Origin: Nakamurella flavida
GTDB taxonomy: Bacteria > Actinomycetota > Actinomycetes > Mycobacteriales > Nakamurellaceae
Length of the DNA stretch: 64,000 bases
Direction of reading: 5' to 3'
Assembly (NCBI RefSeq): GCF_030811475.1
Contig: NZ_JAUSQV010000001.1
Coordinates: 2,379,501-2,443,500, forward strand
This document shows, piece by piece, positions 1 through 64,000 of the stretch. A program made the position numbers and the translations under genes. Below the pieces are notes generated by a model. That model worked only from the letters and a program-made list of their open reading frames with translations. It had not been told where the DNA came from and searched no databases. Within the stretch, counting starts at the first letter, position 1, and each line of letters starts with the position of its first letter.

Positions 1-296
1 ACGAGGGCGTCGGAGAAGGTCTGCACCGCCGCGCGTTCCGCCGCGTTCGACACCGCGGGGTTGGCGAAGTCGTGCTTGTTGGCCAAGTGGATCACGGCGT
101 CGGCGGATTCGGCCCCGGCGCGCAGACCGGCCAGGTCGTCGAGGTCGCCACGGCGCACGCGGGCGCCCTGGGCGGCGAGAGCCGCTGCTGCGGAATCGGA
201 TCGGACCAGCCCGGTGACCTGATGGCCGGTGGCGAGCAACTCGTCGACCACGGCCGACCCGATCCATCCCGACGCACCGGTGACGAAGACCTGCAT
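1..296 (-). CDS. NAD-dependent epimerase/SDR family protein (partial, 3' end off window)
   Basis: The reading frame starts at an ATG whose complement is at 294-296 and runs off the left edge, leaving 98 codons. The N-terminus MQVFVTGASGWIGSAVVDEL carries the TGASGWIG glycine-rich nucleotide-binding motif of extended (atypical) short-chain dehydrogenases. It is followed by a GDLDD segment and then DAVIHLANKHDF, as in NAD(P)-dependent epimerase/dehydratase proteins. It diverges from a TetR regulator, and two operator-like palindromes lie between them, so it is probably the regulator's target. The substrate is unknown and the catalytic YxxxK region lies outside the window. Confidence 0.85.
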   Translation of the reverse strand, partial: MQVFVTGASGWIGSAVVDELLATGHQVTGLVRSDSAAAALAAQGARVRRGDLDDLAGLRAGAESADAVIHLANKHDFANPAVSNAAERAAVQTFSDAL

Positions 297-348
297 GACG
301 CACTCCCTCTCTCGCCGGCGAAGCGGATCCGCCGGACCGTGCCGCACC

Positions 349-369
349 TGATGTCTGCGGCTGACATCA
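349..369. promoter_or_regulatory. Candidate TetR operator 1
   Basis: This is a 21-bp near-perfect inverted repeat with arms TGATGTC and GACATCA around a 7-bp centre. It lies in the 130-bp gap between the divergent SDR and TetR genes. A second copy sits 30 bp away (centre to centre), roughly three helical turns. TetR proteins usually bind such palindromes beside their own gene, so autoregulation and control of the SDR gene are inferred. Confidence 0.75.
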
Positions 370-378
370 CGCTACGCC

Positions 379-399
379 TGATGTCAGCCGCTGTCATCA
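379..399. promoter_or_regulatory. Candidate TetR operator 2
   Basis: This is a second 21-bp copy of the same palindrome, with arms TGATGTC and GTCATCA and one mismatch. Its centre is AGCCGCT, against TGCGGCT in the first copy. It ends 27 bp before the GTG start of the TetR gene, a position where a bound repressor would block that promoter. Confidence 0.72.
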
Positions 400-426
400 A
401 GGATCTGTCGGCCCTAGACTGACGGG

Positions 427-996
427 GTGGCGCGATGGGAACCCGGTGCAGTGCAACGGCTGCAACAGGCCGCCCTCGAGCTGTTCAGCGCTCAGGGTTT
501 CGACCGGACGACGGCCGCCGAGATCGCCGCCGCCGCCGGGTTGACCGAACGGACCTTCTTCCGGCACTTCGGGGACAAGCGCGAGGTCCTGTTCATGGGG
601 CAGGAGGACTTCGTCGGCGCCTTCCTGGCCGGGCTCGACGCGGCCGCACCGGACGCCGCCCCGCTCGATGTCGTCGCCGCCTGCCTGACGTCGGCGGCCG
701 GCTGGTTCCCGGCCGAACGACGGCCCTACGCCCGGCTGCGCCAGACCGTCATCGACGCGACCCCTGCCCTGGTGGAGCGGGAGCGGCACAAGCTCGCCGG
801 GGTGGCCGTCGAGCTGGCCCGGGCCCTGCGCGAGCGCGACATCCCCGAACCGGCGGCCACCCTCGCCGCCGAGTCCGGCATCACCGTCTTCACGGTGGCC
901 TTCGCGCAGTGGACCACCACGGACGACGACCGGTCCCTGGGCGTGGTGTGCGCCGAGATGCTGGACGCTCTGCGGTCTCTCGACCGGCCGCGCTGA
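427..996 (+). CDS. TetR/AcrR family transcriptional regulator
   Basis: This 189-aa protein has the TetR DNA-binding domain at residues 8-55 (LQQAALELFSAQGFDRTTAA, then GLTERTFFRHFGDKREVLF). The rest is an all-helical ligand-binding region with no recognisable ligand signature. The GTG at 427 is chosen because it places the helix-turn-helix at the usual distance from the N-terminus. It diverges from an SDR/epimerase gene and follows two 21-bp palindromes, so it probably represses itself and that enzyme. Its 3' end meets the convergent gene at 1006. Confidence 0.93.
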   Translation: MARWEPGAVQRLQQAALELFSAQGFDRTTAAEIAAAAGLTERTFFRHFGDKREVLFMGQEDFVGAFLAGLDAAAPDAAPLDVVAACLTSAAGWFPAERRPYARLRQTVIDATPALVERERHKLAGVAVELARALRERDIPEPAATLAAESGITVFTVAFAQWTTTDDDRSLGVVCAEMLDALRSLDRPR

Positions 997-1005
997 CCTG
1001 CGACC

Positions 1006-1374
1006 TCAGCCGCGGGGTGGGCCCCCGTCGCGGCGCCGCGCGTTGTCCGCCGGCGTGGACAGGATGAGGGTGCGCCGCACCTCGGCGACCCCACGGATGA
1101 CGACGGACGTCGGCCAGAACCAGCCCGCCTGCACGATCGGCCGCACCAGCCGCCACATCTCCGCCTCGTCCGGGCCGCAGAGGTGGATCCGCCCGTCGGT
1201 GGCCCCGAACTCCCAGCCGTCCACCTCGACGACGGCCGGGTCGGTCACCCGTTCGGTCGCCTCGGCCACCTCCTGCACCAGGTACCGGGCCGCCGAGGCG
1301 GGAAGATCTCCGAAGTCGTAGTCCAGCAGCACGGCCGGCGGGAGCACGGCCGCCGACGGTTCGATGTCGTTCAC
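1006..1374 (-). CDS. Hypothetical protein, 122 aa
   Basis: I do not recognise this family. The product starts with GTG and is a soluble, acidic-to-neutral protein with a composition typical of real coding sequence. It contains segments such as ATDGRIHLCGPDEAEMWRLV and a C-terminal VRRTLILSTP strand, suggesting a small alpha/beta fold. There is no signal peptide, membrane segment or metal motif. It is convergent with the TetR gene and upstream on the minus strand of nothing obvious. The start has only a weak ribosome binding site. Confidence 0.6.
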   Translation of the reverse strand: MNDIEPSAAVLPPAVLLDYDFGDLPASAARYLVQEVAEATERVTDPAVVEVDGWEFGATDGRIHLCGPDEAEMWRLVRPIVQAGWFWPTSVVIRGVAEVRRTLILSTPADNARRRDGGPPRG

Positions 1375-1441
1375 GGCGGCGAACCTACGCGTCCTTGATG
1401 AGTCCTCCGGTCCGCGCGGGCGGGGCGGTGGGACGCGGTGG

Positions 1442-2119
1442 TCAGTCCCCCGGATCCGCCGGTCGGCGCAGGTAGTGCTCCCACAGCTTGGCGCTGATCT
1501 CGGCCCGGTCGGAGCGGCGGACCACTTCGGCCAGCCCGAGATGGCGGCGCTCGGCCTCGGCGAGGTCGATCCGCTGGTCCTCCATGGAGCTGCGCATCAG
1601 CGCGCCCATCTGCCCGTTCAACATGCCCCACAGGTGGGCGAGGCGCTGCTTGCCGGACTCCCGCAGGATGCAACCGTGGAACTGGGTGTCCAGGTCGACC
1701 AGGGCGGCCAGGTCCCCGGCCGCGGCGGCCTGGGCCATCGACCCGGCCACCTCGTCGAGCTCGTCGGCCAGCACGGTGAGCCGGTCGTCGGCGACGGCGC
1801 GCAGGGCGCCCTCCTCCAGCACGAACCGGGCGTAGCAGGCGTCGTCGATCTCCGCGTACGACATGCGGGTGACCACGCTGTGCCGGCGCGGGCTGATCTC
1901 GACCAGCCCCTCCTGGGACAACTGCACCAATGCCTGCCGCACGGTGGACCGGCTGACGCCGAGCTCGAGCGCGAGATTGGCCTCGACCAAACGGGTTCCG
2001 GAGCCGAGTTCGTTGTTCAGGATGCGTCGGCGCAGGATGCGGTGCACCGACTCCGGCAGCGACAGGTGCGCGACCGGGGACGTCGGTGTCTCCAGGCCGC
2101 TCGGCTCGCTCACGCTCAC
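1442..2119 (-). CDS. GntR family regulator (FadR/FCD type)
   Basis: The 225-aa product has an N-terminal winged helix (residues about 20-85), including the typical recognition stretch SRSTVRQALVQLSQEGLVEI. It is followed by an all-helical FCD-type ligand domain with acidic and His residues (LDTQFHGCIL, ERRHLGLAEV) that could bind a metal-carboxylate ligand. The GTG at 2119 is chosen because it begins two bases after the stop of the upstream DUF4438 gene; longer frames only add arginine-rich read-through. It is the last gene of the permease-TldD/E-DUF4438 operon and is presumably its ligand-responsive regulator. Confidence 0.9.
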   Translation of the reverse strand: MSVSEPSGLETPTSPVAHLSLPESVHRILRRRILNNELGSGTRLVEANLALELGVSRSTVRQALVQLSQEGLVEISPRRHSVVTRMSYAEIDDACYARFVLEEGALRAVADDRLTVLADELDEVAGSMAQAAAAGDLAALVDLDTQFHGCILRESGKQRLAHLWGMLNGQMGALMRSSMEDQRIDLAEAERRHLGLAEVVRRSDRAEISAKLWEHYLRRPADPGD

Positions 2120-2121
2120 GG

Positions 2122-2982
2122 TCAAAACTCTAGGCGATCGACCGTCACCCCACGGTGTGAGTCGGGCTGTCTGCGCAGGTCGAACGCATCGGCCGGTCCG
2201 CAGAGCACCGGCATGAGGCCCGGCCCGTGCCCGGGCTGGGGACTTCCGCCGTGCACCACGACGCCGACGGTGATCCATCCGCGCCGGAAGCCGATGTTGT
2301 GCCGGACGTCCAGGTTCTCCACCGCGACGAGGTCACCCAGGCGCAGCCCGGCCATCCCCCACCGGTCCGCCGTGGCGGCGGTCAGGGTCAGGTCGACGTC
2401 CCACTGCTCGACGGGCCGCCCCATGCCGTTTCCCACCACCCGGGAGTCGACGACTCCGCGGACCGGGACGCCCACCTGGTCGCCGAACTCGATCCCGACC
2501 CGTTCGAGCAGGGCCGGATCGGCGTTGACCATCACCACGCCGCCGGCGGCGGCACCGGACGGCACGACGCTGCCCTGCCCGTGCGAGCGCACCATCACCG
2601 GGTCGCCCGGAGCGAGCCGGGTCAGCACGCCGGACGGGAAGACGACGATGACGCGACCCGCCTCGCCCCGCTTGCCCAGGACCCGACCCACGGCGCCGGC
2701 TGCGGCCCCGCCGCGCACGACGACCTCGTTGCCCGCGCAGGAGAACGAGGTCAACGCGTGCCGGGCACCCTGATCCGGGTGCATCAGCGTGACGCCGGGA
2801 GCGAGGTGGTCGCCGACGTGGTCGAAGACGCCGTCCCCCAGCTGGACGCCGAGCACGATCCCGCCGTCCCCGACCGGCACGTACGGCCGGCCGTCGGCGC
2901 CGATCCGGTAGGGCGTGCCCCCGAACTCGGGACTCTCGATGAAACCGGCCAGGTTGACCCCGACCGTTCTCGGCACGCTCAT
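2122..2982 (-). CDS. DUF4438 family protein (second copy)
   Basis: The 286-aa product resembles DUF4438 proteins, a family without an established function. It parallels the neighbouring copy at 3003-3875 along its length: HALTSFSCAGNEVVVRGGAA here matches MALQFLSCVGNLVTVRSGPA there. Both also share GDPV..HGQG/RGQG and a closing HGPG...L.GPADAF segment. The ATG at 2982 is preferred over the ATG at 3006 because a GAGGGG site lies six bases upstream of it. The upstream one would overlap the previous stop (ATGA). There is no signal peptide or membrane segment, so it is cytosolic. Its placement beside TldE/TldD suggests a role in handling the same peptide-like substrate. Confidence 0.8.
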   Translation of the reverse strand: MSVPRTVGVNLAGFIESPEFGGTPYRIGADGRPYVPVGDGGIVLGVQLGDGVFDHVGDHLAPGVTLMHPDQGARHALTSFSCAGNEVVVRGGAAAGAVGRVLGKRGEAGRVIVVFPSGVLTRLAPGDPVMVRSHGQGSVVPSGAAAGGVVMVNADPALLERVGIEFGDQVGVPVRGVVDSRVVGNGMGRPVEQWDVDLTLTAATADRWGMAGLRLGDLVAVENLDVRHNIGFRRGWITVGVVVHGGSPQPGHGPGLMPVLCGPADAFDLRRQPDSHRGVTVDRLEF

Positions 2983-3002
2983 CAGATTCCCCTCGTGGCT
3001 GG

Positions 3003-3875
3003 TCATGCTGCGCCCATCCCGGCCAGGGCGGACGCGAGGTTGGCCGACGGGTCGTCGAGCACGGTGAAGGCGTCGGCCGGCCCGGACAGCAGGGTGGACG
3101 GGCCGGGGCCGTGCCCGAAGAGCCGGCAGTGCCCGGTGCTGATGACGCCGAACGTGGAGAACCCCTCGGCGAAACCTCGCCCGTACCGGTGGTCCTGGTC
3201 CTCGAGGAGGACCAGATCGCCGATGCGCAGCCCCTCCAGCCCCAGGCTGAGGTCGTCGCCCTGGCCGGCGTAGGCGCCCATCAGGTCGGTGTTCGCGAAC
3301 TCGGAGAGCATCCCGGCCCCGGCGCCCACCGCGGACGCAGGGACCCGGGCGGCGACCGAGATCTGCAACCGCCCGTCGGATCCGGTGCTGATCGGGAGGC
3401 CGTCGAGCAGACCGGGGTCGAGGTTCTTGGCGACGACGTCCGGGTGGTCGAGCAGCTGCAGGCCCTGGCCACGTGCGGTGACGAGAACCGGGTCCCCCGT
3501 GCACACCTCGCGCAGCACGTCCTCGGCCATGTCCACCAGCACGTAGGCGTGCTGCCCGATGACCCGGCCGGTCGCCCCGGCCGCGGGGCCCGAGCGGACG
3601 GTGACGAGATTGCCGACGCACGAGAGGAACTGCAGCGCCATGTTGGCGCCCGGCTCGGCGTGCCGGACGGACAGGCCCGGTTCGACGTGGTCGCCGGCCC
3701 AGCCGGTGGCCTCGTCACCGGGGTGCACGCCGAGGGTCACCCCGCCCATGCCGGGCAGCAGGAACGGGGTGCCGTCGGCGTCCACGCGGTAGCCGTGCCG
3801 GTCGGCCAGGGCCGGCCAGACCTCACCGGCGAGCACTTGCGTGACCAGGCGGTCGGCGTTGGTGCGGACGGCCAT
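3003..3875 (-). CDS. DUF4438 family protein (first copy)
   Basis: This 290-aa cytosolic protein is paralogous to its downstream neighbour. Conserved features are an early GYRVDADG.P.L strand, the FLSCVGN motif (one conserved Cys), AAGATGRVIG, GDPVLVTARGQGLQL and a C-terminal FGHGPGPSTLLSGPADAF. Its ATG shares one base with the stop of tldE (TGATG), so translation is coupled. Crystal structures exist for family members, but I know of no assigned activity. Two diverged copies in tandem suggest either a hetero-oligomer or two related substrates; that is inference. Confidence 0.8.
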   Translation of the reverse strand: MAVRTNADRLVTQVLAGEVWPALADRHGYRVDADGTPFLLPGMGGVTLGVHPGDEATGWAGDHVEPGLSVRHAEPGANMALQFLSCVGNLVTVRSGPAAGATGRVIGQHAYVLVDMAEDVLREVCTGDPVLVTARGQGLQLLDHPDVVAKNLDPGLLDGLPISTGSDGRLQISVAARVPASAVGAGAGMLSEFANTDLMGAYAGQGDDLSLGLEGLRIGDLVLLEDQDHRYGRGFAEGFSTFGVISTGHCRLFGHGPGPSTLLSGPADAFTVLDDPSANLASALAGMGAA

Positions 3876-5272
3876 CAGGAGTCCTGCCCGTCGGGCAGCG
3901 GCCGGTTGCCGAACCGGAAACCGCTGCCGCGCAATGCCGGAGCGCTGACCGACCCGTTCCAGACGTTCATCACCGGCTGCGAGCGGACCTGATCGCCCAC
4001 CCCGTCCACCGACCCCAGGAACCCCAGGACCGACTGGGTGAACCGACCGGTGTCCACCGGTGCGGCGAGCTCGCCGTCCTCGATGAGGAAGCAGGCGTCC
4101 CGGCTGACGCCGGTGATCGTCGAGGCCTGGCGGTCGACCAGCCGGGTGTACCAGAAGCGTTCCACGTAGACGCCGCGCTCCACCCCGGCGATCAGGTCGG
4201 CCTCGGGGGTGGGGCCGGCCGGCATGACGATGTTCGCGGCCACCGGCGAGGGCACCTCCTCGCGGGCGATGTGGGCGTGCCCGGTGGACCGGCCGCCGTT
4301 GACGGTCTCCCCCAGGGCGGCGGCGGTGGCCAGGTCGGTGACCGGTCGGCCCACCACCCCGGTCTGCAGGAACGGCACCCGCTGCTTGGGTGTGCCCTCG
4401 AAGTCGAACGGGATGGGCAGGCCGACGGGGGCGAGTGCGTCGTCCCCGACGGTGATCAGCTCGCTCGCCCGCCGGGCTCCGGGGTCGGTGCAGACGCCGA
4501 CCCCGGCGGCGGCCAGCTCACCGGAGAACCCGACGTCGGGCAGGAAGCCCAGCAGCTCACCCGCCGCCTGCGGGCCGAGCACCACGGTGAACTCGCCGTC
4601 CGGCATCGGCATCCGGCCGCGACCGGCAAGGGCCCGGCGCACGGCGGCGTCGATGGCGTCCCCGGCGCGCAGGGCATCGGAAGACCGGTGCAGGTCGACC
4701 CAGTGCGCGGTGCCCCCGTCGACGCTGACGGTGAGCGAGCCGGAGGCCTCGGTGGCCTCCGCGTGCACGGCGGTCCCGCTGCTGGTGGCCACGGCGATCT
4801 GGGTGAGCGCGCGGCCGATCATGCCGGCGGCGACCCCGCCCACCTCTGCCCCGCCGCGCATCGCCCGGCCGGCCAGCGCGACCCGGGCGCCCGCGTCGAA
4901 CGCGGCGGTGTCCTCGTGCCACAGCGACAGCTCGGGCAGCGGCCCCGGCGTCCCGACGGTGGCATGGCCGGGCGCACCGGCCGCGGCAGCCCGTCCGCGG
5001 GCGAGATCAGCCGCGGCGCGCGCGGTCTCGGCCACCCGGTCCAGGCTGGTCGTCGCGGCCCGGGCGGCGTGCCCGTTCACGATGGCCTTGACGCTGACCG
5101 TCAGCTCGGTGATGTCCTGCGGCTGGTGGATGCGGTCACCGGCGAACCGGGTGTACTCCCCGGCCCGGCCGAGCACGGTGACCTCGACGGCGTCCGCCGG
5201 GCAGTCGCGGACGGCCCGCTGCGCGACCTCCAGGGCCCGCGCCGGGTCGAGCGGGGGTGCGAAGGTGGACAT
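3875..5272 (-). CDS. TldE/PmbA family metalloprotease partner subunit
   Basis: The 465-aa product has the TldD/PmbA fold signature: an N-terminal YTRFAGDRIHQPQDITELTV segment, a central GEFTVVLGPQAAGELLGFL and a C-terminal ERFWYTRLVDRQASTITGVS followed by ACFLIEDGEL. It lacks the HExxxH zinc motif, as expected for the TldE subunit. In characterised systems TldE pairs with zinc-bearing TldD to cleave unfolded or modified peptides such as microcin B17 precursor. The start shares one base with the tldD stop (TGATG), the standard coupling for subunits made one to one. The substrate here is unknown. Confidence 0.9.
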   Translation of the reverse strand: MSTFAPPLDPARALEVAQRAVRDCPADAVEVTVLGRAGEYTRFAGDRIHQPQDITELTVSVKAIVNGHAARAATTSLDRVAETARAAADLARGRAAAAGAPGHATVGTPGPLPELSLWHEDTAAFDAGARVALAGRAMRGGAEVGGVAAGMIGRALTQIAVATSSGTAVHAEATEASGSLTVSVDGGTAHWVDLHRSSDALRAGDAIDAAVRRALAGRGRMPMPDGEFTVVLGPQAAGELLGFLPDVGFSGELAAAGVGVCTDPGARRASELITVGDDALAPVGLPIPFDFEGTPKQRVPFLQTGVVGRPVTDLATAAALGETVNGGRSTGHAHIAREEVPSPVAANIVMPAGPTPEADLIAGVERGVYVERFWYTRLVDRQASTITGVSRDACFLIEDGELAAPVDTGRFTQSVLGFLGSVDGVGDQVRSQPVMNVWNGSVSAPALRGSGFRFGNRPLPDGQDS

Positions 5273-6744
5273 CAGGCGACTCCGATCCGGAGGTTGCGCA
5301 CCAGCATCGGTGCGGCGGCATGGCTGAGGAATCCCCACTGCTTGGGTTCGCCCTTGCCGCAGGGGTAGCCGAAGATGCGGAGCTCCTCGGGGCCGGCGAC
5401 GGCTTCGACCGAACCCCAGAACTCGGGGGTGATGCCGCCGTAGGAGAAGTTCTTGAGCAGCCGGCCGCGCTTGCCGGCCCGCACCTCGTAGGCGACCTCG
5501 GTGCCGAACTGGAAGTTCCAGCGCCGGTTGTCGATCGACCAGCTGCGGTTGTCGTCGATGTAGTACCCGTCGCCCATCCGCTCCAGCAGCTCGTCGAGCG
5601 AGCCCTGTCCCGGTTCCAGGTAGACGTGGGTGGCGAAGCAGACCGGCAGGTAGGCCCAGCCGTCGGACCGGGCGGCACCCGTGAGCTGCTGACCGCTGCG
5701 ACCGGCGGCGTCCCGGTTGGACAGCGTCGCGGCCAGAATCCCCCGGTCGATGAGCCGGGTGCGCCGGGCCGGGGTGCCCTCGTCGTCGAACGCGAAGCTG
5801 CCCCGGGTGCCCGGGATCGTCGGGTCGGAGGTGATGGTGACGGCGTCCGAGCCGTACCGCCGAGACCCGATGTCCTCGACCGACAGGAACGACGTGCCCG
5901 CGTAGTTCGCCTCGTCGCCGAGGATGCGGTCCAGCTCCAGCGCGTGCCCGGAGGACTCGTGGATCTGCAGCGACACCTGCTGCGCGCCGATCACCACGTC
6001 GGCGTTCCCGGCCGGGGCCATCGGCGCGGTGAGCAGAGCCACCGCCTCCTCCCCCACCCGGATCGCCTGGTTCGCCAGGTCCAGCGTGGCGATGTACTCC
6101 CAGCCCGCTGCGGCGGTGTTGCCGTGGAACGAGTTCGGGTACGAGCGTCGCTGCACGTCGCCGTGCCCGACGGCGTTGGCCAGCAGGCCCGCGCCGGTCT
6201 CCAGGAAGTGCTGGTGCTGGCGGGAGCCTTCGCTGTTGCCCACATGCCGGTGCTGGCGCTTGGCGTTGACACCGGCCTGGGCGGCCACCACCTCGGCGGG
6301 CCGGGTGGCGTTGGCCAGCACCTCGTCGAGGAGGGCCTGGCGCACCGAGGCGTCGACGGCGAACGGATCGATCGCCACCTCCGTCTCGTACCGGCCGCTG
6401 GCCGCCGCCATCGGCGCCAGGTGGACCGGGGCGCTGGTCCCGATGCTGGCCCGGGCGGTGGCCAGGGCCTGCCGGGCGGCGGTCTCCGCGTCCCGGGCGT
6501 CCTGGACCGGACGGGCCGCGAAACCCCAGGTGCCGTCGACCAGGACGCGCACCCCGATGCCCATGGTGTGCTCGCGACGCTCGTCGGGGTCGGCGCCGAG
6601 CTGGCTGTACAGCCGCAGCTCCTCGCCCTCGATCAGCCGGACGTCCGCGAACTCGGCGGCGCCGTCGGCGACGGACAGCGCGGAGTCGATGAGGACGGTG
6701 GCCGCGGCGTCGTCGGCGAGCGAGCCCCAGTCGTGCGCCGTCAC
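5272..6744 (-). CDS. tldD: TldD family zinc metallopeptidase
   Basis: The 490-aa product contains the family's HExxxH zinc motif, HESSGHALELDR, at residues 262-267. It is preceded by IGAQQVSLQI and followed by a glycine-rich region and the late CFATHVYLEPG and GYPCGKGEPKQWG segments. The GTG at 6744 is chosen because it overlaps the stop of the upstream oxidoreductase by four bases (GTGA); longer frames add unlikely arginine-rich sequence. TldD and TldE form a heterodimeric protease in which the peptide is threaded to the zinc site. Here the pair sits in an operon with permeases and DUF4438 proteins rather than with a recognisable RiPP precursor. Confidence 0.93.
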   Translation of the reverse strand: MTAHDWGSLADDAAATVLIDSALSVADGAAEFADVRLIEGEELRLYSQLGADPDERREHTMGIGVRVLVDGTWGFAARPVQDARDAETAARQALATARASIGTSAPVHLAPMAAASGRYETEVAIDPFAVDASVRQALLDEVLANATRPAEVVAAQAGVNAKRQHRHVGNSEGSRQHQHFLETGAGLLANAVGHGDVQRRSYPNSFHGNTAAAGWEYIATLDLANQAIRVGEEAVALLTAPMAPAGNADVVIGAQQVSLQIHESSGHALELDRILGDEANYAGTSFLSVEDIGSRRYGSDAVTITSDPTIPGTRGSFAFDDEGTPARRTRLIDRGILAATLSNRDAAGRSGQQLTGAARSDGWAYLPVCFATHVYLEPGQGSLDELLERMGDGYYIDDNRSWSIDNRRWNFQFGTEVAYEVRAGKRGRLLKNFSYGGITPEFWGSVEAVAGPEELRIFGYPCGKGEPKQWGFLSHAAAPMLVRNLRIGVA

Positions 6745-7946
6745 GATGCGGCCCCGGCGGTGACGACACCGTTCGACGCACCGTTCGAGGAACCGTCGAC
6801 CGACGCCTCGGCCGGTGCGGCCACGGCGGTCTGCAGCGGGAAGTCCACCCACGCGCGGGTGCGGTGGGAGGCCTCGAAGGCGTTGATCGTCTCCTGGACG
6901 AGCGCGCCCTGCGCGAAGTCACCCTGGTTCTGCGCCCCGCCGGACAGGATCTCGGTGGCGAAGTCGGCGCAGAGCGCCGAGTAGAAGAGGAAGTCCCAGT
7001 CCTCGCGGGAGTCGCCGCCCTCGGGGAAGAACTCCTGCGGGATCTCCCGCTCCACGAATTCCACCTGGTCCTTGGTGGCCGTCCTGATCGTCTGGCAGAT
7101 GCCCTCCTCGGCGACCAGCCGCACGATGATGGCGCCCTCGGAACCGAAGATCCGCGCCTCGATGCCGGGGAAGTTCCCGACCGTCACGTAGGAGGACTGG
7201 ATCGAGCCGATGACGTTGTTGGCGAACTCGCAGACCCACATGTCACCGTCGTCGATGTTCAGCCGCTGCATGGCGCCGGTCGCGGCCACCACCCGCTCGG
7301 GCACGAAGTTGCGCATGGTGCCGACCACGGAGGTCAGCTCGGCGCCGACCCACTCGTGCATGATGTCGATGATCGGCGCGCCGTAACCCTCGATCGACGA
7401 GGTGGCCAGCACGGCCGGGTCGGCCTTCGGGTTCACCTGGCGCATCGGGGTCTGCGGGTCGATCCACTGGCTGTTCTGCTCGTACCCGTTGAAGATGTAC
7501 GGCGTCCCGACGAAGCCGCTCTCCATCAGGTGGCGGGCGTACTGCACCGCGGGGGCGTAGCGGAAGGTGAAGCCCAGCTTGGTCTTCAGGCCCTTGCCCC
7601 TGGCCAGATCGGCCAGCCGCTGGGTCTGCGTGTAGTCGTGGTGCACCGGCTTCTCGCAGAGCACGTGCTTGCCGGCCAGCAGGGCGGCCTCGGAGATCTC
7701 GAAGTGCGCGGTGTTGGCGGTGGCCACGTCGACCACGTCGATGGTGTCGTCGGCGAGCACGTCCCGGTAGTCGGTGTACAGCCGGCTCACCCCGAAACGC
7801 TCACCGGCCTGGGCCAGCGCCGCCTCGTCGGTGTCGACCAGGGCGACGACCTCGACGCGGGGATCGCGCTGCCAGCCCGGGATGTGGGCCCGCTGGGCCC
7901 AGCGTCCGGCTCCGACGACGGCGACCCGCAACGTGTCCTGGCTCAT
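6741..7946 (-). CDS. Gfo/Idh/MocA family NAD(P)-dependent oxidoreductase
   Basis: The 401-aa product starts at an ATG preceded by GAGAGGAAC. The N-terminal Rossmann motif is VAVVGAGRWAQRAHIPGW (about residues 8-25). It is followed by DVVDVATANTAHFEI and the hallmark LCEKPVHHDYTQT, whose EKP lysine is usually catalytic. The C-terminal half carries the family's substrate-binding sheet (GYGAPIIDIMHEWVGAEL). The last 30 residues are a low-complexity Ala/Ser/Gly tail. Family members oxidise sugars, cyclitols or related alcohols. Its overlap with tldD suggests that it acts on the substrate imported by the adjacent permeases, but the substrate cannot be read. Confidence 0.92.
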   Translation of the reverse strand: MSQDTLRVAVVGAGRWAQRAHIPGWQRDPRVEVVALVDTDEAALAQAGERFGVSRLYTDYRDVLADDTIDVVDVATANTAHFEISEAALLAGKHVLCEKPVHHDYTQTQRLADLARGKGLKTKLGFTFRYAPAVQYARHLMESGFVGTPYIFNGYEQNSQWIDPQTPMRQVNPKADPAVLATSSIEGYGAPIIDIMHEWVGAELTSVVGTMRNFVPERVVAATGAMQRLNIDDGDMWVCEFANNVIGSIQSSYVTVGNFPGIEARIFGSEGAIIVRLVAEEGICQTIRTATKDQVEFVEREIPQEFFPEGGDSREDWDFLFYSALCADFATEILSGGAQNQGDFAQGALVQETINAFEASHRTRAWVDFPLQTAVAAPAEASVDGSSNGASNGVVTAGAAS

Positions 7947-8061
7947 CTGGTGTTCCTCTCGTTGCCCCGGGTGGGGGCGGTCTGTCGGGGTGGTGACGGG
8001 TGACGGGGGTGACGGGTTCGGCGGTGGTGGGTGCGTGGTGGTGCGGGCACGGGTGGGCACG

Positions 8062-8988
8062 TCAGCGCCGCACCCGGGGGTCGATGAGGGCGTAGGCCAG
8101 GTCGACCAGGAGGTTCATCCCGACGATGAAGACGGCGGCGAACAGCACGGCGCCGGTGATCATCGGGATGTCCAGGCTGCCGATGGCGTCGAACGTCAGC
8201 TTGCCGACGCCGGGCAGCCCGAAGATGGACTCGATGACGACGACGCCACCGAGGAAGTAGCCGAGATCCAGGCCGAGCATGGTGATCAGCGGGGTCAGCA
8301 CGTTGCGCAGGCTGTGCCGCAGCACCACCGTCCGCTCCGGCATGCCCTTGGCCCGGGCCATCTGCACGTACGGGCTGGCCAGCACGTCGATCATCGACGC
8401 GCGGGTGAGCCGGGCGTACCAGGCGGCCCCGCCGATGCCGAGGGTGAGGGTCGGCAGGATCAGGTAGGTGATGTACGGCGGGCCCCACCCGGTGAGCGGG
8501 AACACCGACGTCTTGTAGGCCAGGGCGTAGAGCAGCAGCAGCCCGAGCCAGAACGGCGGCGCGGACAGCCCGATGAGCGAGACGAACGTGGTGATCCGGT
8601 CGAGCACGCTCTTCGGCCGGTACGCGGCGATGATCCCGGTGGGGACACCGAGGATCACCTCCCAGAACACGCCGCCGATCGCGAGCATGGCGCTGACCGG
8701 GAGGGCCTGCAGGATCTGCCCGGACACCGACTTGTTCTGCAACGCGAACGAGGTGCCGAGATCGCCGTGCAGCAGCCCGATCAGGTAGTTCCAGTACTGG
8801 GTGAGCACGGGCTGGTCCAGACCGAGCTGACGGTGGATGGATGCGACCGTCTCGGCCGAGGCATTGGGCCCGGCGATGAGCCGGGCCGGGTCGCCGGGGA
8901 CGACGTGGGTCATCAGGAAGGCCAGGGTGACCACACCGAACAGCACGATCAGGGTCTGTGGCAGCCGCCGGAACAGGTAGCGCAGCAT
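8062..8988 (-). CDS. ABC transporter permease, Opp/Dpp type (DppB-like)
   Basis: This 308-aa membrane protein opens with MLRYLFRRLPQTLIVLFGVV, the standard N-terminus of DppB/OppB permeases. It has about six membrane segments and the cytoplasmic EAA loop around YVQMARAKGMPERTVVLRHSLRN. Family members import di/oligopeptides, nickel, or some sugars. It follows the partner permease by three bases. No substrate-binding protein or ATPase gene is present next to the pair, so these components must be encoded elsewhere or shared. Confidence 0.93.
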   Translation of the reverse strand: MLRYLFRRLPQTLIVLFGVVTLAFLMTHVVPGDPARLIAGPNASAETVASIHRQLGLDQPVLTQYWNYLIGLLHGDLGTSFALQNKSVSGQILQALPVSAMLAIGGVFWEVILGVPTGIIAAYRPKSVLDRITTFVSLIGLSAPPFWLGLLLLYALAYKTSVFPLTGWGPPYITYLILPTLTLGIGGAAWYARLTRASMIDVLASPYVQMARAKGMPERTVVLRHSLRNVLTPLITMLGLDLGYFLGGVVVIESIFGLPGVGKLTFDAIGSLDIPMITGAVLFAAVFIVGMNLLVDLAYALIDPRVRR

Positions 8989-8991
8989 GGT

Positions 8992-9909
8992 CTACCGCCG
9001 TTCCTGGGAGTGGGGGTCCAGCAGGTCGCGCAACCAGTCGCCGGCCAGGTTGAACGCCAGCACGGTGAGGACCAGAGCGATGCCGGGGAAGAACAGCAGC
9101 CAGGGCGCGATCTGGAAGTACTGCCGGCCCTGGTCGATCATCTGGCCCCAGGACGGGTCCGGGATCGGCACGCCGATGCCCAGGAACGACAGCGACGCCT
9201 CGATGAGGATGGACGAGGCCACCCCGAGGGTGGCGTAGACGATGATCGCCGGCACCAGGTGCGGGAGGATGTGCCGGAACATGATCCGCAGGTGGGACAG
9301 CCCGAGAGTCCTGGCTGCGGTGATGAACTCGCGCTGGGTCAGGCTCAACACCAGCCCGCGGATGATCCGGGCCAGCGAGGTCCAGTAGATCACCGCGATG
9401 ACGATGATGACGTTGCGCGGGCTCGGCCCGGTGACCGAGATCAGCGCGATGCAGAACAGCAGGATCGGGAACGACATGATGATGTCGGTGATCCGCATGA
9501 GCACCGTCTCGACCCAGCCGCCCAGGTAGCCGGCGGCCATGCCCACCAGGACGCCGACCACGGTGGCCAGGCCGTTGGCCAGGATGCCGATGACCAGCGA
9601 CACCCGCGCCCCGTACAGCAGGCGGGACAGCACGTCCCGCCCGTTCGGGTCGGCGCCGAGCGGGAAGCCCGGGCCGGGGCCGACCGGCCCGCCGGTGATC
9701 TGCAGGCCGTCCACCGAGGTGGCCAGCGGGTCGTGCGGGGCGATGAGCGGGGCGAGCAGGGCGGCCAGGGCCAGCAGCACCAGCACGACCAGCGAGAGCA
9801 GGGCGGGGATGTCGTGCCGCAGGCTCCGCCAGGCACGGCGCCCGATGCCGGCGGTGGGCACGTCGCCACCGGAGTCGGGAATGGCACTGGGATCGACGGG
9901 CAGGGTCAT
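8992..9909 (-). CDS. ABC transporter permease, Opp/Dpp type (DppC-like)
   Basis: The 305-aa product has a soluble N-terminus, a first membrane helix (about 34-54: PALLSLVVLVLLALAALLAP), and the DppC-typical HPLGADPNGRDVLSR-like segment (here FPLGADPNGRDVLSRLLYG). Further helices follow, with an EAA loop TLGLSHLRIMFRHILPHL. It ends in TAG three bases before the DppB-like start. It is the first gene of the minus-strand operon that runs to the GntR regulator. The reversed order, C before B, differs from the usual dppBC arrangement. Confidence 0.93.
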   Translation of the reverse strand: MTLPVDPSAIPDSGGDVPTAGIGRRAWRSLRHDIPALLSLVVLVLLALAALLAPLIAPHDPLATSVDGLQITGGPVGPGPGFPLGADPNGRDVLSRLLYGARVSLVIGILANGLATVVGVLVGMAAGYLGGWVETVLMRITDIIMSFPILLFCIALISVTGPSPRNVIIVIAVIYWTSLARIIRGLVLSLTQREFITAARTLGLSHLRIMFRHILPHLVPAIIVYATLGVASSILIEASLSFLGIGVPIPDPSWGQMIDQGRQYFQIAPWLLFFPGIALVLTVLAFNLAGDWLRDLLDPHSQERR

Positions 9910-10015
9910 GCGGCACCTCCCGGGAGGGTGGGGGCCGGGACGGCGGGGACGGTGACGGATGTGCCCGGGGCCGGGCCGATGGTCGGAGCGGTGAGGTCGA
10001 CCGGTCCGGGGACCG

Positions 10016-10297
10016 GGAAGTGGCACGCCGCGGTGGCTCGTCCTGGAGTGGGACGAGCGGCCACCACAGACGCAGGCCGAAGCACCCGGCGTCGTGACCT
10101 GGACGGGCCTGTGGCTCCGCCGCCCCGACGCCGTCGTGCGCTTCGACCTCGCCGACCGGCCGTCCCGTTCGGGCACCGACCTGACCTGGATCCTGCTCGT
10201 CGAACCGCCCGAGCCGGACCCACCCCTGCTGGGTCACATGGGCAAACGGCTCAACCAGATCATCAACGCTCACCTGCGGTTCAGCTTCGGGCAGTGA
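10016..10297 (+). pseudogene. Headless fragment of a probable SRPBCC-type protein
   Basis: An open frame from the in-frame stop at 9992 to TGA at 10295 encodes GTPRWLVLEWDERPP, then VVTWTGLWLRRPDAVVRFDL and GTDLTWILLVEPPEPDPPLL, ending LRFSFGQ. This reads like the C-terminal half of a START/SRPBCC-like protein, with antiparallel strands and a final amphipathic helix. No start codon with a ribosome binding site precedes the conserved part; the first GTG/ATG-like codon is at 10094, inside the fold. I interpret it as the remnant of a gene whose 5' half was lost, perhaps when the adjacent operon was inserted. A small functional ORF from 10094 cannot be excluded. Confidence 0.5.
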
Positions 10298-10360
10298 GCA
10301 TCGACGGAGGGTCGGCGGCCCCCAGCGTCCGCACTGCACACCAGGGACCGCCTGCTGCGA

Positions 10361-11692
10361 TCAGGCCTCGCAGGCGACGCCGTCCTTGTCCCGGTCACTC
10401 TCGCTGTTGAGGTCGTACAACGCCTGCGACACGGTGAAGTTCAGGACACCGGGTACCGGTCTGTCGACAGCACCGGGTCGCCCCACCCCATGCGGGTGGT
10501 CGCGGTGCATCGCGTCGCAATTGGGGTAGTCGATGAGCGCGGGCGTCGTCGGGGGCGTCACCACCGGGGGCGGCGTGACCACCGGCGGCGGGGGCGTGAC
10601 CACCGGCGGCGGGGGCGTGACCACCGGCGGCGGGGCGATGGGCGTGCCGAAGGTGAGGCACCCGAGTTCGGGGTTGGGCGCCCGGTTGCCGATGTTGATG
10701 CCGTAGGCGCAGACCCGATGCTGACCCGACCCGGATCCGATGCCGGCCGCGGACACGGTGGCCTCGTAACCGGCTGCGGGGGCACCGAAGATCGCGGCCA
10801 CATCGGGCCGCACGCCCCCGGTGGACGTGGAACCGCCGAAGCGTCCGTCCACGTAGAAGTGGACGGCGAGCGGCGCCGCCAGATCGTCCGGGTCGGTCGC
10901 CCATCCGGCGACCCGCACGTTCGCCTCGTCGATCTGGACCGCCGCATCGAGGCTGCCGATCGCGGTCCGGTCGAGGCCGTAGGTGGCGCAACCCAGCTGG
11001 GAGTTCGGCGCCACCGTGCCGATGTTGATGCCGTAGGCGCAGACGGTGTGCCTCCCGGGGCCCTGGGCAGGCAGCGCCGTCAGGTACCCGGCAGCGGGGG
11101 CACCGAAGAGGGCGGCGATGTCCGCCCGCGGGCCGTCGGTGGCGGTCACGCCCGCGAATCGTCCGTCCACGTAGAAGTGGACGGCGAGCGGCGCGGCCGG
11201 ATCGTCCGGGTCGGTCGCCCATCCGGCGACGGTGGCACTCCCGTCCGGCTGCCCGACCGCCACGTCCAGGCTGCCGACCGGGGCACGGTCGACACCGTAT
11301 GTCAGGCAACCCACCTGGGCATTGGGGGCGGCAGGACCGGTGTTGATGCCGTACGCGCAGACGGTGTGCGGCCCCGGCCCCTGGGGCGGCAGCGTGACCC
11401 GGTAGCCCGCCTGCGTCGCCCCGACGACGGCGGCGACATCCGGACGCGCCTCGCTGCCGGTCCGGTACGGGTATCCCCGCACGCCGTCGACGTAGATGTG
11501 GACGCCGATGGACTCGCGCAGGGTGTCGGGGTCCGCGGTCCACCCCCGGACGGTCAGGCTGCCGTCGGCACCGAGCGAGACGAAATCCAGCGACCCGACG
11601 GGCGGGCCGGAGGGTGCGGCAGCCCATGCGGGCGACGCGGTGAGGGACAACAGGACGATCGGTAGGGCAGCGAGCATGGACCTGATGCGCAT
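10361..11692 (-). CDS. Secreted protein with three ~100-aa repeats and C-terminal Excalibur calcium-binding domain
   Basis: This 443-aa protein has a Sec signal peptide (residues 1-25, cut near PAWA-AAPSG). Three repeats follow at about 31-134, 138-237 and 241-345. Each opens with VGSLD/IGSLD, contains GWATDPDD..PLAVHFYVDGR and ends HTVCAYGINIG..APN..LGC.TYG, with two conserved cysteines likely forming a disulphide. A proline-rich linker of repeated PPPPVVT units leads to an Excalibur domain (YPNCDAMH ... DRDKDGVACE), a calcium-binding motif of cell-surface proteins. It is probably extracellular or wall-associated. It has no membrane anchor or sortase motif. Its function is unknown. Confidence 0.85.
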   Translation of the reverse strand: MRIRSMLAALPIVLLSLTASPAWAAAPSGPPVGSLDFVSLGADGSLTVRGWTADPDTLRESIGVHIYVDGVRGYPYRTGSEARPDVAAVVGATQAGYRVTLPPQGPGPHTVCAYGINTGPAAPNAQVGCLTYGVDRAPVGSLDVAVGQPDGSATVAGWATDPDDPAAPLAVHFYVDGRFAGVTATDGPRADIAALFGAPAAGYLTALPAQGPGRHTVCAYGINIGTVAPNSQLGCATYGLDRTAIGSLDAAVQIDEANVRVAGWATDPDDLAAPLAVHFYVDGRFGGSTSTGGVRPDVAAIFGAPAAGYEATVSAAGIGSGSGQHRVCAYGINIGNRAPNPELGCLTFGTPIAPPPVVTPPPPVVTPPPPVVTPPPVVTPPTTPALIDYPNCDAMHRDHPHGVGRPGAVDRPVPGVLNFTVSQALYDLNSESDRDKDGVACEA

Positions 11693-11878
11693 GGAACCCC
11701 CGGATGGTGACCGTCCGACATTCGGCGGTCCGCCGGCTCAACCTACGGTCACCCGATCGTGAATGTCACCCTCTGAATCTCGAAAACATTTCGCAATCCG
11801 TGATCAACAATGACTGAACGGGAAAAGGGCAGCTGGATCGAGGTCGCCGACGATCGACCGTCATTCCGCCCGCTCGTC

Positions 11879-12349
11879 TCACCCGTCCAGGTACCGCACC
11901 ACCCCGTCCGCCTGCGCCGCCAGCGCGGCGGTGATGCGTTCGGCGCCCCACCGACCGCCCGCAGCCGCGGCGTCGGCCGGGGCGAGCCAGCACAGTTCGG
12001 TGACCTCGTCGGGCGGGAACACCAGGGCGACGCCGACGGGGACCGGCGGTGTGTCGAAGATGAGCTGCAGCGTGGAGGGGAGAGCGGGGCGCACCGGGAT
12101 GTGTTGCACGGCCAGCAGTCTGGCGGCCGCACAGGTCAGCCCGGTCTCCTCCCGGACCTCCCGCACGGCGGCGACGGCCGGGGCCTCGTCGTTCTCGACC
12201 AGCCCGCCGGGCAGCACCAGGTGCTCGCGGTAGGCGGTCCGCACCATGAGGACGGCGCCGGCCGTGTCGCGGAGGAGCAGTGCCGCGGCGACGACATGGG
12301 TCGGGTACGCGAAGGCCACCGACCCAGTGGGCCCGACCGGGCGCGGCAC
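11879..12349 (-). CDS. Nudix hydrolase
   Basis: The 156-aa product contains a complete Nudix box, GGLVENDEAPAVAAVREVRE followed by ETGL, which binds the divalent metal needed to hydrolyse nucleoside diphosphate derivatives. The GTG at 12349 starts one base after the aztA stop (TGA-C-GTG), so the two genes are probably co-transcribed. Longer frames overlap aztA and are not credible. The substrate cannot be predicted from the box alone. The link with a zinc importer may be coincidental. Confidence 0.88.
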   Translation of the reverse strand: MPRPVGPTGSVAFAYPTHVVAAALLLRDTAGAVLMVRTAYREHLVLPGGLVENDEAPAVAAVREVREETGLTCAAARLLAVQHIPVRPALPSTLQLIFDTPPVPVGVALVFPPDEVTELCWLAPADAAAAGGRWGAERITAALAAQADGVVRYLDG

Positions 12350-12350
12350 G

Positions 12351-13031
12351 TCAAGACCGGACGCCGATCCCAGCGCCGGCGGTGGGCGGGACCGGCGCCG
12401 CCACCCGGCCGGCCTCGAGATGCAGGCGGTACCCGGCCCGTTCGACCGAGGCCGGGTCGTGGGTGATGTGGACGACGACGGTGCCGCGATCGGCCTCGGC
12501 GGCCAGGGCGTCCTCGATCCACGCACGGGCCGGGGCGTCGACACCGGCGGTCGGCTCGTCGAGCAGGAGCACCGGGGCCCGCTGGGCGAGCCCCTGGGCC
12601 ACCAGGACCCGCTGCCGCTGCCCCCCGGACAGTGCCCCGATCTGGCGTCCGGCCAGGTCGGTCACCCCCAGGCGCTCCATCGCATCAGCGACGATCGCGT
12701 GGTCCGCCGTGCACAGTCGCCCCCACCGGCCGCGGCGGTGCCAGCGACCCATGGCGACCGCGGCCCGGACGCTGAGCGGCAGGGGGCGGTCGGCCGACCA
12801 GGACTGCGGGACCAGGGCGACACCGCCGGGCGGTCGCACCACCTCCCCCTGGGCCGCCGGGTGCACGCCGGCGACCACCGCGACCAGCGCCGACTTGCCG
12901 GACCCGTTGCCTCCGGTCACCGCGGTCACCGCACCGGCGCGGAACACCGCGTCCACCCGGTCGACGGCGAGAACCCGTCCGTGTAAGGCACTCACACCGA
13001 TGACCCGCACGCTGTCCGTCACACCCGGCAT
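12351..13031 (-). CDS. aztA: Zinc/manganese ABC transporter ATP-binding protein (AztA-like)
   Basis: This 226-aa ABC ATPase has Walker A GGNGSGKSA (about residues 40-48), signature LSGGQRQR, Walker B VLLLDEPTAGVD and the H-loop HITHD. It resembles ATPases of the metal-importing ZnuC/AztA group. It diverges from the permease gene across only 23 bp, which contain a perfect 15-bp palindrome proposed as a Zur box. With AztB and AztC it would drive high-affinity zinc uptake. The first residues (MPGVTDSVRVIGV) leave room for a slightly later start. Confidence 0.88.
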   Translation of the reverse strand: MPGVTDSVRVIGVSALHGRVLAVDRVDAVFRAGAVTAVTGGNGSGKSALVAVVAGVHPAAQGEVVRPPGGVALVPQSWSADRPLPLSVRAAVAMGRWHRRGRWGRLCTADHAIVADAMERLGVTDLAGRQIGALSGGQRQRVLVAQGLAQRAPVLLLDEPTAGVDAPARAWIEDALAAEADRGTVVVHITHDPASVERAGYRLHLEAGRVAAPVPPTAGAGIGVRS

Positions 13032-13037
13032 CGTAAC

Positions 13038-13052
13038 GAACGATTATCGTTC
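13038..13052. promoter_or_regulatory. Candidate Zur box between aztA and aztB
   Basis: The 15-bp sequence GAACGATTATCGTTC is a perfect inverted repeat around a central T/A. It fills most of the 23-bp gap between the divergent start codons. Fur-family proteins bind palindromes of this shape. A Zur homologue is encoded at 57074. A repressor bound here would cover both promoters and probably both initiation sites, so both transcripts may be leaderless. Confidence 0.72.
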
Positions 13053-13054
13053 TC

Positions 13055-13948
13055 ATGTACGGTTCCCGGGTGTCCTGGCTCCTCGATCCGTTCTCCGCGT
13101 CGTTCATGCTGCACGCCCTCGTCGGCGGGCTGCTCGTCGCCGGCATCTGCGGCGTCGCCGGCACCTGGGTGGTGATCCGCGGGTCGGCCTTCCTGGGTGA
13201 GGCCCTGGCCCACGGCATGGTGCCCGGGGTCGCCCTGGCCGCCCTGCTCGGCTTCCCCAGCATCCTGGGGGCGGCGGTCAGTGCCGGCGCGATGGCCACC
13301 GGGGTCGGCCTGCTCACCCGCAACCGGCGGCTGTCCGACGACACCGCGATCGCCCTGCTGTTCGTCGGGATGCTCGCCCTCGGCGTCCTCATCGTCTCGC
13401 GGTCCCGTTCGTTCGCCACCGATCTGACCGCCGTCCTGTTCGGCGACGTCCTGGCCATCCGGGGCGGTGACCTGGTCCAACTGGCCGTGGCCGTCCTGCT
13501 CACGGTCGCGCTGGCCGCGGGCTTCCACCGGTCGTTCGTGGCGCTGGCCTTCGACCCGGCCAAGGCCGCGACGCTGGGGCTCCGGCCCCACGTCGGCCGC
13601 ATAGCGGTGACCGTCCTGGTGACCCTGGCCGTGGTCAGTTCGTACCAGGCGGTCGGCAGCCTGCTCGTCGTCGGCCTGCTGGTGGGACCGGCCGCGGCAG
13701 CCCGGCCGTGGACCTCCGGCATCGCCGCCTCGATGGCCGTGGCCGCGGGCATCGGCGCCGTCGCCGTCGTCGCCGGACTGCTGCTCTCCTGGCACGCCGG
13801 CACCGCCGCCGGGGCATCGATCGCGGTGCTGGCCGTCGCGTCCTACCCGCTGTCCGTCCTGCTCCGCGCGGCCCGGCGGACCCGCCCCGTCACGGCGGCA
13901 CCGGCCGTCCCACCGGCCGCCGACAGCACACCGCTGCTCCGCCGCTGA
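13055..13948 (+). CDS. aztB: Zinc ABC transporter permease (AztB-like)
   Basis: The 297-aa product is a hydrophobic metal ABC-3 permease of the ZnuB/AztB type. It has about eight membrane helices, and the family motif GSAFLGEALAHGMVPGVALA lies near residues 44-63. The ATG at 13055 has no ribosome binding site; the GTG at 13070 (VSWLLDPF) is an alternative start. It is first in a plus-strand run with the aztD-like gene, aztC and aztD, and faces aztA across a Zur-like palindrome. Confidence 0.9.
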   Translation: MYGSRVSWLLDPFSASFMLHALVGGLLVAGICGVAGTWVVIRGSAFLGEALAHGMVPGVALAALLGFPSILGAAVSAGAMATGVGLLTRNRRLSDDTAIALLFVGMLALGVLIVSRSRSFATDLTAVLFGDVLAIRGGDLVQLAVAVLLTVALAAGFHRSFVALAFDPAKAATLGLRPHVGRIAVTVLVTLAVVSSYQAVGSLLVVGLLVGPAAAARPWTSGIAASMAVAAGIGAVAVVAGLLLSWHAGTAAGASIAVLAVASYPLSVLLRAARRTRPVTAAPAVPPAADSTPLLRR

Positions 13949-13991
13949 CCACCCCGGCCGACTCCCGTCACCCGAGAAAAGGATCCTCTCC

Positions 13992-15281
13992 GTGCCCGTC
14001 CGTCTGTCCCGTCCACGGTGGGCCGCCGGTGTTCTCGCCGCCGGCCTGACCCTGACCGCCTGCGCCCCCGGCGAGCCCATCCGCGCCACCCCGGCCGTAA
14101 CGTCCGCCACCGAACCAGGCCCGGGCACTCCGGGGGCGGACGAGTCCACCGGCGACACCTACGGCTGGGTGGAGGGGGCCGTCGAGATGACCGAGCCGCC
14201 ACTCCGTCTCGCCGTCGTCGCCCCCGACGGCACCACCACCGGCATCGACCTGCTCACCGGCGACCCGGTCGACCTGCCCGACCTGCCCGCTCCCACCACC
14301 GTGAGCACCGACGGCCGCTACCTGTTCGCCACCTCGGCGTCCGGGCTCACCGTGCTGGACGGCGGCGCCTGGACCGTTCCGCACGGCGACCACTCCCACT
14401 ACTACCTCGCCGAACCCCGGCTGGTCGGCGAGATCGACGGCGCCGGTGCGACCGCCACCACCTCACGGGTCGCGGTGACCGACCCAGCGGGCGGCACGGC
14501 CACGGTGCTCGACGGGACCGCGCTCGGCACCGGCACCGTCGTCCCCGTCGCCGAGGTCACCGATGTCCCGGCCGACGGGCTCCTGGTCCCCCTGGGCGAC
14601 CACCTCGTGCAGACCGTCGCCGGGGGGCCCGACACCGCTCCGGACACCGTCCGGGTCCTGGACGGCGCCGGCGCTCCCGTGGCCGGGGCCGAGATCGCCT
14701 GCCCCGCAGCGGCGGGCACCATCACCAGCCGCGTGGGCGTGGTCGTCGGCTGCGCGGACGGCGCGGTCCTCGCGGTCGCGGACACCGAGGGCGGCGGGCC
14801 CGTCTCCCTGGAGCACATCGCGTACCCCACTGCGGTCTCCGCGGCGGAGCGGGCCACCGTGTTCCGGGCCCGCAAGGATCGTCCGGTGGTCGCGGCGGTC
14901 GCCGGTGACCGTGGCGCCTGGATCCTGGACACCCGCGAACGGACCTGGTCGCTCCTGGAGACCGACGAGCCCCTCGTCGCGGTGACCGCGGTGGACGACC
15001 GGGACCATGCCGTCGTCGCCGTCGACCGGAGCGGCCGCATCCTGGTGCTCGACGCCGAGACCGGCGCCACCACCGCGACGACCGACCCGCTGCTGGCCGC
15101 CAGCCTGGCGGACCCGGCGCTGGCCACCGCCGTCACCCTCGAGGTGGACGCCGCGCGGGCCTACGTCAACGACCCGGCCGGCCGCCGGCTGCTGGAGATC
15201 GACCACGGGGACGGGGGCCGCATCTCCCGTGAGTTCCCGACCCCGGCGGTGCCGATGTTCTTCGCGGAGCTGGGTCGATGA
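13992..15281 (+). CDS. AztD-like zinc chaperone lipoprotein (first, divergent copy)
   Basis: This 429-aa protein has a lipoprotein signal peptide with lipobox LTAC (Cys24), followed by a low-complexity linker and a beta-propeller-like chain of short strands (VVAPDGTTTGIDLLTGDPVD, DRSGRILVLDAETG). An HGDHSHYY motif (His131, His134, His136) is a plausible zinc site. It parallels the second AztD-like protein at 16233 but lacks that protein's PGHVVRH segment. AztD proteins hand zinc to the binding protein AztC in Paracoccus. Its stop overlaps the aztC start by four bases (ATGA), supporting a direct partnership. Confidence 0.78.
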   Translation: MPVRLSRPRWAAGVLAAGLTLTACAPGEPIRATPAVTSATEPGPGTPGADESTGDTYGWVEGAVEMTEPPLRLAVVAPDGTTTGIDLLTGDPVDLPDLPAPTTVSTDGRYLFATSASGLTVLDGGAWTVPHGDHSHYYLAEPRLVGEIDGAGATATTSRVAVTDPAGGTATVLDGTALGTGTVVPVAEVTDVPADGLLVPLGDHLVQTVAGGPDTAPDTVRVLDGAGAPVAGAEIACPAAAGTITSRVGVVVGCADGAVLAVADTEGGGPVSLEHIAYPTAVSAAERATVFRARKDRPVVAAVAGDRGAWILDTRERTWSLLETDEPLVAVTAVDDRDHAVVAVDRSGRILVLDAETGATTATTDPLLAASLADPALATAVTLEVDAARAYVNDPAGRRLLEIDHGDGGRISREFPTPAVPMFFAELGR

Positions 15282-16207
15282 GGGCCCGCCACCGGCTCCT
15301 GCCGGCGCTCCTGACCGCCACCCTGCTGCTCGGCGGGTGTTCGGGAGACGCATCCGCCCCGGACCGCCCGCTGATCGCGGTGAGCACCAACATCCTGGGC
15401 GACGTGGTGCGGGAGGTCATCGGCGCCCAGGCCGACGTGCTCGTGCTCATGCCCCCCGGATCGGACCCGCACTCCTTCGAGATCTCCGCCCAGGAAGCGG
15501 CCCGGCTGCGGGGGGCCGATCTGCTGGTGTCCAACGGGCTCGGCCTGGAGGAGGGCGTCCAGCATCACCTGGACGCGGCCGCGGCCGACGGCGTGCCCCG
15601 GTTCGTGGCCGGCGACCACGTCGAGACGGTGGCCTACACCGACGACGAGATGTCCGGCCCCGACCCGCATCTGTGGACCGATCCCCGGCGGATGCTGCAG
15701 GTCCTCGACGCCCTGGAACCGGCCCTGGCCGCCCTCGACGCCGTGGACGGACCCGCCCTGCACGCTTCCGCCGAAACCTACCGGCAAGAGCTGCGCGACC
15801 TGGACGCGCACCTCGCGGAGCTGTTCGCCACCATCCCGGCGAGCCGGCGCGCCCTGGTCACCAACCACAACGTCTTCGGGTACCTGGCCCAACGCTACGA
15901 CTTCACCGTGGTGGGAACGGTTCTCCCCGGGGGGACCACCCTGGCCGCACCGAGTGCCAGCGATTTCGATGACCTGATCCAGGACATGGCGACCGCCAGT
16001 GTCGACGTCGTCTTCGCGGACGTGGCCCAACCGGAGCGCCTCATGCGGGTCCTCGCCGACGAGGCCGACGTCCAGGTCGAGGTGGTACCCCTGTTCACCG
16101 AATCCCTCAGTGCAGCAACGGGTACTGGAGAAGACAGCGGGGCGGCCACCTACCTCGAGATGATGCGCAGCAACGCGGACCGCATCACCGCTGCGCTTGC
16201 TTCCTGA
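15278..16207 (+). CDS. aztC: Zinc ABC transporter substrate-binding lipoprotein (AztC/ZnuA type)
   Basis: This 309-aa cluster A-I binding protein has lipobox LLGGC (Cys21). Expected metal ligands are His65 (PGSDPHSFE), His131 (GPDPHLWTD), His197 (VTNHNVFGY) and an Asp in VVFADVAQPE. The loop between the first two histidines is acidic and short, without the His-rich stretch of ZnuA, as in AztC. It captures zinc outside the membrane for AztB/AztA. It is translationally coupled to the upstream AztD-like gene, and its stop codon lies within a second Zur-like palindrome. Confidence 0.92.
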   Translation: MRARHRLLPALLTATLLLGGCSGDASAPDRPLIAVSTNILGDVVREVIGAQADVLVLMPPGSDPHSFEISAQEAARLRGADLLVSNGLGLEEGVQHHLDAAAADGVPRFVAGDHVETVAYTDDEMSGPDPHLWTDPRRMLQVLDALEPALAALDAVDGPALHASAETYRQELRDLDAHLAELFATIPASRRALVTNHNVFGYLAQRYDFTVVGTVLPGGTTLAAPSASDFDDLIQDMATASVDVVFADVAQPERLMRVLADEADVQVEVVPLFTESLSAATGTGEDSGAATYLEMMRSNADRITAALAS

Positions 16208-16220
16208 GAATGCTTCTCGA
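16205..16220 (+). promoter_or_regulatory. Candidate Zur box and leaderless promoter before second aztD
   Basis: TGAGAATGCTTCTCGA is a palindrome with one end mismatch, of the form TGAGAA-N3-TTCTCr. It overlaps the aztC stop codon. It is followed at once by TAAGCT (16221-16226), a plausible -10 element that lies six bases before the ATG at 16233. This spacing is typical of leaderless actinobacterial promoters. The half-site matches the palindrome upstream of rpmG (56467). Confidence 0.6.
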
Positions 16221-16232
16221 TAAGCTGGCGTC

Positions 16233-17465
16233 ATGAAGCCCCCTTCCCTCCTCCGCCCGTTCGTCCTCTTGGCCGGCGCCGGTCTCCTGGTCACCGCGTG
16301 CGGCTCGGCCGCCCCGACCTCGTCCTCCTCCCCGTCCGACACGACCGGTTCTGCCCCGAACACCGGTGCGGTCGGGAACACCGCGACCACAGCACGTGTC
16401 GCGCTCACCTACGACGGTGGCGTGCTGGTGCTGGACGGTACGACGCTGGAGGTGGCCGCCGATCTGCCGCTGGCCGGGTTCAACCGGCTGAACCCGGCCG
16501 GCGACGGCCGTCATGTGCTGGTGTCCACCGCCGACGGCTTCCAGGTGCTCGACGCCGGCACCGACATCGGTTCCGGCACCGGTAATCCGGCCCTGACCGA
16601 CCTGGTGTTCGCGGCCGACACCCCCGGCCACGTCGTCCGGCACGCCGGCCGCACGGTGCTCTTCGCCGACGGCACCGGCGAGATCACCGCGTTCGACACC
16701 GATGCCCTCAGCGCCGACACGAAGCCCGAGACCGAGGTCATCGCCTCGGAGGCCGCCCACCACGGGGTGGCGATCGAACTCGCCGACGGCTCGGTGCTGT
16801 CCACCCTGGGCACGGCCGACGGGCGGACCGGGGTGCGGGTCCTGGGCCCGGACGGTACGGAGACCGCGCGCAGCGAGGAGTGCCCCGCCGTCCACGGCGA
16901 GGGCACGGCCGCCGACGAGGTCGTCGTCTTCGGCTGCAAGGACGGTGTCCTGATGTACGAGGCGGGTGCGTTCACCAAGCTGCAGGCGCCGGACGCCTAC
17001 GGCCGCATGGGCAACGCCTACGTCAGCGAGACCTCCCCGCTGGTCGTCGGGGACTACAACAGCGACCCGGACAGCGAGGGCTACCTGCTCTCCGAGCTCG
17101 CCCTCATCGACACCACCGCCGGCACGCTGAAGGTCGTCGACCTGCCCGCGGGTGTCGAGTACACCTGGCGGGACGTGGCCCGGGGCCCGGCCGACGAGGC
17201 CGTGCTGCTCAGCGCGGACGGCACCCTGAACACCCTGGATCCCACGACCGGCGAGATCCGGCAGTCCTGGGACGTCATCGACCCGTGGACGTCCCCGGAG
17301 GAGTGGCAGGACGCCCACCCGGCGCTGACCGTGCACGGGAACACCGCCTACGTGACCGAACCCGCGAAGCAGCGCATCCTGGCCGTCGACCTGACCTCCG
17401 GCGAGGTGGTCGCCGATGCCACCCTGCCGGCCACCCCCAACGAGATCGCCGTCGCGGCAGCCTGA
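16233..17465 (+). CDS. aztD: AztD zinc chaperone lipoprotein (second copy)
   Basis: The 410-aa product has lipobox LVTAC (Cys23), a Ser/Thr-rich linker and a beta-propeller body with repeated strand motifs (GGVLVLDGTTLEVAADLPLA, VLVSTADGFQVLDAG, DLTSGEVVADATLP). The segment PGHVVRHAGRTVLFADGTGE and a Cys pair (EECPAVHG..., FGCKDG) recall AztD proteins. It would bind zinc outside the membrane and pass it to AztC. It has its own Zur-like site and possible leaderless promoter, so it may be made at a different ratio from the rest of the cluster. A terminator follows. Confidence 0.85.
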   Translation: MKPPSLLRPFVLLAGAGLLVTACGSAAPTSSSSPSDTTGSAPNTGAVGNTATTARVALTYDGGVLVLDGTTLEVAADLPLAGFNRLNPAGDGRHVLVSTADGFQVLDAGTDIGSGTGNPALTDLVFAADTPGHVVRHAGRTVLFADGTGEITAFDTDALSADTKPETEVIASEAAHHGVAIELADGSVLSTLGTADGRTGVRVLGPDGTETARSEECPAVHGEGTAADEVVVFGCKDGVLMYEAGAFTKLQAPDAYGRMGNAYVSETSPLVVGDYNSDPDSEGYLLSELALIDTTAGTLKVVDLPAGVEYTWRDVARGPADEAVLLSADGTLNTLDPTTGEIRQSWDVIDPWTSPEEWQDAHPALTVHGNTAYVTEPAKQRILAVDLTSGEVVADATLPATPNEIAVAAA

Positions 17466-17482
17466 TCCATCCGCACCGACAG

Positions 17483-17517
17483 CCGGTCCCGCGGGTCACG
17501 TCGACCCGTGGGACCGG
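17483..17517. terminator. Bidirectional hairpin terminator after aztD
   Basis: The arms CCGGTCCCGCGGGTC and GACCCGTGGGACCGG pair over 15 bp with one G-U, around a 5-base loop. The hairpin lies between the convergent ends of aztD (17465) and the gene ending at 17536. There is no U-tract, as is common in high-GC Actinobacteria. Confidence 0.75.
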
Positions 17518-17535
17518 GCACGCGGGGCCTGTGGA

Positions 17536-18033
17536 CTACAGACCCATGCGTTCCCGCCGGTAGGTGCCCAGGGCCTCCCGCAGGGCGGCGGCGCAGTCGG
17601 CGGCCGGCCCGGCGTCGCGGAAGCGGGCACCGAAGTCGCGGCGGCCCGAGGTCGGCACGATCAGCACGGTGGAGCCTCCGTCGGCGGGTACCTCCCGGAG
17701 TTCGGGCTCCAACTGGCCGTAGGGCAGGGTCAGCGCCTCCCACCGCGGACGGAATCCGCCGGTGCTGGTGGCGGCGATCAGCTTGCGATCGGTGATGACC
17801 AGGACGACGCCGCCGGTCATCAGTTCGGCCGCTCCCTCCGCCTCCACCACGGGGACGGCCAGCGGTGGGAGCGGCCGCCGGGTGGCGGTCAGCGCGGTGG
17901 TGTCGACCAGGGCCTCGGCCAGGCTGCGGGCGAGCACCGTCTCGTCGGCGTTGAGATAGGCCGCGAGGGTGTCCCGTTCCTTCTTCAGCGCCTTCGCGCG
18001 ACCCAGTACCCGGTCGTAGCTCTCGATGCCCAC
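17536..18033 (-). CDS. Hypothetical protein, 165 aa
   Basis: I do not recognise this family. The protein opens with a charged helix, SYDRVLGRAKALKKERDTLA, then a helical stretch. A beta-rich middle follows (GGVVLVITDRKLIAATSTGG, EALTLPYGQLEPELREV), resembling a small PH-like or Bet-v-like sheet, and the protein ends in a basic helix. It has no signal peptide or membrane segment. It follows the TerD-vWA gene by about 40 bp on the same strand, so the two may form an operon. Confidence 0.75.
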   Translation of the reverse strand: MGIESYDRVLGRAKALKKERDTLAAYLNADETVLARSLAEALVDTTALTATRRPLPPLAVPVVEAEGAAELMTGGVVLVITDRKLIAATSTGGFRPRWEALTLPYGQLEPELREVPADGGSTVLIVPTSGRRDFGARFRDAGPAADCAAALREALGTYRRERMGL

Positions 18034-18072
18034 GACCTCATCCTCCCCCGAGATCCGCCCGCCCGGGCTCAG

Positions 18073-19383
18073 TCAGCGCAGGATGCCCGCCGTCCGGGCC
18101 GCCCTCAGCCAGTCCGGGAACTCCCCCAGCAGCCGCCGGTAGAGCTCGGCGTCGTCCACCCGGTCGATGTCGTCCAGGGCGAAGAACCCGACGTTGTCCA
18201 CGACCCGGCCCTCCATCTCGTCGAGCGAGGTCAACAGGCCGTAGTCGTTGCGGCCGATGCCCACGAACTGCCAGAAGATCGGCAGCGACGACGCCCCGCT
18301 CATCAGCTTGGTGATGGCCTTCTTCTTGGCGAACCCGCCGTCGGTGAAGAACAGCACCAGGGTCGGCTTGCCGGCGCGGGCGTCGACCGAGGACATCACC
18401 TCGGTGAGGATCGGGATCTCGTCGTTGTAGCCGCCGATCTTCTTGTAGTCGATACCACCGTGCTTGCCGTTCAGGTGCAGGTAGGTCTCCTGCCACTCCT
18501 CGAGATCGGCGACGTGCAGATCGGGCAGCTTGGCGAACTTCACCGCGTAGAGATACGCCTCGAGCGAGCCGTCGTCGTCGAGCTGGATGGCCACCGGCAC
18601 CATGCGCTCCACCACCCGGTGCACCAGGCGGGACTGGAACTCCTCGTACATCGACCCGGTCTTGTCGATCACCAGCACGATGCGCGCCCGCTCCTGCGCG
18701 GCCCCCTTCGTCAGCAGGACCTTGTGCACCTCCTTCTTGCGCAGGTCCAGCGCCTGCCGCTTGACCAGCGACAGCCGCTCCTCCCCGGGCACCGAGCGCG
18801 GGCCGTCGACGGCGGGCGGGGCGGCGGCGGCGGGTGACGGTGACACCACCGGTGCCGGTGCGGCGGGCGGCGCCGAAGCGGCGGGCTCGTCGTCGACGCT
18901 GACCCCGTGCTCGCGGACCAGAGCGGCCAGCCCCTGCGCCCAGCCGGCCGACACACTGCGCACCTTCCACGCCTCGCCCCGCCGGTAGACCTCGACGAGC
19001 ACGGCGGCCCGCTCCGTGGTCAGCCCGCTCGCCGGGGCGGTGAGCGTCGACGTCCCGTCGGTGATCGCCACGGCGAGGCCCGACACCGTCGCCAGCGACC
19101 CGGTCTGCCCGTCGTCCAGGGCGACGGTCACCGCCACCGTCTGCACCGCCGGCGGCACCGCGGCCAGATCCAGGGTCAGCGTGGCCCCGTCGACCAGTCG
19201 CACCGCCCCCTCCGGTGAGGCCGGCTGGTTGAAGAAGACGAAGTCGGCGTCGTCCCGCACCACGCGGTCACCGGTCAGCTGGAAGGCCATCAGGTCGACA
19301 GCCCCCGGTCGGGCGCCGGCCACGGCGATGCGGACGGTGCCCCCGGACAGCGGGGCGTTGGCTCCTCGGCTCAGTTCGGTCAT
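18073..19383 (-). CDS. TerD domain and von Willebrand factor A domain protein
   Basis: This 436-aa protein has an N-terminal TerD domain (residues about 1-170), with RIAVAGARPGAVDLMAFQL, DDADFVFFNQPASPEGAVRL and the acidic calcium-binding strands typical of stress proteins. A Pro/Ala linker leads to a vWA domain (about 220-430) with the metal-binding DKTGSM motif, then HVADLEEWQETY and LFFTDGGFAKKKAITK. Such TerF-like fusions belong to the tellurite/chemical-stress network and are thought to be scaffold proteins. They often pair with kinases and PP-loop proteins. It is cytosolic. Related genes lie at 61-64 kb. Confidence 0.92.
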   Translation of the reverse strand: MTELSRGANAPLSGGTVRIAVAGARPGAVDLMAFQLTGDRVVRDDADFVFFNQPASPEGAVRLVDGATLTLDLAAVPPAVQTVAVTVALDDGQTGSLATVSGLAVAITDGTSTLTAPASGLTTERAAVLVEVYRRGEAWKVRSVSAGWAQGLAALVREHGVSVDDEPAASAPPAAPAPVVSPSPAAAAPPAVDGPRSVPGEERLSLVKRQALDLRKKEVHKVLLTKGAAQERARIVLVIDKTGSMYEEFQSRLVHRVVERMVPVAIQLDDDGSLEAYLYAVKFAKLPDLHVADLEEWQETYLHLNGKHGGIDYKKIGGYNDEIPILTEVMSSVDARAGKPTLVLFFTDGGFAKKKAITKLMSGASSLPIFWQFVGIGRNDYGLLTSLDEMEGRVVDNVGFFALDDIDRVDDAELYRRLLGEFPDWLRAARTAGILR

Positions 19384-19459
19384 CGGGTCAGGGTGCCAGG
19401 GCGACGTCGGCGGGCGCAGCCCCGGTCACCCCGTCGTGTCCTCGGCGGCGGCTACAGTC

Positions 19460-19665
19460 GGCCCCGCATCTGGTTCGTCGCCCCCGCAGTCCAGGGTCGA
19501 CGAGGCAAGAGGGAACCCGGTGGGAATCCGGGACTGCCCCGCAGCGGTGAACGGGAACGACAGCTGTCATGAAGCACTGGACGCGTGGCGTCCGGGAAGC
19601 GACGGCCGGTAGGTGGGTGGCATCCGTGCCGCCCGTGCCCGTGAGTCCGAAGACCTGCCAGGAGC
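19460..19665 (+). ncRNA. Cobalamin (B12) riboswitch upstream of metE
   Basis: The conserved B12-box core, GGGAACCCGGTGGGAATCCG through ACTGCCCCGCAGCGGTGA, lies at 19511-19550. The closing segment GAGTCCGAAGACCTGCCAGG lies at 19643-19662, as in class I cobalamin riboswitches. The 5' boundary is approximate. Downstream, CCCCGTG-ac-CACGGGG (19669-19686) and CCCCGCATGCCCGGGG (19731-19746) can form hairpins that could act as expression platforms. The switch should turn off metE when adenosylcobalamin is present, because a B12-dependent enzyme can then make methionine. Confidence 0.92.
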
Positions 19666-19803
19666 CCGCCCCGTGACCACGGGGCGGTGGCATCCGACCT
19701 CGTGGGTGGGTCGTCGCCGCTGCCCTGTCCCCGCATGCCCGGGGACGGGTGTGTCGGCGTCCTCTCCGCGGGTCGATCTCGAAACTCGCGAAGGAGAGTT
19801 CCG

Positions 19804-22119
19804 ATGACCGTTCCCCCCATCCCCCGCACCTGTGGTGCCACCGTGCACGGCTACCCCCGGCACGGCCCCGACCGGGAGCTCAAGCGGGCCGTCGAGGCGT
19901 ACTGGGCCGGCCGGGCCGACGCCGACGGCCTGCTCGCCGTCGCGGCGCAGCTGCGCCGCGACCGCCTGGTGGAGCTGCGTGACGCCGGGCTGTCCGAGAT
20001 CCCCGGGGAGTTCTCGCTGTACGACCACGTCGCCGACACCGCCTGGCTGCTCGGGGCCGTCCCGGACCGGCACCGCGCCGCCGTCCCCGGCCAGGAGTCC
20101 GCGGCCGACCGGTTGGACCGGTACTTCGCGATGACCCGGGGAACGGACGCCGTCGCGCCCCTGGAGATGACGAAGTGGTTCGACACGAACTACCACCACC
20201 TGGTCCCGGAACTGGGGCCCGACACCGGGTTCGCCCTGGACCCGTCCGGCCCGCTGGAGATGCTGGCCGAGGCCCGGGACCTGGGGGTGACCACCCGCCC
20301 GGTGGTCCTCGGGCCGCTGACCTTCCTGCTGCTGAGCAAGCCCACGGCCGACAGCCCGGCGGACTTCGCACCGCTCGACCTGCTGGACACCGTTCTCCCG
20401 CTGTACGAGGAGCTGCTCGCACGACTGCAGGCGGCCGGGGCGTCGTGGGTGCAGATCGACGAACCGATCCTGGTGCTCGACCAGCCGCCCGCCGTGCTGG
20501 ACCTGGCCGCACGGGTGCTGGACCGTCTCACCGCCGTCCCCGCCCGGCCGAAGATCCTCCTGGCCGGCTACTTCGGATCGTTCGGGGACGCCCTGCCGGT
20601 GCTCGTCGGTTCCCCGGTCGACGGGCTCGCCCTGGATCTGGTGGCCGGAACCGCTGACCTGGCGGCCCTGCGCGAGCTGGGCGGCCTGCCCGGGAGACGC
20701 CTCGTCCTGGGGGTGGTCGACGGCCGGAACGTCTGGCGCACCGATCTGGACGCGGCGCTGGCCGTGGCGGCCGGGGCGGGTGATCTCGCCGGGTCGCTGG
20801 ACGTGGCCGCCTCCTGCTCGCTGCTGCACGTGCCGCTGGACCTGACCACGGAGCAGCACCTGGACCCCGCGGTGGTGCCGTGGCTCGCCTTCGGCAGGCA
20901 GAAGCTCGCCGAGCTGGTCGTGCTCGCCCGCGGGATCACCGACGGCCCGTCGGCGGTCGAGGCGGAACTGGCCGCCGCCCGAGTGGCGCTGGCCGACCGG
21001 CGGACCTCGGGTGTGGTGGTGGACCCCGCCGTGCGCGCCCGGGCGGCCGCCGTCGTCGACGCCGATCTCGTCCGGCCGCCCTACCCCGAGCGCCGGGCGG
21101 CCCATCGGCGGCGACTGCCCCTCCCGCTGTTCCCGACCACGACGATCGGCTCGTTCCCGCAGACCGGGGACCTGCGCCGGGCCCGGGCCGCGCTGCGCGC
21201 CGGGCAGCTGGACCCGGCCGGGTACCGGTCGGCGATGCAGGCCGAGATCGCCGCCGTGCTGGACCTGCAGACCGAGCTCGGCCTCGACGTGCTGGTGCAC
21301 GGCGAGCCGGAGCGCAACGACATGGTGCAGTACTTCGCCGAGCAGCTCGACGGGTTCGTGGTCACCCACCACGGGTGGGTGCAGTCGTACGGCACCCGCT
21401 GCGTGCGGCCGCCGATCCTCGTCGGTGATGTCTCCCGACCCGTGCCGATGACGGTGCCCTGGACGACGTGGGCCCAGGCCCGCACCGACCGGCCGGTCAA
21501 GGGCATGCTCACCGGCCCGGTCACCATGCTGGCGTGGTCGTTCGTCCGGGACGACCTCCCGATCGCCGACACCGCCCGGCAGGTCGCCCTCGCGCTGCGG
21601 GACGAGGTCGTCGATCTGGACGCCGCCGGCACGGCGATCATCCAGGTCGACGAACCGGCCCTGCGGGAGACGCTGCCGCTGCGCCGGGCCGACCGCGCCG
21701 CCTACCTCGACTGGGCCACCCGGGCGTTCCGCCTGGCCACCTCGGGGGTCGCGACGGACACCGCGGTGCACACCCACATGTGCTATGCCGAGTTCGGCGA
21801 CATCCTCAGCGCCGTCTTCGATCTCGATGCCGACGTGATCAGCGTGGAGGCCGCCCGGTCGGGGATGGGGATCGGTGCGGAACTGGCCGACGCGGGTTAC
21901 CCCCACGAGGTCGGCCCGGGCGTGTGGGACATCCATTCGCCGCGGGTCCCGTCGGTCGACGAGATGGAGGCCCACCTGCGGGCCACCTCGACGGTGCTGC
22001 CCGCGGAACGGCTGTGGGTCAACCCGGACTGCGGACTCAAGACCCGGGGTCGAGCCGAGACCGTCGCCGCCTTGGGGAATCTCGTCGCCGCCGCGCTCCG
22101 GGTGCGCGTCGGTCGGTGA
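19804..22119 (+). CDS. metE: Cobalamin-independent methionine synthase
   Basis: The 771-aa product has the two-domain MetE architecture. It transfers a methyl group from methyltetrahydropteroyl-triglutamate to homocysteine, giving methionine. The C-terminal half carries FPTTTIGSFPQTGDLRRAR, then the zinc ligands in HTHMCYAEFGDI (His and Cys) and WVNPDCGLKTR (Cys). The start is set by an AAGGAGA ribosome binding site seven bases upstream of ATG. Its length is normal for the family. It is alone behind a cobalamin riboswitch, so it is probably repressed by B12. Confidence 0.97.
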   Translation: MTVPPIPRTCGATVHGYPRHGPDRELKRAVEAYWAGRADADGLLAVAAQLRRDRLVELRDAGLSEIPGEFSLYDHVADTAWLLGAVPDRHRAAVPGQESAADRLDRYFAMTRGTDAVAPLEMTKWFDTNYHHLVPELGPDTGFALDPSGPLEMLAEARDLGVTTRPVVLGPLTFLLLSKPTADSPADFAPLDLLDTVLPLYEELLARLQAAGASWVQIDEPILVLDQPPAVLDLAARVLDRLTAVPARPKILLAGYFGSFGDALPVLVGSPVDGLALDLVAGTADLAALRELGGLPGRRLVLGVVDGRNVWRTDLDAALAVAAGAGDLAGSLDVAASCSLLHVPLDLTTEQHLDPAVVPWLAFGRQKLAELVVLARGITDGPSAVEAELAAARVALADRRTSGVVVDPAVRARAAAVVDADLVRPPYPERRAAHRRRLPLPLFPTTTIGSFPQTGDLRRARAALRAGQLDPAGYRSAMQAEIAAVLDLQTELGLDVLVHGEPERNDMVQYFAEQLDGFVVTHHGWVQSYGTRCVRPPILVGDVSRPVPMTVPWTTWAQARTDRPVKGMLTGPVTMLAWSFVRDDLPIADTARQVALALRDEVVDLDAAGTAIIQVDEPALRETLPLRRADRAAYLDWATRAFRLATSGVATDTAVHTHMCYAEFGDILSAVFDLDADVISVEAARSGMGIGAELADAGYPHEVGPGVWDIHSPRVPSVDEMEAHLRATSTVLPAERLWVNPDCGLKTRGRAETVAALGNLVAAALRVRVGR

Positions 22120-22124
22120 TGCGC

Positions 22125-22162
22125 CGCCGCCGGGTGGGAGGACACACTCCCACCCGGCGGCG
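22125..22162. terminator. Bidirectional terminator hairpin after metE
   Basis: CGCCGCCGGGTGGGAG pairs perfectly over 16 bp with CTCCCACCCGGCGGCG across a 6-base loop. It starts six bases after the metE stop and faces the convergent peptidase gene ending at 22203. Confidence 0.85.
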
Positions 22163-22202
22163 GGCCGTCGTCCCGCTCGCGGTCCGGGCCGGCTGCCCTG
22201 CC

Positions 22203-23312
22203 TCAGCCCAGCCGACCGGCGGTCCACTCCGCCAGGAGCCCGCGGTAGATCCGCGCGCTCTCGCCGACGGCCCGGACGGAGCACGACTCGTCGTCCGTGT
22301 GGGGTTGGTCGGGATCGCCCGGCCCGCAGATGTAGACCAGCGGAACCTCCCCGGCCAGCACCGCCGCGTCGGTGAAGTAGGGCACCGGCTCCGGCGGACC
22401 CGCTGTCGCGGTGACCGACCCGGCGACCGCCCGGACGGCCCGCGAGATCGGGTCGTCCGGTTCGGTCCAGACGCTGCGGACCGCGAGTTGTTCGTCCCAC
22501 GTCAGCCCGGGCCCGTCGACGTGGTCGAGAACGGTGCGGACGTCGCCGTCCCGCACCGTGCGGATGTCGAGCACCATCTCGGCGTGGTCGGGCACCAGGT
22601 TGGCCTGCCGACCACCCAGGATCGTCCCCACGTTGACCGTGGGGTCACCGAGCACGGGGTGCGGCCCGCCGAGCCCACCGGTGCGTTCCGCCTGCCGCAA
22701 GCGCTGGATCGCGTCGCTGAGGAGGTGGATGGCGTTGATTCCGAGATCCGGCCGGGAGCCGTGCGCCGACCGCCCGCGGGCCGACACCCGGACCCAGGTG
22801 GCGCCCTTGTGCCCGAACCGGACCTGGTTCCCGGTGGACTCCCCCACGACGAGGATCGGGTCGGCCGCGAGCAGCCCGGCGGCCGCGACGGACGCCGCCC
22901 CCAGACACCCGACCTCCTCCGCGGAGGTGAACACCAGGGAGAAGGGCGCGCAGGGGCCGCGGACCGCGGCGACGGCCGCCGAGACCATCGCCGCTGCCCC
23001 GGACTTCATGTCGCTCGCGCCCCGGCCGAACAACCGGTCGTCGCGGATCTCGCCACCGAGCGGATCGACGCTCCACCGATCGGCGTCGAAGGGCACTGTG
23101 TCGACGTGGGCGGCGAAGGTCAGCCGACCGCCCCCGTCGTACCGCGCCACCAGGTTCGACCGGCCGTCACGCCACGGGACGCGGTCCACGGCGAACCCGG
23201 CGGGACGCAGACACGCCTCGACGACGTCCAGCGCCGCGTCCTCGTTCCGCCCGGCCGTGTCGCACCGGATCAACTCGACCGCGAGCCGCACAGGATCGTC
23301 CGCCAGGGTCAT
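22203..23312 (-). CDS. M20 family peptidase/deacylase (ArgE/DapE type)
   Basis: The 369-aa product has the M20 metal and catalytic motifs: TFAAHVDTVPFD (metal His and catalytic Asp), FGRGASDMKSG (bridging Asp), FTSAEEVGCLG (catalytic and metal Glu pair) and a C-terminal DQPHTDDE with the last metal His. The dimerisation lid is in the middle (SARGRSAHGSRPDLGINAI). ATG at 23312 is chosen because GGAGG lies eight bases upstream. These enzymes hydrolyse N-acyl amino acids or dipeptides. It is the last gene in the operon with another M20 peptidase and a sugar-type ABC transporter. Confidence 0.92.
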   Translation of the reverse strand: MTLADDPVRLAVELIRCDTAGRNEDAALDVVEACLRPAGFAVDRVPWRDGRSNLVARYDGGGRLTFAAHVDTVPFDADRWSVDPLGGEIRDDRLFGRGASDMKSGAAAMVSAAVAAVRGPCAPFSLVFTSAEEVGCLGAASVAAAGLLAADPILVVGESTGNQVRFGHKGATWVRVSARGRSAHGSRPDLGINAIHLLSDAIQRLRQAERTGGLGGPHPVLGDPTVNVGTILGGRQANLVPDHAEMVLDIRTVRDGDVRTVLDHVDGPGLTWDEQLAVRSVWTEPDDPISRAVRAVAGSVTATAGPPEPVPYFTDAAVLAGEVPLVYICGPGDPDQPHTDDESCSVRAVGESARIYRGLLAEWTAGRLG

Positions 23313-23359
23313 CACACCCGCCTCCCGCCCACCGGGTCCGCCGTCCGACCGCGGCCGGT

Positions 23360-24115
23360 TCAGTCCTGCCCGGCCAGCCAGGTGGCCGCCCGCTGCCACA
23401 TCGTGGCGAACCCCGGCCAGTCGGTGAACTCGGTCGGCGCCCAGTGCGGCCCGATGTCGCTGGCGTAGGCCAGGGTCCGCCCGCGGCCGGCCTCGCCGAC
23501 CACCAGCAGCGGCTCGTCGTCGACGGTCATCAGCGTCGACGCCCCCGGCCTGGCCACGAAGCGCTGGTAGCCCAGCAGCTCGGGCAGCTCCTCACCCACA
23601 CCGGCCAACCCGTCGACCGTCACGTGCTCCCCGGTGATCACCGGACGCACCCCGTCCGGCCGTTCCACCCGGTCGTCGCCGATCTCCATGACGATCGGGA
23701 GCACGTCGGCGACCGGGGTCGTCCGGTAGTTGGCCTTCGCCTCGATGCCCTGGAACGTCAGGTAGCCGCCGATCATGGCGAATCCGCCCCCGCCGAGCGT
23801 CCAGTCGCGCAGCGCGGTGAGCCGGTTGCCGTGCTTGCGGCCGCCCTGGAACGTGGACGCGGGCAGCAGGAGCGTGTTGGAGCCGATGTCGCTGAGCACC
23901 ACCACGTCCCACTGGTCCAACTCCTCCACGGTGGTCGGGAACTCCGTGGCCGCGACGTGCGAGGGCTGGTAGGTGACCTCGTGCCCGCCGTCGCGCCACG
24001 CCGCGATGATGGCGTCGCCGCCCTCGGCGTAGTGGGTGGTGGTGAAGGTGTCGAAGCCCTTCGCGTGCGTCGAGGTCACCGACCACGACTCGCCTGCGAA
24101 CAAGATCCTCGCCAT
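23360..24115 (-). CDS. Class I glutamine amidotransferase-like protein
   Basis: This 251-aa cytosolic protein opens with MARILFAGESWSVTSTHAKG, followed by a long alpha/beta domain of the GATase1-like (ThuA-related, PF07090-type) class. It includes DVVVLSDIGSNTLLLP, GGGFAMIGGYLTFQG and the closing GRTLAYASDIGPHWAP followed by TDWPGF. There is no Cys in the nucleophile-elbow position, so it may not be a glutaminase. Such proteins occur in sugar or amide catabolism loci. A GGAGAG site precedes the ATG. It sits between two M20 peptidases in the same operon. Confidence 0.82.
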   Translation of the reverse strand: MARILFAGESWSVTSTHAKGFDTFTTTHYAEGGDAIIAAWRDGGHEVTYQPSHVAATEFPTTVEELDQWDVVVLSDIGSNTLLLPASTFQGGRKHGNRLTALRDWTLGGGGFAMIGGYLTFQGIEAKANYRTTPVADVLPIVMEIGDDRVERPDGVRPVITGEHVTVDGLAGVGEELPELLGYQRFVARPGASTLMTVDDEPLLVVGEAGRGRTLAYASDIGPHWAPTEFTDWPGFATMWQRAATWLAGQD

Positions 24116-24162
24116 GTCTGTCTCTCTCCTGCTGGTGGTCGTTGCGGCGGGTGGGCCGGTGG

Positions 24163-25491
24163 TCAGTCCTGGGTGCCGCAGAGATCGGCGATGGTGAGGG
24201 CGAAGACCTTGGTGGCGACGAGCAGGTCGGTCTCCAGCAGGTGCTCGTCGGCCTGGTGGGCCACCCCCATGTGGCCCGGGCCGAAGTTGATCGTCGGCGT
24301 GCCGTCGTCGATCTGCAGACCCATGTCGGTGTGCGACATGCAGCCCTGCAGGACGCTGGGCAGGCCGAGTCGCTGGGCGTTGGCCAGGGTGGTGGTGACG
24401 ACGGGCTCGTCGTCGGCGGTCTCGCCGCAGTCGGCGTCCACCAGCCACTCGATGACCGGCGGGTGCTCGTCGAACCAGTCGTCGCCGGTGACGAAGGTGG
24501 TGAACAGTTCCTCCAGTTCGGCCTTGACGGTGGATCCCAGGCCGTGGGCGTCCTTCTGGCCCGGCAGGTACTGGGCGTTGAAGGTGATGGTGCACTCCCG
24601 GGCGTAGGTCGTCGGGAACTCCCCGGCGGCCAGCTGGGCCACGTAGATCTGGCACGGGATCGGCAGGTACTGGTGGTTCTTCACCGGGTTGTCCGCCCAC
24701 TGCGCGTTCCGCTCGCGGATCGCGTCCATGAGCAGGTGGCCGTAGGCGATGGCGTCGACCGCGCCGCCCTCCCGCCAGGGCTTGCGCTCCAGTTCGATGT
24801 GTCCGGCCCGGCCCTGCAGGGTCACCCGACCCCAGAGGATCCCCCGGCAGAGCGGGGCGATGTTCAGGTTGGTGGCCTCGGGGACGATGGCGCCGCCGGT
24901 GGCCCGGTAGCCGCGGTCGACCAGGGACAGGGTGCCCATGCCGCCGGCCTCCTCGTCGGCCACGGAGGCGACGATCAGGTCCTCCTTCAGGCGCACCCCG
25001 GTGGCCTGCAACGCCTCGAGAGCGCCGATGGCCGCGGCCATCCCGCCCTTCATGTCCACCGCGCCGCGCCCGTAGATCCGGCCGTCCTTGCGCTCGCCGC
25101 CGAACGGGTCCTCGGTCCACCCGGACCCGACCTCGACCACGTCGCAGTGGCCCTGGATCATCACCGACCGGCCGGTGGGGGCGCTGCCCTTGAACACGGC
25201 CACCAGGTTGGGCCGGCCGGTGAAGTCGCGACCCGGGTAGTAGCCGGGGCCGTCGGCCCGGTGGGCCAGGGCGTCGGCGCTGGGCTCCCAGCGGTCGATG
25301 GTGTCGGCCCCCAGAGCCCGCAGGCGGGCCTCGAAGACGTCCTGCACGGCGGCCTCACCGAGGTGTTCGGGGGCGTCGGTGAACCAGGGATTGACGCTCG
25401 GGGCGCGCAGCAGGTCCTGCAGGAACGCGATCGTCGATTCCTCGCGGTCCTCGATCGCGGCGAGGACGGCGTCGTCGTTGCGGGGTGACAT
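24163..25491 (-). CDS. M20 family peptidase (ArgE/DapE/ACY1/CPG2 group)
   Basis: The 442-aa product shows SVMIQGHCDVVEVGSGWTED, with metal His and catalytic Asp. It also shows YGRGAVDMKGGMAAAIGALE (bridging Asp), ASVADEEAGGMG (Glu pair) and a late FGPGHMGVAHQADE with the last metal His. The protein is longer than its paralogue at 22203. Likely activities are hydrolysis of an acylated amino acid or small peptide. It lies directly downstream of the ABC transporter genes, so its substrate may be the imported compound or a product of it. Confidence 0.92.
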   Translation of the reverse strand: MSPRNDDAVLAAIEDREESTIAFLQDLLRAPSVNPWFTDAPEHLGEAAVQDVFEARLRALGADTIDRWEPSADALAHRADGPGYYPGRDFTGRPNLVAVFKGSAPTGRSVMIQGHCDVVEVGSGWTEDPFGGERKDGRIYGRGAVDMKGGMAAAIGALEALQATGVRLKEDLIVASVADEEAGGMGTLSLVDRGYRATGGAIVPEATNLNIAPLCRGILWGRVTLQGRAGHIELERKPWREGGAVDAIAYGHLLMDAIRERNAQWADNPVKNHQYLPIPCQIYVAQLAAGEFPTTYARECTITFNAQYLPGQKDAHGLGSTVKAELEELFTTFVTGDDWFDEHPPVIEWLVDADCGETADDEPVVTTTLANAQRLGLPSVLQGCMSHTDMGLQIDDGTPTINFGPGHMGVAHQADEHLLETDLLVATKVFALTIADLCGTQD

Positions 25492-25574
25492 GGGGTGGGG
25501 GTCCCTTCGTTCGGAGGAGTTCGTGCGGGGGCGGCGGGTCGGCCGCAGGCGGAGGTGACGAGTGCGGAGTGCGG

Positions 25575-26591
25575 TCAGGTGACGAGACGACGGGCCTCGG
25601 CGCGGGAGCGCACGAGCATCGACACGACGAGCACGGCGCCGAGCAGCCCGCGCTGGAACGTGGAGCCGACGTCGGCCAGCTGCAGGCCGTTGCTCAGGAT
25701 GCCGACGAGCACCAGGGCCATGAGCACGCCGCTGATCCGGCCCAGACCACCGGTGATGGCGATGCCGCCGAGCACGGCGATGGTGATGGCCTGCAGCTCC
25801 AGCCCGGACCCGGCGGTGGACTTGGCGTTCAGCAGCCAGGACGCGGTGACGATCGCGCCGACGGCCGCCGTCGTCCCGGAGATCGCGTACAGCGAGATGC
25901 GGATGCGATCGACGGGGACACCGGCGAGCCGGGCGGTGACATCACTGGAGCCGACCGCATAGACGTTGCGGCCGTAGGCGGTCCGGCGGGTGAGGAAGAC
26001 CATGATCGCGCCCAGCGGGACCAGGATGCAGAGCACCTGGAAGGGCACGCCGAGCACCGAGGTCTGGCCCAGCAGGGTGAACCCGTCCCGGTCGAAGCCC
26101 GACACGTCGGTGCCGCCGGTGGCCACCTGGGCGGCGGAGGCGTACAGGTACCAGGTGCCCAGGGTGACGATGAGCGGAGGCAGGCCCAGCGCGGTGATGA
26201 GCAGCCCGTTCAGCGCCCCGAGGACGGCCCCGGCGACCAGGGCGACCAGGGCCGCGAGCCACGGGCTGACCCCGTGCTCCCCGGCCAGGATGCCGAACAC
26301 CACCGAGCAGGCCGACATGATCGACCCGATCGACAGGTCGATCCCGCCACCCCCACCCAGGATCACCATCGTCTGGCCCAGGGCGAGGATGCCGACCACG
26401 GCGGAGTACTGCATGAGCGTCAGCAGGTTCGGCACCTGCAGGAAGTACGGCGAGCTGAGCGACATCACGATCATCGCCAGCACGATCAGCAGGAGCAGGG
26501 CGCCCCGCCGGTCCTTCAGGAAGGCCGGTGCGACGAACCGGGTCCGCGCAGGACGATCCCTGACGTCCTTCGCGTCTGTCTCGGTCGACAT
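25575..26591 (-). CDS. Sugar-type ABC transporter permease (CUT2/RbsC-like), copy 2
   Basis: This 338-aa membrane protein has about eight to ten helices and the CUT2 permease signatures GQTMVILGGGGGIDLSIGSI and ALNGLLITALGLPPLIVTLG. The C-terminus has GGIAITGGLGRISGVLMALV. The ATG at 26591 begins one base after the stop of the partner permease. With the second permease, a double-ABC ATPase and a periplasmic-type binding protein, it forms a complete importer like those for ribose, rhamnose or autoinducer-2. Confidence 0.93.
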   Translation of the reverse strand: MSTETDAKDVRDRPARTRFVAPAFLKDRRGALLLLIVLAMIVMSLSSPYFLQVPNLLTLMQYSAVVGILALGQTMVILGGGGGIDLSIGSIMSACSVVFGILAGEHGVSPWLAALVALVAGAVLGALNGLLITALGLPPLIVTLGTWYLYASAAQVATGGTDVSGFDRDGFTLLGQTSVLGVPFQVLCILVPLGAIMVFLTRRTAYGRNVYAVGSSDVTARLAGVPVDRIRISLYAISGTTAAVGAIVTASWLLNAKSTAGSGLELQAITIAVLGGIAITGGLGRISGVLMALVLVGILSNGLQLADVGSTFQRGLLGAVLVVSMLVRSRAEARRLVT

Positions 26592-26592
26592 G

Positions 26593-27588
26593 TCACACAC
26601 TCCTCTGACGTTCGCGGGAGGCCCGGATGACCAGGCCGTTGACGACGACGGCCAGCAGGATGACCAGGCCGATGAGCACGCCGTTCCACAGGGACGGGAC
26701 ACCGGCCAGCACCACGCCGTTGCGCAGCACGGCGATGAACAGCAGGCCGCCGAGGGTGCGCAGCACCGAACCCTCGCCGCCCAGGATCGAGGTGCCGCCG
26801 ACCACCACCGCGGCGATCGCCAGCATCGTCAGCTCGCCGCCGGAACTGGCCTGCACGACGCCGATGCGCGCGGAGTACAACACCGCGGCGAGCCCGACCA
26901 GCGCGCCCAGCAGCAGGTACGCGCCGAGCCGGACCCGGCTGATGGAGATGCCGGCCAGCTGGGCGGCCTCCACGTTCGAACCGATCGCGTAGATCGAACG
27001 TCCGAACACGGTGCGGGACAGGACGATCTGCAGGACGGCGTAGACGGCCACCACGAGGAGGGCGACGACCGGGATGCCGAAGAGGCGCGACTGCCCCGAG
27101 AGCCACGGGAACACCGGCCGGGCGAACACGTCGGTGGAGTCCCACAGGAAGAACAGCGCGGCCTGGAAGATCGCGCTGGTGCCCAGGGTGGCGACGATCG
27201 AGGGGATCGACAACCGGACCGTGAGCAGGCCGTTGGCCAGACCGAGCACCGCCCCGATCAGCAGGGCGACCAGGAGGACCAGCACCGGCGGGTAGGCCTG
27301 CGACATGCCGGTGGCGACGAACCACCCCACCAGCCCGACCGCGAATCCGGTCGACACGTCGATGCCGGCCATCAGGATGATCAGCGTCAGCCCGGCCGCC
27401 ACCAGGGCCAGATCGGCCGAGTTGGTGGCGATGTTGACCCAGTTCTGCGCGGTGAGGAACTGCGGCGAGAGGAGTGCGAACAGCACCACCTCCACGATCA
27501 GCAGGACGGGCAACAGGTACGTGCGGATCTGCCGCAGCACCACCAGTCGGCGGGCGGCGGGGGGCGCCGCGACGGCCACCGCGGTCAT
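26593..27588 (-). CDS. Sugar-type ABC transporter permease (CUT2), copy 1
   Basis: The 331-aa product resembles its downstream partner: AAGLTLIILMAGIDVSTGFA, LANGLLTVRLSIPSIVATLG and VVVGGTSILGGEGSVLRTLG are CUT2 permease motifs. Its start overlaps the ATPase stop by four bases (ATGA). Having two different permease genes is characteristic of rhamnose and autoinducer-2 type transporters, in contrast to the single RbsC of ribose systems. Confidence 0.93.
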   Translation of the reverse strand: MTAVAVAAPPAARRLVVLRQIRTYLLPVLLIVEVVLFALLSPQFLTAQNWVNIATNSADLALVAAGLTLIILMAGIDVSTGFAVGLVGWFVATGMSQAYPPVLVLLVALLIGAVLGLANGLLTVRLSIPSIVATLGTSAIFQAALFFLWDSTDVFARPVFPWLSGQSRLFGIPVVALLVVAVYAVLQIVLSRTVFGRSIYAIGSNVEAAQLAGISISRVRLGAYLLLGALVGLAAVLYSARIGVVQASSGGELTMLAIAAVVVGGTSILGGEGSVLRTLGGLLFIAVLRNGVVLAGVPSLWNGVLIGLVILLAVVVNGLVIRASRERQRSV

Positions 27589-29210
27589 CGGGCCTCCTCG
27601 GGATCGTTCGGTGCCGCCTGGGTGGCGGCGGCGGCGGGAGTGTCAGCGGGGGTGACAGCGGAGACCGACGCGGCGGCCAGCACGCCGGTGGCTCCGCGGA
27701 GCACGGCCTGCTCGGTGATCTCCGTGCCGTGCAGGACGGAAGTGATGCGGCCCTCGTGCAGGGTGTGCACGACATCGGCGAGCTCGAGCAGCTCGCTCAT
27801 CTCCGAGGAGATGAGCAGCACGGCCACCCCCTGGGCGGCCAGAGCCTTGATGTCCCGGTGGATCTCGGCCTTGGTCGCCACGTCGATGCCCCGGGTCGGC
27901 TCGTCCAGCACGAGGAGGTGGGGATCGATGGCCAGGAGGCGGGCGAGCAGCGCCTTCTGCTGGTTGCCACCGGACAGCGAGGTGATCGGCGCCGCCGGGC
28001 CGGCGGTCTTGATCCGGATCCGCTGGATCCAGGAGCCCACCAGATCCCGTTCCCGACGACGGTTCACCACGCCCCGGTCGGTCACCGACGGGAGCGCCGC
28101 GATCGAGACGTTCTCGGCGACCGTCATGTGCCGCAGGATGCCCTGCGTCTTGCGGTCCTCCGGCAGGTAGGCGATGCCCTTGGCCAGGGCGGCCCGGCTG
28201 CCGCTCGGCCGCATCGGCGCACCGAGGTACTCCAGCGTCCCTGCGTCGTGCCCGAGCTCACCGAGGACGCTCAGGGCGATCTCGGTGCGCCCGGCCCCGA
28301 CCAGCCCGTACAGGCCGGTGATCCGGCCGGCCTGCACGTCGAGCGAGACGTCCTCGAACGTGCCGGCCAGGGTCCAGCCGTCGAGCCGCAGGACGGTCTC
28401 CCCGATCGCCGGCCCCGACCGGACGCGCGGGGCGTCACCGGTCGGGGCGGGCGCCGGTGCGGGAGCGGCGCGGCGCGGAGCCCCACCCAGGTCCCGGCCA
28501 CCCATCATGGCCAGCAACCCGTCCCGGTCGGGGTTCGTGGTCTCCCCGACCAGACGACCGTCGCGCAGGACCAGGAAACGGTCGGCCATGCGATCGAGCT
28601 CGTCGAAGCGGTGGGTGATGAAGCAGACCCCGACCCCGCCGGCCACCAGCTCGTCGACCAGACCGAACAACCGCTGGGACTCGGTGTCGGTGAGGATCGA
28701 GGTCGGCTCGTCCAGGATGAGCACCTTGGGGTCGGCGGCCACGGCCCGGGCGATGAGCACGAGCTGCTGCTCGGCGAGCGACAGCTCTCCCATCGACCGC
28801 CGCAGCGTCCGAGCGGGCAGGCCGATGCGATCCAGGAGTCGCACCCCCTCGTCCCGCATCCGCCCGTTCTGCAGCCACCCGGCCGTGTGCTGCTGCCGAC
28901 CCATGGACAGGTTCTCCAGGACGGACAGGTGCGGGAACCCCGCCGGCTCCTGGTACACCGTCGAGATCCCGCGCAGGATCGCCTCGGTGGGCGTCCGCGG
29001 GGCGAACGGCGTGCCGTGCAGGTCCATCGACCCGGCGTCCGGGGTGTGGACACCCGCGAACACCTTCATGAGGGTCGACTTGCCCGCGCCGTTCTCGCCC
29101 ATGACGGCGACCCGTTCCCCGGCGACCAGGGTGAGGGACACGTCGTCCAGGGCCTGGGTGGCGCCGAACCGTTTCGAGACCCCGCGGGCCTGAAGGATGG
29201 TCGTGCTCAT
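27585..29210 (-). CDS. Sugar-type ABC transporter ATP-binding protein (double ABC domain)
   Basis: The 541-aa product contains two ABC domains fused in tandem. The first has Walker A GENGAGKST, signature GELSLAEQQ and Walker B VLILDEPTS. The second has a degenerate Walker A (GLVGAGRTE) but a clear LSGGNQQKALLAR and LLVLDEPTRGID. This is the RbsA/RhaT-type arrangement, where the second site is catalytically weak. The last 40 residues are Ala/Pro-rich. It provides the energy for the two permeases encoded downstream. Confidence 0.95.
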   Translation of the reverse strand: MSTTILQARGVSKRFGATQALDDVSLTLVAGERVAVMGENGAGKSTLMKVFAGVHTPDAGSMDLHGTPFAPRTPTEAILRGISTVYQEPAGFPHLSVLENLSMGRQQHTAGWLQNGRMRDEGVRLLDRIGLPARTLRRSMGELSLAEQQLVLIARAVAADPKVLILDEPTSILTDTESQRLFGLVDELVAGGVGVCFITHRFDELDRMADRFLVLRDGRLVGETTNPDRDGLLAMMGGRDLGGAPRRAAPAPAPAPTGDAPRVRSGPAIGETVLRLDGWTLAGTFEDVSLDVQAGRITGLYGLVGAGRTEIALSVLGELGHDAGTLEYLGAPMRPSGSRAALAKGIAYLPEDRKTQGILRHMTVAENVSIAALPSVTDRGVVNRRRERDLVGSWIQRIRIKTAGPAAPITSLSGGNQQKALLARLLAIDPHLLVLDEPTRGIDVATKAEIHRDIKALAAQGVAVLLISSEMSELLELADVVHTLHEGRITSVLHGTEITEQAVLRGATGVLAAASVSAVTPADTPAAAATQAAPNDPEEAR

Positions 29211-29282
29211 GGCTTCTCCGTCCCGGATCGGGAGTGGACTGGGGGCTGGGTGTCGGGGCGACCGCGCGAGGCGAAGCCGGGG

Positions 29283-30341
29283 TCAGAAGTCGTACTTCGC
29301 GTAGTTGTCCTTGGTGAACACGGTGGGATCACCCAGCAGCAGGGTCTTGGTCGACTCGTCGTAGGTCACCGGGTTCTCCAGCCCGGGCACCGTGTTGCTC
29401 GCCGCGAACGGCTTGCCCTCGACCAGCTGGTCCATCGCCCACACCGTCAGGTAGCCCAGGTCCTCGACGTCCCACAGCACGGTGGAGGTCATCGCGCCGG
29501 ACTCCAGGAACTCACCGGCGGTCTTCGGCGAACCGAAGCCGGTGACCGCGACCCGACCGGCGGCCCCCGCGTTCTGGACGGCCTGCGCCACACCGGGAAT
29601 GGCCGTCGACGGGATGGCGATGATGCCCTTGAGGTCCGGGAACGCCGTCATCAGGTTCTGCGCCTCCTGCAGGGCGCTGGCGGTGTCGGTCGTGTACTTG
29701 ATGCCGCCGACCAGCTCCATGCCCGGGTACTCCGCGGCCTGCCGGTCCTGCGCGGCCTTGATCCAGTTGTTGAAGGTGGCCGTGTCCGCGCCGCCGGAGA
29801 TGATGCCGTACTGGCCGCTGCCGCCGGTGGCCTTGGCCAGCTCGTCCATGACGGTGCCGCCGAGTGCCTCGTCGGAGGCCTGGGAGACGAACACCGCGCG
29901 CTCGGACTCCGGAGCGTCGGCGTCCGAGGTCGCCATCTTCACGCCGGCCGACGAGGCGGAGGCGATCGAGCTGTTGATCGACGTCGGGTCCAGCGGGGAG
30001 ACGGCGATGGCGTCGTACTGCTGCGCGACCAGGCCGTCGAGGATCTTGACCTGCTCGGCGGAGTTCGTCGTGGCCGGACCCGTCTGGGTGTAGGTGATCC
30101 CCAGATCCTGGGCGGCCTTCTCGCCGCCGGTCTTGAACCCGTTGAAGTACGGGATGCCCTCGATCTGCGAGACGAACGCGACCTTGACCCCGTCACCGGA
30201 CGCGGCCGCACCGGAGTCGCCGGCGGCGCTCGACGCGCTCGTGGCACTGGACGCGGTCGTGGACGACTGGGTGGTCGAGCAGCCGCTCAGCACCAGGGCC
30301 GACGCGGCCGCGAGCGCGACCAACGCAGAGATCTTCTTCAT
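29283..30341 (-). CDS. Sugar ABC transporter substrate-binding lipoprotein (LsrB/RhaS-like)
   Basis: The 352-aa product has a lipoprotein signal with lipobox LVLSGC (Cys21) and a Ser/Ala-rich linker. It then has a periplasmic binding fold of the LsrB/RhaS group: IEGIPYFNGFKTGGEKAAQD, TYTQTGPATTNSAEQVKILD, AVSPLDPTSINSSI and GGADTATFNNWIKAA. The ATG at 30341 follows a GAGAGGA site; an in-frame ATG at 30362 is possible. It is the first gene of the transporter operon and is divergent from a LacI-family regulator. The ligand is unknown; rhamnose-like sugars or autoinducer-2 are the family precedents. Confidence 0.9.
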   Translation of the reverse strand: MKKISALVALAAASALVLSGCSTTQSSTTASSATSASSAAGDSGAAASGDGVKVAFVSQIEGIPYFNGFKTGGEKAAQDLGITYTQTGPATTNSAEQVKILDGLVAQQYDAIAVSPLDPTSINSSIASASSAGVKMATSDADAPESERAVFVSQASDEALGGTVMDELAKATGGSGQYGIISGGADTATFNNWIKAAQDRQAAEYPGMELVGGIKYTTDTASALQEAQNLMTAFPDLKGIIAIPSTAIPGVAQAVQNAGAAGRVAVTGFGSPKTAGEFLESGAMTSTVLWDVEDLGYLTVWAMDQLVEGKPFAASNTVPGLENPVTYDESTKTLLLGDPTVFTKDNYAKYDF

Positions 30342-30399
30342 GGTGTCCGGGTCCTCTCTCATCGGCTGTCCAGCCGGGCCAACGCGGGGTGGAGGCGAA

Positions 30400-30413
30400 T
30401 GTAATCGTTTGCA
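30400..30413. promoter_or_regulatory. Candidate LacI-family operator
   Basis: TGTAATCGTTTGCA is a 14-bp palindrome with the central CG typical of LacI-family operators (TGnAAnCGnTTnCA form). It lies between the divergent binding-protein gene and the LacI regulator. A weaker relative, TGTAAACGATGTCA, is at 30478-30491, closer to the regulator start. Together these sites are consistent with repression of both genes. Confidence 0.65.
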
Positions 30414-30539
30414 CAACCGCCTGCAAGAGTTCTACGGGAACCCGTCGTCGTCGCACGTGAACGCTTTGTTTCTCCTCTGTAAACGATGTCATGAGACCGC
30501 TTCGGCTCCGCCGCACGGGGGCTGGGTTACGCTCCGCCC

Positions 30540-31556
30540 ATGCCGGACGGGGGGCCCAGCGCCACGATTGCCGACGTGGCCCGGCGGGCTCAGGTCTCCA
30601 CCGCGACGGTGTCCCGGGCCCTGAGCGGCTCCACCGCGGTCAGCCCGGACACGGCGGCCCGGGTACGGGACGCGGCCCTGCGCCTGGGCTACCGGGTGAA
30701 CCCGATCGCCCGCGCCCTGCGCAAGAACGCGACGGGCAACATCGGTCTGCTCGTGCCGTCGGTGTCCAACCCGTTCTTCACCATGCTGGTGGACGAGGTG
30801 GAGAAGCACCTGGGCGGCACCGGGACGAACCTCTACCTGTGCACCTCGCGCGACGACACCGCCATCGAGGCACAGCGTCTCGCGTCGATGTGCGACGGCG
30901 CGGTCGACGGCATCCTGATCAGTCCGTGCGACACCGTGCACTCCGGGCCGGCCCTCGCCCAGGCCCAGCGCAAGGTCCCGGTCGTCCAGCTCGACCGCAG
31001 CGCCGTCGACGTCGACATCGACTGGGTGGGGTTGGACGACATGCACGCGCTGGAGATCATCGTCGCCCACCTCGCCGGTCGCGGCGTCCGCGACCTCGCG
31101 CTGGTCACCTCGAATACCCAGAACTCGTCCGGGCGCCTGCGGACCACGGCGACGCGGGTCGCGGCCGCGAATCACGGCGTCACCGTCGCCGACGTGCTGG
31201 ACGGCGAGTTCTCCATGGAGTGGGGGGCGCAGGCCGCATCCACCCTCGTCGCGGCCGGCCCGCTCCCGGCCGCGATCGTCTGCGCCGACGACCAGATCGC
31301 CACCGGCCTGCTGCGCGAGCTGGCCCGCCTGGGCGTCTCGGTTCCCGGTGACGTGCTGGTGACCGGCCTGGACGACATACCCCAGGCCTCCTTCCTCACC
31401 CCGTCGCTCACCACCGTCCGCCAACCGGTGTCGGCGGTCGCCGGAGAGGCGGTCCGGCTGATCCGGAGCCTGCTGCAGCCCCAGGCCGAACCGCGCCGGT
31501 CGCTGCGGACTTCCCTGCGCGGCGAGCTCGTCGTCCGCGACTCGACCTCACGCTGA
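30540..31556 (+). CDS. LacI family transcriptional regulator
   Basis: The 338-aa product has the LacI helix-turn-helix ATIADVARRAQVSTATVSRA near residues 8-27, a hinge helix (VNPIARALRKNATG) and a periplasmic-binding-like effector domain (IGLLVPSVSNPFFTMLVDEV; VTGLDDIPQASFLTPSLTTV). It diverges from the sugar ABC transporter operon and probably represses it until the imported ligand or a metabolite binds. A hairpin at 31593-31610 follows the stop. Confidence 0.95.
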   Translation: MPDGGPSATIADVARRAQVSTATVSRALSGSTAVSPDTAARVRDAALRLGYRVNPIARALRKNATGNIGLLVPSVSNPFFTMLVDEVEKHLGGTGTNLYLCTSRDDTAIEAQRLASMCDGAVDGILISPCDTVHSGPALAQAQRKVPVVQLDRSAVDVDIDWVGLDDMHALEIIVAHLAGRGVRDLALVTSNTQNSSGRLRTTATRVAAANHGVTVADVLDGEFSMEWGAQAASTLVAAGPLPAAIVCADDQIATGLLRELARLGVSVPGDVLVTGLDDIPQASFLTPSLTTVRQPVSAVAGEAVRLIRSLLQPQAEPRRSLRTSLRGELVVRDSTSR

Positions 31557-31592
31557 CCGCGACAGCCCGCGGTCCCCCGTCCCGCCGGGAGC

Positions 31593-31610
31593 CCACCACC
31601 CCGGTGGTGG
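31593..31610 (+). terminator. Hairpin terminator after LacI gene
   Basis: CCACCACC pairs with GGTGGTGG around CC, and is followed by TGTTCATTGT. The hairpin lies 37 bases after the regulator's stop and looks like a short intrinsic terminator with a weak T-rich tail. Confidence 0.55.
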
Positions 31611-31751
31611 TGTTCATTGTGCGCGCACGGTTCTCACCGTGGCGATCGGCGCACGACGGGTCGAGCCGTCCAGAGGAAGGGACTCCCCCGGCCCGTGGTG
31701 TCGCCCGTCCGGCCCTTCCCGGACACCGTCGCCCGGGTGGAGCATCCTCCG

Positions 31752-32510
31752 ATGGGTTTCGAGGTCGCCGCCGAGGCGTACGGGATGTTCATGGGCCGCT
31801 ACAGCGAGCCGCTGGCCGATGGGCTGGTGGACCTGCTGCCCACGACGGTCACGCGGCCCGTCCTGGATGTCGGGTGCGGCCCGGGCGCGATGACCAGCCG
31901 CCTCGTCGACCGGTGGGGGACCGGCCGGGTCAGCGCCGTGGACCCCTCGGCATCCTTCGTCGGGGCGCTGGCCGACCGGATCCCCGGGATCGACGTCCGG
32001 ACCGGACGGGCCGAGGCGCTGCCGTGGGCCGCCGACACCTTCGCCGTCGTCACGGCGTCGCTGGTCGTGCATTTCCTGCCCGACCCGGCCGCCGGGTTCC
32101 GGGAGATGGTGCGGGTCGCCGCGCCCGGCGGGACGGTGGCCGCCACGGTGTGGGACCACGCCGGCGGCCGTGGGCCCCTCGCCCTGTTCTGGGACGAGGC
32201 CCGCGCCCTGCATCCCGGGGTCGAGGACGAGTCCGGGCGGGCCGGCACGGGAGCGGGTCAGCTGGCGACCCTCGCGCGCGGTGCCGGTCTCACCCTCGTG
32301 GCGGACACCGAGCTCACCGTGTCCGTGACCTACGAGGACGTCGAGCAGTGGTGGAGGCCGTACACCCTCGGGGTCGGTCCGGCCGGTGACCATCTGGGCC
32401 GGTTGTCGCCGGGGGACAGGACGGTGCTGCACGACCGGTGCGCCGCGCGGCTCCCCGTCGGGCCGTTCGTCGTCACCGCGACGGCCTGGTGTGTGGTCGG
32501 CCGTCGGTGA
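31752..32510 (+). CDS. SAM-dependent class I methyltransferase
   Basis: The 252-aa product has motif I LDVGCGPGAM (SAM binding) and an acidic motif II (SAVDPSASFV). It also has motif GRAEALPWAADTFAVVTASL and REMVRVAAPGGTVAATVWD, typical of the Methyltransf_11 group that acts on small molecules. The start at 31752 is chosen for the family-typical N-terminus (FEVAAEAYGMFMGRYSEPLA). Upstream in-frame sequence is arginine-rich and unlikely to be coding. The substrate cannot be told. It is convergent with pnkp. Confidence 0.88.
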   Translation: MGFEVAAEAYGMFMGRYSEPLADGLVDLLPTTVTRPVLDVGCGPGAMTSRLVDRWGTGRVSAVDPSASFVGALADRIPGIDVRTGRAEALPWAADTFAVVTASLVVHFLPDPAAGFREMVRVAAPGGTVAATVWDHAGGRGPLALFWDEARALHPGVEDESGRAGTGAGQLATLARGAGLTLVADTELTVSVTYEDVEQWWRPYTLGVGPAGDHLGRLSPGDRTVLHDRCAARLPVGPFVVTATAWCVVGRR

Positions 32511-32594
32511 GCGGTGTCGTGCGGTGAGCCGGTCGCGGGCTCGCGCCGGGTGCCACGGGCCCGCCGCAGGGCGTCCCGGCCGTGCGGCCGGCCC

Positions 32595-35159
32595 TCAGAG
32601 TCGCGGATCGACCGCCTCGGACTCCAGCGCCAACACCGCGAACACCGCCTCGTGCACCCGCCACAGCGGGTCGCCGGCGACGAACCGGTCGAGCGATTCC
32701 TGGCCCAGGGCGTACTCCCGCAGGGCCAGCGAGCGCTTGTGCCCGAGGTGCCGTTCCCGCAGCCGGACCAGGTTGTCCGGCTCGGTGTAGTCGGGCCCGT
32801 AGACGATGCGCAGGTACTCCCGACCACGCACCTTCAGACCCGGCTGCAGCAGGCCCTTCGGGCCGCGGGTCGCGCCGACCGGCTTGACGACCATGCCTTC
32901 CCCGCCGCCGGCGGTCAGCTCCGTCCACCACGCCGTACCTGCGGCGCAGGACTCCTCGTCGGCGGTGTCCACCAGGTGCCGACGGGTGGTGCGGATCAGG
33001 TCGGGGGCGGCGGCCACCAGGCGGTCGGCGAGGGCCAGATGCCACAGGTGGTCACGGTCCCGGCCGAGGAAGCCCTCGGCGGCCAGGAGCTGGAACGGGG
33101 CCAGCGCGACCCCGTCGAGCCCGTCCACGGGCCAGCAGTACCGCCGGTATGCCGCGACGAAGCCGTCGGCGTTCGCCGACCGGGACCGGGTGCGCGTCAG
33201 CAGATCCCCGACGTCCACCCCTTTGGCGGCCGCCTGCTCGAGGCCGGCCACGGCGGTGGGCAGCACGGAGCGGGCGGCCGCCCCGACGGGCGCGAACTGA
33301 CCGCGCAGCAGATCGACCGCCTTTGCCGACCACGGCAGGAGTTCACCGTCCAGGATCAGCCACCCGGTGCCCAGCTCGTCCCACAGCCCGGCCGCGTCGA
33401 CCGCTGCCCGCAGCTTCGCGAGCAGGGCCTCGGTGGTCGGCCGGTCGAAGAACGCGCGCCCCGTCCGGGTGTACACCGCCCCGGTCTCCCCGTCCTGCGC
33501 CCCGAAACGCGCTGTCGCGACGGCGCTGTCACGACAGAGGACGACGACGGCCCGCGACCCCATGTGCTTCTCCTGGGCGATCACCTGGGTGACCCCCGCG
33601 GCCCCGTAGGCGGACCAGGCCTCGGCCGGATGCTCCAGCACGTCCGACAGCGACGAGGTCGCCACCGGTGCCATCGTCGGCGGCAGGTACGGCAGCCACC
33701 GCGGCGGCAGGGCGAAGCGCGACATGACCTCCAGCGCGCCGGCGGCGTTCTCCGCCCGCACGCTGACCCGGCCGTGCTGGGACGTCTCCACCGTCCGCGC
33801 ACCCAGCACCTCGGCCAGGTCCAGGGCGTCCGGCGCGCGCTCCGCAGCCGGCGTCACCGGGCCCAGCGGTCGGGTCGGCTCGTACCAGACCTGGTGCGCG
33901 GCAACGGAGACGAGCTCACGCTCCGGGTAGCGCAGTGCCGTCAGCCGGCCGCCGAAGACGCAGCCGGTGTCCAGGCACATCGTGTTGTTGACCCACTCCG
34001 GCTCGAGCGTCGGGACGTGCCCGTAGAGCACCGTCGCCGCACCGCGGTAGTCCTGCGCCCACGGGTAGCGGACCGGCAGGCCGTACTCGTCCGTCTCCCC
34101 CGTCGAGTCGCCGTACAGCGCGAAGCTGCGCACCCGACCGGACGCGCGGTTGTGGTAGCTCTCCTTCAGCCCGGCGTGCGCGACGACCAGCTTCCCGTCG
34201 TCCAGCACGAGATGGGCGACCAGACCGTCGCACCACTGCGCGACCTCGGCGCGGAATTCCGCCGACTCCCGGTCGAGCTGGTCCAGGGTCTCGGCCAGAC
34301 CGTGGGTGCGCTGCACGTCCCTGCCGCGCAGCGCCCGGACCAGCTTGTGCTCGTGATTGCCCGGCACCGCCAGTGCGTGTCCGGCCCGGTGCATGCCCAT
34401 GGCCAGGCGGAGCACGCCGACCACGTCGGGACCCCGGTCGACCAGGTCGCCCAGGAAGATCACCCGCCGGCCCTGCGGGTGCACCGCGTCCACCGGGCGC
34501 CCCTGCCCGTCCCGGACCACCGCGTACCCGAGCCGGTCGAGCAGCTCGACGAGCTCGGCGAGGCAGCCGTGCACGTCACCGATGGCGTCGAACGGACCGT
34601 GGTCGTCCCGACGATCGCTGCGCAACGGCTCCCGGACGATCCGGACCGCGTCGATCTCCTCCTGGCTCCGCAACACGTGCACGGTGCGGAAGCCCTCCCG
34701 GGCCAGCCCACGCAATGACCGGTGCAGCTCGTTCACGTGACGGCCGATCACCCGGGGCGGCAGGACGCGGTCGGCCCGGGCGAGATTGCGCTCCTGCAGC
34801 AGCTTCTCGGGGAGGTCCAGGACGATGGCCACCGGCAGCACGTCGTGGTCGCGGGCCAGTTCGAGCACCTGCCGACGCGAGTCCCGCTGCACGTTCGTCG
34901 CGTCGACGACGGTCAGCCGGCCCGCCGTCAACCGCTTGCCGGCGACCACGTTCAGCACGTCGAACGCATCCCGGGTGGCGGCCTGGGAGTTCTCGTCGTC
35001 GCTCACCATCCCGCGGAACACGTCGCTGGAGAGCGTCTCGTACGGCCCGAAGTGCCGGCGGGCGAAAGAGGACTTGCCGGACGACGACGCACCGACCAGC
35101 ACCACCAGGGACAGGGCCGGGATCTCCAGCACGTTCTCGGCCACGTCGGGCGCGCTCAT
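32595..35159 (-). CDS. pnkp: Polynucleotide 5'-kinase/3'-phosphatase/ligase (bacterial Pnkp RNA repair enzyme)
   Basis: This 854-aa protein has the three Pnkp modules in order. The kinase (about 1-180) has P-loop GASSSGKSS (residues 23-31). The metallophosphatase (about 185-430) has GDVHG (194-198), GDLVDRG (237-243) and GNHE (267-270). The adenylyltransferase-ligase (about 460-854) has the KHMGSR nucleotidyl motif with Lys531 as predicted adenylated lysine. Its start overlaps the hen1 stop by four bases (ATGA). With Hen1 it repairs cleaved RNAs such as tRNAs cut by ribotoxins, resealing breaks while Hen1 methylates the new 3' end. Length and module order match known bacterial Pnkp. Confidence 0.95.
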   Translation of the reverse strand: MSAPDVAENVLEIPALSLVVLVGASSSGKSSFARRHFGPYETLSSDVFRGMVSDDENSQAATRDAFDVLNVVAGKRLTAGRLTVVDATNVQRDSRRQVLELARDHDVLPVAIVLDLPEKLLQERNLARADRVLPPRVIGRHVNELHRSLRGLAREGFRTVHVLRSQEEIDAVRIVREPLRSDRRDDHGPFDAIGDVHGCLAELVELLDRLGYAVVRDGQGRPVDAVHPQGRRVIFLGDLVDRGPDVVGVLRLAMGMHRAGHALAVPGNHEHKLVRALRGRDVQRTHGLAETLDQLDRESAEFRAEVAQWCDGLVAHLVLDDGKLVVAHAGLKESYHNRASGRVRSFALYGDSTGETDEYGLPVRYPWAQDYRGAATVLYGHVPTLEPEWVNNTMCLDTGCVFGGRLTALRYPERELVSVAAHQVWYEPTRPLGPVTPAAERAPDALDLAEVLGARTVETSQHGRVSVRAENAAGALEVMSRFALPPRWLPYLPPTMAPVATSSLSDVLEHPAEAWSAYGAAGVTQVIAQEKHMGSRAVVVLCRDSAVATARFGAQDGETGAVYTRTGRAFFDRPTTEALLAKLRAAVDAAGLWDELGTGWLILDGELLPWSAKAVDLLRGQFAPVGAAARSVLPTAVAGLEQAAAKGVDVGDLLTRTRSRSANADGFVAAYRRYCWPVDGLDGVALAPFQLLAAEGFLGRDRDHLWHLALADRLVAAAPDLIRTTRRHLVDTADEESCAAGTAWWTELTAGGGEGMVVKPVGATRGPKGLLQPGLKVRGREYLRIVYGPDYTEPDNLVRLRERHLGHKRSLALREYALGQESLDRFVAGDPLWRVHEAVFAVLALESEAVDPRL

Positions 35160-36586
35160 GCGGACCGCCTCTCGGACACGTCGGCGTCGACCCGGGTGAA
35201 CACGGCCAGCTGGGTGGACGGGCCGACCTCGGGATCGTCCGGGCCGACCGGTTCGAGCCGGACGGTGTAGCCGTGCTCCGCGGCGACATCGTCCGTCCAG
35301 GCGGTGAACTCGGCCCGGGTCCACTCGAACCGGTGATCCGGGTGCCGCATCCCCCCGCCGGCCAGCGCGGGATAGCGGACGTTGTGATCGGCGTTCGGCG
35401 TGGTCAGCACCACCGTGCGCGGGCGGGCGTCGGCGAACACCGTGCGCACCAGCGCCGGCACGGCCTCCGGTTCCAGGTGTTCCACCACCTCCATGAGCAC
35501 CATCGCGTCGTACCCGGCCAGCCGCCGGTCGCGGTAGGTCACCGACGACTGGAGCAGCTGCAACCGGGCCCGCTGGGCGTCCGGCATGCGTTCCAGCGCG
35601 AGCCGCTTCTCCGCCCGGGCGAGCTCCCGGGCGGCCACGTCGACGCCGACCACCTCGCTGAACGCACCCTCCCGCAGCAGCGCCGCCACGAGATGTCCCT
35701 CCCCGCAACCCATGTCGACGACGCGGTTCGCCCCGGCGGCCCGCAGCTCGGTCAGCACGGCCTCGAGCCGCAGCCGGGCCATGCCGGGCCCGGCCACGGG
35801 CGTCGTCGCCGTCGGCTCGCCCTTCTCGTCGGTGTCGTCAGGGTCGTCGGGGTCGTCGGCGGTCAGCCGGGTCCGGGCCTCGTCGACGAGATCCCGCTGA
35901 CGGGCCAGCGACCGCCGCAGGATCAGGTCGCGCTCGGGGTGGTGGGCGAGCCAGTCGCCGCCGGCCCGGGCGAGCTTGTCGACCTCGTCGTCGCCGACCC
36001 AGTAGTGCTTGTCGTCGTCCAGCGCCGGCAGCAGCACGTAGAGCTGGGTCAGCGCCCGGTCCAGCGGCATGGTCGCGGTCAGCTCGGCGTCCACGAACCC
36101 GGACGGCCCCCACTGACCGAACTCCTCGTCCAGCGGCAGGCGGGTCTCCCGCACCGTCCAGCCCAGCGGTGTGAACCACCGGCGCACCAGGTCCCCGTCG
36201 CGCCCCGCCGGAAGCACGGGGATGCGCACGGTCAGCGGCAGCGGCCGGCCGACCAGGTCGGGGCGGGCGGTGCACCGGCCGTGCAGCGCGCTGCCGAACA
36301 CCCGCGGCAGGGCCACCGCGAGCAGGGAGGACGCCACGTACGGACGGTCGTTGACGTACCCGTCGAGCGCGACGGGTACCCGCCCCCGCACCAGGGCCAC
36401 CGGGTCCACCTCGACGAACAGCGCCGCCGTGCACCGCGCTGCCGTCGCCTCCGGATAGAAGACGTGGGCCGTCCCCGCCGACACCGCGAAGCTCTGCGCC
36501 CGACCGGGGTGCTTGTGCAGCAGGAAGCCCAGATCGGTGGCGGGCGCGTCGGGATCGTCGGACGTGGTGGTGATGGTCAGGTACAC
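35156..36586 (-). CDS. hen1: Bacterial Hen1 3'-terminal RNA ribose 2'-O-methyltransferase
   Basis: The 476-aa product has an N-terminal Pnkp-activating domain (about 1-240: YLTITTTSDDPDAPATDLGF, FGSALHGRCTARPDLVGRPL). An acidic linker leads to a methyltransferase domain with VVDMGCGEGHLV (289-300). The Hen1 metal-binding EVVEH (Glu366, Glu369, His370) is present, with later His residues in HPDHRFEWTR. The GTG at 36586 gives an N-terminus that matches the family. Hen1 methylates the 2'-OH at the 3' end of a cleaved RNA before Pnkp ligates it, so the repaired site resists a second cut. It is first in the two-gene operon with pnkp. Confidence 0.95.
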   Translation of the reverse strand: MYLTITTTSDDPDAPATDLGFLLHKHPGRAQSFAVSAGTAHVFYPEATAARCTAALFVEVDPVALVRGRVPVALDGYVNDRPYVASSLLAVALPRVFGSALHGRCTARPDLVGRPLPLTVRIPVLPAGRDGDLVRRWFTPLGWTVRETRLPLDEEFGQWGPSGFVDAELTATMPLDRALTQLYVLLPALDDDKHYWVGDDEVDKLARAGGDWLAHHPERDLILRRSLARQRDLVDEARTRLTADDPDDPDDTDEKGEPTATTPVAGPGMARLRLEAVLTELRAAGANRVVDMGCGEGHLVAALLREGAFSEVVGVDVAARELARAEKRLALERMPDAQRARLQLLQSSVTYRDRRLAGYDAMVLMEVVEHLEPEAVPALVRTVFADARPRTVVLTTPNADHNVRYPALAGGGMRHPDHRFEWTRAEFTAWTDDVAAEHGYTVRLEPVGPDDPEVGPSTQLAVFTRVDADVSERRSA

Positions 36587-36766
36587 CCGGGCAGTCTGTC
36601 CGACGCCCCCGCTCCCGGCCATCGGTTTCGGCGTCCGTGCGCACAGCCGAGGCACAGGCTCCCGACAGCGAGGACCGAGCCCGGCCGCCGAGAGTGGGTG
36701 CAGACCGGCGGAGAGCGTGCCGGTACCGCCGCCCGTCATTCCTCCCCCGATCCCAGGAGACCCGCC

Positions 36767-37834
36767 ATGCGCAGCACCCCCGCCGTCCCCACGCACGAGG
36801 GCCGCCCGCTCCCCCGTCCGGACGAGGAGGTCGTCGACCAGGGCCTGGCCTTCGACATCGGCACCCTGATGGGACGGCGGCGGATGCTGCGCACCCTCGG
36901 ACTCGGCGTGGCCGGCCTCGGTCTCGCCGCCTGCGGGACGGCCGCGACCAGCGCGAACGCCACCACGTCGGCGGCGGCGACCTCGTCGGCCGCGTCCTCG
37001 TCGGCCGCCTCCTCCGCCGCGGCATCGGGCAGCGAGATCCCCGACGAGACGGCCGGCCCGTACCCGGGTGACGGCTCCAACGGCCCCGATGTGCTCTCCG
37101 AGAGCGGTGTCGTCCGCAGCGACATCCGCTCCAGCTTCGGCGCGTCCTCCGGCACCGCCGAGGGGGTGCCGATGACCCTGCGGTTGACCATCCGGGACCT
37201 GGCCAACGGCGGGGTGCCGTTCGCCGGGGTCGCCGTGTACGTCTGGCACTGCAACGCCGCTGGCGAGTACTCCATGTACTCCGAGGGCGTCACGGACCAG
37301 AACTACCTGCGCGGCGTCCAGATCGCCGATGCCGACGGGGTCGTCAGCTACACCAGCGTCTTCCCGGCCTGCTACAGCGGCCGCTGGCCGCACATCCACT
37401 TCGAGGTCTACCCGGACGAGGCCGCCATCACCGACGCGACCAAGGCCATCGCCACGTCCCAGGTCGCCCTGCCGAAGGACGTCTGCGACGCGGTCTACGC
37501 CACCGCGGGCTACGAGGAGTCCCCGGCCAACCTCGCGCAGGTCACCCTGCAGTCCGACAACGTGTTCGGCGACGACGGCGGTGCTCTGCAACTCGGGTCC
37601 GTGACCGGCGACGTCACCCAGGGGTACGCCGCCAGTCTGAACGTGGGTGTGGACACCACCACCGCCCCGACCGGCGGGTCCGTGCCCGGCGGCGGCGGGG
37701 GCGGCGGACAGGGCGGCACCCCGCCGACCGGCGGCACGGGCGGACCCGGCGGCACACCGCCCACCGGCCGGATGGGCACACCGCCGTCCGGGGCGCCGGG
37801 TGCACCGACCACCGGCGCCACGACGACGGCCTGA
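36767..37834 (+). CDS. Intradiol ring-cleavage dioxygenase-like lipoprotein with Tat signal
   Basis: The 355-aa product has a twin-arginine motif (MGRRRMLRTLG, residues 35-45) and a lipobox-like LAAC (Cys56), then a Ser/Ala linker. A protocatechuate-dioxygenase-like sandwich follows: TAGPYPGDGSNGPDVLSESG, GVAVYVWHCNAAGEYSMYS and FPACYSGRWPHIHFEVYP. The Tyr/Tyr/His/His pattern matches the iron ligands of intradiol dioxygenases. The C-terminal 60 residues are a Gly/Pro-rich tail of PPTGG-type repeats. It would be exported folded and anchored outside the membrane. The aromatic substrate is not evident. A GGAGA site precedes the ATG. Confidence 0.88.
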   Translation: MRSTPAVPTHEGRPLPRPDEEVVDQGLAFDIGTLMGRRRMLRTLGLGVAGLGLAACGTAATSANATTSAAATSSAASSSAASSAAASGSEIPDETAGPYPGDGSNGPDVLSESGVVRSDIRSSFGASSGTAEGVPMTLRLTIRDLANGGVPFAGVAVYVWHCNAAGEYSMYSEGVTDQNYLRGVQIADADGVVSYTSVFPACYSGRWPHIHFEVYPDEAAITDATKAIATSQVALPKDVCDAVYATAGYEESPANLAQVTLQSDNVFGDDGGALQLGSVTGDVTQGYAASLNVGVDTTTAPTGGSVPGGGGGGGQGGTPPTGGTGGPGGTPPTGRMGTPPSGAPGAPTTGATTTA

Positions 37835-37899
37835 CATCGAGCCGCGCCCGGGCGGCGACAGACCTGCCGGCAATAACGACACGAGCCGACAACGACAAG

Positions 37900-37929
37900 A
37901 GCCCCCGGCCGCTCACGCGGCCAGGGGCT
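37900..37929. terminator. Terminator hairpin between dioxygenase gene and tRNA-Leu
   Basis: AGCCCC-c-GGCCGC pairs with GCGGCC-a-GGGGCT around the loop TCAC. It lies between the convergent ends of the dioxygenase gene and the tRNA gene and could serve both. Confidence 0.8.
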
Positions 37930-37951
37930 CTGTCGTCTGTCTCAACCAGAG

Positions 37952-38034
37952 TGGGCAAGGGGGGAGTTGAACCCCCACGTCCTTTCGGACACACGGACCT
38001 GAACCGTGCGCGTCTGCCATTTCGCCACTTGCCC
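37952..38034 (-). tRNA. tRNA-Leu (anticodon CAG)
   Basis: Read on the minus strand, the gene begins GGGCAAGTGGCGAAATGGCA and ends CTTGCCC plus a discriminator A. The acceptor stem is GGGCAAG/CTTGCCC over 7 bp. The anticodon stem-loop is CACGG-TTCAGGT-CCGTG with anticodon CAG. A long variable arm (TGTCCGAAAGGACG) and T-arm GGGGGTTCAACTCCCCC complete a class II tRNA of about 83 nt. The CCA end is not encoded. CUG is the main leucine codon in this GC-rich genome. No integrated element flanks it here. Confidence 0.95.
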
Positions 38035-38225
38035 AGTGACGGGAACGAGGTTAACACGCCCCACGGGGACTCCCGGACCACCGGCCCGGGCCCCGTCCGG
38101 GCGGGCCGGCACGTCCACTCGGACGGCTCGATCCGGCGGATACCACGCAACCGACCCTGCAGCTACACGTCACCGTTACGATCGGTCCGTCCTGCGACCA
38201 GGGGACCGCGAACGAGGGGGTGGCG

Positions 38226-39575
38226 ATGCGCGCACTGCAGAACATGGAAAGACGGCTGCAGGGCGCCGTCGGGAACACCTTCGCGCGCCTGTTCGGCGGC
38301 AAGGTGCAACCCGCCGAGGTCGCCGACGCCCTCCAGGGGGAGGCCCAGGCCCACCTGCAGCAGCAGGGGGGCCGGACGGTGGCCCCCAATGCCTACTCCG
38401 TGGCACTGGGCCCGACCGATCGCGAGCACTTCGGCGGCGAGCGCACCCAGGTCGAGGCGGCCCTGTCGGACATGATCGACGAGTATCTGCAGGAGCAGGG
38501 CTGGGACACCTTCGGCGACGTGGCCGTCACCCTCGAGGAGTCGGCGACCCTGCACACCGGTCAGTTCCGCATCAGCTCGTCGGTCGACCCCGATGTCGAC
38601 CGGCGCTCCCGCAGTCCGAGAGCAGGGGTGGGTCAGATGTCGCAGCAGCCCGACCACGGTCGGCCCGAGCACCAGGCGGACCGGGCCGGCGCCCCGGGTC
38701 CGGACGCCGAGGCCGGCGCGGATCAGCGCGGCACCGCACTCCCGAGCTTCACCCCCGGGTCTCCCTACCAGGCCGGACCCGCCGCGGGCGCCGATCAGGA
38801 CCAGCTCGCGTACGACCCGCCGCACCACGGCCAGGGCGGCCAGAACCAGTACGGGCCCCAGTACGACCCGGCGCCCTACGGTCAGCAGTACGGCCAGCAG
38901 CCCGCATATCCGGACCCCGCCCAGCAGCCCTACGGCCACTCCTACGGCGGGTCCCCGCAGTACGGCGGCCAGAGCGACGGCCAGCAGTACGGCCAGCCCT
39001 CCGGCGCGCCGCAGTACGGGGGCCAGTACGCCCCGCCGCCCGCGGGCCAGCAGTACGGCGTCGCCCCCTCCGGCCAGCAGTACGCCGGTCAGCAGTACGG
39101 CGGCCAGCAGTACGGGCAGCAGTACGGGCAGCAGTACGGCCAGCCCTACGGAGACCAGCAGTACGGCGCCCAGCAGTACGGCGCCCAGCAGTACGGCGGG
39201 CAGGGCCACGACCAGCAGGGCCGGCCGTCCGGTGGGGGCGGGTACGGCGCCGGTTACGGCGAGGCGCAGTACCAGCCGGAGCGCGAGGCCACCGCGGTGC
39301 TCGCGGTCGAGGACGGCTCGAACCGCACCTACCGGCTGCAGCGCGGTTCCAACGTGCTGGGGCGTGGGCAGGACGCCGCGTTCCGCCTGCCCGACACCTC
39401 CGTCTCGCGTCGTCATGCCGACGTCTACTTCGACGGGCACACCGCCGTGCTGCACGACCTCGGTTCCACCAACGGCACCACCGTCAACGGGTCCTCGGTG
39501 CAGACCTGGCAACTCGCGGACGGGGACGTGATCAGCCTGGGGCACTCCGCTGTCAGGTTCTCGAGCCGGACCTGA
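38226..39575 (+). CDS. fhaA: FhaA, DUF3662 and FHA domain signalling protein
   Basis: The 449-aa product has an N-terminal DUF3662 domain (about 1-120: NMERRLQGAVGNTFARLFGG, VTLEESATLHTGQFRI). A long Gln/Tyr/Gly repeat region follows (about 150-350), then a C-terminal FHA domain (about 355-449) with GRGQDAAFRLPDTSVSRRHA and LGSTNGTTVNG. The FHA domain binds phosphothreonine on partners of PknB. In mycobacteria FhaA interacts with the MurJ homologue and controls wall synthesis. The ATG at 38226 fits a GAGGGGG site better than the GTG at 38220. Confidence 0.93.
   Translation: MRALQNMERRLQGAVGNTFARLFGGKVQPAEVADALQGEAQAHLQQQGGRTVAPNAYSVALGPTDREHFGGERTQVEAALSDMIDEYLQEQGWDTFGDVAVTLEESATLHTGQFRISSSVDPDVDRRSRSPRAGVGQMSQQPDHGRPEHQADRAGAPGPDAEAGADQRGTALPSFTPGSPYQAGPAAGADQDQLAYDPPHHGQGGQNQYGPQYDPAPYGQQYGQQPAYPDPAQQPYGHSYGGSPQYGGQSDGQQYGQPSGAPQYGGQYAPPPAGQQYGVAPSGQQYAGQQYGGQQYGQQYGQQYGQPYGDQQYGAQQYGAQQYGGQGHDQQGRPSGGGGYGAGYGEAQYQPEREATAVLAVEDGSNRTYRLQRGSNVLGRGQDAAFRLPDTSVSRRHADVYFDGHTAVLHDLGSTNGTTVNGSSVQTWQLADGDVISLGHSAVRFSSRT
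38820..39255 (+). repeat. QQYG/GQQYGAQQYG coding repeats in fhaA
   Basis: Tandem units such as CAGCAGTACGGCCAG or GCCCAGCAGTACGGC occur about twenty times, encoding QQYG, GQQYG and AQQYG segments of a disordered linker. The DNA-level repetition means that slippage could change linker length between strains. The linker joins DUF3662 to the FHA domain. Confidence 0.85.
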
Positions 39576-39588
39576 CGGCGGGATCCAC

Positions 39589-40080
39589 ATGCCGGCACTG
39601 ATCCTCCAGCTCACCAGAATCGGATTCCTCATCCTGCTCTGGCTGTTCGTGCTGGCCGCGATCCGGGTCATCCGCGCCGATCTGCGCGTCGGGGCCGACG
39701 TCATCGCCCGCCGCGAGTCCTCCCGTGGGCGACGGCGTGAGCAGTCCTCCCCCGCCCGCCCCGCCGTGCCCACCCCGGCGGGGCGGATGGTGCCGGGCAC
39801 GCTCGTCGTCACCGCGGGTTCGCTGGCCGGCACCCGGCTCAAGCTCGGCCCGGGCCCCATCCTGATGGGCCGCGCCGAGGACTCGACCCTGGTGCTGGAC
39901 GACGACTACGCCTCCACCCGGCACGCCCGGATCCTGCAACAGGGTCAGGAGTACTTCCTGGAGGACCTGGGTTCGACCAACGGCACCTACCTGGACCGGG
40001 CCCGGATCACCTCACCCACCCCGGTCGCCATCGGCGTGCCCATTCGCATCGGGCGCACCGTGATCGAGCTGCGCCCGTGA
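39589..40080 (+). CDS. fhaB: FhaB/FipA, membrane-anchored FHA domain protein
   Basis: This 163-aa protein has an N-terminal membrane helix (about 9-27: TRIGFLILLWLFVLAAIRVI), a basic linker and an FHA domain (about 70-163) with GRAEDSTLVLDDDYASTRHA and LEDLGSTNGTYLD. FipA in mycobacteria binds phosphorylated cell-division proteins downstream of PknA. It starts 13 bp after fhaA and precedes the phosphatase. Confidence 0.94.
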   Translation: MPALILQLTRIGFLILLWLFVLAAIRVIRADLRVGADVIARRESSRGRRREQSSPARPAVPTPAGRMVPGTLVVTAGSLAGTRLKLGPGPILMGRAEDSTLVLDDDYASTRHARILQQGQEYFLEDLGSTNGTYLDRARITSPTPVAIGVPIRIGRTVIELRP

Positions 40081-40105
40081 CCCGGACCCCCGGGGGGCCG
40101 CCGCG

Positions 40106-41758
40106 ATGACCCACGAGCTGCTCTACGCGGCACGCACCGATCGCGGACTGCTGCGCTCCAACAACCAGGACTCGGTGTACGCCGGACCCCGCCTGCTGGT
40201 GGTGGCCGACGGCATGGGCGGGCACGCGGCCGGCGACATGGCCTCCCGCCTGGTGGTGAACGCGTTCGCCCCCCTGGACGAGCAGCCGACCGCGACCAAC
40301 CTGTTGCGCGGACTGGCCACCGCCGTCCGGCAGGGCAACGCCGCCATCGCCGACGTGGTCGACGGCAATCCCGAACTCGACGGCATGGGCACCACCGTCA
40401 CCGCGTTGCTGTTCGCCGGGGACAGGCTCGGCATGGCCCACGTCGGCGACTCGCGCGCCTACCTGTACCGCAACGGCGTCCTTCACCAGCTCACCCACGA
40501 CGACACCTTCGTGCAGTCGCTGATCGACGACGGCCGGATCACCGCGGACGAGGCCGCCCACCATCCCCAGCGTTCACTGCTGCTCCGGGCCCTCAACGGC
40601 ACCGACCTCGACCCCTCGCTGACCACCCGCGAGGTCAGCGTCGGCGACCGGTACCTGGTCTGCAGTGACGGCCTGCCCGCCGTCGTCTCACCCGAGGCCG
40701 TCGCCGACTCGCTCGGCAACGCGGGCGACCCGGCCGCCACCGCCGACGCGCTCATCCAGCTGGCGCTGGCCGGGGGCGGCCCCGACAACATCACCGTCAT
40801 CGTCGCCGACGTCGTCGAGACCGGGGTCGACGACGAACCCTGGGCGGCCCAGGACCCGGACGCCACCGGCCCGATCGGCTCGTTCGCCTCCGTGCGGATG
40901 ACCCAGGAGATGCCCCGGGTGCCCCTGCCCGGCATCCCGGAGGACCCGCCGGCCCGACCGGAGTTCGTCACTGCCCCGGACGACGACGACTGGGCCCAGG
41001 ACGACGACGACACCGACCCGGACGACACCGACGACGACTGGGCCGACGACGAGAGCGACCCGGACACCGCGGCCACCGCGCCCGTCCGCACCGGTGCCGC
41101 CGCCCCCGCCGCCGGCCTCGCCGCCCCCACCCGGGCCCGCAGCTGGCGTCGCCGGGGCGCGTTCACCCTGGCTCTGGTCGTACTGGCCGCCGTCGCCGTC
41201 GGCGGGTCGCTGCTCTGGGTGCAGAGCCAGCACTTCGTCGCCGCGCAGGACGACGAGGTCACCGTGTTCCGCGGGGTCAACGGTTCGCTCTTCGGCTGGC
41301 GGCTGTACTCGGCCGAGGAGGGGGCCTGCACCCCCGGCCTGAACGACTGCCGGCCGCTGCTCGTCGCCGATCTCGTCCCGGCCGCCCAGGACCAGGTGGT
41401 CGCCGGCATCCAGGCCGGCACGCTCGCCGACGCCCGCGGGGTGGTCAGCCGCCTGGCCGGGCAGCTGCTGCCCGCCTGCGTCGTCCCGCCCGCGGTGTCC
41501 GCCACCCTGAGCGCCGGCACGTTCCCCGAGACCACCGGAGCCACGCTGCCCACGTCCACCGGCCCGTCCCTGGTCGACCCGACGTCGTCCGCGCAGACCG
41601 TCCCGGAACCCGGTACCGGTACCGGTACCCAGGAGAACGGCACCCCGGGAAACCCGGCCACCGGGCCCACCGTCCCGACGACCCCCGCGTCCTCGTCGGG
41701 CACACCGTTGTCCTCCGCGGCCCCCCAGCCGGGCGTCACCTGCCGGGTGACCGGATGA
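40106..41758 (+). CDS. pstP: PP2C-family Ser/Thr phosphatase (PstP)
   Basis: The 550-aa product has a cytoplasmic PP2C domain (about 1-235) with the metal-binding RSNNQDSVYAG, VADGMGGHAAGDMAS, GDSRAYLYRNG and GGPDNITVIV motifs. An unusually acidic linker (about 290-320, DDDDTDPDDTDDDWADDE) and one membrane helix (about 352-372) are followed by an extracellular domain with Cys residues and a Ser/Thr/Pro tail. It removes phosphates from PknA/PknB and their targets. Its stop overlaps the rodA start by four bases. Confidence 0.95.
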   Translation: MTHELLYAARTDRGLLRSNNQDSVYAGPRLLVVADGMGGHAAGDMASRLVVNAFAPLDEQPTATNLLRGLATAVRQGNAAIADVVDGNPELDGMGTTVTALLFAGDRLGMAHVGDSRAYLYRNGVLHQLTHDDTFVQSLIDDGRITADEAAHHPQRSLLLRALNGTDLDPSLTTREVSVGDRYLVCSDGLPAVVSPEAVADSLGNAGDPAATADALIQLALAGGGPDNITVIVADVVETGVDDEPWAAQDPDATGPIGSFASVRMTQEMPRVPLPGIPEDPPARPEFVTAPDDDDWAQDDDDTDPDDTDDDWADDESDPDTAATAPVRTGAAAPAAGLAAPTRARSWRRRGAFTLALVVLAAVAVGGSLLWVQSQHFVAAQDDEVTVFRGVNGSLFGWRLYSAEEGACTPGLNDCRPLLVADLVPAAQDQVVAGIQAGTLADARGVVSRLAGQLLPACVVPPAVSATLSAGTFPETTGATLPTSTGPSLVDPTSSAQTVPEPGTGTGTQENGTPGNPATGPTVPTTPASSSGTPLSSAAPQPGVTCRVTG

Positions 41759-43251
41759 CCGGCGTCCAGCCCCGGGTCGGCGCCACGACGCCCCCCGCCG
41801 ACGAACCCCGCCCGACCGGCCGCGCCGCCGAACTCGGCCTGCTGGTGTTCGCCGCCGTCCTGGTCACCGGTGCGCTGATCATCGTGGAGCTCAACCAGAG
41901 CCGGACGATCAGCTGGGACCTGGCGTCCTACGGCGGCGGCTACCTGGCCGCACTGGCCGTCGCGCACCTGCTCATCCGCCGCTTCGCCCCGTACGCCGAC
42001 CCGCTGCTACTCCCGTTGGTCGCGCTGCTCAACGGCCTCGGGCTGGTGATGATCTACCGGCTCGACCTGGCCGCCCAGGTCAGCGCGGCCAACCGCGGCG
42101 AGGACCCGCCGACGTCGCAGACCTCGCTGCAGCTGGTGTGGACCGGGCTGGCCCTGGTGCTCTTCCTGCTCGTGCTGGTGATCATCCGCGACCACACCGT
42201 GCTGCAGTCCTACGCCTACACGCTGGCCTTCGCCGGGCTGGTGTTCCTGGCGATCCCGGCCGTGCTGCCGGCGCGGTACTCGCAGGTCAACGGCGCGCAG
42301 ATCTGGATCAAGGTCCCCGGGCTGTTCTCCATTCAACCCGCGGAGTTCGCCAAGATCGCGCTGATCGTCTTCGCGGCCGCCTTCCTCACCGCCAAGCGGA
42401 CGGTGCTGTCCACCGCCGGCAAGAAGGTGTTCGGGCTCGTCCTGCCGCGGCTGCGGGACCTGGGCCCGCTGGTCGTCGCCCTGGTCGTCGCGCTCGCCGT
42501 GCTGGTCCGCGGCAACGACCTGGGCACCACGCTGCTGCTGTTCGGCACGATGCTGACGATGATCTACCTGGCCACCGGTCGGGTGTCCTGGCTGATCATC
42601 GGACTGCTCGGGTTCGTCGGCGGCGCCCTGCTCGCCTACCAGCTGTTCAGCCACGTCCGGGTGCGCGTCAACATCTGGCTGCACCCGTTCGACGACCCGC
42701 TGGGGTCGGGCTACCAGCTCGTCCAGTCCCTCTTCGGGATGGGCACCGGCGGCATCTTCGGCACCGGCCTCGGGGCCGGACGGCCGGACATCGTCCCGTA
42801 CGCGTCGACGGACTTCATCACCGCCGCGCTCGGTGAGGAGCTGGGCCTGGTCGGGCTGACGGCGATCCTGCTCTGCTACCTGATCCTGGTCTCCCGCGGG
42901 CTGCGCACCGCTCTGCTGGTCAAGGACGGCTTCGGTTCACTGCTGGCCGGCGGGCTCGCGTTCTCCCTCGCCCTGCAGGTGTTCGTCATCGTCGGCGGCG
43001 TCACCCGGCTGATCCCGCTGACCGGACTGACCACGCCGTTCCTGTCCTACGGCGGCTCCTCGCTGCTCGCCAACTACGTGATCCTGGCGCTGCTGGTGCG
43101 CATCTCGGACTCCGCCCGGCGCCCGGAGATCCGGCCCGTGCGGGTCGCCGCGCCGATCACCGAGGCGGCCACCGAGATGGTGCCCGTGGTCGGTCGGGCC
43201 TCGGCGCCGGCCACCTCCCCCAGGGGCCGTGACGGGGAGGCCGACCGATGA
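41755..43251 (+). CDS. rodA: RodA/FtsW/SpoVE-family peptidoglycan glycosyltransferase
   Basis: This 498-aa protein has about twelve membrane helices and the SEDS family motifs. These include YSQVNGAQIWIKVPGLFSIQ followed by PAEFAKIAL, LHPFDDPLGSGYQLVQSLFG and DFITAALGEELGLVGL. It also has VTRLIPLTGLTTPFLSYGG. SEDS proteins polymerise glycan strands with a class B PBP, here the pbpA gene that overlaps it by four bases. In related Actinobacteria this gene is rodA rather than ftsW. Confidence 0.95.
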   Translation: MTGVQPRVGATTPPADEPRPTGRAAELGLLVFAAVLVTGALIIVELNQSRTISWDLASYGGGYLAALAVAHLLIRRFAPYADPLLLPLVALLNGLGLVMIYRLDLAAQVSAANRGEDPPTSQTSLQLVWTGLALVLFLLVLVIIRDHTVLQSYAYTLAFAGLVFLAIPAVLPARYSQVNGAQIWIKVPGLFSIQPAEFAKIALIVFAAAFLTAKRTVLSTAGKKVFGLVLPRLRDLGPLVVALVVALAVLVRGNDLGTTLLLFGTMLTMIYLATGRVSWLIIGLLGFVGGALLAYQLFSHVRVRVNIWLHPFDDPLGSGYQLVQSLFGMGTGGIFGTGLGAGRPDIVPYASTDFITAALGEELGLVGLTAILLCYLILVSRGLRTALLVKDGFGSLLAGGLAFSLALQVFVIVGGVTRLIPLTGLTTPFLSYGGSSLLANYVILALLVRISDSARRPEIRPVRVAAPITEAATEMVPVVGRASAPATSPRGRDGEADR

Positions 43252-44759
43252 GGCGGCCGCTGCGCCGGGTCGGCGGCGCGGTCATCGTCCTGATCGTCGC
43301 GCTGCTGCTGAACATCACCTGGATCCAGGTGGTGAAGTCCGACGACTACCGCACCGACCCGAACAACCGCCGCACGCTGGTGGCCGAGTACAGCCGACAG
43401 CGCGGGCAGATCACCGCGTCCGGCGGTGTGGTGCTGGCCCGGTCCGACCCGGTGGACGACCAGTACCGCTACCAGCGGGTCTACCCGGAGGGCCCGGTCT
43501 ACGCCGGCCTCACCGGCTACTACTCGATGCGCTACGGCCCCACCGGCCTGGAACGGACGGAGAACGATGTGCTGTCCGGGGAGAGTGCGGACCTGTTCGC
43601 CGGCCAGCTGTCCGATCTGATCACCGGGCGCGACCCCCGCGGCGGGAATGTCGAGCTCACCATCGTCCCGGCCATCCAGCAGGCCGCGTACACCGCGCTG
43701 ACCGAGAAGGGCTACACCGGCGCCGTGGTCGCGCTGCGCCCGGACACCGGGGAGGTGCTCGCCATGGTCTCCACCCCGTCCTACGACCCGAACCCGCTGG
43801 CCGGGCACTCGGACGCCGAGCAACGCGCCGCCTACAACGCGCTGGTCGCCCCGCCGGATCCGGATGCCCCGTCACCGCTGCTGAACCGGGCCGTGGCCAA
43901 CGTCTACCCGCCGGGTTCGACGTTCAAGCTGATCGTCGCGGCCGCCGCCCTGCAGCGTGGGGACACCGTCGACACCCCGGTCACCGGAGCGCCGACGATC
44001 ACCCTGCCCGGCACCGGCGGAGCCACCCTGTCGAACTACATGGGCGAGAACTGCGCCGAGGGCGACGGTTCGCAGGTCACCCTGACCCAGGCGCTGGCCC
44101 ACTCCTGCAACACCGCGTTCGCCGAGGTCGCGATGAGCCTGGGTGCGGACGCGGTCAAGGAGGAGGCCGGCGGATTCGGCATCGGTGACGGCTCGACCAC
44201 CGACGAGGGCGACGGCGAGCTCGGCCTGGACGTCGTGCCCTCCCGCATCGGCCAGATCCCGGACATCGCCGCGCTGGCCCAGACCGGCATCGGCCAGCGC
44301 GACGTGGCCGTCACCCCGCTGGCCATGGCCGAGGTCGTCGCCACCATCGCCAACCACGGCGAGCGGATGGCCCCGCACCTCATCGCCCGGACCACCAAGC
44401 CGGACCTGTCGGTCATCTCGGAGACCGAGCCGACCTCGCTGGGCCAGACCGTCCCCGTCGACGTGGCCGACTCCGTGCGCGACATGATGGTGCAGTCCGA
44501 GAAGGAGACCCCGGGGTCCGGCGGCATCGCCGACCTGGTCATCGCGTCGAAGACGGGGACCGCCGAGCACGGCAGCGACCCCAAGAACACCGCGCCGCAC
44601 TGCTGGTACGTCGCCTTCGCCCCGGCCGACAACGCGCCGATCGCGGTGGCCGTCATGGTGGAGAACGGCGGGAACGGTGACCTCGCCGCGACCGGGGCGA
44701 AGGTGGCCGGGCCCATCGGGCGCGCCGTCATCGCCGCCGCGCTGAGCGGGGGGCTGTGA
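43248..44759 (+). CDS. pbpA: Class B penicillin-binding protein A (peptidoglycan transpeptidase)
   Basis: The 503-aa product has an N-terminal membrane helix (about 9-30), a dimerisation/linker domain and a transpeptidase domain. Its active-site motifs are STFK (Ser224-Lys227), SCN (286-288) and KTG (435-437). It cross-links glycan strands made by RodA. In mycobacteria PbpA is a substrate of PknB and is needed for septation. The GTGA/ATGA-type overlap with rodA and a one-base gap to pknA mark one transcript. Confidence 0.95.
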
Positions 44760-44760
44760 C

Positions 44761-46116
44761 ATGGCACTGACCCCCGGTCTGATGCTCTCCGACCGTTACC
44801 GCCTCACCCGGCGGATCGCCGTCGGTGGGATGGGCGAGGTGTGGGCGGCCGACGACACCCGGCTGGCCCGGACCGTCGCGGTGAAGATCCTGAAGTCCGA
44901 GCTCAGCGGTGACCCGGAGTTCCTGGACCGCTTCCGCTCCGAGGCCCGCATCACCGCCTCGTTGAACCACCCCGGCATCGCCGCGGTCTACGACTACGGC
45001 GAGGTGGCGATCGTGCCCGGCGGGCGGGCGGACACCGCGTTCCTGGTCATGGAGCTGGTCGTCGGCGAGCCGCTGTCCGCCGTCCTCGCCCGGACCGGGC
45101 GGCTCACCGTGGCCCGCACGCTGGACGTCGCCGCGCAGTCCGGCCGCGCCCTGCAGGCCGCCCACGTGATGGGCCTGGTGCACCGCGACATCAAGCCCGG
45201 AAACATCATGATCACCCCCACCGGCCAGGTGAAACTCACCGACTTCGGCATCGCCAAGGTCACCGACTCGGCCCCGGTCACCCGCACCGGCATGGTCATG
45301 GGCACCGCCCAGTACCTCTCCCCGGAGCAGGCGGCGGGCCGCGAGGCGGTCCCCGCCTCGGACACCTACGCCCTGGGCGTGGTGACCTACGAGTGCCTGG
45401 CCGGTCGACGTCCCTTCGAGGCGGACAGCCCCGTCGCGGTGGCCATGGCCCACCTGCGGGACATGCCGCCCCCGCTCCCCGGGGACGTCCCGCCGCCGGT
45501 GGCCGCCCTGGTGCTGCGGATGCTTGTCAAGGACCCGGCCCAGCGCCTGGCCGACGGGGCGGCCGTGGCCTCCGCCGTCACCGCCGTGCGCTCCGGGGGC
45601 TCCCTCCCGCCGCCCCCGGTCGACGCCCCGGCCACCCGGATGATGCCGCCGGTGTCGGTGCCGCCCGCCCCGGCGGCCGTCGTCCCACCTGTCACCCGTC
45701 CGCCGGTCATGGCCCAGCCGGTCCGTCCGGTCCCCGTCGCCCGCCGTCCGGCGGCCCGCCGCACGGCCCTGTCGGTGCTGCTGACCATCCTGGTCCTGCT
45801 GCTCGCCGGGGCCGCCGGCGTGCTCATCGACCGGCAGGCCGCGCCGGTGCCGGCCGACCCGGTGCGGACGCTGTCCTCGACCGGGTCCGGGCCGGGCGCC
45901 GTGTCGGCCGGAGAGGTCCGGGCGGTCGAGGCAACCGAGCCGGGGTCGGCTGCGTCCTGGTCGGCAGACCCTGCCGTGCGCACGGTGTCGGTGTCGGTGC
46001 CCACAGCACCGGCTGCCGCGGGATCCGACGGTGCTCCCGGTGTGCCACCCTCGGTGCGCGTGGTCGCCCGCAGCCCTCGCACGGGCGGCGCGACCGGCCC
46101 GGACTCCGAGCGGTGA
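44761..46116 (+). CDS. pknA: Membrane Ser/Thr protein kinase PknA-like
   Basis: The 451-aa kinase starts one base after pbpA. The kinase domain (about 10-275) has the glycine loop [15 protein letters not shown] lysine 42, catalytic VHRDIKPGN (140-148), DFGIAKV and the APE-like SPEQA region. A Pro-rich juxtamembrane segment leads to one membrane helix (about 339-360, [20 protein letters not shown]), then a short extracellular tail without PASTA domains. It is expected to phosphorylate wall-growth and division proteins together with PknB. Confidence 0.94.
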
Positions 46117-46204
46117 GCGGGCCGGGCGGCCCGACGACGGGCAAGGGACGTACACGCTCACGCACACCAGGAACGGCACGATCTGCGGAAGGACGAAGGA
46201 CGGC

Positions 46205-48451
46205 ATGACGGGATACCTGTTCGGCGATCGCTACCAGGTCGGGGACACCCTCGGCTTCGGTGGCATGTCCGAGGTGCACCGCGGCCGCGACCTCCGCCTC
46301 GGTCGGGACGTCGCGATCAAGGTGCTGCGTGCCGATCTGGCCCGTGACCCCTCGTTCCAGGCCCGGTTCCGCCGGGAGGCGCAGAACGCGGCCTCGCTCA
46401 ACCACCCGGCCATCGTCGCCGTCTACGACACCGGTGAGACGACCGGCGAGAGCGGGCCCATCCCGTACATCGTCATGGAGTACGTCGAGGGCGAGACCCT
46501 GCGCGACCTGCTCAAGCGCGAGGGGCCGCTGGAGCCCAAGCGCGCCATGGAGATCACCGCGGACATCTGCGCGGCGCTGGACTTCTCCCACCGCCACGGC
46601 ATCGTGCACCGCGACATCAAGCCGGCGAACGTGATGCTCAACCGGGCCGGCGCGGTCAAGGTGATGGACTTCGGCATCGCCCGGGCGGTCTCCGACGGGC
46701 AGGCCACGATGACGGCCACCGCCGCCGTCATCGGCACCGCGCAGTACCTCTCGCCCGAGCAGGCGCGGGGCGAGCCCGTCGACGCCCGCTCCGACGTCTA
46801 CGCCACCGGCTGCGTGCTCTACGAGCTGCTCACCGGCTCACCGCCCTTCGTGGGCGACTCCCCTGTCGCCATCGCCTACCAGCACGTGCGCGAGACCCCG
46901 AAGCCGCCGAGCGAGGTCCGTCCCGGGCTGGCCCGGGAGCTCGACTCCATCGTCCTCAAGGCGCTGAACAAGAACCCGCTCAACCGCTACCAGAACGCCG
47001 CCGAGATGCGGCAGGACCTGGTGCGGGCCCTGTCCGGTCAGGCGGTCAAGGCGACCCCGCTGATGTCCGACGAGGACCGCACCGAGATCTACCGCGCCAC
47101 CCCGCGGTCGGTCGGCGCGGGCCCGTCCCTGCTCGCCCCGCCCACCCACGGCCCCACCGACCAGTGGGAACCCGAGGAGACGGAGCAGAGCCGCTCGAAG
47201 CGGGTCTGGGGATTCGTCGGTATCGGTGCGCTGTGTCTCGCCCTGCTGGCCGGCGCCATCTGGCTGACCCTGCGGGTCACCTCGGCCCCGCCGCCCGTCC
47301 AGCAGGTCGCCGTCCCGGAGCTGACGGGGCTGTCCGCGGACGACGCCACCGCCCGACTGCGGGACAGCGGCCTGGTCCTCGGCCAGATCGCCAACGTCGA
47401 GTCCACCGACGACAAGAAGGGGCAGGTCGTCGAACAGCGACCGTCCAAGCTGACCTCGGTCGACAAGGGCTCCTCGGTGAGCCTGGACATCGGTGAGGGC
47501 GTCCGCAACGTGGACGTCCCGAACGTGGTCACCTACTCCCCGGAGCAGGCCAAGAACGCCCTGTCGGCCGCGAACCTGCAGTACGCCGAGGTGCAGGAGG
47601 CGTCCTCGGACGCGGACCGGAACAAGGCGATCCGGCAGGATCCGGCGGCCCAGGCCTCGGTGGCCCCGGGCACCGTCATCACCGTCGTCATCGGCAGCGG
47701 ACCCAACTTCGTGGCCGTCCCCGACGGGCTCGTCGGTCTGCAGCTGGCCGACGCCACCGCGCAGCTGCAGGCGCTCAAGCTGACCGTCGTCTCGCAGCAG
47801 GCGGCGAGCGCGGAACCGCTCAACCAGGTGCTGGCCATCGACCCCAAGCCGGGCGAGCGGATCCAGGAGGGCACCTCGGTGACGCTCACCGTCTCGGACA
47901 ACTCGCAGATGACCATGCCGAACCTGCGCAACCTGACCCCCGACGAGGCCGCCGCGGCCATGCGCAACGTCGGGTGGTCCGGTGACCGCGGCACCCTGGC
48001 GACCCGGGAGGTGGAGACCACCAACCCGGCCCTGGTCGGCGCGGTCGTCGCGCAGAGTCCGGCGTCCGGTGAGGTGGTCGCCAAGACCGGTACCCGGGTG
48101 AGCGTGGACATCGGAGTGCAGGCCCAGGCCGTCGTCCCCGACGTCCGGGGTGCCACCGAGGGAGCCGCCCGCGCGGCCCTGGCCAACGCGGGGCTGACCA
48201 ACGTCTCCACCACGGCCGGTCCGGCCGCACCGAGCGGCGACCTGGTCGGCCGGGTGCAGCAGCAGTCCGTCCCGGGGGGTACGCAGATCCCGACGAGCCA
48301 ACGGGTGACCATCACCGTGTACCAGGCGGCGGCGCCGCCCACGCCCACCACCCCGACGACGCCGCCGACCACCGCTCCGGCTCCCTCCGCGGCGCCCCCG
48401 GCCACGCCGGCCCCCGCGGAGACGACGATCCCGAGCCAGCCGGCCGGCTGA
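46205..48451 (+). CDS. pknB: PASTA-domain Ser/Thr protein kinase PknB
   Basis: The 748-aa product has a kinase domain (about 10-275) with [11 protein letters not shown], Lys39, [10 protein letters not shown] (135-144) and DFGIARA (155-161). Its membrane helix spans about 335-357. Five PASTA-like repeats follow (for example [20 protein letters not shown] and [20 protein letters not shown]), then a Pro/Thr-rich tail. PASTA domains bind muropeptides or lipid II and signal wall status. Five repeats exceed the four of M. tuberculosis PknB; the exact count is by eye. A GAAGGACG site precedes the ATG. A strong hairpin follows. Confidence 0.95.
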
Positions 48452-48459
48452 CCGCGCTG

Positions 48460-48502
48460 CCCGACCCTGGGTTCCCCCGAACGGGTGGAACCCAGGGTCG
48501 GG
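48460..48502 (+). terminator. Intrinsic-type terminator after pknB
   Basis: CCCGACCCTGGGTTCC pairs perfectly over 16 bp with GGAACCCAGGGTCGGG around an 11-base loop. It starts nine bases past the pknB stop and ends the wall-signalling transcript, separating it from the protease gene. Confidence 0.85.
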
Positions 48503-48594
48503 ACAGCTGACTCACAGTTCGCTGCCAGCCTCTCCCGGGACGCGCGCAACCCGCACTCAGCCGACTCACACCCGACAGGGCCAGAGTCGTGTCC

Positions 48595-50175
48595 ATGAGC
48601 CAGGACATGAACGCGCAGCCCGGGGCCGACCGGCCCGGTGACGATGCCGCCGATCGCTTCTCCGCCGCGCCCGACCGTTCCACCGAGCGCGACGCCGGCA
48701 CCTCCGCTGCCGGCACCCCTGCGGGCAGCCCGACCGCCGGAACCCCCGCCGCCCCGTCGGCCCCGTCCGCTCCTGCCGCGCCCTACTGGGGTCGGCAGTC
48801 CGAGCAGGACACCGGCCCGATCCGGACCACCGGGGCCCACCCCGGCGGGAGCTCGCCGGCGGCCGGCAGCTCCGGCGACCACGCCTGGTGGCAGCCCCGC
48901 CCGAGCGGCGCGCTGACCGATCCGTCCTGGTCCGGCGCCGGCCAGCAGAGCCGGCCGTACGACACCCGCTCCTACCCCGTCGCCGGCGGCGGGTACCTCC
49001 CGCCCGTCGGCGGCGCGCCCGGGTACGCGGCCGGACAGCCCGCGCCGGGCGGCACCGCGGTGCTCGACCGCCCCACCCGCACCGGGCGTCGGACCACCAC
49101 CCTGGCCATCGGCGCGGTCATCGCCCTCGCCGCCGGATTCGGTGGGGGCGTCGTGGGAGCCAACCTCGGCAGCTCGAACACGTCCGTGGACAACTCCCTG
49201 AGCCGCTCGGCGCAGTCCTCCACCGTCTCCGCCCAGCTCCCGGCCCCGACCGGTTCGGTCCAGCAGGTCGCGTCGGCGGTCCTGCCGTCGGTCGTCTCGG
49301 TGCTGTCGACCTCGTCGAGCAGCCAGGGCGAGGGATCCGGGGTGATCCTGTCCGGCGACGGACTCATCCTGACCAACAACCACGTCATCGAGGGCGCCAC
49401 CACCCTGCAGGTGCGCTTCAACGACGGCACCACCGCCGACGCCACCGTGGTCGGCGCGGATGCCACCGACGACCTGGCCGTCATCAAGGCCGAGAACGTC
49501 TCCGGGCTCACCACGGCCACCCTCGGTTCCTCGGACAACCTGCAGGTCGGTCAGCAGGTCGTCGCCATCGGGTCGCCGCTGGGCCTGTCGGCCACCGTGA
49601 CCTCCGGCATCGTCTCCGCGCTGGACCGGCCGGTCCGCACCGGATCCGCCCAGCAGACGCAGAGCACCGCCCAGGACACCGTGATGAACGCGATTCAGAC
49701 CGACGCGGCCATCAACCCGGGCAACTCCGGTGGCGCCCTGGTCGACATGAACGGCGCGGTGATCGGCATCAACTCGGCGATCGCGTCCACCTCGACGACC
49801 TCCGGCGAGGCCGGCAACATCGGGGTCGGGTTCGCCATCCCGATCGACCAGGCCAAGCGCATCGCCCAGGAGATCGTGGACACCGGCAAGGCCACCCACG
49901 CCGTCCTCGGCGCCTCCGTGACCGACGCGGCCACCCGGACCCAGGCCTCCGGCGCGACGCTCTCGCAGCTGACCTCCGGCGGCGGCGCGGAGCAGGCCGG
50001 TCTGCAGGCCGGCGACGTCGTCACCAAGGTCGGCGACCAGCTGGTGGAGACCGCCGACGCGCTCGTCGCGGCCATCCGGTCCTCCGCCCCCGGCGGCACC
50101 GTGCCGATCACCTACGTGCGGGACGGGCAGACCGAGACGGTCACCGTGACGCTCGGTTCGGCCACCTCCAACTGA
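48595..50175 (+). CDS. Membrane-anchored HtrA-like trypsin-family serine protease with PDZ domain
   Basis: The product is about 526 aa from ATG 48595; a GTG lies six bases earlier. The cytoplasmic N-terminus is Ala/Pro/Ser-rich and disordered (about 1-165). One membrane helix (about 170-190) leads to an extracellular trypsin-like domain with catalytic His263 (LTNNHVIEGA), Asp293 (TDDLAVIKAE) and Ser378 (NPGNSGGALVD). A C-terminal PDZ domain (about 435-525) contains GAEQAGLQAGDVVTKVGDQL. Such proteases degrade misfolded exported proteins or regulate wall enzymes. No SD sequence is clear. A long hairpin ends the gene. Confidence 0.92.
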   Translation: MSQDMNAQPGADRPGDDAADRFSAAPDRSTERDAGTSAAGTPAGSPTAGTPAAPSAPSAPAAPYWGRQSEQDTGPIRTTGAHPGGSSPAAGSSGDHAWWQPRPSGALTDPSWSGAGQQSRPYDTRSYPVAGGGYLPPVGGAPGYAAGQPAPGGTAVLDRPTRTGRRTTTLAIGAVIALAAGFGGGVVGANLGSSNTSVDNSLSRSAQSSTVSAQLPAPTGSVQQVASAVLPSVVSVLSTSSSSQGEGSGVILSGDGLILTNNHVIEGATTLQVRFNDGTTADATVVGADATDDLAVIKAENVSGLTTATLGSSDNLQVGQQVVAIGSPLGLSATVTSGIVSALDRPVRTGSAQQTQSTAQDTVMNAIQTDAAINPGNSGGALVDMNGAVIGINSAIASTSTTSGEAGNIGVGFAIPIDQAKRIAQEIVDTGKATHAVLGASVTDAATRTQASGATLSQLTSGGGAEQAGLQAGDVVTKVGDQLVETADALVAAIRSSAPGGTVPITYVRDGQTETVTVTLGSATSN

Positions 50176-50233
50176 GGTCACCGCCACACCAGGCCTTCGC
50201 ACACCAGGCCTCCGGCTCCACCCCTTCCCGGTG

Positions 50234-50294
50234 CCGGACATGCCGATGGCCCCGCTCCCGCGATCGCGGGGGACGGGGCCATCGGCATGTCCGG
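50234..50294. terminator. Long bidirectional hairpin between htrA-like gene and trpG
   Basis: Twenty-one-base arms (50234-50254 and 50274-50294, beginning CCGGACATG and ending CATGTCCGG) are perfect complements. The inner bases add further pairing. It lies between convergent genes and is probably a strong two-way terminator; the stem is unusually long. Confidence 0.85.
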
Positions 50295-50306
50295 GGTCAG
50301 AGCGGG

Positions 50307-50963
50307 TCAGACGGCGGACAGGCGGAGCCGCTCGACCTCGTTCTCCAGCTCGTCGACCCGGGCCGCCGCAGCCCGGTCGCCGCACCGGGCCAGCCAGTTG
50401 GCCAGCAGCCGGTGCCCGCCCTGGGTGAGCACGGACTCCGGGTGGAACTGCACGCCCTCGATGTCGTAGCGGCGGTGCCGGACGGCCATGATCACCCCGC
50501 CGTCGGTCCGGGCGGTCACCTCGAGCTCGTCGGGGACGGTGCCGTCCACCACGGCGAGCGAGTGGTAGCGGGTGGCGGTGAACGGGTCCGGCAGGCCGGC
50601 CAGGCTCCCCGCGCCCGAGTGGTGCACCAACGAGGTGCGGCCGTGCAGCAGCTCCTCGGCCCGGTCGACGACCCCGCCGTAGACCTCGGCGATGGCCTGG
50701 TGCCCGAGACACACCCCCAGCACCGGACTGCGGTCCTGCGCCCAGCGGACCATCTCCTCGGTGACCCCCGCGTCCGCGGGGGCACCGGGGCCCGGCGAGA
50801 GCAGGATGCCGTCCACGTCCAGCGCCTGCACGTCGCCCACGGCGATCTCGTCGTTGCGTCGCACGGTGCACCGCGCACCCAGCTGCTCCAGGTACTGGAC
50901 CAGGTTGAAGACGAACGAGTCGTAGTTGTCCACCACGAGGATGTGGGTCTGCCGGGTGCTCAC
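50307..50963 (-). CDS. Class I glutamine amidotransferase subunit (TrpG/PabA type)
   Basis: The 218-aa product carries the triad: Cys85 in VLGVCLGHQAI, His174 and Glu176 in QFHPES. It also has the opening NYDSFVFNLVQYL. It would release ammonia from glutamine for anthranilate or 4-amino-4-deoxychorismate synthase. Its position next to sortase E, DUF881 and crgA matches the trpG/pabA gene found in the same place in other Actinobacteria. The partner synthase is not nearby. The last 15 residues are a short coiled helix. Confidence 0.93.
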   Translation of the reverse strand: MSTRQTHILVVDNYDSFVFNLVQYLEQLGARCTVRRNDEIAVGDVQALDVDGILLSPGPGAPADAGVTEEMVRWAQDRSPVLGVCLGHQAIAEVYGGVVDRAEELLHGRTSLVHHSGAGSLAGLPDPFTATRYHSLAVVDGTVPDELEVTARTDGGVIMAVRHRRYDIEGVQFHPESVLTQGGHRLLANWLARCGDRAAAARVDELENEVERLRLSAV

Positions 50964-51018
50964 CGTCCCAGCATGGCAGAGCCCGGAGCGGTCCCCGTCG
51001 GGCCTGCGCCCTCGCCCG

Positions 51019-51171
51019 CTACTGGACCACGCGGTCGAACGGCAGATACGGCTCGGCCCAGGGGAAGACCACGAAGAACAACAGGGCGGCGAAGGCCAGG
51101 AACATCACGAAGGCCTGCGCGGCCTTGGCCCCGGCCGGCCCGGGCAGGTGGCGCCAGATCCAGACGTACAT
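51019..51171 (-). CDS. Small membrane protein, 50 aa
   Basis: An ATG at 51171 opens MYVWIWRHLPGPAGAKAAQA, then FVMFLAFAALLFFVVFPWAE and ends PYLPFDRVVQ. This is one membrane helix with a positively charged N-terminal side and a C-terminal tail of about ten residues. It starts three bases after the sortase stop and precedes trpG on the same strand. Small membrane genes at this location occur in related Actinobacteria. The function is unknown; a role near the divisome or sortase is a guess from location. Confidence 0.8.
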   Translation of the reverse strand: MYVWIWRHLPGPAGAKAAQAFVMFLAFAALLFFVVFPWAEPYLPFDRVVQ

Positions 51172-51174
51172 CGC

Positions 51175-52059
51175 TCAGCGCTCCTGCATCTCGGGCGGGA
51201 CGAAGCCGTCGGACTTCGCGTAGCTGGTGACCAGTTCGCCGTGGATGATCATCCGTTCGGCGTCGGAGAACTGCGGGTGGCAGGTGGTCAGCGTGATCAG
51301 CCGCATGGCGTCGGACGGGACGGTGGCCGAGGCGACACCGGGCACCGGCAGCACCTGGGCGTAGTCGGACGGCACGGTGATGACCCGACCCGACAGGCCG
51401 CCGTACTCCCCGCCGGGCACCTCGACCCCGGTGCAGCGGGAGTCGGCCGCGGGGTTCCAACCGGCCTGCTGGTCGGTCATCGGCAGCACCCGGTAGACGA
51501 ACCAGTCGTCCTGGGTCTCGACGACCATCGCGTCGCAGGCGTTCAACAGGTTCAGGTCGTTGAACGGCGACCCCTTGGACACCCGGTGGCCGGCGACGGC
51601 GAAGTTCCCCGGCTGACCGGGCATCTGCGAGTCCGGATAGTGGCCCGGTCCGATGTAGAGGTCGTCGGGGTCGGTGCCCTCGACGATGGTGAACGCGTAG
51701 TCCGCTCCGAACGACGGGACGTAGATCTTCGCGAAGCCCTGCCCGGTCAGCGTCTGGTACTGCGGGGTGCGCTCCCGGGGATCGGTGACCAGCTGCGCCG
51801 GGTCGGTGACCACCACCGTGCTGGTGGACTCCACCGTCTCCTGCGCCTGGGCCCACTGCTGGTCGATGGCGGTGGTCGCCGCGGCCTGCTTGCGCTCGCC
51901 GAACAGATCGGTGATCCAGACCTCGTAGACCACGAAGAGCAGGATGACCACGCCCAGGGTCACGAACGTCTGCCCGAGGCCGCGCACGATCAGTCGGCCC
52001 ACCCCCCGCCGGGGCGGCGGCGGAGGCGGCGTCGGACGGACCCGCTCGTCGATGTTCAT
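51175..52059 (-). CDS. Class E sortase
   Basis: This 294-aa membrane protein has a Pro-rich N-terminus, a membrane helix (about 28-50) and an extracellular sortase domain with His158 (NFAVAGHR), Cys260 (LITLTTCHP) and Arg269 (DAERM). Class E sortases recognise LAXTG-like motifs and attach proteins to the wall of high-GC Gram-positives. The ATG overlaps the DUF881 stop by four bases. No LAXTG substrate gene was seen in this window. Confidence 0.93.
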   Translation of the reverse strand: MNIDERVRPTPPPPPPRRGVGRLIVRGLGQTFVTLGVVILLFVVYEVWITDLFGERKQAAATTAIDQQWAQAQETVESTSTVVVTDPAQLVTDPRERTPQYQTLTGQGFAKIYVPSFGADYAFTIVEGTDPDDLYIGPGHYPDSQMPGQPGNFAVAGHRVSKGSPFNDLNLLNACDAMVVETQDDWFVYRVLPMTDQQAGWNPAADSRCTGVEVPGGEYGGLSGRVITVPSDYAQVLPVPGVASATVPSDAMRLITLTTCHPQFSDAERMIIHGELVTSYAKSDGFVPPEMQER

Positions 52060-52877
52060 CGGGGCATCGTGGTGGCCGACTGCGCGCGCACCAGCCCGTC
52101 GTACGCGGGCATGGTCACGTCGTCCAGCGCGACGACCTCGTATCCGAGGTCGAAGCGGTCGACGTACTTGCGGAACAACGTCACGCCAGGCTCCCCGTCC
52201 AGTGCGGTCCGCATCCGTGTGCCGTCCCCGATCGCGGCGACGACGAAGGGCGGTGAATAGGTCCTGCCCTGCAGGAGCAGGGTGTTGCCGATGCAGCGCA
52301 CCGCGGAGGTGGTGATGACCCGCTGGCCCATGATCGTCATGGCCTCGGCCCCACCCGCCCACAGCGCGTTGACCACGGCCTGCACGTCCTGCTGATGCAC
52401 CACCAGATCGTCGGGATCGACCCCGGCCGGGTAGTTGCCGTCGGAGTCGCGCGGCGCGTCGGTCAGCGTCACCTGCAGGGCCGGACCGGCCACGGCGGTC
52501 AGCCCGGCGGCGGGCTGCAGGGCGCGGGCCTGCGCGAGCACCTTCTCCACGGTGGGTGACAGATCGGCATCGGCCTCCGCGTCGATACCGGCCTGCAGGC
52601 GGCCCGCGGCGGCGTCGGCGTTCTGCACGCGCTGTTCGGCCTCGCTGACCAGCACGGACAGATCCACGGCGCGGGTGCGGACGTCACGATCCTGCGACGA
52701 GGCGCGGGCGGTGCCCATCAGGAGACCGGCGAGCAGGCAGACCACGACGGTGCCCACCGTCCACCACCGGCCGCGGGATCCGGCGGCGCGGGAGGTGCGG
52801 CGCGGTCGGCGGGGTCGGGCACCGCGTCCCACCGGATCCGGACCCACCGCGTCACCGCCCCCTCGTTCACCGCCCAC
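52056..52877 (-). CDS. DUF881 family membrane protein
   Basis: The 273-aa product starts with GTG. It has a basic N-terminus, one membrane helix (about 38-57: [20 protein letters not shown]), a helical region (about 65-115) and the DUF881 domain with [33 protein letters not shown] and [23 protein letters not shown]881 proteins (Rv0012-like) sit beside crgA in many Actinobacteria and are linked to division or wall growth, though the activity is unknown. Stop and start overlap with sortase E. Confidence 0.9.
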
Positions 52878-53238
52878 CGCTCCAGTCTGCCCATCCTCTC
52901 CCCCTGTGCGTCACCACCGCGCACGCAGGGCGACCGGCGTCGCCAGCCGTTCGGCATGCCCGCGCGCAGGTCACCGGCCCCGGAGCCGATCCGACCGAAC
53001 CGCGGACGAACATCGAACCCGTAGGCTAGGAACATCGATGTACGGTCCTGGTTACCGTTGCGCCGACCGGGCCACCACCGCAGGTGTCCGGGGACCTCAG
53101 GGGGCCGTTCCGCACCCGGGCCCCCGGATTCCCGGTGCGCTGCCCGGGCCGCCCGCCCCGGCTCCCCGGCGGCCGGCCGGGTCACCACGCACACCCCTGC
53201 ACGACCCGGAACGACTCAGTCAGCATGGAGGAAGTCGA
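52878..53238. other. 361-bp divergent intergenic region, DUF881/crgA
   Basis: No convincing gene or hairpin is seen here. The sequence CCCGTAGGCTAGGAACATCG near 53020-53037 includes TAGGCT, a weak -10-like element, but no good -35 can be placed. The region probably holds the crgA and DUF881 promoters. Confidence 0.4.
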
Positions 53239-53526
53239 GTGCCGAAGTCCAAGGTCCGCAAGAGCGTCGCCACGAGCGCGGCACGCACCTCGGGGGAGAT
53301 GAGCAGTCCCGCCGCGGCTGCCGCGCGCACCCGGGTCGCCGCTCCGTCGAGCCCGGTCTACATCGGGATCATGCTGGCGCTGATGGTGCTGGGTCTGATC
53401 TGGCTGGTGGTCTTCTACCTGTGGGGCTCCGACATCGCCTTCATGGCGAGCCTGGGCAACTGGAACTTCGGCATCGGCTTCACGTTGATGATCGCCGGCC
53501 TGTTGATGACGATGGGCTGGCGCTGA
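53239..53526 (+). CDS. crgA: Cell division protein CrgA
   Basis: This 95-aa protein has a basic N-terminus ([20 protein letters not shown]) and two membrane helices (about 41-61 and 75-92), typical of CrgA. CrgA recruits PBPs and FtsI to the septum and modulates FtsZ ring formation in Actinobacteria. The GTG at 53239 follows GGAGGAAG. It diverges from DUF881 across 361 bp and is followed by the PH-domain gene. Confidence 0.95.
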
Positions 53527-53580
53527 CCCGCTGACCCGCTGCCCCCGGCGGCCGACTTACACGCGTGTCATTCATCCCCA

Positions 53581-54042
53581 GTGTGGACGGAGCCTGTGGA
53601 CAACGTCTCCGGTGACGGCGGACGGCCCGCCGGTCCCGACGAGGCGTTCGGTCCCGACCGGTCCCTGCTGATCGTCGCCGGCCTCGCCGGTCTGGCCGTC
53701 GCCCTGGCTGCCGTCCTGCTGGCGTCCGAGCCGACAGACCGCGTGGTGCTCGCCGCCCTGTCCCTCGTCCTCCTCGGGCTCTGTGCAGCGGGCCTGCGCA
53801 TCGGTCACCGACTGACCGTGGGCACCCACGGACTGGAGATTCGCGGGGTGGGCGGCGGCCGGACCGTGCGCTGGGCGGAGATCGTCCGAGTCAGCGCCCC
53901 GAGCCGCCGCCGGATGGGGATCGCCTCGACCACCCTGGAGCTCGAGCTCGTCGACGACGAGCTGCTGCTCTTCGGACGCCTGGACCTGGGGACCGACCCG
54001 GAGCGGGTCGCCGCCGCCATCGCGGCGCGCCGCCCCCGCTGA
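53581..54042 (+). CDS. Membrane protein with PH-like domain (Rv0010c type)
   Basis: The 153-aa product has two membrane helices (about 30-47 and 56-74) and a C-terminal PH-like domain (LTVGTHGLEIRGVGGGRTVR, WAEIVRVSAPS) typical of small bacterial PH proteins. The first 28 residues are charged and disordered. In M. tuberculosis a similar protein, Rv0010c, lies between ppiA and crgA, and the same gene order is seen here. The ligand or partner is unknown. It is convergent with rhomboid. Confidence 0.88.
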   Translation: MWTEPVDNVSGDGGRPAGPDEAFGPDRSLLIVAGLAGLAVALAAVLLASEPTDRVVLAALSLVLLGLCAAGLRIGHRLTVGTHGLEIRGVGGGRTVRWAEIVRVSAPSRRRMGIASTTLELELVDDELLLFGRLDLGTDPERVAAAIAARRPR

Positions 54043-54048
54043 GCCGGA

Positions 54049-54984
54049 CTACTCGCAGGGGACCAAGATCGTGACATCTCCGCTGGTGACCGTCGAGCAG
54101 TAGTCCTGCGGCAGGGTCGGCAACCGCAGGGTGACGATCAGGACGAGCACGGCCAGGATGCCCACGCTGCCCCAGAGCTGCCAGCGGTTGCGGACGACGC
54201 GCGGCGGGTAGACCATCACCGCGCCGACGGCGGCACCGACGGCGAGCCCACCCAGGTGCGCCTGCCAGGAGATCCCGCTCAGGGTCAAACTGAGGACCAG
54301 GTTGAGAGCCACGATGGTCAGCAGCTGGCGCGGGTCGTACTTCAGCCGTCGGAAGGTGACGACCAGGGCGCCCATCAACCCGAAGATCGCACCGGAGGCG
54401 CCGGCGGTGGGGCCGAGCGGGTCCGAGAACAGCATGACCGCGGCGGACCCGCCCAGCAGGGCAAGCAGATAGACCACCACGAACCGGCCGCGGCCCAGGA
54501 TGCGCTCCAGGGGCAGCCCCAGGACGTACAGCGAGAGCATGTTCAGGGCCACGTGCGGCACGCTGACGTGCAGGAATCCGGACGTCAGCAGGCGCCACCA
54601 CTCGCCGGAGGCGACCAGTTCGGGAAGCAGCGAGCCCTGGGCGAACCACGTCGATCCGCCGAGCTGCATCCCGGACCTGGCCTGGATCGCGGTCACCAGG
54701 AAGATCGCGACGTTGACGGCGATCAGGGCGTAGGTGACCACGGGCTGCTGGCCGAACCGGGAGCCGGCGATCGTCGTCGGCTGCACGGTGGTCGCCCGAC
54801 CCTCGGCGACGCAGGCGCGGCAGTGGAAGCCGACGCTGGCCGGCCTCAGGCACTCGGGGCAGGCGGGCCGGCCACAGCGGGTGCAGGCCAGGCCGGTAGC
54901 CCTATCGGCGTGCCAGGTGCACGCGGGCTGATGCGCAGCGACCGGGCCGCCCCAGGGGGACGGCCCGGTCGGGGGGTGCGTCAT
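54049..54984 (-). CDS. Rhomboid family intramembrane serine protease
   Basis: The 311-aa product has a cytosolic N-terminal zinc-binding segment with paired Cys/His (Cys22, His25, Cys34, Cys37, Cys42, Cys45, His54, Cys55, Cys58), like a B-box. Six or seven membrane helices follow. The catalytic dyad is Ser197 in GASGAIFG and His243 in SWQAHLGG, with the earlier NMLSLYVLG helix. It cleaves membrane-protein helices; the substrate is unknown. It lies between the PH protein and ppiA in conserved order. Confidence 0.95.
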   Translation of the reverse strand: MTHPPTGPSPWGGPVAAHQPACTWHADRATGLACTRCGRPACPECLRPASVGFHCRACVAEGRATTVQPTTIAGSRFGQQPVVTYALIAVNVAIFLVTAIQARSGMQLGGSTWFAQGSLLPELVASGEWWRLLTSGFLHVSVPHVALNMLSLYVLGLPLERILGRGRFVVVYLLALLGGSAAVMLFSDPLGPTAGASGAIFGLMGALVVTFRRLKYDPRQLLTIVALNLVLSLTLSGISWQAHLGGLAVGAAVGAVMVYPPRVVRNRWQLWGSVGILAVLVLIVTLRLPTLPQDYCSTVTSGDVTILVPCE

Positions 54985-55053
54985 GACGTCCTCATCGCAG
55001 GTCGGTGGGTGTCATCGACCGCCCGGGGAGGACCCCCGGTCGCGACGACGGGA

Positions 55054-55581
55054 TCAGGCGGCGTCGGTGTCCGTCACGGTGATCGAGGTGATCACCACGT
55101 CGTCGGCGGGCTTGTCGAACCGGTCGGTCTTCGTGGTGCCGATGGCGTCCACGACATCGCGGGAGGCCTGGTCGGCGACCTCGCCGAAGATGGTGTGCTT
55201 GTAGGTCAGGTGCGGGGTCTTGCCGGTGGTGATGAAGAACTGCGAGCCGTTGGTGCCCGGCCCGGCGTTGGCCATGGCCAGCAGGTAGGGCTTGTTGAAC
55301 GACAGCTCGGGGTGGAACTCGTCGGCGAAGGTGTAGCCGGGGCCGCCACGGCCGGTGCCGGTCGGGTCGCCGCCCTGGATCATGAAGCCGTCGATGACAC
55401 GGTGGAAGATCGCCCCGTCGTAGAACGGGCCCTCCGAGGAGCCGCCGGCGTTCTTCTCCGAGTACTTCCCGGACCCGGTCGCCAGGCCGACGAAGTTGGC
55501 GACCGTCTTCGGGGCGTGGTTCGGGAACAGGTCGATGACGATGTCGCCGCGGTTGGTGTGCAGGGTTGCTTGAGTACTCAC
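55054..55581 (-). CDS. ppiA: Peptidyl-prolyl cis-trans isomerase (cyclophilin)
   Basis: This 175-aa cyclophilin has YDGAIFHRVIDGFMIQGGDP with catalytic Arg, then ELSFNKPYLLAMANAGPGTN, GSQFFITTGKTPHLTYKHTI and FGEV. There is no signal peptide, so it is cytosolic and assists folding. It lies in the same place as mycobacterial ppiA (Rv0009). Confidence 0.96.
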   Translation of the reverse strand: MSTQATLHTNRGDIVIDLFPNHAPKTVANFVGLATGSGKYSEKNAGGSSEGPFYDGAIFHRVIDGFMIQGGDPTGTGRGGPGYTFADEFHPELSFNKPYLLAMANAGPGTNGSQFFITTGKTPHLTYKHTIFGEVADQASRDVVDAIGTTKTDRFDKPADDVVITSITVTDTDAA

Positions 55582-55675
55582 CGGGCCATCCTACGACGGC
55601 CCGTCCGACCGGCCCCGGACGGTGCGCGCCCCGACCGGACATGCCGACCCGACCCGGACGGACCCCACACCCGGC

Positions 55676-56329
55676 TCACAGGCCGAGCCGGGCGACCGCG
55701 GTGACCACCATCTGCCGGCCCTTCACCGTCTGCAGCTGGTTGGACTCCGCGACCACGGCGATGGTGCCCTTCGCGACGGCGTAGACCGACCGGTCGGCGA
55801 GCACCGTGGATCCGCCCGACCAGCCGGCCGGCTGGCTCGCCGGGTCCGACCCGTCGATCGGGACGTGCTGGTCGACCGCGGCGACGGCGGCCTGCGGAGT
55901 GTCGGCGGCGATGAACCGGACCGTGGCCAGCCATCCGCCGTCGCTGCGGGTGAAGGTGCAGATCGGGTGGGGCTGCACGTCGGTGACGGTGGTCTGCCCG
56001 GTGCGCTGCCCGTTGATGTCCGCGACCTCGTCGTCGGTGAGATACGGACAGGACCCGTCGACGGGTGCGGGGACGGGCGTCTCCGGAGGCGGCGCCGCGA
56101 CGACCTGCGATCCCGGCGCCCGGCTGGTGATCGTCTGCTCCACGGTGGCCGTGCGGGTGGTCGTGCCGACCGTGCTGACCAGCGTCGTCGCCGCGACGGG
56201 GGTCTGCAGGTCGCTCGTCGCGGCGGTGGACGGCCCGCCGGTGCACCCCACGAGCACCGCACCGGCCAGCACCGCCAGGGCCGCCACCGCCGCGCACACG
56301 GCCCGGCGTCGGGGAGCGAGGGATCTCAC
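55676..56329 (-). CDS. DUF2020-like lipoprotein
   Basis: The 217-aa product has a signal peptide with LVGC (Cys31), a Thr/Pro-rich linker and a C-terminal domain with SCPYLTDDEVADINGQRTGQ and PHPICTFTRSDGGWLATVRF, plus a conserved Cys pair, as in DUF2020 proteins. The start is set by an AAGGAGA site five bases upstream of GTG. It would be anchored outside the membrane. The function is unknown. It diverges from the Zur-linked ribosomal genes. Confidence 0.85.
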   Translation of the reverse strand: MRSLAPRRRAVCAAVAALAVLAGAVLVGCTGGPSTAATSDLQTPVAATTLVSTVGTTTRTATVEQTITSRAPGSQVVAAPPPETPVPAPVDGSCPYLTDDEVADINGQRTGQTTVTDVQPHPICTFTRSDGGWLATVRFIAADTPQAAVAAVDQHVPIDGSDPASQPAGWSGGSTVLADRSVYAVAKGTIAVVAESNQLQTVKGRQMVVTAVARLGL

Positions 56330-56466
56330 GGGTCTCCTTCTCGGGACGGGCGGGGCACACGGTCCGCGGACCGTGCCGTCACCCACCACGGTAGGAGTGG
56401 CGGATGGGCTGCCTGTGAGGACCTGCGCGGACCCCGATCGCCCCGGGCCTCCTCGGCGTAAGCTAT

Positions 56467-56481
56467 TGAGAGCGACTCTCA
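56467..56481. promoter_or_regulatory. Candidate Zur box upstream of rpmG-rpsR
   Basis: TGAGAGCGACTCTCA is a perfect palindrome of form TGAGAG-N3-CTCTCA, about 90 bp before rpmG. The half-site is the same as in the site before aztD (16205). Under zinc sufficiency Zur should bind here and keep the zinc-free ribosomal proteins off. Confidence 0.72.
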
Positions 56482-56569
56482 GAACGTGATCGCCCCGGTC
56501 GGTCCGACCGAGCACCCGACGGTGCGGACGGACCGGCCGACTTGAACATCGGTACAGGAAGGCGCCACC

Positions 56570-56734
56570 ATGGCTCAGACCGACGTCCGTCCGATCGTGA
56601 AACTGCGGTCCACGGCAGGCACCGGCTTCACCTACGTGACCCGCAAGAACCGGCGCAACGACCCCGATCGCATGGTCCTGCGGAAGTTCGACCCGGTCGC
56701 GGGACTGCACGTCGACTTTCGTGAGGAGCGTTGA
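56570..56734 (+). CDS. rpmG: Ribosomal protein L33, zinc-independent (C-) paralogue
   Basis: The 54-aa product ([40 protein letters not shown]) is L33 of the C- type: it has none of the four cysteines that bind zinc in the C+ form. Such paralogues replace zinc-binding L33 when zinc is scarce, freeing the metal. Its stop overlaps the rpsR start (TGATG). Confidence 0.95.
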
Positions 56735-56997
56735 TGGCCACTCGTACCCCCCGTCCGAACCCCAAGGTCAGCGCGGTCCGGGCCAAGCGTCCGGCCATGC
56801 TCAACCCCAAGGTCGAGCACGTCGACTACAAGGACGTCGCCCTGCTTCGGCGGTTCGTCTCCGACCGCGGCAAGATCCGGTCCCGTCGCGTCACCGGGCT
56901 GAGCCCGCAGCAGCAGCGCCGTATGGCCACCGCTGTCCGCAACGCCCGGGAGATGGCCCTGCTGCCGTACCCCGGCGCCGGCAAGCGCTCCAGCTGA
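56734..56997 (+). CDS. rpsR: Ribosomal protein S18, zinc-independent (C-) paralogue
   Basis: The 87-aa product reads [40 protein letters not shown] and [14 protein letters not shown], standard S18. It lacks Cys entirely, so it is the C- paralogue found in Zur regulons of Actinobacteria. It starts at an ATG that overlaps the L33 stop by one base. A Zur-family regulator gene follows. Confidence 0.95.
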
Positions 56998-57073
56998 CGT
57001 CCGCGGGTACCCGGTGACCCGCGGGGCCGATCGGCCCACGCGGGCACCGGACGCCCACTGAAGGAAGAACGCG

Positions 57074-57514
57074 ATGGCTGCGACGCAGCGACGGAACACC
57101 ACCCAGCGGGCGGCGATCCTGCAGGTCCTGGCCGAGACCGGCGAGTTCGTCTCGGCGCAGGACCTGCACGGTGCACTGCGCGCGACCGGGTCCTCGATCG
57201 GCCTGGCCACCGTCTACCGCGCGCTGCAGGAGATGGCCGGCTCCGGCGACCTCGACACGGTGCGCAAGGAGTCCGGCGAGGTCCTCTACCGGCAGTGCGA
57301 GCAGCCCAGCCACCACCACCACCTGGTGTGCCGGGTCTGCGGTCGCACGCAGGAGATCAAGGCCCCCGGAGTGGAGCAGTGGGCCCGGGCCGTGGCCGAG
57401 GAGTTCGGGTACGTCGACCTGGACCACCAGATGGAGCTCTTCGGGGTCTGTGCCGCCTGCGCCCACGAGCGGACCCGGTCCGGGTCCCCGGCCGAGCCGG
57501 CCGGCGTTGGCTGA
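57074..57514 (+). CDS. zur: Zinc uptake regulator Zur (Fur family)
   Basis: The 146-aa product has a winged helix (ILQVLAETGEFVSAQDLHGA, IGLATVYRALQEMA) and Fur-family metal sites. The structural zinc is bound by Cys86-X2-Cys89 and Cys126-X2-Cys129. Sensing residues lie in QCEQPSHHHHLVCRVCG. Grouping with C- ribosomal protein genes supports Zur over Fur. It is expected to repress the azt importer and rpmG-rpsR when zinc is adequate. An AAGGAAG site precedes ATG. Confidence 0.92.
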   Translation: MAATQRRNTTQRAAILQVLAETGEFVSAQDLHGALRATGSSIGLATVYRALQEMAGSGDLDTVRKESGEVLYRQCEQPSHHHHLVCRVCGRTQEIKAPGVEQWARAVAEEFGYVDLDHQMELFGVCAACAHERTRSGSPAEPAGVG

Positions 57515-57553
57515 GCACCCCCGGCCGCACCCCGCGCCGCTCCCTCCGCCGCG

Positions 57554-58024
57554 ATGGTGAGGATCAGCGCCGGAACCCTGCTCCACCGTCCTGGGCCGGC
57601 CGGCCCCGAGGTGCTGCTGGTGCACATGGGTGGTCCGCTGTGGGCCCGGAAGGACGCCCGCGCCTGGTCGATCCCCAAGGGGGAGATGACCCCGGACGAG
57701 GATCCCCGTCAGGTCGCGGCGCGGGAGTTCGCGGAGGAGCTCGGGTCCCCGCTGCCGGACGGCCCGGACATCGAGCTGGGCTCGGTGCGGCAGTCCGGCG
57801 GCAAGATCGTGCACGCCGTTGCCCGCCGGGCCGATTTCGACGCCGCGACGGCCAGCAGCAACACCTTCGAGCTGGAGTGGCCACCGCGATCGGGGCGGAT
57901 GCAGAGCTTTCCCGAGGTCGACCGGGCCGCCTGGTTCGACCTGGACACCGCACGGGAGAAGGTCGTGGCCGGTCAGGTGCCCTTGCTCGACCGGCTGGCC
58001 GAGGCCCTGCGCCAGATCACCTGA
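57554..58024 (+). CDS. Nudix hydrolase
   Basis: The 156-aa product has WSIPKGEMTPDEDPRQVAAR and EFAEELGSPL, a Nudix box with the GX5EX7REUXEEXGU pattern (here AREFAEELG). The N-terminal ISAGTLLHRPGPAGPEVLLV is the usual first strand. These enzymes act on nucleoside di/triphosphates or capped nucleotides, which cannot be distinguished here. It may be co-transcribed with zur, 40 bp upstream. Confidence 0.9.
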   Translation: MVRISAGTLLHRPGPAGPEVLLVHMGGPLWARKDARAWSIPKGEMTPDEDPRQVAAREFAEELGSPLPDGPDIELGSVRQSGGKIVHAVARRADFDAATASSNTFELEWPPRSGRMQSFPEVDRAAWFDLDTAREKVVAGQVPLLDRLAEALRQIT

Positions 58025-58027
58025 GCC

Positions 58028-59242
58028 TCAGCTGATCAACAGCCGGCGGGCCACCGAACGGATCTGCGCCTCCGCCGCCGCCTGGGCGCCCCAGACGGCG
58101 TCGTAGCGCAGCCGGCGCAGCAGGGCCGACCGCAACCGGGGATCGTGCCGACCCCGCCGGTCCAGTTCGGCCAGGTTCTCCCGCGACGGGATCTGCCGGC
58201 CGGGTACGCGCGGCAGGTCGGCGAGCTGCTCCGGGGTCAGGTCGGCCGGCAGCGTCGCGCACTTCCCCGCCGCCCCGACCACGCGCAGGTTGACCATGGT
58301 GCGGACGCACTTCTCGCACCGGCCGCAGTTGTAGGTCGTCGTCCCCTCACCGCGCTGCTCCCAGCACACCCGCAGGTGGTCCAGGGCGAACGGATGGTCG
58401 GCGAGCACGGCGACCTTCTGCGGACGGGTGCGCTCGTCGCCGTCGTGCACGAAGCGCACCCGGGAGCTGCTCCACAGCGGATCGAGGTCGGGGTGCGTAC
58501 CCCACGGGTGCATGAACTCGCTCTGGAAGGTGGACGGCACCAGGACGCGGTCGAGGACGGGAGACAGCAGGAGTCCGGCCATGGCCAGGGCGGCGCCGTG
58601 GTAGACCGGCCCCCACTCGGCGTAGCGATCGCCGACCGACCGCAGGTCGGTGGTCATCTCGATGAGCTGCAGACCCAGCCGGTCGGCCACCACGCGGTTG
58701 GCGCGGAGCGCCGAACTGGCCCGCACCGGGTCGCGGAGCGAGATGTCGAACCCGGTGAGGAAGATCAGATGGGTCAGGTCGGCGCCGGCGTGCTTGACGG
58801 CGCTGTACAGCGAGTCGACCCCGCCACTGAAGAAGCAGCCCACCCCACCGGTCGATCGGGGCGGGTCGTCGGTCCGCTGCTGCGAGCCGGGGACGACGGC
58901 CTCGGCCGTCACCGGGACGCGGGTGAGCGCCGGGTACCACCCGGACAACAGCGCCCCGACCTCCCCGATGTGCTCCAGCGCCACCCCGTCGACCTCGCCC
59001 TGCAGATGCAGGGGGGTGCGTCGGTGCAGGGCGATCGGCAGTGCGGCGGCCATGAACGGGGTCAACGTGTCGTCCAGCGGCACGTTCGCGCTCACCCGGA
59101 CCCGGCCGATGACCTTCTTCTCGGAGGCGATCTCGACCAGCACGGTGGAGCCCCCGTGCTCGACCGGACGGACCGACGTCACGCCCGTACCGGGGCGCAC
59201 GGAAGCGCGCCCGGCTCTGCCCCTCGTCGACACGGCATACAT
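58028..59242 (-). CDS. PP-loop ATPase-like protein with zinc knuckle
   Basis: The 404-aa product carries a PP-loop FFSGGVDSLYS near residue 190, as in QueC/ATP-pyrophosphatase and asparagine-synthase-like enzymes. A later CGRCEKC motif near residue 325 probably binds zinc, as in QueC. The N-terminal 165 residues (IASEKKVIGRVRVSANVPLD) form a separate domain. The start at 59242 is chosen because a GGAGG site lies ten bases upstream. It adenylates an unknown acid or amide; no queuosine or sugar genes surround it. Confidence 0.78.
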   Translation of the reverse strand: MYAVSTRGRAGRASVRPGTGVTSVRPVEHGGSTVLVEIASEKKVIGRVRVSANVPLDDTLTPFMAAALPIALHRRTPLHLQGEVDGVALEHIGEVGALLSGWYPALTRVPVTAEAVVPGSQQRTDDPPRSTGGVGCFFSGGVDSLYSAVKHAGADLTHLIFLTGFDISLRDPVRASSALRANRVVADRLGLQLIEMTTDLRSVGDRYAEWGPVYHGAALAMAGLLLSPVLDRVLVPSTFQSEFMHPWGTHPDLDPLWSSSRVRFVHDGDERTRPQKVAVLADHPFALDHLRVCWEQRGEGTTTYNCGRCEKCVRTMVNLRVVGAAGKCATLPADLTPEQLADLPRVPGRQIPSRENLAELDRRGRHDPRLRSALLRRLRYDAVWGAQAAAEAQIRSVARRLLIS

Positions 59243-59553
59243 GCGGTGCACTCCTCCGGCGATCGAGCCGCCCCCGTGTGACCGGTCCGGACCGGTCATC
59301 CCCCCGACCAGGACGCGGCCGCTGTGATCAGCGTCCTGCCCGTCCGAGGGGTCGTCAACCAGACCGGCCACCCCGGGCCCGTCCGGGATCCCCATCATCC
59401 CTCGTCACGAAGAGTCGTCCTGCCGGGCGCAACTGGGTGATGCCCGCAGTTGGTCTGCCCGCCATGTCGACCACGCCCGAATCCTCGGAGCGAGGACCGA
59501 CGGCCGGCACCGCGGGCCAGGTGCTCGTCCGGGGGAACTCCGTGGCTGATGCG
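59243..59553. other. 311-bp intergenic region with no recognised feature
   Basis: I see no gene, tRNA or clear hairpin between the PP-loop gene start and the MFS transporter stop. It presumably carries the promoter of the minus-strand PP-loop gene. Confidence 0.4.
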
Positions 59554-60993
59554 TCACTCCTCGTCCCGAGGTCTGCGGTGTCCGGTGACCGCGCGACCCG
59601 CCGACCGGGGCATCCGCAGCACGGCCGCCGCGGTCGCGAGCAGGACCGTCGCCATGACGACGAAGGTGACCCGATAGGGCGTACCGGGTTCGGGATCGAA
59701 CCCGAGCCGCTCCGCGACCGGACCCCCCAGCCGCACGAGCAGTGCCCCCAGGGCGATGCCGGCTCCGGAGGCCACCTCCTGCAGGGTGGCGTTCAGGGTG
59801 TTCGCCGATCCGAGGTCGGCGGGTCCGACATCGGCGAAGGTGACGCTGTTGAAGCCGGTGAACCCGATGGACCGGAACACCCCGGAGGCGACCAGCAGGG
59901 GCAGCAGCACCAGCAGGGGCGTGTCGGCACGCACCCACACCATGCCGACGAGGCAGGCGGACCCGCCCAGCGCGGCCAGCAGGAGCACGCCGCGGATGCC
60001 CAGCAGCCGCATCAGGGGCGTGGTGGCCGGTTTGATCGCCACGTTGCCGACGAACAGGGCGATGACCACGGCCCCGGCCTGGGCCGCCGTCCACCCGAAC
60101 CCGATCTGGAAGAGCAGCGGCAGCAGGAACGGCACCGCGCTGACCACGAGCCGGTAGACCGTCCCGGCGGTGGCCGAGGTGCGGAAGGTGCCGATCCGCA
60201 GGATTCGCAGGTCGATGAGCGGTCGGGGGGTGCGGACCAGATGCCGGACGGCCAGGGTCAGCAGCACGGCACCCAGCAGCGCGCCGCCGCCCACGGACCA
60301 GAGCTCCTGGGCGGTGCCGACGCGTTCGATCGCCACCACCAGCGCGGCCAGACCCCCGGCGAGGAGCAGGAACCCCACGGTGTCGAACCGCGGCGGGGTG
60401 TCGGCCCGGACGTCGGGGACGACGCGGCGGGCCACCAGCACCCCGGCGACCCCGAGGGGGAGGTTGATCAGGAAGATCCACTGCCAGCCGATGTAGGTGG
60501 ACAGCAGTCCGCCGACGGCCGGAGCCAGCACCGGGGCCAGCAGGGCCGGCCAGGTCAGATAGGCGATGGCCCGGACGAGGTCGGTCTTCTCGATGCCGCG
60601 CAGCACCACCAGCCGACCGACCGGCACCATCAGCGCACCGCCGACGCCCTGCAGCACCCGGGTGGCGGTGAGCATGGGCAGGCTGCTCGCCAGGGCACAG
60701 CCCAGCGAGGCCAGGGTGAACACCACCAGGGCCGTGGTGAACACCCGCCGGGCGCCGAACCGGTCGGACAGGTGACCGCCGGTCGGGATGAGCACCGCGA
60801 GGGTGAGCAGGTATGCGGACAGGACGATGTTGACGTCGACCGGGGCCACCCCCAGATCGGCGGCGATGGCCGGCGCGGCGGGCGCGATGATCGTCCCGTC
60901 CAGGATCTCCATGAAGTAGGCGCCGGCCACCAGCAGGGCCAGCGGTCGCCGGAAGCCCACGGCGTCCCCGGCCGTCGTCCCGGTCATGCCCAC
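59554..60993 (-). CDS. MFS multidrug efflux transporter (DHA2-like)
   Basis: This protein of about 479 aa has twelve to fourteen membrane helices. It opens with YFMEILDGTIIAPAAPAIAA (motif D1 region), then LSDRFGARRVF (motif A) and LQGVGGALMVPVGRLVV (motif C). GWQWIFLINLPLGVAGVLVA is the sequence shared by DHA2-type drug/H+ antiporters. The GTG at 60993 has an excellent GGAGG spacing; ATG at 60987 is the alternative. The substrate is unknown. It diverges from the telA gene. Confidence 0.92.
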   Translation of the reverse strand: MGMTGTTAGDAVGFRRPLALLVAGAYFMEILDGTIIAPAAPAIAADLGVAPVDVNIVLSAYLLTLAVLIPTGGHLSDRFGARRVFTTALVVFTLASLGCALASSLPMLTATRVLQGVGGALMVPVGRLVVLRGIEKTDLVRAIAYLTWPALLAPVLAPAVGGLLSTYIGWQWIFLINLPLGVAGVLVARRVVPDVRADTPPRFDTVGFLLLAGGLAALVVAIERVGTAQELWSVGGGALLGAVLLTLAVRHLVRTPRPLIDLRILRIGTFRTSATAGTVYRLVVSAVPFLLPLLFQIGFGWTAAQAGAVVIALFVGNVAIKPATTPLMRLLGIRGVLLLAALGGSACLVGMVWVRADTPLLVLLPLLVASGVFRSIGFTGFNSVTFADVGPADLGSANTLNATLQEVASGAGIALGALLVRLGGPVAERLGFDPEPGTPYRVTFVVMATVLLATAAAVLRMPRSAGRAVTGHRRPRDEE

Positions 60994-61231
60994 CCCCGTC
61001 CTCCCACGCCTCGTGCCGCCCCGGATCGCACCGGTGGCACATGCGCGCCGCGGTGCAGTGTCCCCCGGACGGGCATCGGGCACCCCGCGACGCCAGCGGG
61101 GCCCGTCGATACCATGGGACTCCCGCGGCGTCCGCGCCCCGGGGACGGGCCCGCGCGGTGGGTCCACGGTGGGCAGATGCCACGGACGAGAGCAGCCCGG
61201 ACCACGCTCCGGGCACAGAGAAGAGGGCACG

Positions 61232-62452
61232 ATGACCGACCTCGACCTCAGCGGCGGCAGCACGATCCCGGCCGGTGGGGCGGCCGAGCCGGGCGCCCTC
61301 GTGCTCACCCCGCCCGCACCGGTGCAGATCGTCAAGCCCGAGCAGGCGGCCGGGGCCGTACCGGTCGCCGATGCGCGCGCGCAGGAGCTGGCCACCCGGG
61401 CCCAGTCGTTCGCCCGTGAACTGGTCGAGCTCGACGTGCGCTCCCCCGAGTTCGCCCGCAAGGTCGAGTCCATCACCGGGCTGGGCGACAAGGAGATGCG
61501 CGACTCGGCGAACGTCTCCTCCCGCATGCTCGACCGGCCGGCGGCCGCGCTGAACGCCGGCAAGGGCGGTGGTAAGGACGCCCAGACCCGGGTCGCCTCC
61601 ACCCTGGCCGATCTGCGGGTGACCATCACCGAGCTGGACCCCAACCGCGCCGACCTGACCGGGTTCAAGAAGGTCCTCAAGTGGATCCCGGGCGGGGACA
61701 AGATCGACCGCTACTTCGCCAAGTACGAGTCGGCCCAGTCGCACCTGGACGCGATCATCCGGTCGTTGGCCTCCGGCAAGGACGACCTCGGCAAGGACAA
61801 CGCGGCCATCGAGGTCGAGAAGGCCACCATGTGGGCGCTGATGGGCAAGCTCGGTGAATACAACGAGCTGGCCGGGGCGCTCGACCAGGCGGTGGAGCTG
61901 GAGATCCAGCGACTGGACTCCTCCGGCCGGGCCGACGACGCGAACACCGTCCGCAGCGACGCGCTGTTCCCGATCCGGCAGCGCCGGCAGGACATCATGA
62001 CGCAGATGGCCGTCGCCGTGCAGGGGTACATGGCCCTCGACCTGGTGCGCAAGAACAACCTGGAGCTGATGCGCGGGGTGGACCGCGCGCAGACCACCAC
62101 CATCGCGGCGCTGCGCACCGCCGTCATCGTGTCGCAGGCACTGGCCCGCCAGAAGCTGGTGCTGGACCAGATCACCGGCCTGAACGCGGCGACCAGCGAC
62201 CTGATCGCGCGGACCAGCGAGCAACTGCGGATCCAGGGCGGACAGATCCACGAGCAGGCCGCGTCCAGCACCATCTCGGTGGAGAAGCTCCAGCAGGCCT
62301 TCGACAACGTGTTCGCCACGATGGACGCCGTCGACACCTTCCGCGCCCAGGCCGTGACCTCGATGGCCGACACCGTCTCGGCCCTGGAGGGCCAGGTCAA
62401 GCGGGCCCAGCCGTACCTGGAGCGGGCGCGACGCGGGGAGATCGGCAGCTGA
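61232..62452 (+). CDS. telA: TelA family toxic-anion/tellurite resistance protein
   Basis: The 406-aa product is mostly helical with long coiled-coil-like segments (QAVELEIQRLDSSGRADDAN, ITGLNAATSDLIARTSEQLR), matching TelA/KlaA proteins. It includes FKKVLKWIPGGDKIDRYFAK and EVEKATMWALMGKLGEYNEL. It is soluble and probably assembles on membranes with TerD-type proteins. Its N-terminus is Pro/Ala-rich. It leads a plus-strand cluster that continues past the window edge. Confidence 0.9.
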   Translation: MTDLDLSGGSTIPAGGAAEPGALVLTPPAPVQIVKPEQAAGAVPVADARAQELATRAQSFARELVELDVRSPEFARKVESITGLGDKEMRDSANVSSRMLDRPAAALNAGKGGGKDAQTRVASTLADLRVTITELDPNRADLTGFKKVLKWIPGGDKIDRYFAKYESAQSHLDAIIRSLASGKDDLGKDNAAIEVEKATMWALMGKLGEYNELAGALDQAVELEIQRLDSSGRADDANTVRSDALFPIRQRRQDIMTQMAVAVQGYMALDLVRKNNLELMRGVDRAQTTTIAALRTAVIVSQALARQKLVLDQITGLNAATSDLIARTSEQLRIQGGQIHEQAASSTISVEKLQQAFDNVFATMDAVDTFRAQAVTSMADTVSALEGQVKRAQPYLERARRGEIGS

Positions 62453-62513
62453 ACCGCCGAACCGATCCCGTCCCGTCCCGCTCGCCCGTGCGCACCCACC
62501 CGAGGCCGCCCCG

Positions 62514-63047
62514 ATGGTGATGGACTGGTTGTTCGGCCGCCGGCCGGAGCCCGGCGCCGATGCGGACCACCAGCCGTCGGGACAGCCGGGGCAGGCGGGC
62601 GAGCCGGACAGCCCGTCCGCGCTGGCCCGCGAGCTCGTCGTGGTGGAACGGTCGATCAACGCCGGGGCCGGTCAGCTGCCGACCGCGGCCACGGTCACCG
62701 CCCGGCGCGTCACCGACATCGTGGACGCGGTGCTCCGATCGGCCCGGGCGGGTGGCCCGGACGGACCCGGCGAACTGGACATCCATGCCCGGGTGTCGCT
62801 GAACGGCATCCTCCGGGACTATCTCCCGACGACGCTGCGTCGGTACCTGGCCCTGGACCCGGCCACCCGGACGGCACCGGGACCGATCGGCCAGACGCCG
62901 AGCGACGCCCTCACCGAGCAGCTCGACTTCCTGTTCGACGCGGCCACCGAGGTGCTGGACGCCGTCCGGCACAACGACGCCAACGCCCTGGTCGCCCAGG
63001 GCAACTTCCTCCGCACCAAGTTCGCCGGATCGGAGCTGGACCTCTAG
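62514..63047 (+). CDS. Hypothetical protein in ter-type cluster, 177 aa
   Basis: I do not recognise a named domain. The protein opens with MVMDWLFGRRPEPGADADHQ and is then largely helical: ALARELVVVERSINAGAGQL, VSLNGILRDYLPTTLRRYLA, TEQLDFLFDAATEVLDAVRH. Proteins of this size with similar helical pattern sit between telA and terD in actinobacterial stress clusters. It is separated from terD by only two bases and from telA by about 60 bp. Confidence 0.8.
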   Translation: MVMDWLFGRRPEPGADADHQPSGQPGQAGEPDSPSALARELVVVERSINAGAGQLPTAATVTARRVTDIVDAVLRSARAGGPDGPGELDIHARVSLNGILRDYLPTTLRRYLALDPATRTAPGPIGQTPSDALTEQLDFLFDAATEVLDAVRHNDANALVAQGNFLRTKFAGSELDL

Positions 63048-63049
63048 CC

Positions 63050-63616
63050 ATGGCCGTACCGATGAAGCGGGGCGCGAACGTCGCCCTCACCCAGGAGATC
63101 CCGACCCTGAAGGGTGTGGTGCTGGGCGTGCGGTGGAACGCCGGCGCCGAGCACGTGCTGGCCGACAACCTGGTCGCCGCCACCATCCTGTGCGACCGGC
63201 AGGCCCAGGCCCCCTCCGACGAGTACTTCGTCTTCTTCAACCAGCTCACCTCGCCGGATCTGTCCGTGGCCCAGCTCTCCGCCGCCGTCGGTGACGACGA
63301 CGAGCAGATCGAGGTCGATCTCGGGGACGTGCCCGCCGACATCCACCGCATCGTCGTCGTGCTCTACGTGAACGACGGCCCCGGAGCGCGGCGCACCCTG
63401 GGCCAGCTGCGGGACTGCCGCATCCGCGTGCTCGACCTGGCCGACGGCACCGAACTCGTGCAGTCGGAGAACCTGGCCCCGCAGCTGCGCTCCGAGACCG
63501 CGATCTGCCTCGGCGAGCTCTACCGGCACCCCAGCGGCTGGAAGTTCAAGGTCATCGGCCAGGGCTACGAGAACGGGGTTGCCGGGATCGCGGCGGACTA
63601 CGGGGTCCCGCTGTGA
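63050..63616 (+). CDS. terD: TerD family stress-response protein
   Basis: The 188-aa product is a single TerD domain: MKRGANVALTQEIPTLKGVV, VLADNLVAATILCD, APSDEYFVFFNQLTSPD and VGDDDEQIEVDLGDVPADIH, with acidic calcium-binding residues, and VVVLYVNDGPGARRTLGQLR. TerD proteins act in tellurite, phage and chemical stress, in complex with TelA-like and vWA proteins. It starts two bases after the previous gene. Confidence 0.95.
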   Translation: MAVPMKRGANVALTQEIPTLKGVVLGVRWNAGAEHVLADNLVAATILCDRQAQAPSDEYFVFFNQLTSPDLSVAQLSAAVGDDDEQIEVDLGDVPADIHRIVVVLYVNDGPGARRTLGQLRDCRIRVLDLADGTELVQSENLAPQLRSETAICLGELYRHPSGWKFKVIGQGYENGVAGIAADYGVPL

Positions 63617-63674
63617 CGACCGGCCACCGGGCCGCCCGACGCCGTCACCGGTCCGCCCGCCGTCGGCCCGCCCG

Positions 63675-64000
63675 ATGATCCACGCCTCGACCCCCGAGCA
63701 GGCGCCGACCCGGGCCGATCTGACCTTCCTCCGGCACCGGCGCAAGCCGGCCGCCAACCCCGCGTTGGCCGAATTCCTCACCGGCGGTGCCGGCCGCGAC
63801 CACCACCACTCCGGCGCGGCGGCGGGAGCGGCACCGGACCGACCGGCCGGGCCACCCACCCCCGCGCGCCCCCCGGCGGCCACCCCGGATCGCGGGTCGG
63901 GCGCGACCTCGCTGGACCTCGGCGGCCCGCCCGCCCCGGCCGCATCCACCCGATCCACCGCCGCACGCACCGACACCTCCCTGGACCTCGGCGGCCCCGC
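63675..64000 (+). CDS. TerD-linker type protein, N-terminal part (3' end off window)
   Basis: An ATG at 63675 opens MIHASTPEQAPTRADLTFLR, then a Pro/Ala-rich disordered stretch containing two TSLDLGGP units (near residues 78 and 103). Such SLDLGG segments precede TerD domains in related proteins, so a TerD domain probably follows off the window. About 108 codons are visible. Confidence 0.75.
   Translation, partial: MIHASTPEQAPTRADLTFLRHRRKPAANPALAEFLTGGAGRDHHHSGAAAGAAPDRPAGPPTPARPPAATPDRGSGATSLDLGGPPAPAASTRSTAARTDTSLDLGGP

Follow-up and report, generated by a model that had tools for sequence, protein, structure and literature searches.

Predicted division of the two AztD zinc sites between paralogous lipoproteins of an actinobacterial AztABCD operon

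The window, a stretch of 64,000 nucleotides of the Nakamurella flavida genome, contains an AztABCD operon with two AztD-like genes, here called D1 and D2. While aztA is encoded on the minus strand, aztB, D1, aztC, and D2 follow divergently, in this order, on the plus strand. All of aztA, aztB, aztC, and aztD are thus present, with the scores of AztA and AztC slightly under their profile cut-offs. The features are as follows, with site 1 and site 2 denoting the two zinc sites of AztD described below:

12351..13031, minus strand: aztA, ABC transporter ATPase (NCBIfam AztA 217 bits, slightly below the cut-off of 220)
13038..13055, no strand: Zur-like box in the aztA-aztB divergent intergenic region, reaching the aztB start (read directly)
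13055..13948, plus strand: aztB, permease (NCBIfam AztB 326 bits, cut-off 280)
13992..15281, plus strand: D1, AztD paralogue of 429 aa, predicted as a lipoprotein (Cys codon 14061) and restricted to the site-2 hairpin
14382..14405, plus strand: D1 hairpin HGDHSHYY, equivalent of AztD zinc site 2 in an HxxHxH form
15278..16207, plus strand: aztC, zinc solute-binding lipoprotein (NCBIfam AztC 327.8 bits, cut-off 350)
16233..17465, plus strand: D2, AztD of 410 aa, predicted as a lipoprotein (Cys codon 16308) and restricted to site 1
16551..16595, plus strand: shortened loop of D2 at the position of the missing site-2 hairpin (alignment and profile alignment)
16629..16895, plus strand: span of the D2 site-1 His, with PGH at 16629, HHG at 16761, and HGE at 16893 (alignment)

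The start codon of aztC overlaps the stop of D1. The Zur-like box includes a perfect palindrome (13038-13052, 7-base arms around one central base) and shows 2 mismatches to TGANAANNNTTNTCA; a box with at most 2 mismatches was found 5' of aztB at 114 of 122 D1 loci, compared to 23 of 2440 shuffles.

AztD of Paracoccus denitrificans and Citrobacter koseri (PDB 6ck1, 6cmk, 6n01) is an 8-bladed propeller with a Cys pair and adjoins AztC, as is the case here. The structure paper describes two separate zinc sites: site 1, which is highly conserved, comprises H124, H167, and H218 in the pore (from PGH, HH, and HG), whereas site 2 (H99/H102/D104/H408) is located on a hairpin that includes HGDH and is the site that passes zinc to AztC, which site 1 does not do (PMC6689063). 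In these species both sites are found on one protein, whereas here each of two proteins has one.

A preliminary description of the locus had proposed that two different AztD-like lipoproteins with propeller-like bodies flank AztC, which our analysis, including the structure prediction suggested there, bears out. D2 is a true AztD, as it scores 454 bits against NCBIfam AztD (NF038015, cut-off 400) and matches PDB 6cmk with an E value of 1.4e-23. Both D proteins have a lipobox-like Cys (LTAC and VTAC) and are confidently predicted as beta-propellers (pLDDT 90.4 for D1 and 91.8 for D2), a fold that for D2 supports AztD. D1 is a divergent paralogue that reaches 47.4 bits against NF038015 over residues 78-409, short of the cut-off. 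Profile-profile comparison with AztD (hhalign) yields an E value of 4e-45, and AztD chains make up the best 9 Foldseek matches of the D1 model, with E values from 2e-22 to 8e-18 compared to 4e-10 for the following match. Its model aligns with AztD crystal structures at a Z of 36.7 and an rmsd of 2.8 over 356 residues, compared to a Z of 24.4 for the best non-AztD fold, and the conserved AztD Cys pair is present in 310/310 family members, including 128/128 D1. The profile comparison, the AztD fold, and the Cys pair therefore rule out an unrelated lipoprotein family for D1, the objection that the preliminary description had itself raised.

D1 also shares an HGDHxHY-type HxxHxH motif with the streptococcal Pht proteins (PhtD, PhtA; PDB 2cs7), in which this form binds and donates zinc, and whose operon with the zinc-binding recipient AdcAII is comparable to the combination of D1 and AztC. 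Since the sequence relation is limited to this motif (PF04270 17.7 bits, cut-off 27; TIGR01363 13.6 bits, cut-off 33; PDB E 0.012), membership of D1 in the Pht family was rejected.

Direct reading and alignment agree with the earlier claim that the first copy has HGDHSHYY and lacks PGHVVRH, while the second has PGHVVRH and lacks HGDH. In the D1 model, the motif forms a beta hairpin with strands 103-108 and 111-116 (mature-protein numbering), the equivalent of the site-2 hairpin of P. denitrificans and C. koseri AztD, with HxxHxH in D1 versus HxxHxD in the latter. Relative to the Paracoccus site-2 ligands, both leading His are kept, the Asp is changed to His, and the C-terminal His is missing, so that any fourth ligand of D1 is putative, a point against the reading preferred below; in 117 of 127 D1, the fourth residue counted from the C-terminal end is Glu. 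Across 127/127 D1, neither the Asp nor any of the three His of HxDHxH varies; 47 of these D1 come from a genome survey by full-length similarity and 80 from a motif-based scan, for which invariance is by construction because HxDHxH was used to fetch them. The conservation of HxDHxH in D1 is far from chance. The window D1 has 0/3 of the site-1 pore His, and all 3 are present in only 1 of the 47 survey D1. The site-1 His of P. denitrificans and C. koseri are matched in D2 and are complete (3/3) in 173/173 aligned AztD; because the site-2 hairpin is missing from both its sequence and its model, D2 represents a site-1-only AztD variant. An HxDHx[HD] motif was observed in a different loop in 9 of 129 site-2-less AztDs.

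A survey of copy number in relatives, which the preliminary description had called for, extended these findings and showed the pattern to be stronger than first described. Among the sampled actinomycete genomes, 45 loci encode both D1 and AztD at full length. At all of these, AztD lacked the site-2 motif and had complete site 1 (3/3), and D1 had the site-2 motif; in 44 of them, D1 had 0-1 site-1 His, and in one it had 3. As just the four best candidates per genome were scored, D1 may be missed in some genomes. The counts leave aside ten pieces that were too short, found at L125 (a frame-broken D1), L164, L178, L182, and L186, as well as fragments in G144 and on G160:C11. In the motif-based set of 80 named loci, AztD lacked site 2 and had site 1 in 79/79. 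The order D1-aztC-aztD was found at 44 of 47 survey D1 loci and 79 of 80 named ones. D1 also tracks AztC: it is present in 42 of 43 genomes of the class with an AztC of at least 320 bits, whereas none of 45 genomes with AztD-family genes outside D1 operons has AztC above the cut-off. AztDs without an intact D1 alongside keep both sites, except for three whose genomes hold another site-2 copy. Across 91 AztD rows, site 2 was lost in 49 with a second site-2 carrier and kept in 40 without one; 2 kept it with a carrier, and none lost it without. Exceptions include a D1 with both sites (G282, locus L111), a genome with two unlinked copies, each with both sites (G180), a D1-D2 pair with no AztABC nearby (G398), and an AztABC locus lacking D1 and D2 (G266). 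Single-copy actinobacterial AztDs (e.g., L092 and L148) belong to the same family and combine HGDHxH with PGH/HHG/HGE; unlike in the window operon, they are mostly located away from aztABC, in genomes without a high-scoring AztC. A scan of 10 ORFs at 5 loci revealed no shared theme among the neighbours of both-site AztDs.

The sequences thus show the hairpin site retained in D1 and the pore site in D2, with both present in relatives that have no second site-2 copy. The proposal that an ancestral site was split between the copies is therefore upheld as regards the complementary loss, but not as the cutting of one site in two, because the AztD sites are separate and single-copy relatives carry both. 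The expectation of one AztD per system fits the characterised Paracoccus operon, whereas a two-copy AztC operon is the rule in the sampled actinomycetes. No passage covered by our literature search, which drew on papers other than the two original J Biol Chem reports on AztC and AztD, describes two AztD copies.

In a quick tree (FastTree), D1 forms a single deep clade (128/128, support 1.0), so that a recent tandem duplication is unsupported; the node uniting D1 with actinobacterial AztD has a support of 0.87. For the association of site-2 loss with a second carrier, only 2-3 independent pairs are available, and an AU test does not reject a single origin of the loss (p 0.141). Many independent losses are not demonstrated, and the phylogenetic independence of the losses is weak, reflecting few evolutionary events.

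We consider a reciprocal partition of the AztD sites the probable explanation, D2 being a site-1 reservoir and D1 the likely source of zinc for AztC, with zinc binding and transfer inferred. An ancestral two-site AztD would have given rise to the ancient paralogues D1 and D2 with one site each. Upon zinc starvation, a Zur-type repressor would release the operon; D1, anchored by AztC, may then take zinc on its hairpin and pass it to AztC, as site 2 of Paracoccus AztD does, while D2 may serve as a surface zinc reservoir or buffer with tight pore binding that cannot itself load AztC, much like the published dS2 AztD mutant. Splitting the sites would also release each from the negative cooperativity that has been suggested for two-site AztD.

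Alternatively, the two lipoproteins could act in series on the cell surface, with D2 storing zinc and the D1 hairpin entering the D2 pore and taking up site-1 zinc for AztC, a relay that we regard as unlikely. The close co-occurrence of D1 and D2, which are paired without AztABC nearby in G398 and both absent from the aztABC locus of G266, is in line with such an exchange, whose ancestral form would then be represented by the hybrid contact that one AztD molecule makes with another in the C. koseri crystal. However, the authors judged this contact most likely an artefact, and no intermolecular transfer from site 1 to site 2 was seen for Paracoccus (PMC6689063).

It appears rather improbable that D1 left zinc delivery for another ligand or partner and that D2 alone supplies AztC from site 1. 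Apart from the divergence of D1, this reading draws on AztC itself. The Paracoccus/Citrobacter transfer His are missing from the AztC loop here, and in 126 of 127 D1 operons the 22 residues that precede the DPHxW motif of AztC contain 0-1 His, while transfer requires three loop His in Paracoccus. Transfer to AztC therefore cannot run exactly as published, which also counts against the preferred partition, and the published donor rules may fail. The loss is not a mark of D1 operons, as the binding proteins beside four both-site AztDs also have 0-1 loop His. Against a different role for D1, its gene lies between aztB and aztC and overlaps the latter, D1 accompanies AztC in 42 of 43 genomes, and its most strictly conserved feature is the very HxxHxH form known from Pht zinc donors. 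That the division merely reflects inherited linkage, with redundant sites lost by drift after one old duplication and not kept apart by selection, is compatible with the few independent events but very improbable, since the ligands are invariant on each side (H, D, H, and H in D1, site 1 in AztD) despite mean column identities of 35 and 44% for D1 and AztD, and since site 2 was lost in several molecular forms, i.e., hairpin deletion, partial deletion (L111), and ligand substitution (L112).

D1 is a probable zinc-uptake lipoprotein, and the HxxHxH motif of the Pht zinc donors is now also found on a second, AztD-like propeller protein. Since the sites reside on separate genes of one operon, deletion, purification, and assays are feasible for one site at a time, which may allow testing of what each does, including site 1, whose role the structure paper left open. 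Site division appears to occur in many soil- and plant-associated actinobacteria, and the two-copy operon spans many genera with cultured species. The D1-AztC-AztD operon is also present in Clavibacter, Rathayibacter, and Curtobacterium, and the one annotated record examined, from Streptomyces clavuligerus, lists D1 as a hypothetical protein.

Two high-affinity zinc sites have been described for the AztD of Paracoccus (PMC6689063): site 1, formed by His124, His167, and His218 within the pore, and site 2, formed by His99, His102, and Asp104 together with the C-terminal His408 and borne by an extension, part of which is a hairpin of blade 2. According to this report, transfer to AztC is abolished without site 2 and is the same as before without site 1, whose function was not clear to the authors of the structure. 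When the motifs singled out in the preliminary description are mapped on Paracoccus AztD, HGDH corresponds to site 2 and PGH to site 1. In Nakamurella flavida, whose genome is a single contig of 4.32 Mb, two predicted lipoproteins, D1 (site 2 hairpin only) and D2 (site 1 only), are encoded in the following operon:

12351-13031, - strand: aztA (NCBIfam AztA, 217 bits, slightly below the cut-off of 220)
13055-13948, + strand: aztB (NCBIfam AztB, 326 bits, above the cut-off of 280)
13992-15281, + strand: D1 (NCBIfam AztD, only 47 bits against a cut-off of 400)
15278-16207, + strand: aztC (NCBIfam AztC, 328 bits, slightly below the cut-off of 350)
16233-17465, + strand: D2 (NCBIfam AztD, 454 bits, above the cut-off of 400)

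D1 and D2 are identical at 85 of 371 aligned residues, and a profile-profile alignment of the two families spans their full length (E 4e-45). The site 2 hairpin is seen in the predicted structure of D1 (strands 103-108 and 111-116) and is absent from that of D2. Among the matches listed, the closest named record to D1 is from Nakamurella leprariae (70% identity).

Copy number in relatives, which the preliminary description had proposed to survey, was examined in two genome samples, one from the family (17 genomes) and one from the class (394 genomes), with N. flavida itself counted in both. AztD-like proteins from 100 stretches around survey matches were sorted by profile, yielding 47 full-length D1, 91 AztD, and 7 unassigned members. 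All 47 D1 carry the site 2 motif, with no site 1 histidine in 43, one in 3, and three in 1. All three site 1 histidines are present in 91/91 AztDs, while the site 2 motif occurs in 42 and is absent from 49. D1 and AztD occur together at 45 loci, and the AztD lacks site 2 at every one of them. The complementary motif loss claimed from the sequence is real and widespread, and so is the AztABCD variant in which two zinc sites are shared out between two paralogues, a variant that is new as far as the literature searched shows.

Four further AztDs lack site 2: one adjoins a frame-broken D1 (L125), two (L112 and L123) are accompanied at another place in the genome by a protein with both sites (L113 and L124, respectively), and the fourth is the second AztD of locus L140. 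When any second site 2 copy in the same genome is counted, AztDs that have lost site 2 number 49 where such a copy is present and none where it is not, and those that have kept it number 2 (both in genome G180) and 40, respectively.

When named genome contigs were scanned with the D1 alignment, at least 589 relatives matched, and 80 of them were kept; since the scan relied on the motif HxDHxHYY, site 2 of these 80 D1 is true by construction. Independently of the scan motif, site 2 is absent and site 1 present in 79/79 full-length AztDs at these loci, and none of the 80 D1 has a site 1 histidine. The loci are actinobacterial throughout, with genera such as Microbacterium, Curtobacterium, Frigoribacterium, Clavibacter, Nocardioides, Rhodococcus, and Dietzia; N. 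leprariae is apparently in both sets (L174, L184).

An alignment effect does not account for the loss of site 2, as H-x-x-H-x-[HDE] occurs within the domain in only 10 of 129 site 2-less AztDs. In 9 of these it sits in a loop around residue 205, ahead of the third site 1 histidine in the 4 examined, and in 1 it is at the N-terminus. The AztDs of L137, L135, L234, and L235, which lack site 2, have HxDHx[HD] in another loop, before CPGIHGE and beside the third site 1 histidine.

D1 forms a single clade. The AztD tree requires two changes of site 2 state, as do its starred branches, and a single clade of site 2-less rows was not rejected (AU p 0.141). There are only 2-3 independent pairs, and the near-perfect association of site and copy therefore does not represent many independent events. 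AztD may have lost site 2 before D1 lost site 1, because two-site copies (L111, L113/L124) share genomes with site 2-less AztDs. At L111 (genome G282), a D1-like protein with both sites (locus positions 4204-5445) stands beside an AztD with a decayed site 2 hairpin (6450-7706), a pair that resembles a transitional stage. L113, L124, and L165 hold AztD-like lipoproteins that carry both sites and form a small separate clade outside D1; genomes G118 and G035 harbor copies of this clade alongside an unlinked AztD without site 2, possibly a second case of the same division.

D1 is also linked to AztC. Of the class genomes sampled, 43 encode an AztC of at least 320 bits, and 42 of these have D1 (frame-broken in G205), the sole exception having aztABC and neither D1 nor D2 (G266). 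Conversely, 2 of the 44 D1 genomes in this sample lack such an AztC: G387, where it is partial, and G398, where a D1-D2 pair (L265) lies away from any aztABC genes and the genome encodes no good AztC. AztC exceeds the 350-bit cut-off in 40/48 D1 genomes and in 0/45 genomes with AztD-family genes outside D1 operons (top score, 226 bits). The order D1-aztC-aztD is found at 44/47 survey and 79/80 named loci, and also in Streptomyces clavuligerus, where D1 is annotated as "hypothetical protein".

The split of the sites, the tie to AztC, the fold, and the promoter box described below are direct observations, from which the functions are inferred: D1 would be the zinc donor to AztC and D2 a zinc reservoir; that zinc is relayed from D2 to D1 seems rather improbable. 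The D1 motif has the same form as the HxxHxH triad of Pht proteins, reported to hold zinc by three histidines and one acidic residue before giving it to AdcAII (PMC3842936). A glutamate occupies the fourth position from the C-terminus in 117/127 D1 and is a candidate acidic ligand. In Paracoccus AztC, a flexible loop with three histidines is described as required for taking zinc from AztD, and in a Shinella AztC a long run of sequence ahead of DPHxW is rich in histidine. Within the 22 residues ahead of DPHxW, 127 AztCs from D1 operons have no histidine (100), one (26), or two (1). Binding proteins beside four two-site AztDs (L108, L116, L122, L148) likewise have 0-1, so that the low count tracks actinobacteria and is ruled out as a D1-specific trait.

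A palindrome at 13038-13052 extends to the aztB start region. The box TGANAANNNTTNTCA, a pattern picked after the sites had been seen, is conserved upstream of aztB at 122 D1 loci with 0 (63), 1 (29), 2 (22), 3 (6), or 4 (2) mismatches; in 2440 shuffles, 0-1 mismatches never occurred and 2 occurred in 23. It agrees with the mycobacterial Zur consensus as quoted in PMC7174638, suggesting that Zur binds here. A Fur-family regulator gene at 57074-57514 (+), to which NCBIfam gives no Zur name, is a candidate for Zur.

A second ZnuA-type binding protein is encoded in this genome, away from the operon (L002; contig C1, 2158586-2159362, -). At 10361-11692 (-) lies a gene for a secreted-looking protein with three similar repeats, an Asp-rich C-terminus, and no NCBIfam match. 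The gene for MetE, the cobalamin-independent methionine synthase and a zinc enzyme, is located a short distance past the operon (19687-22119, +).
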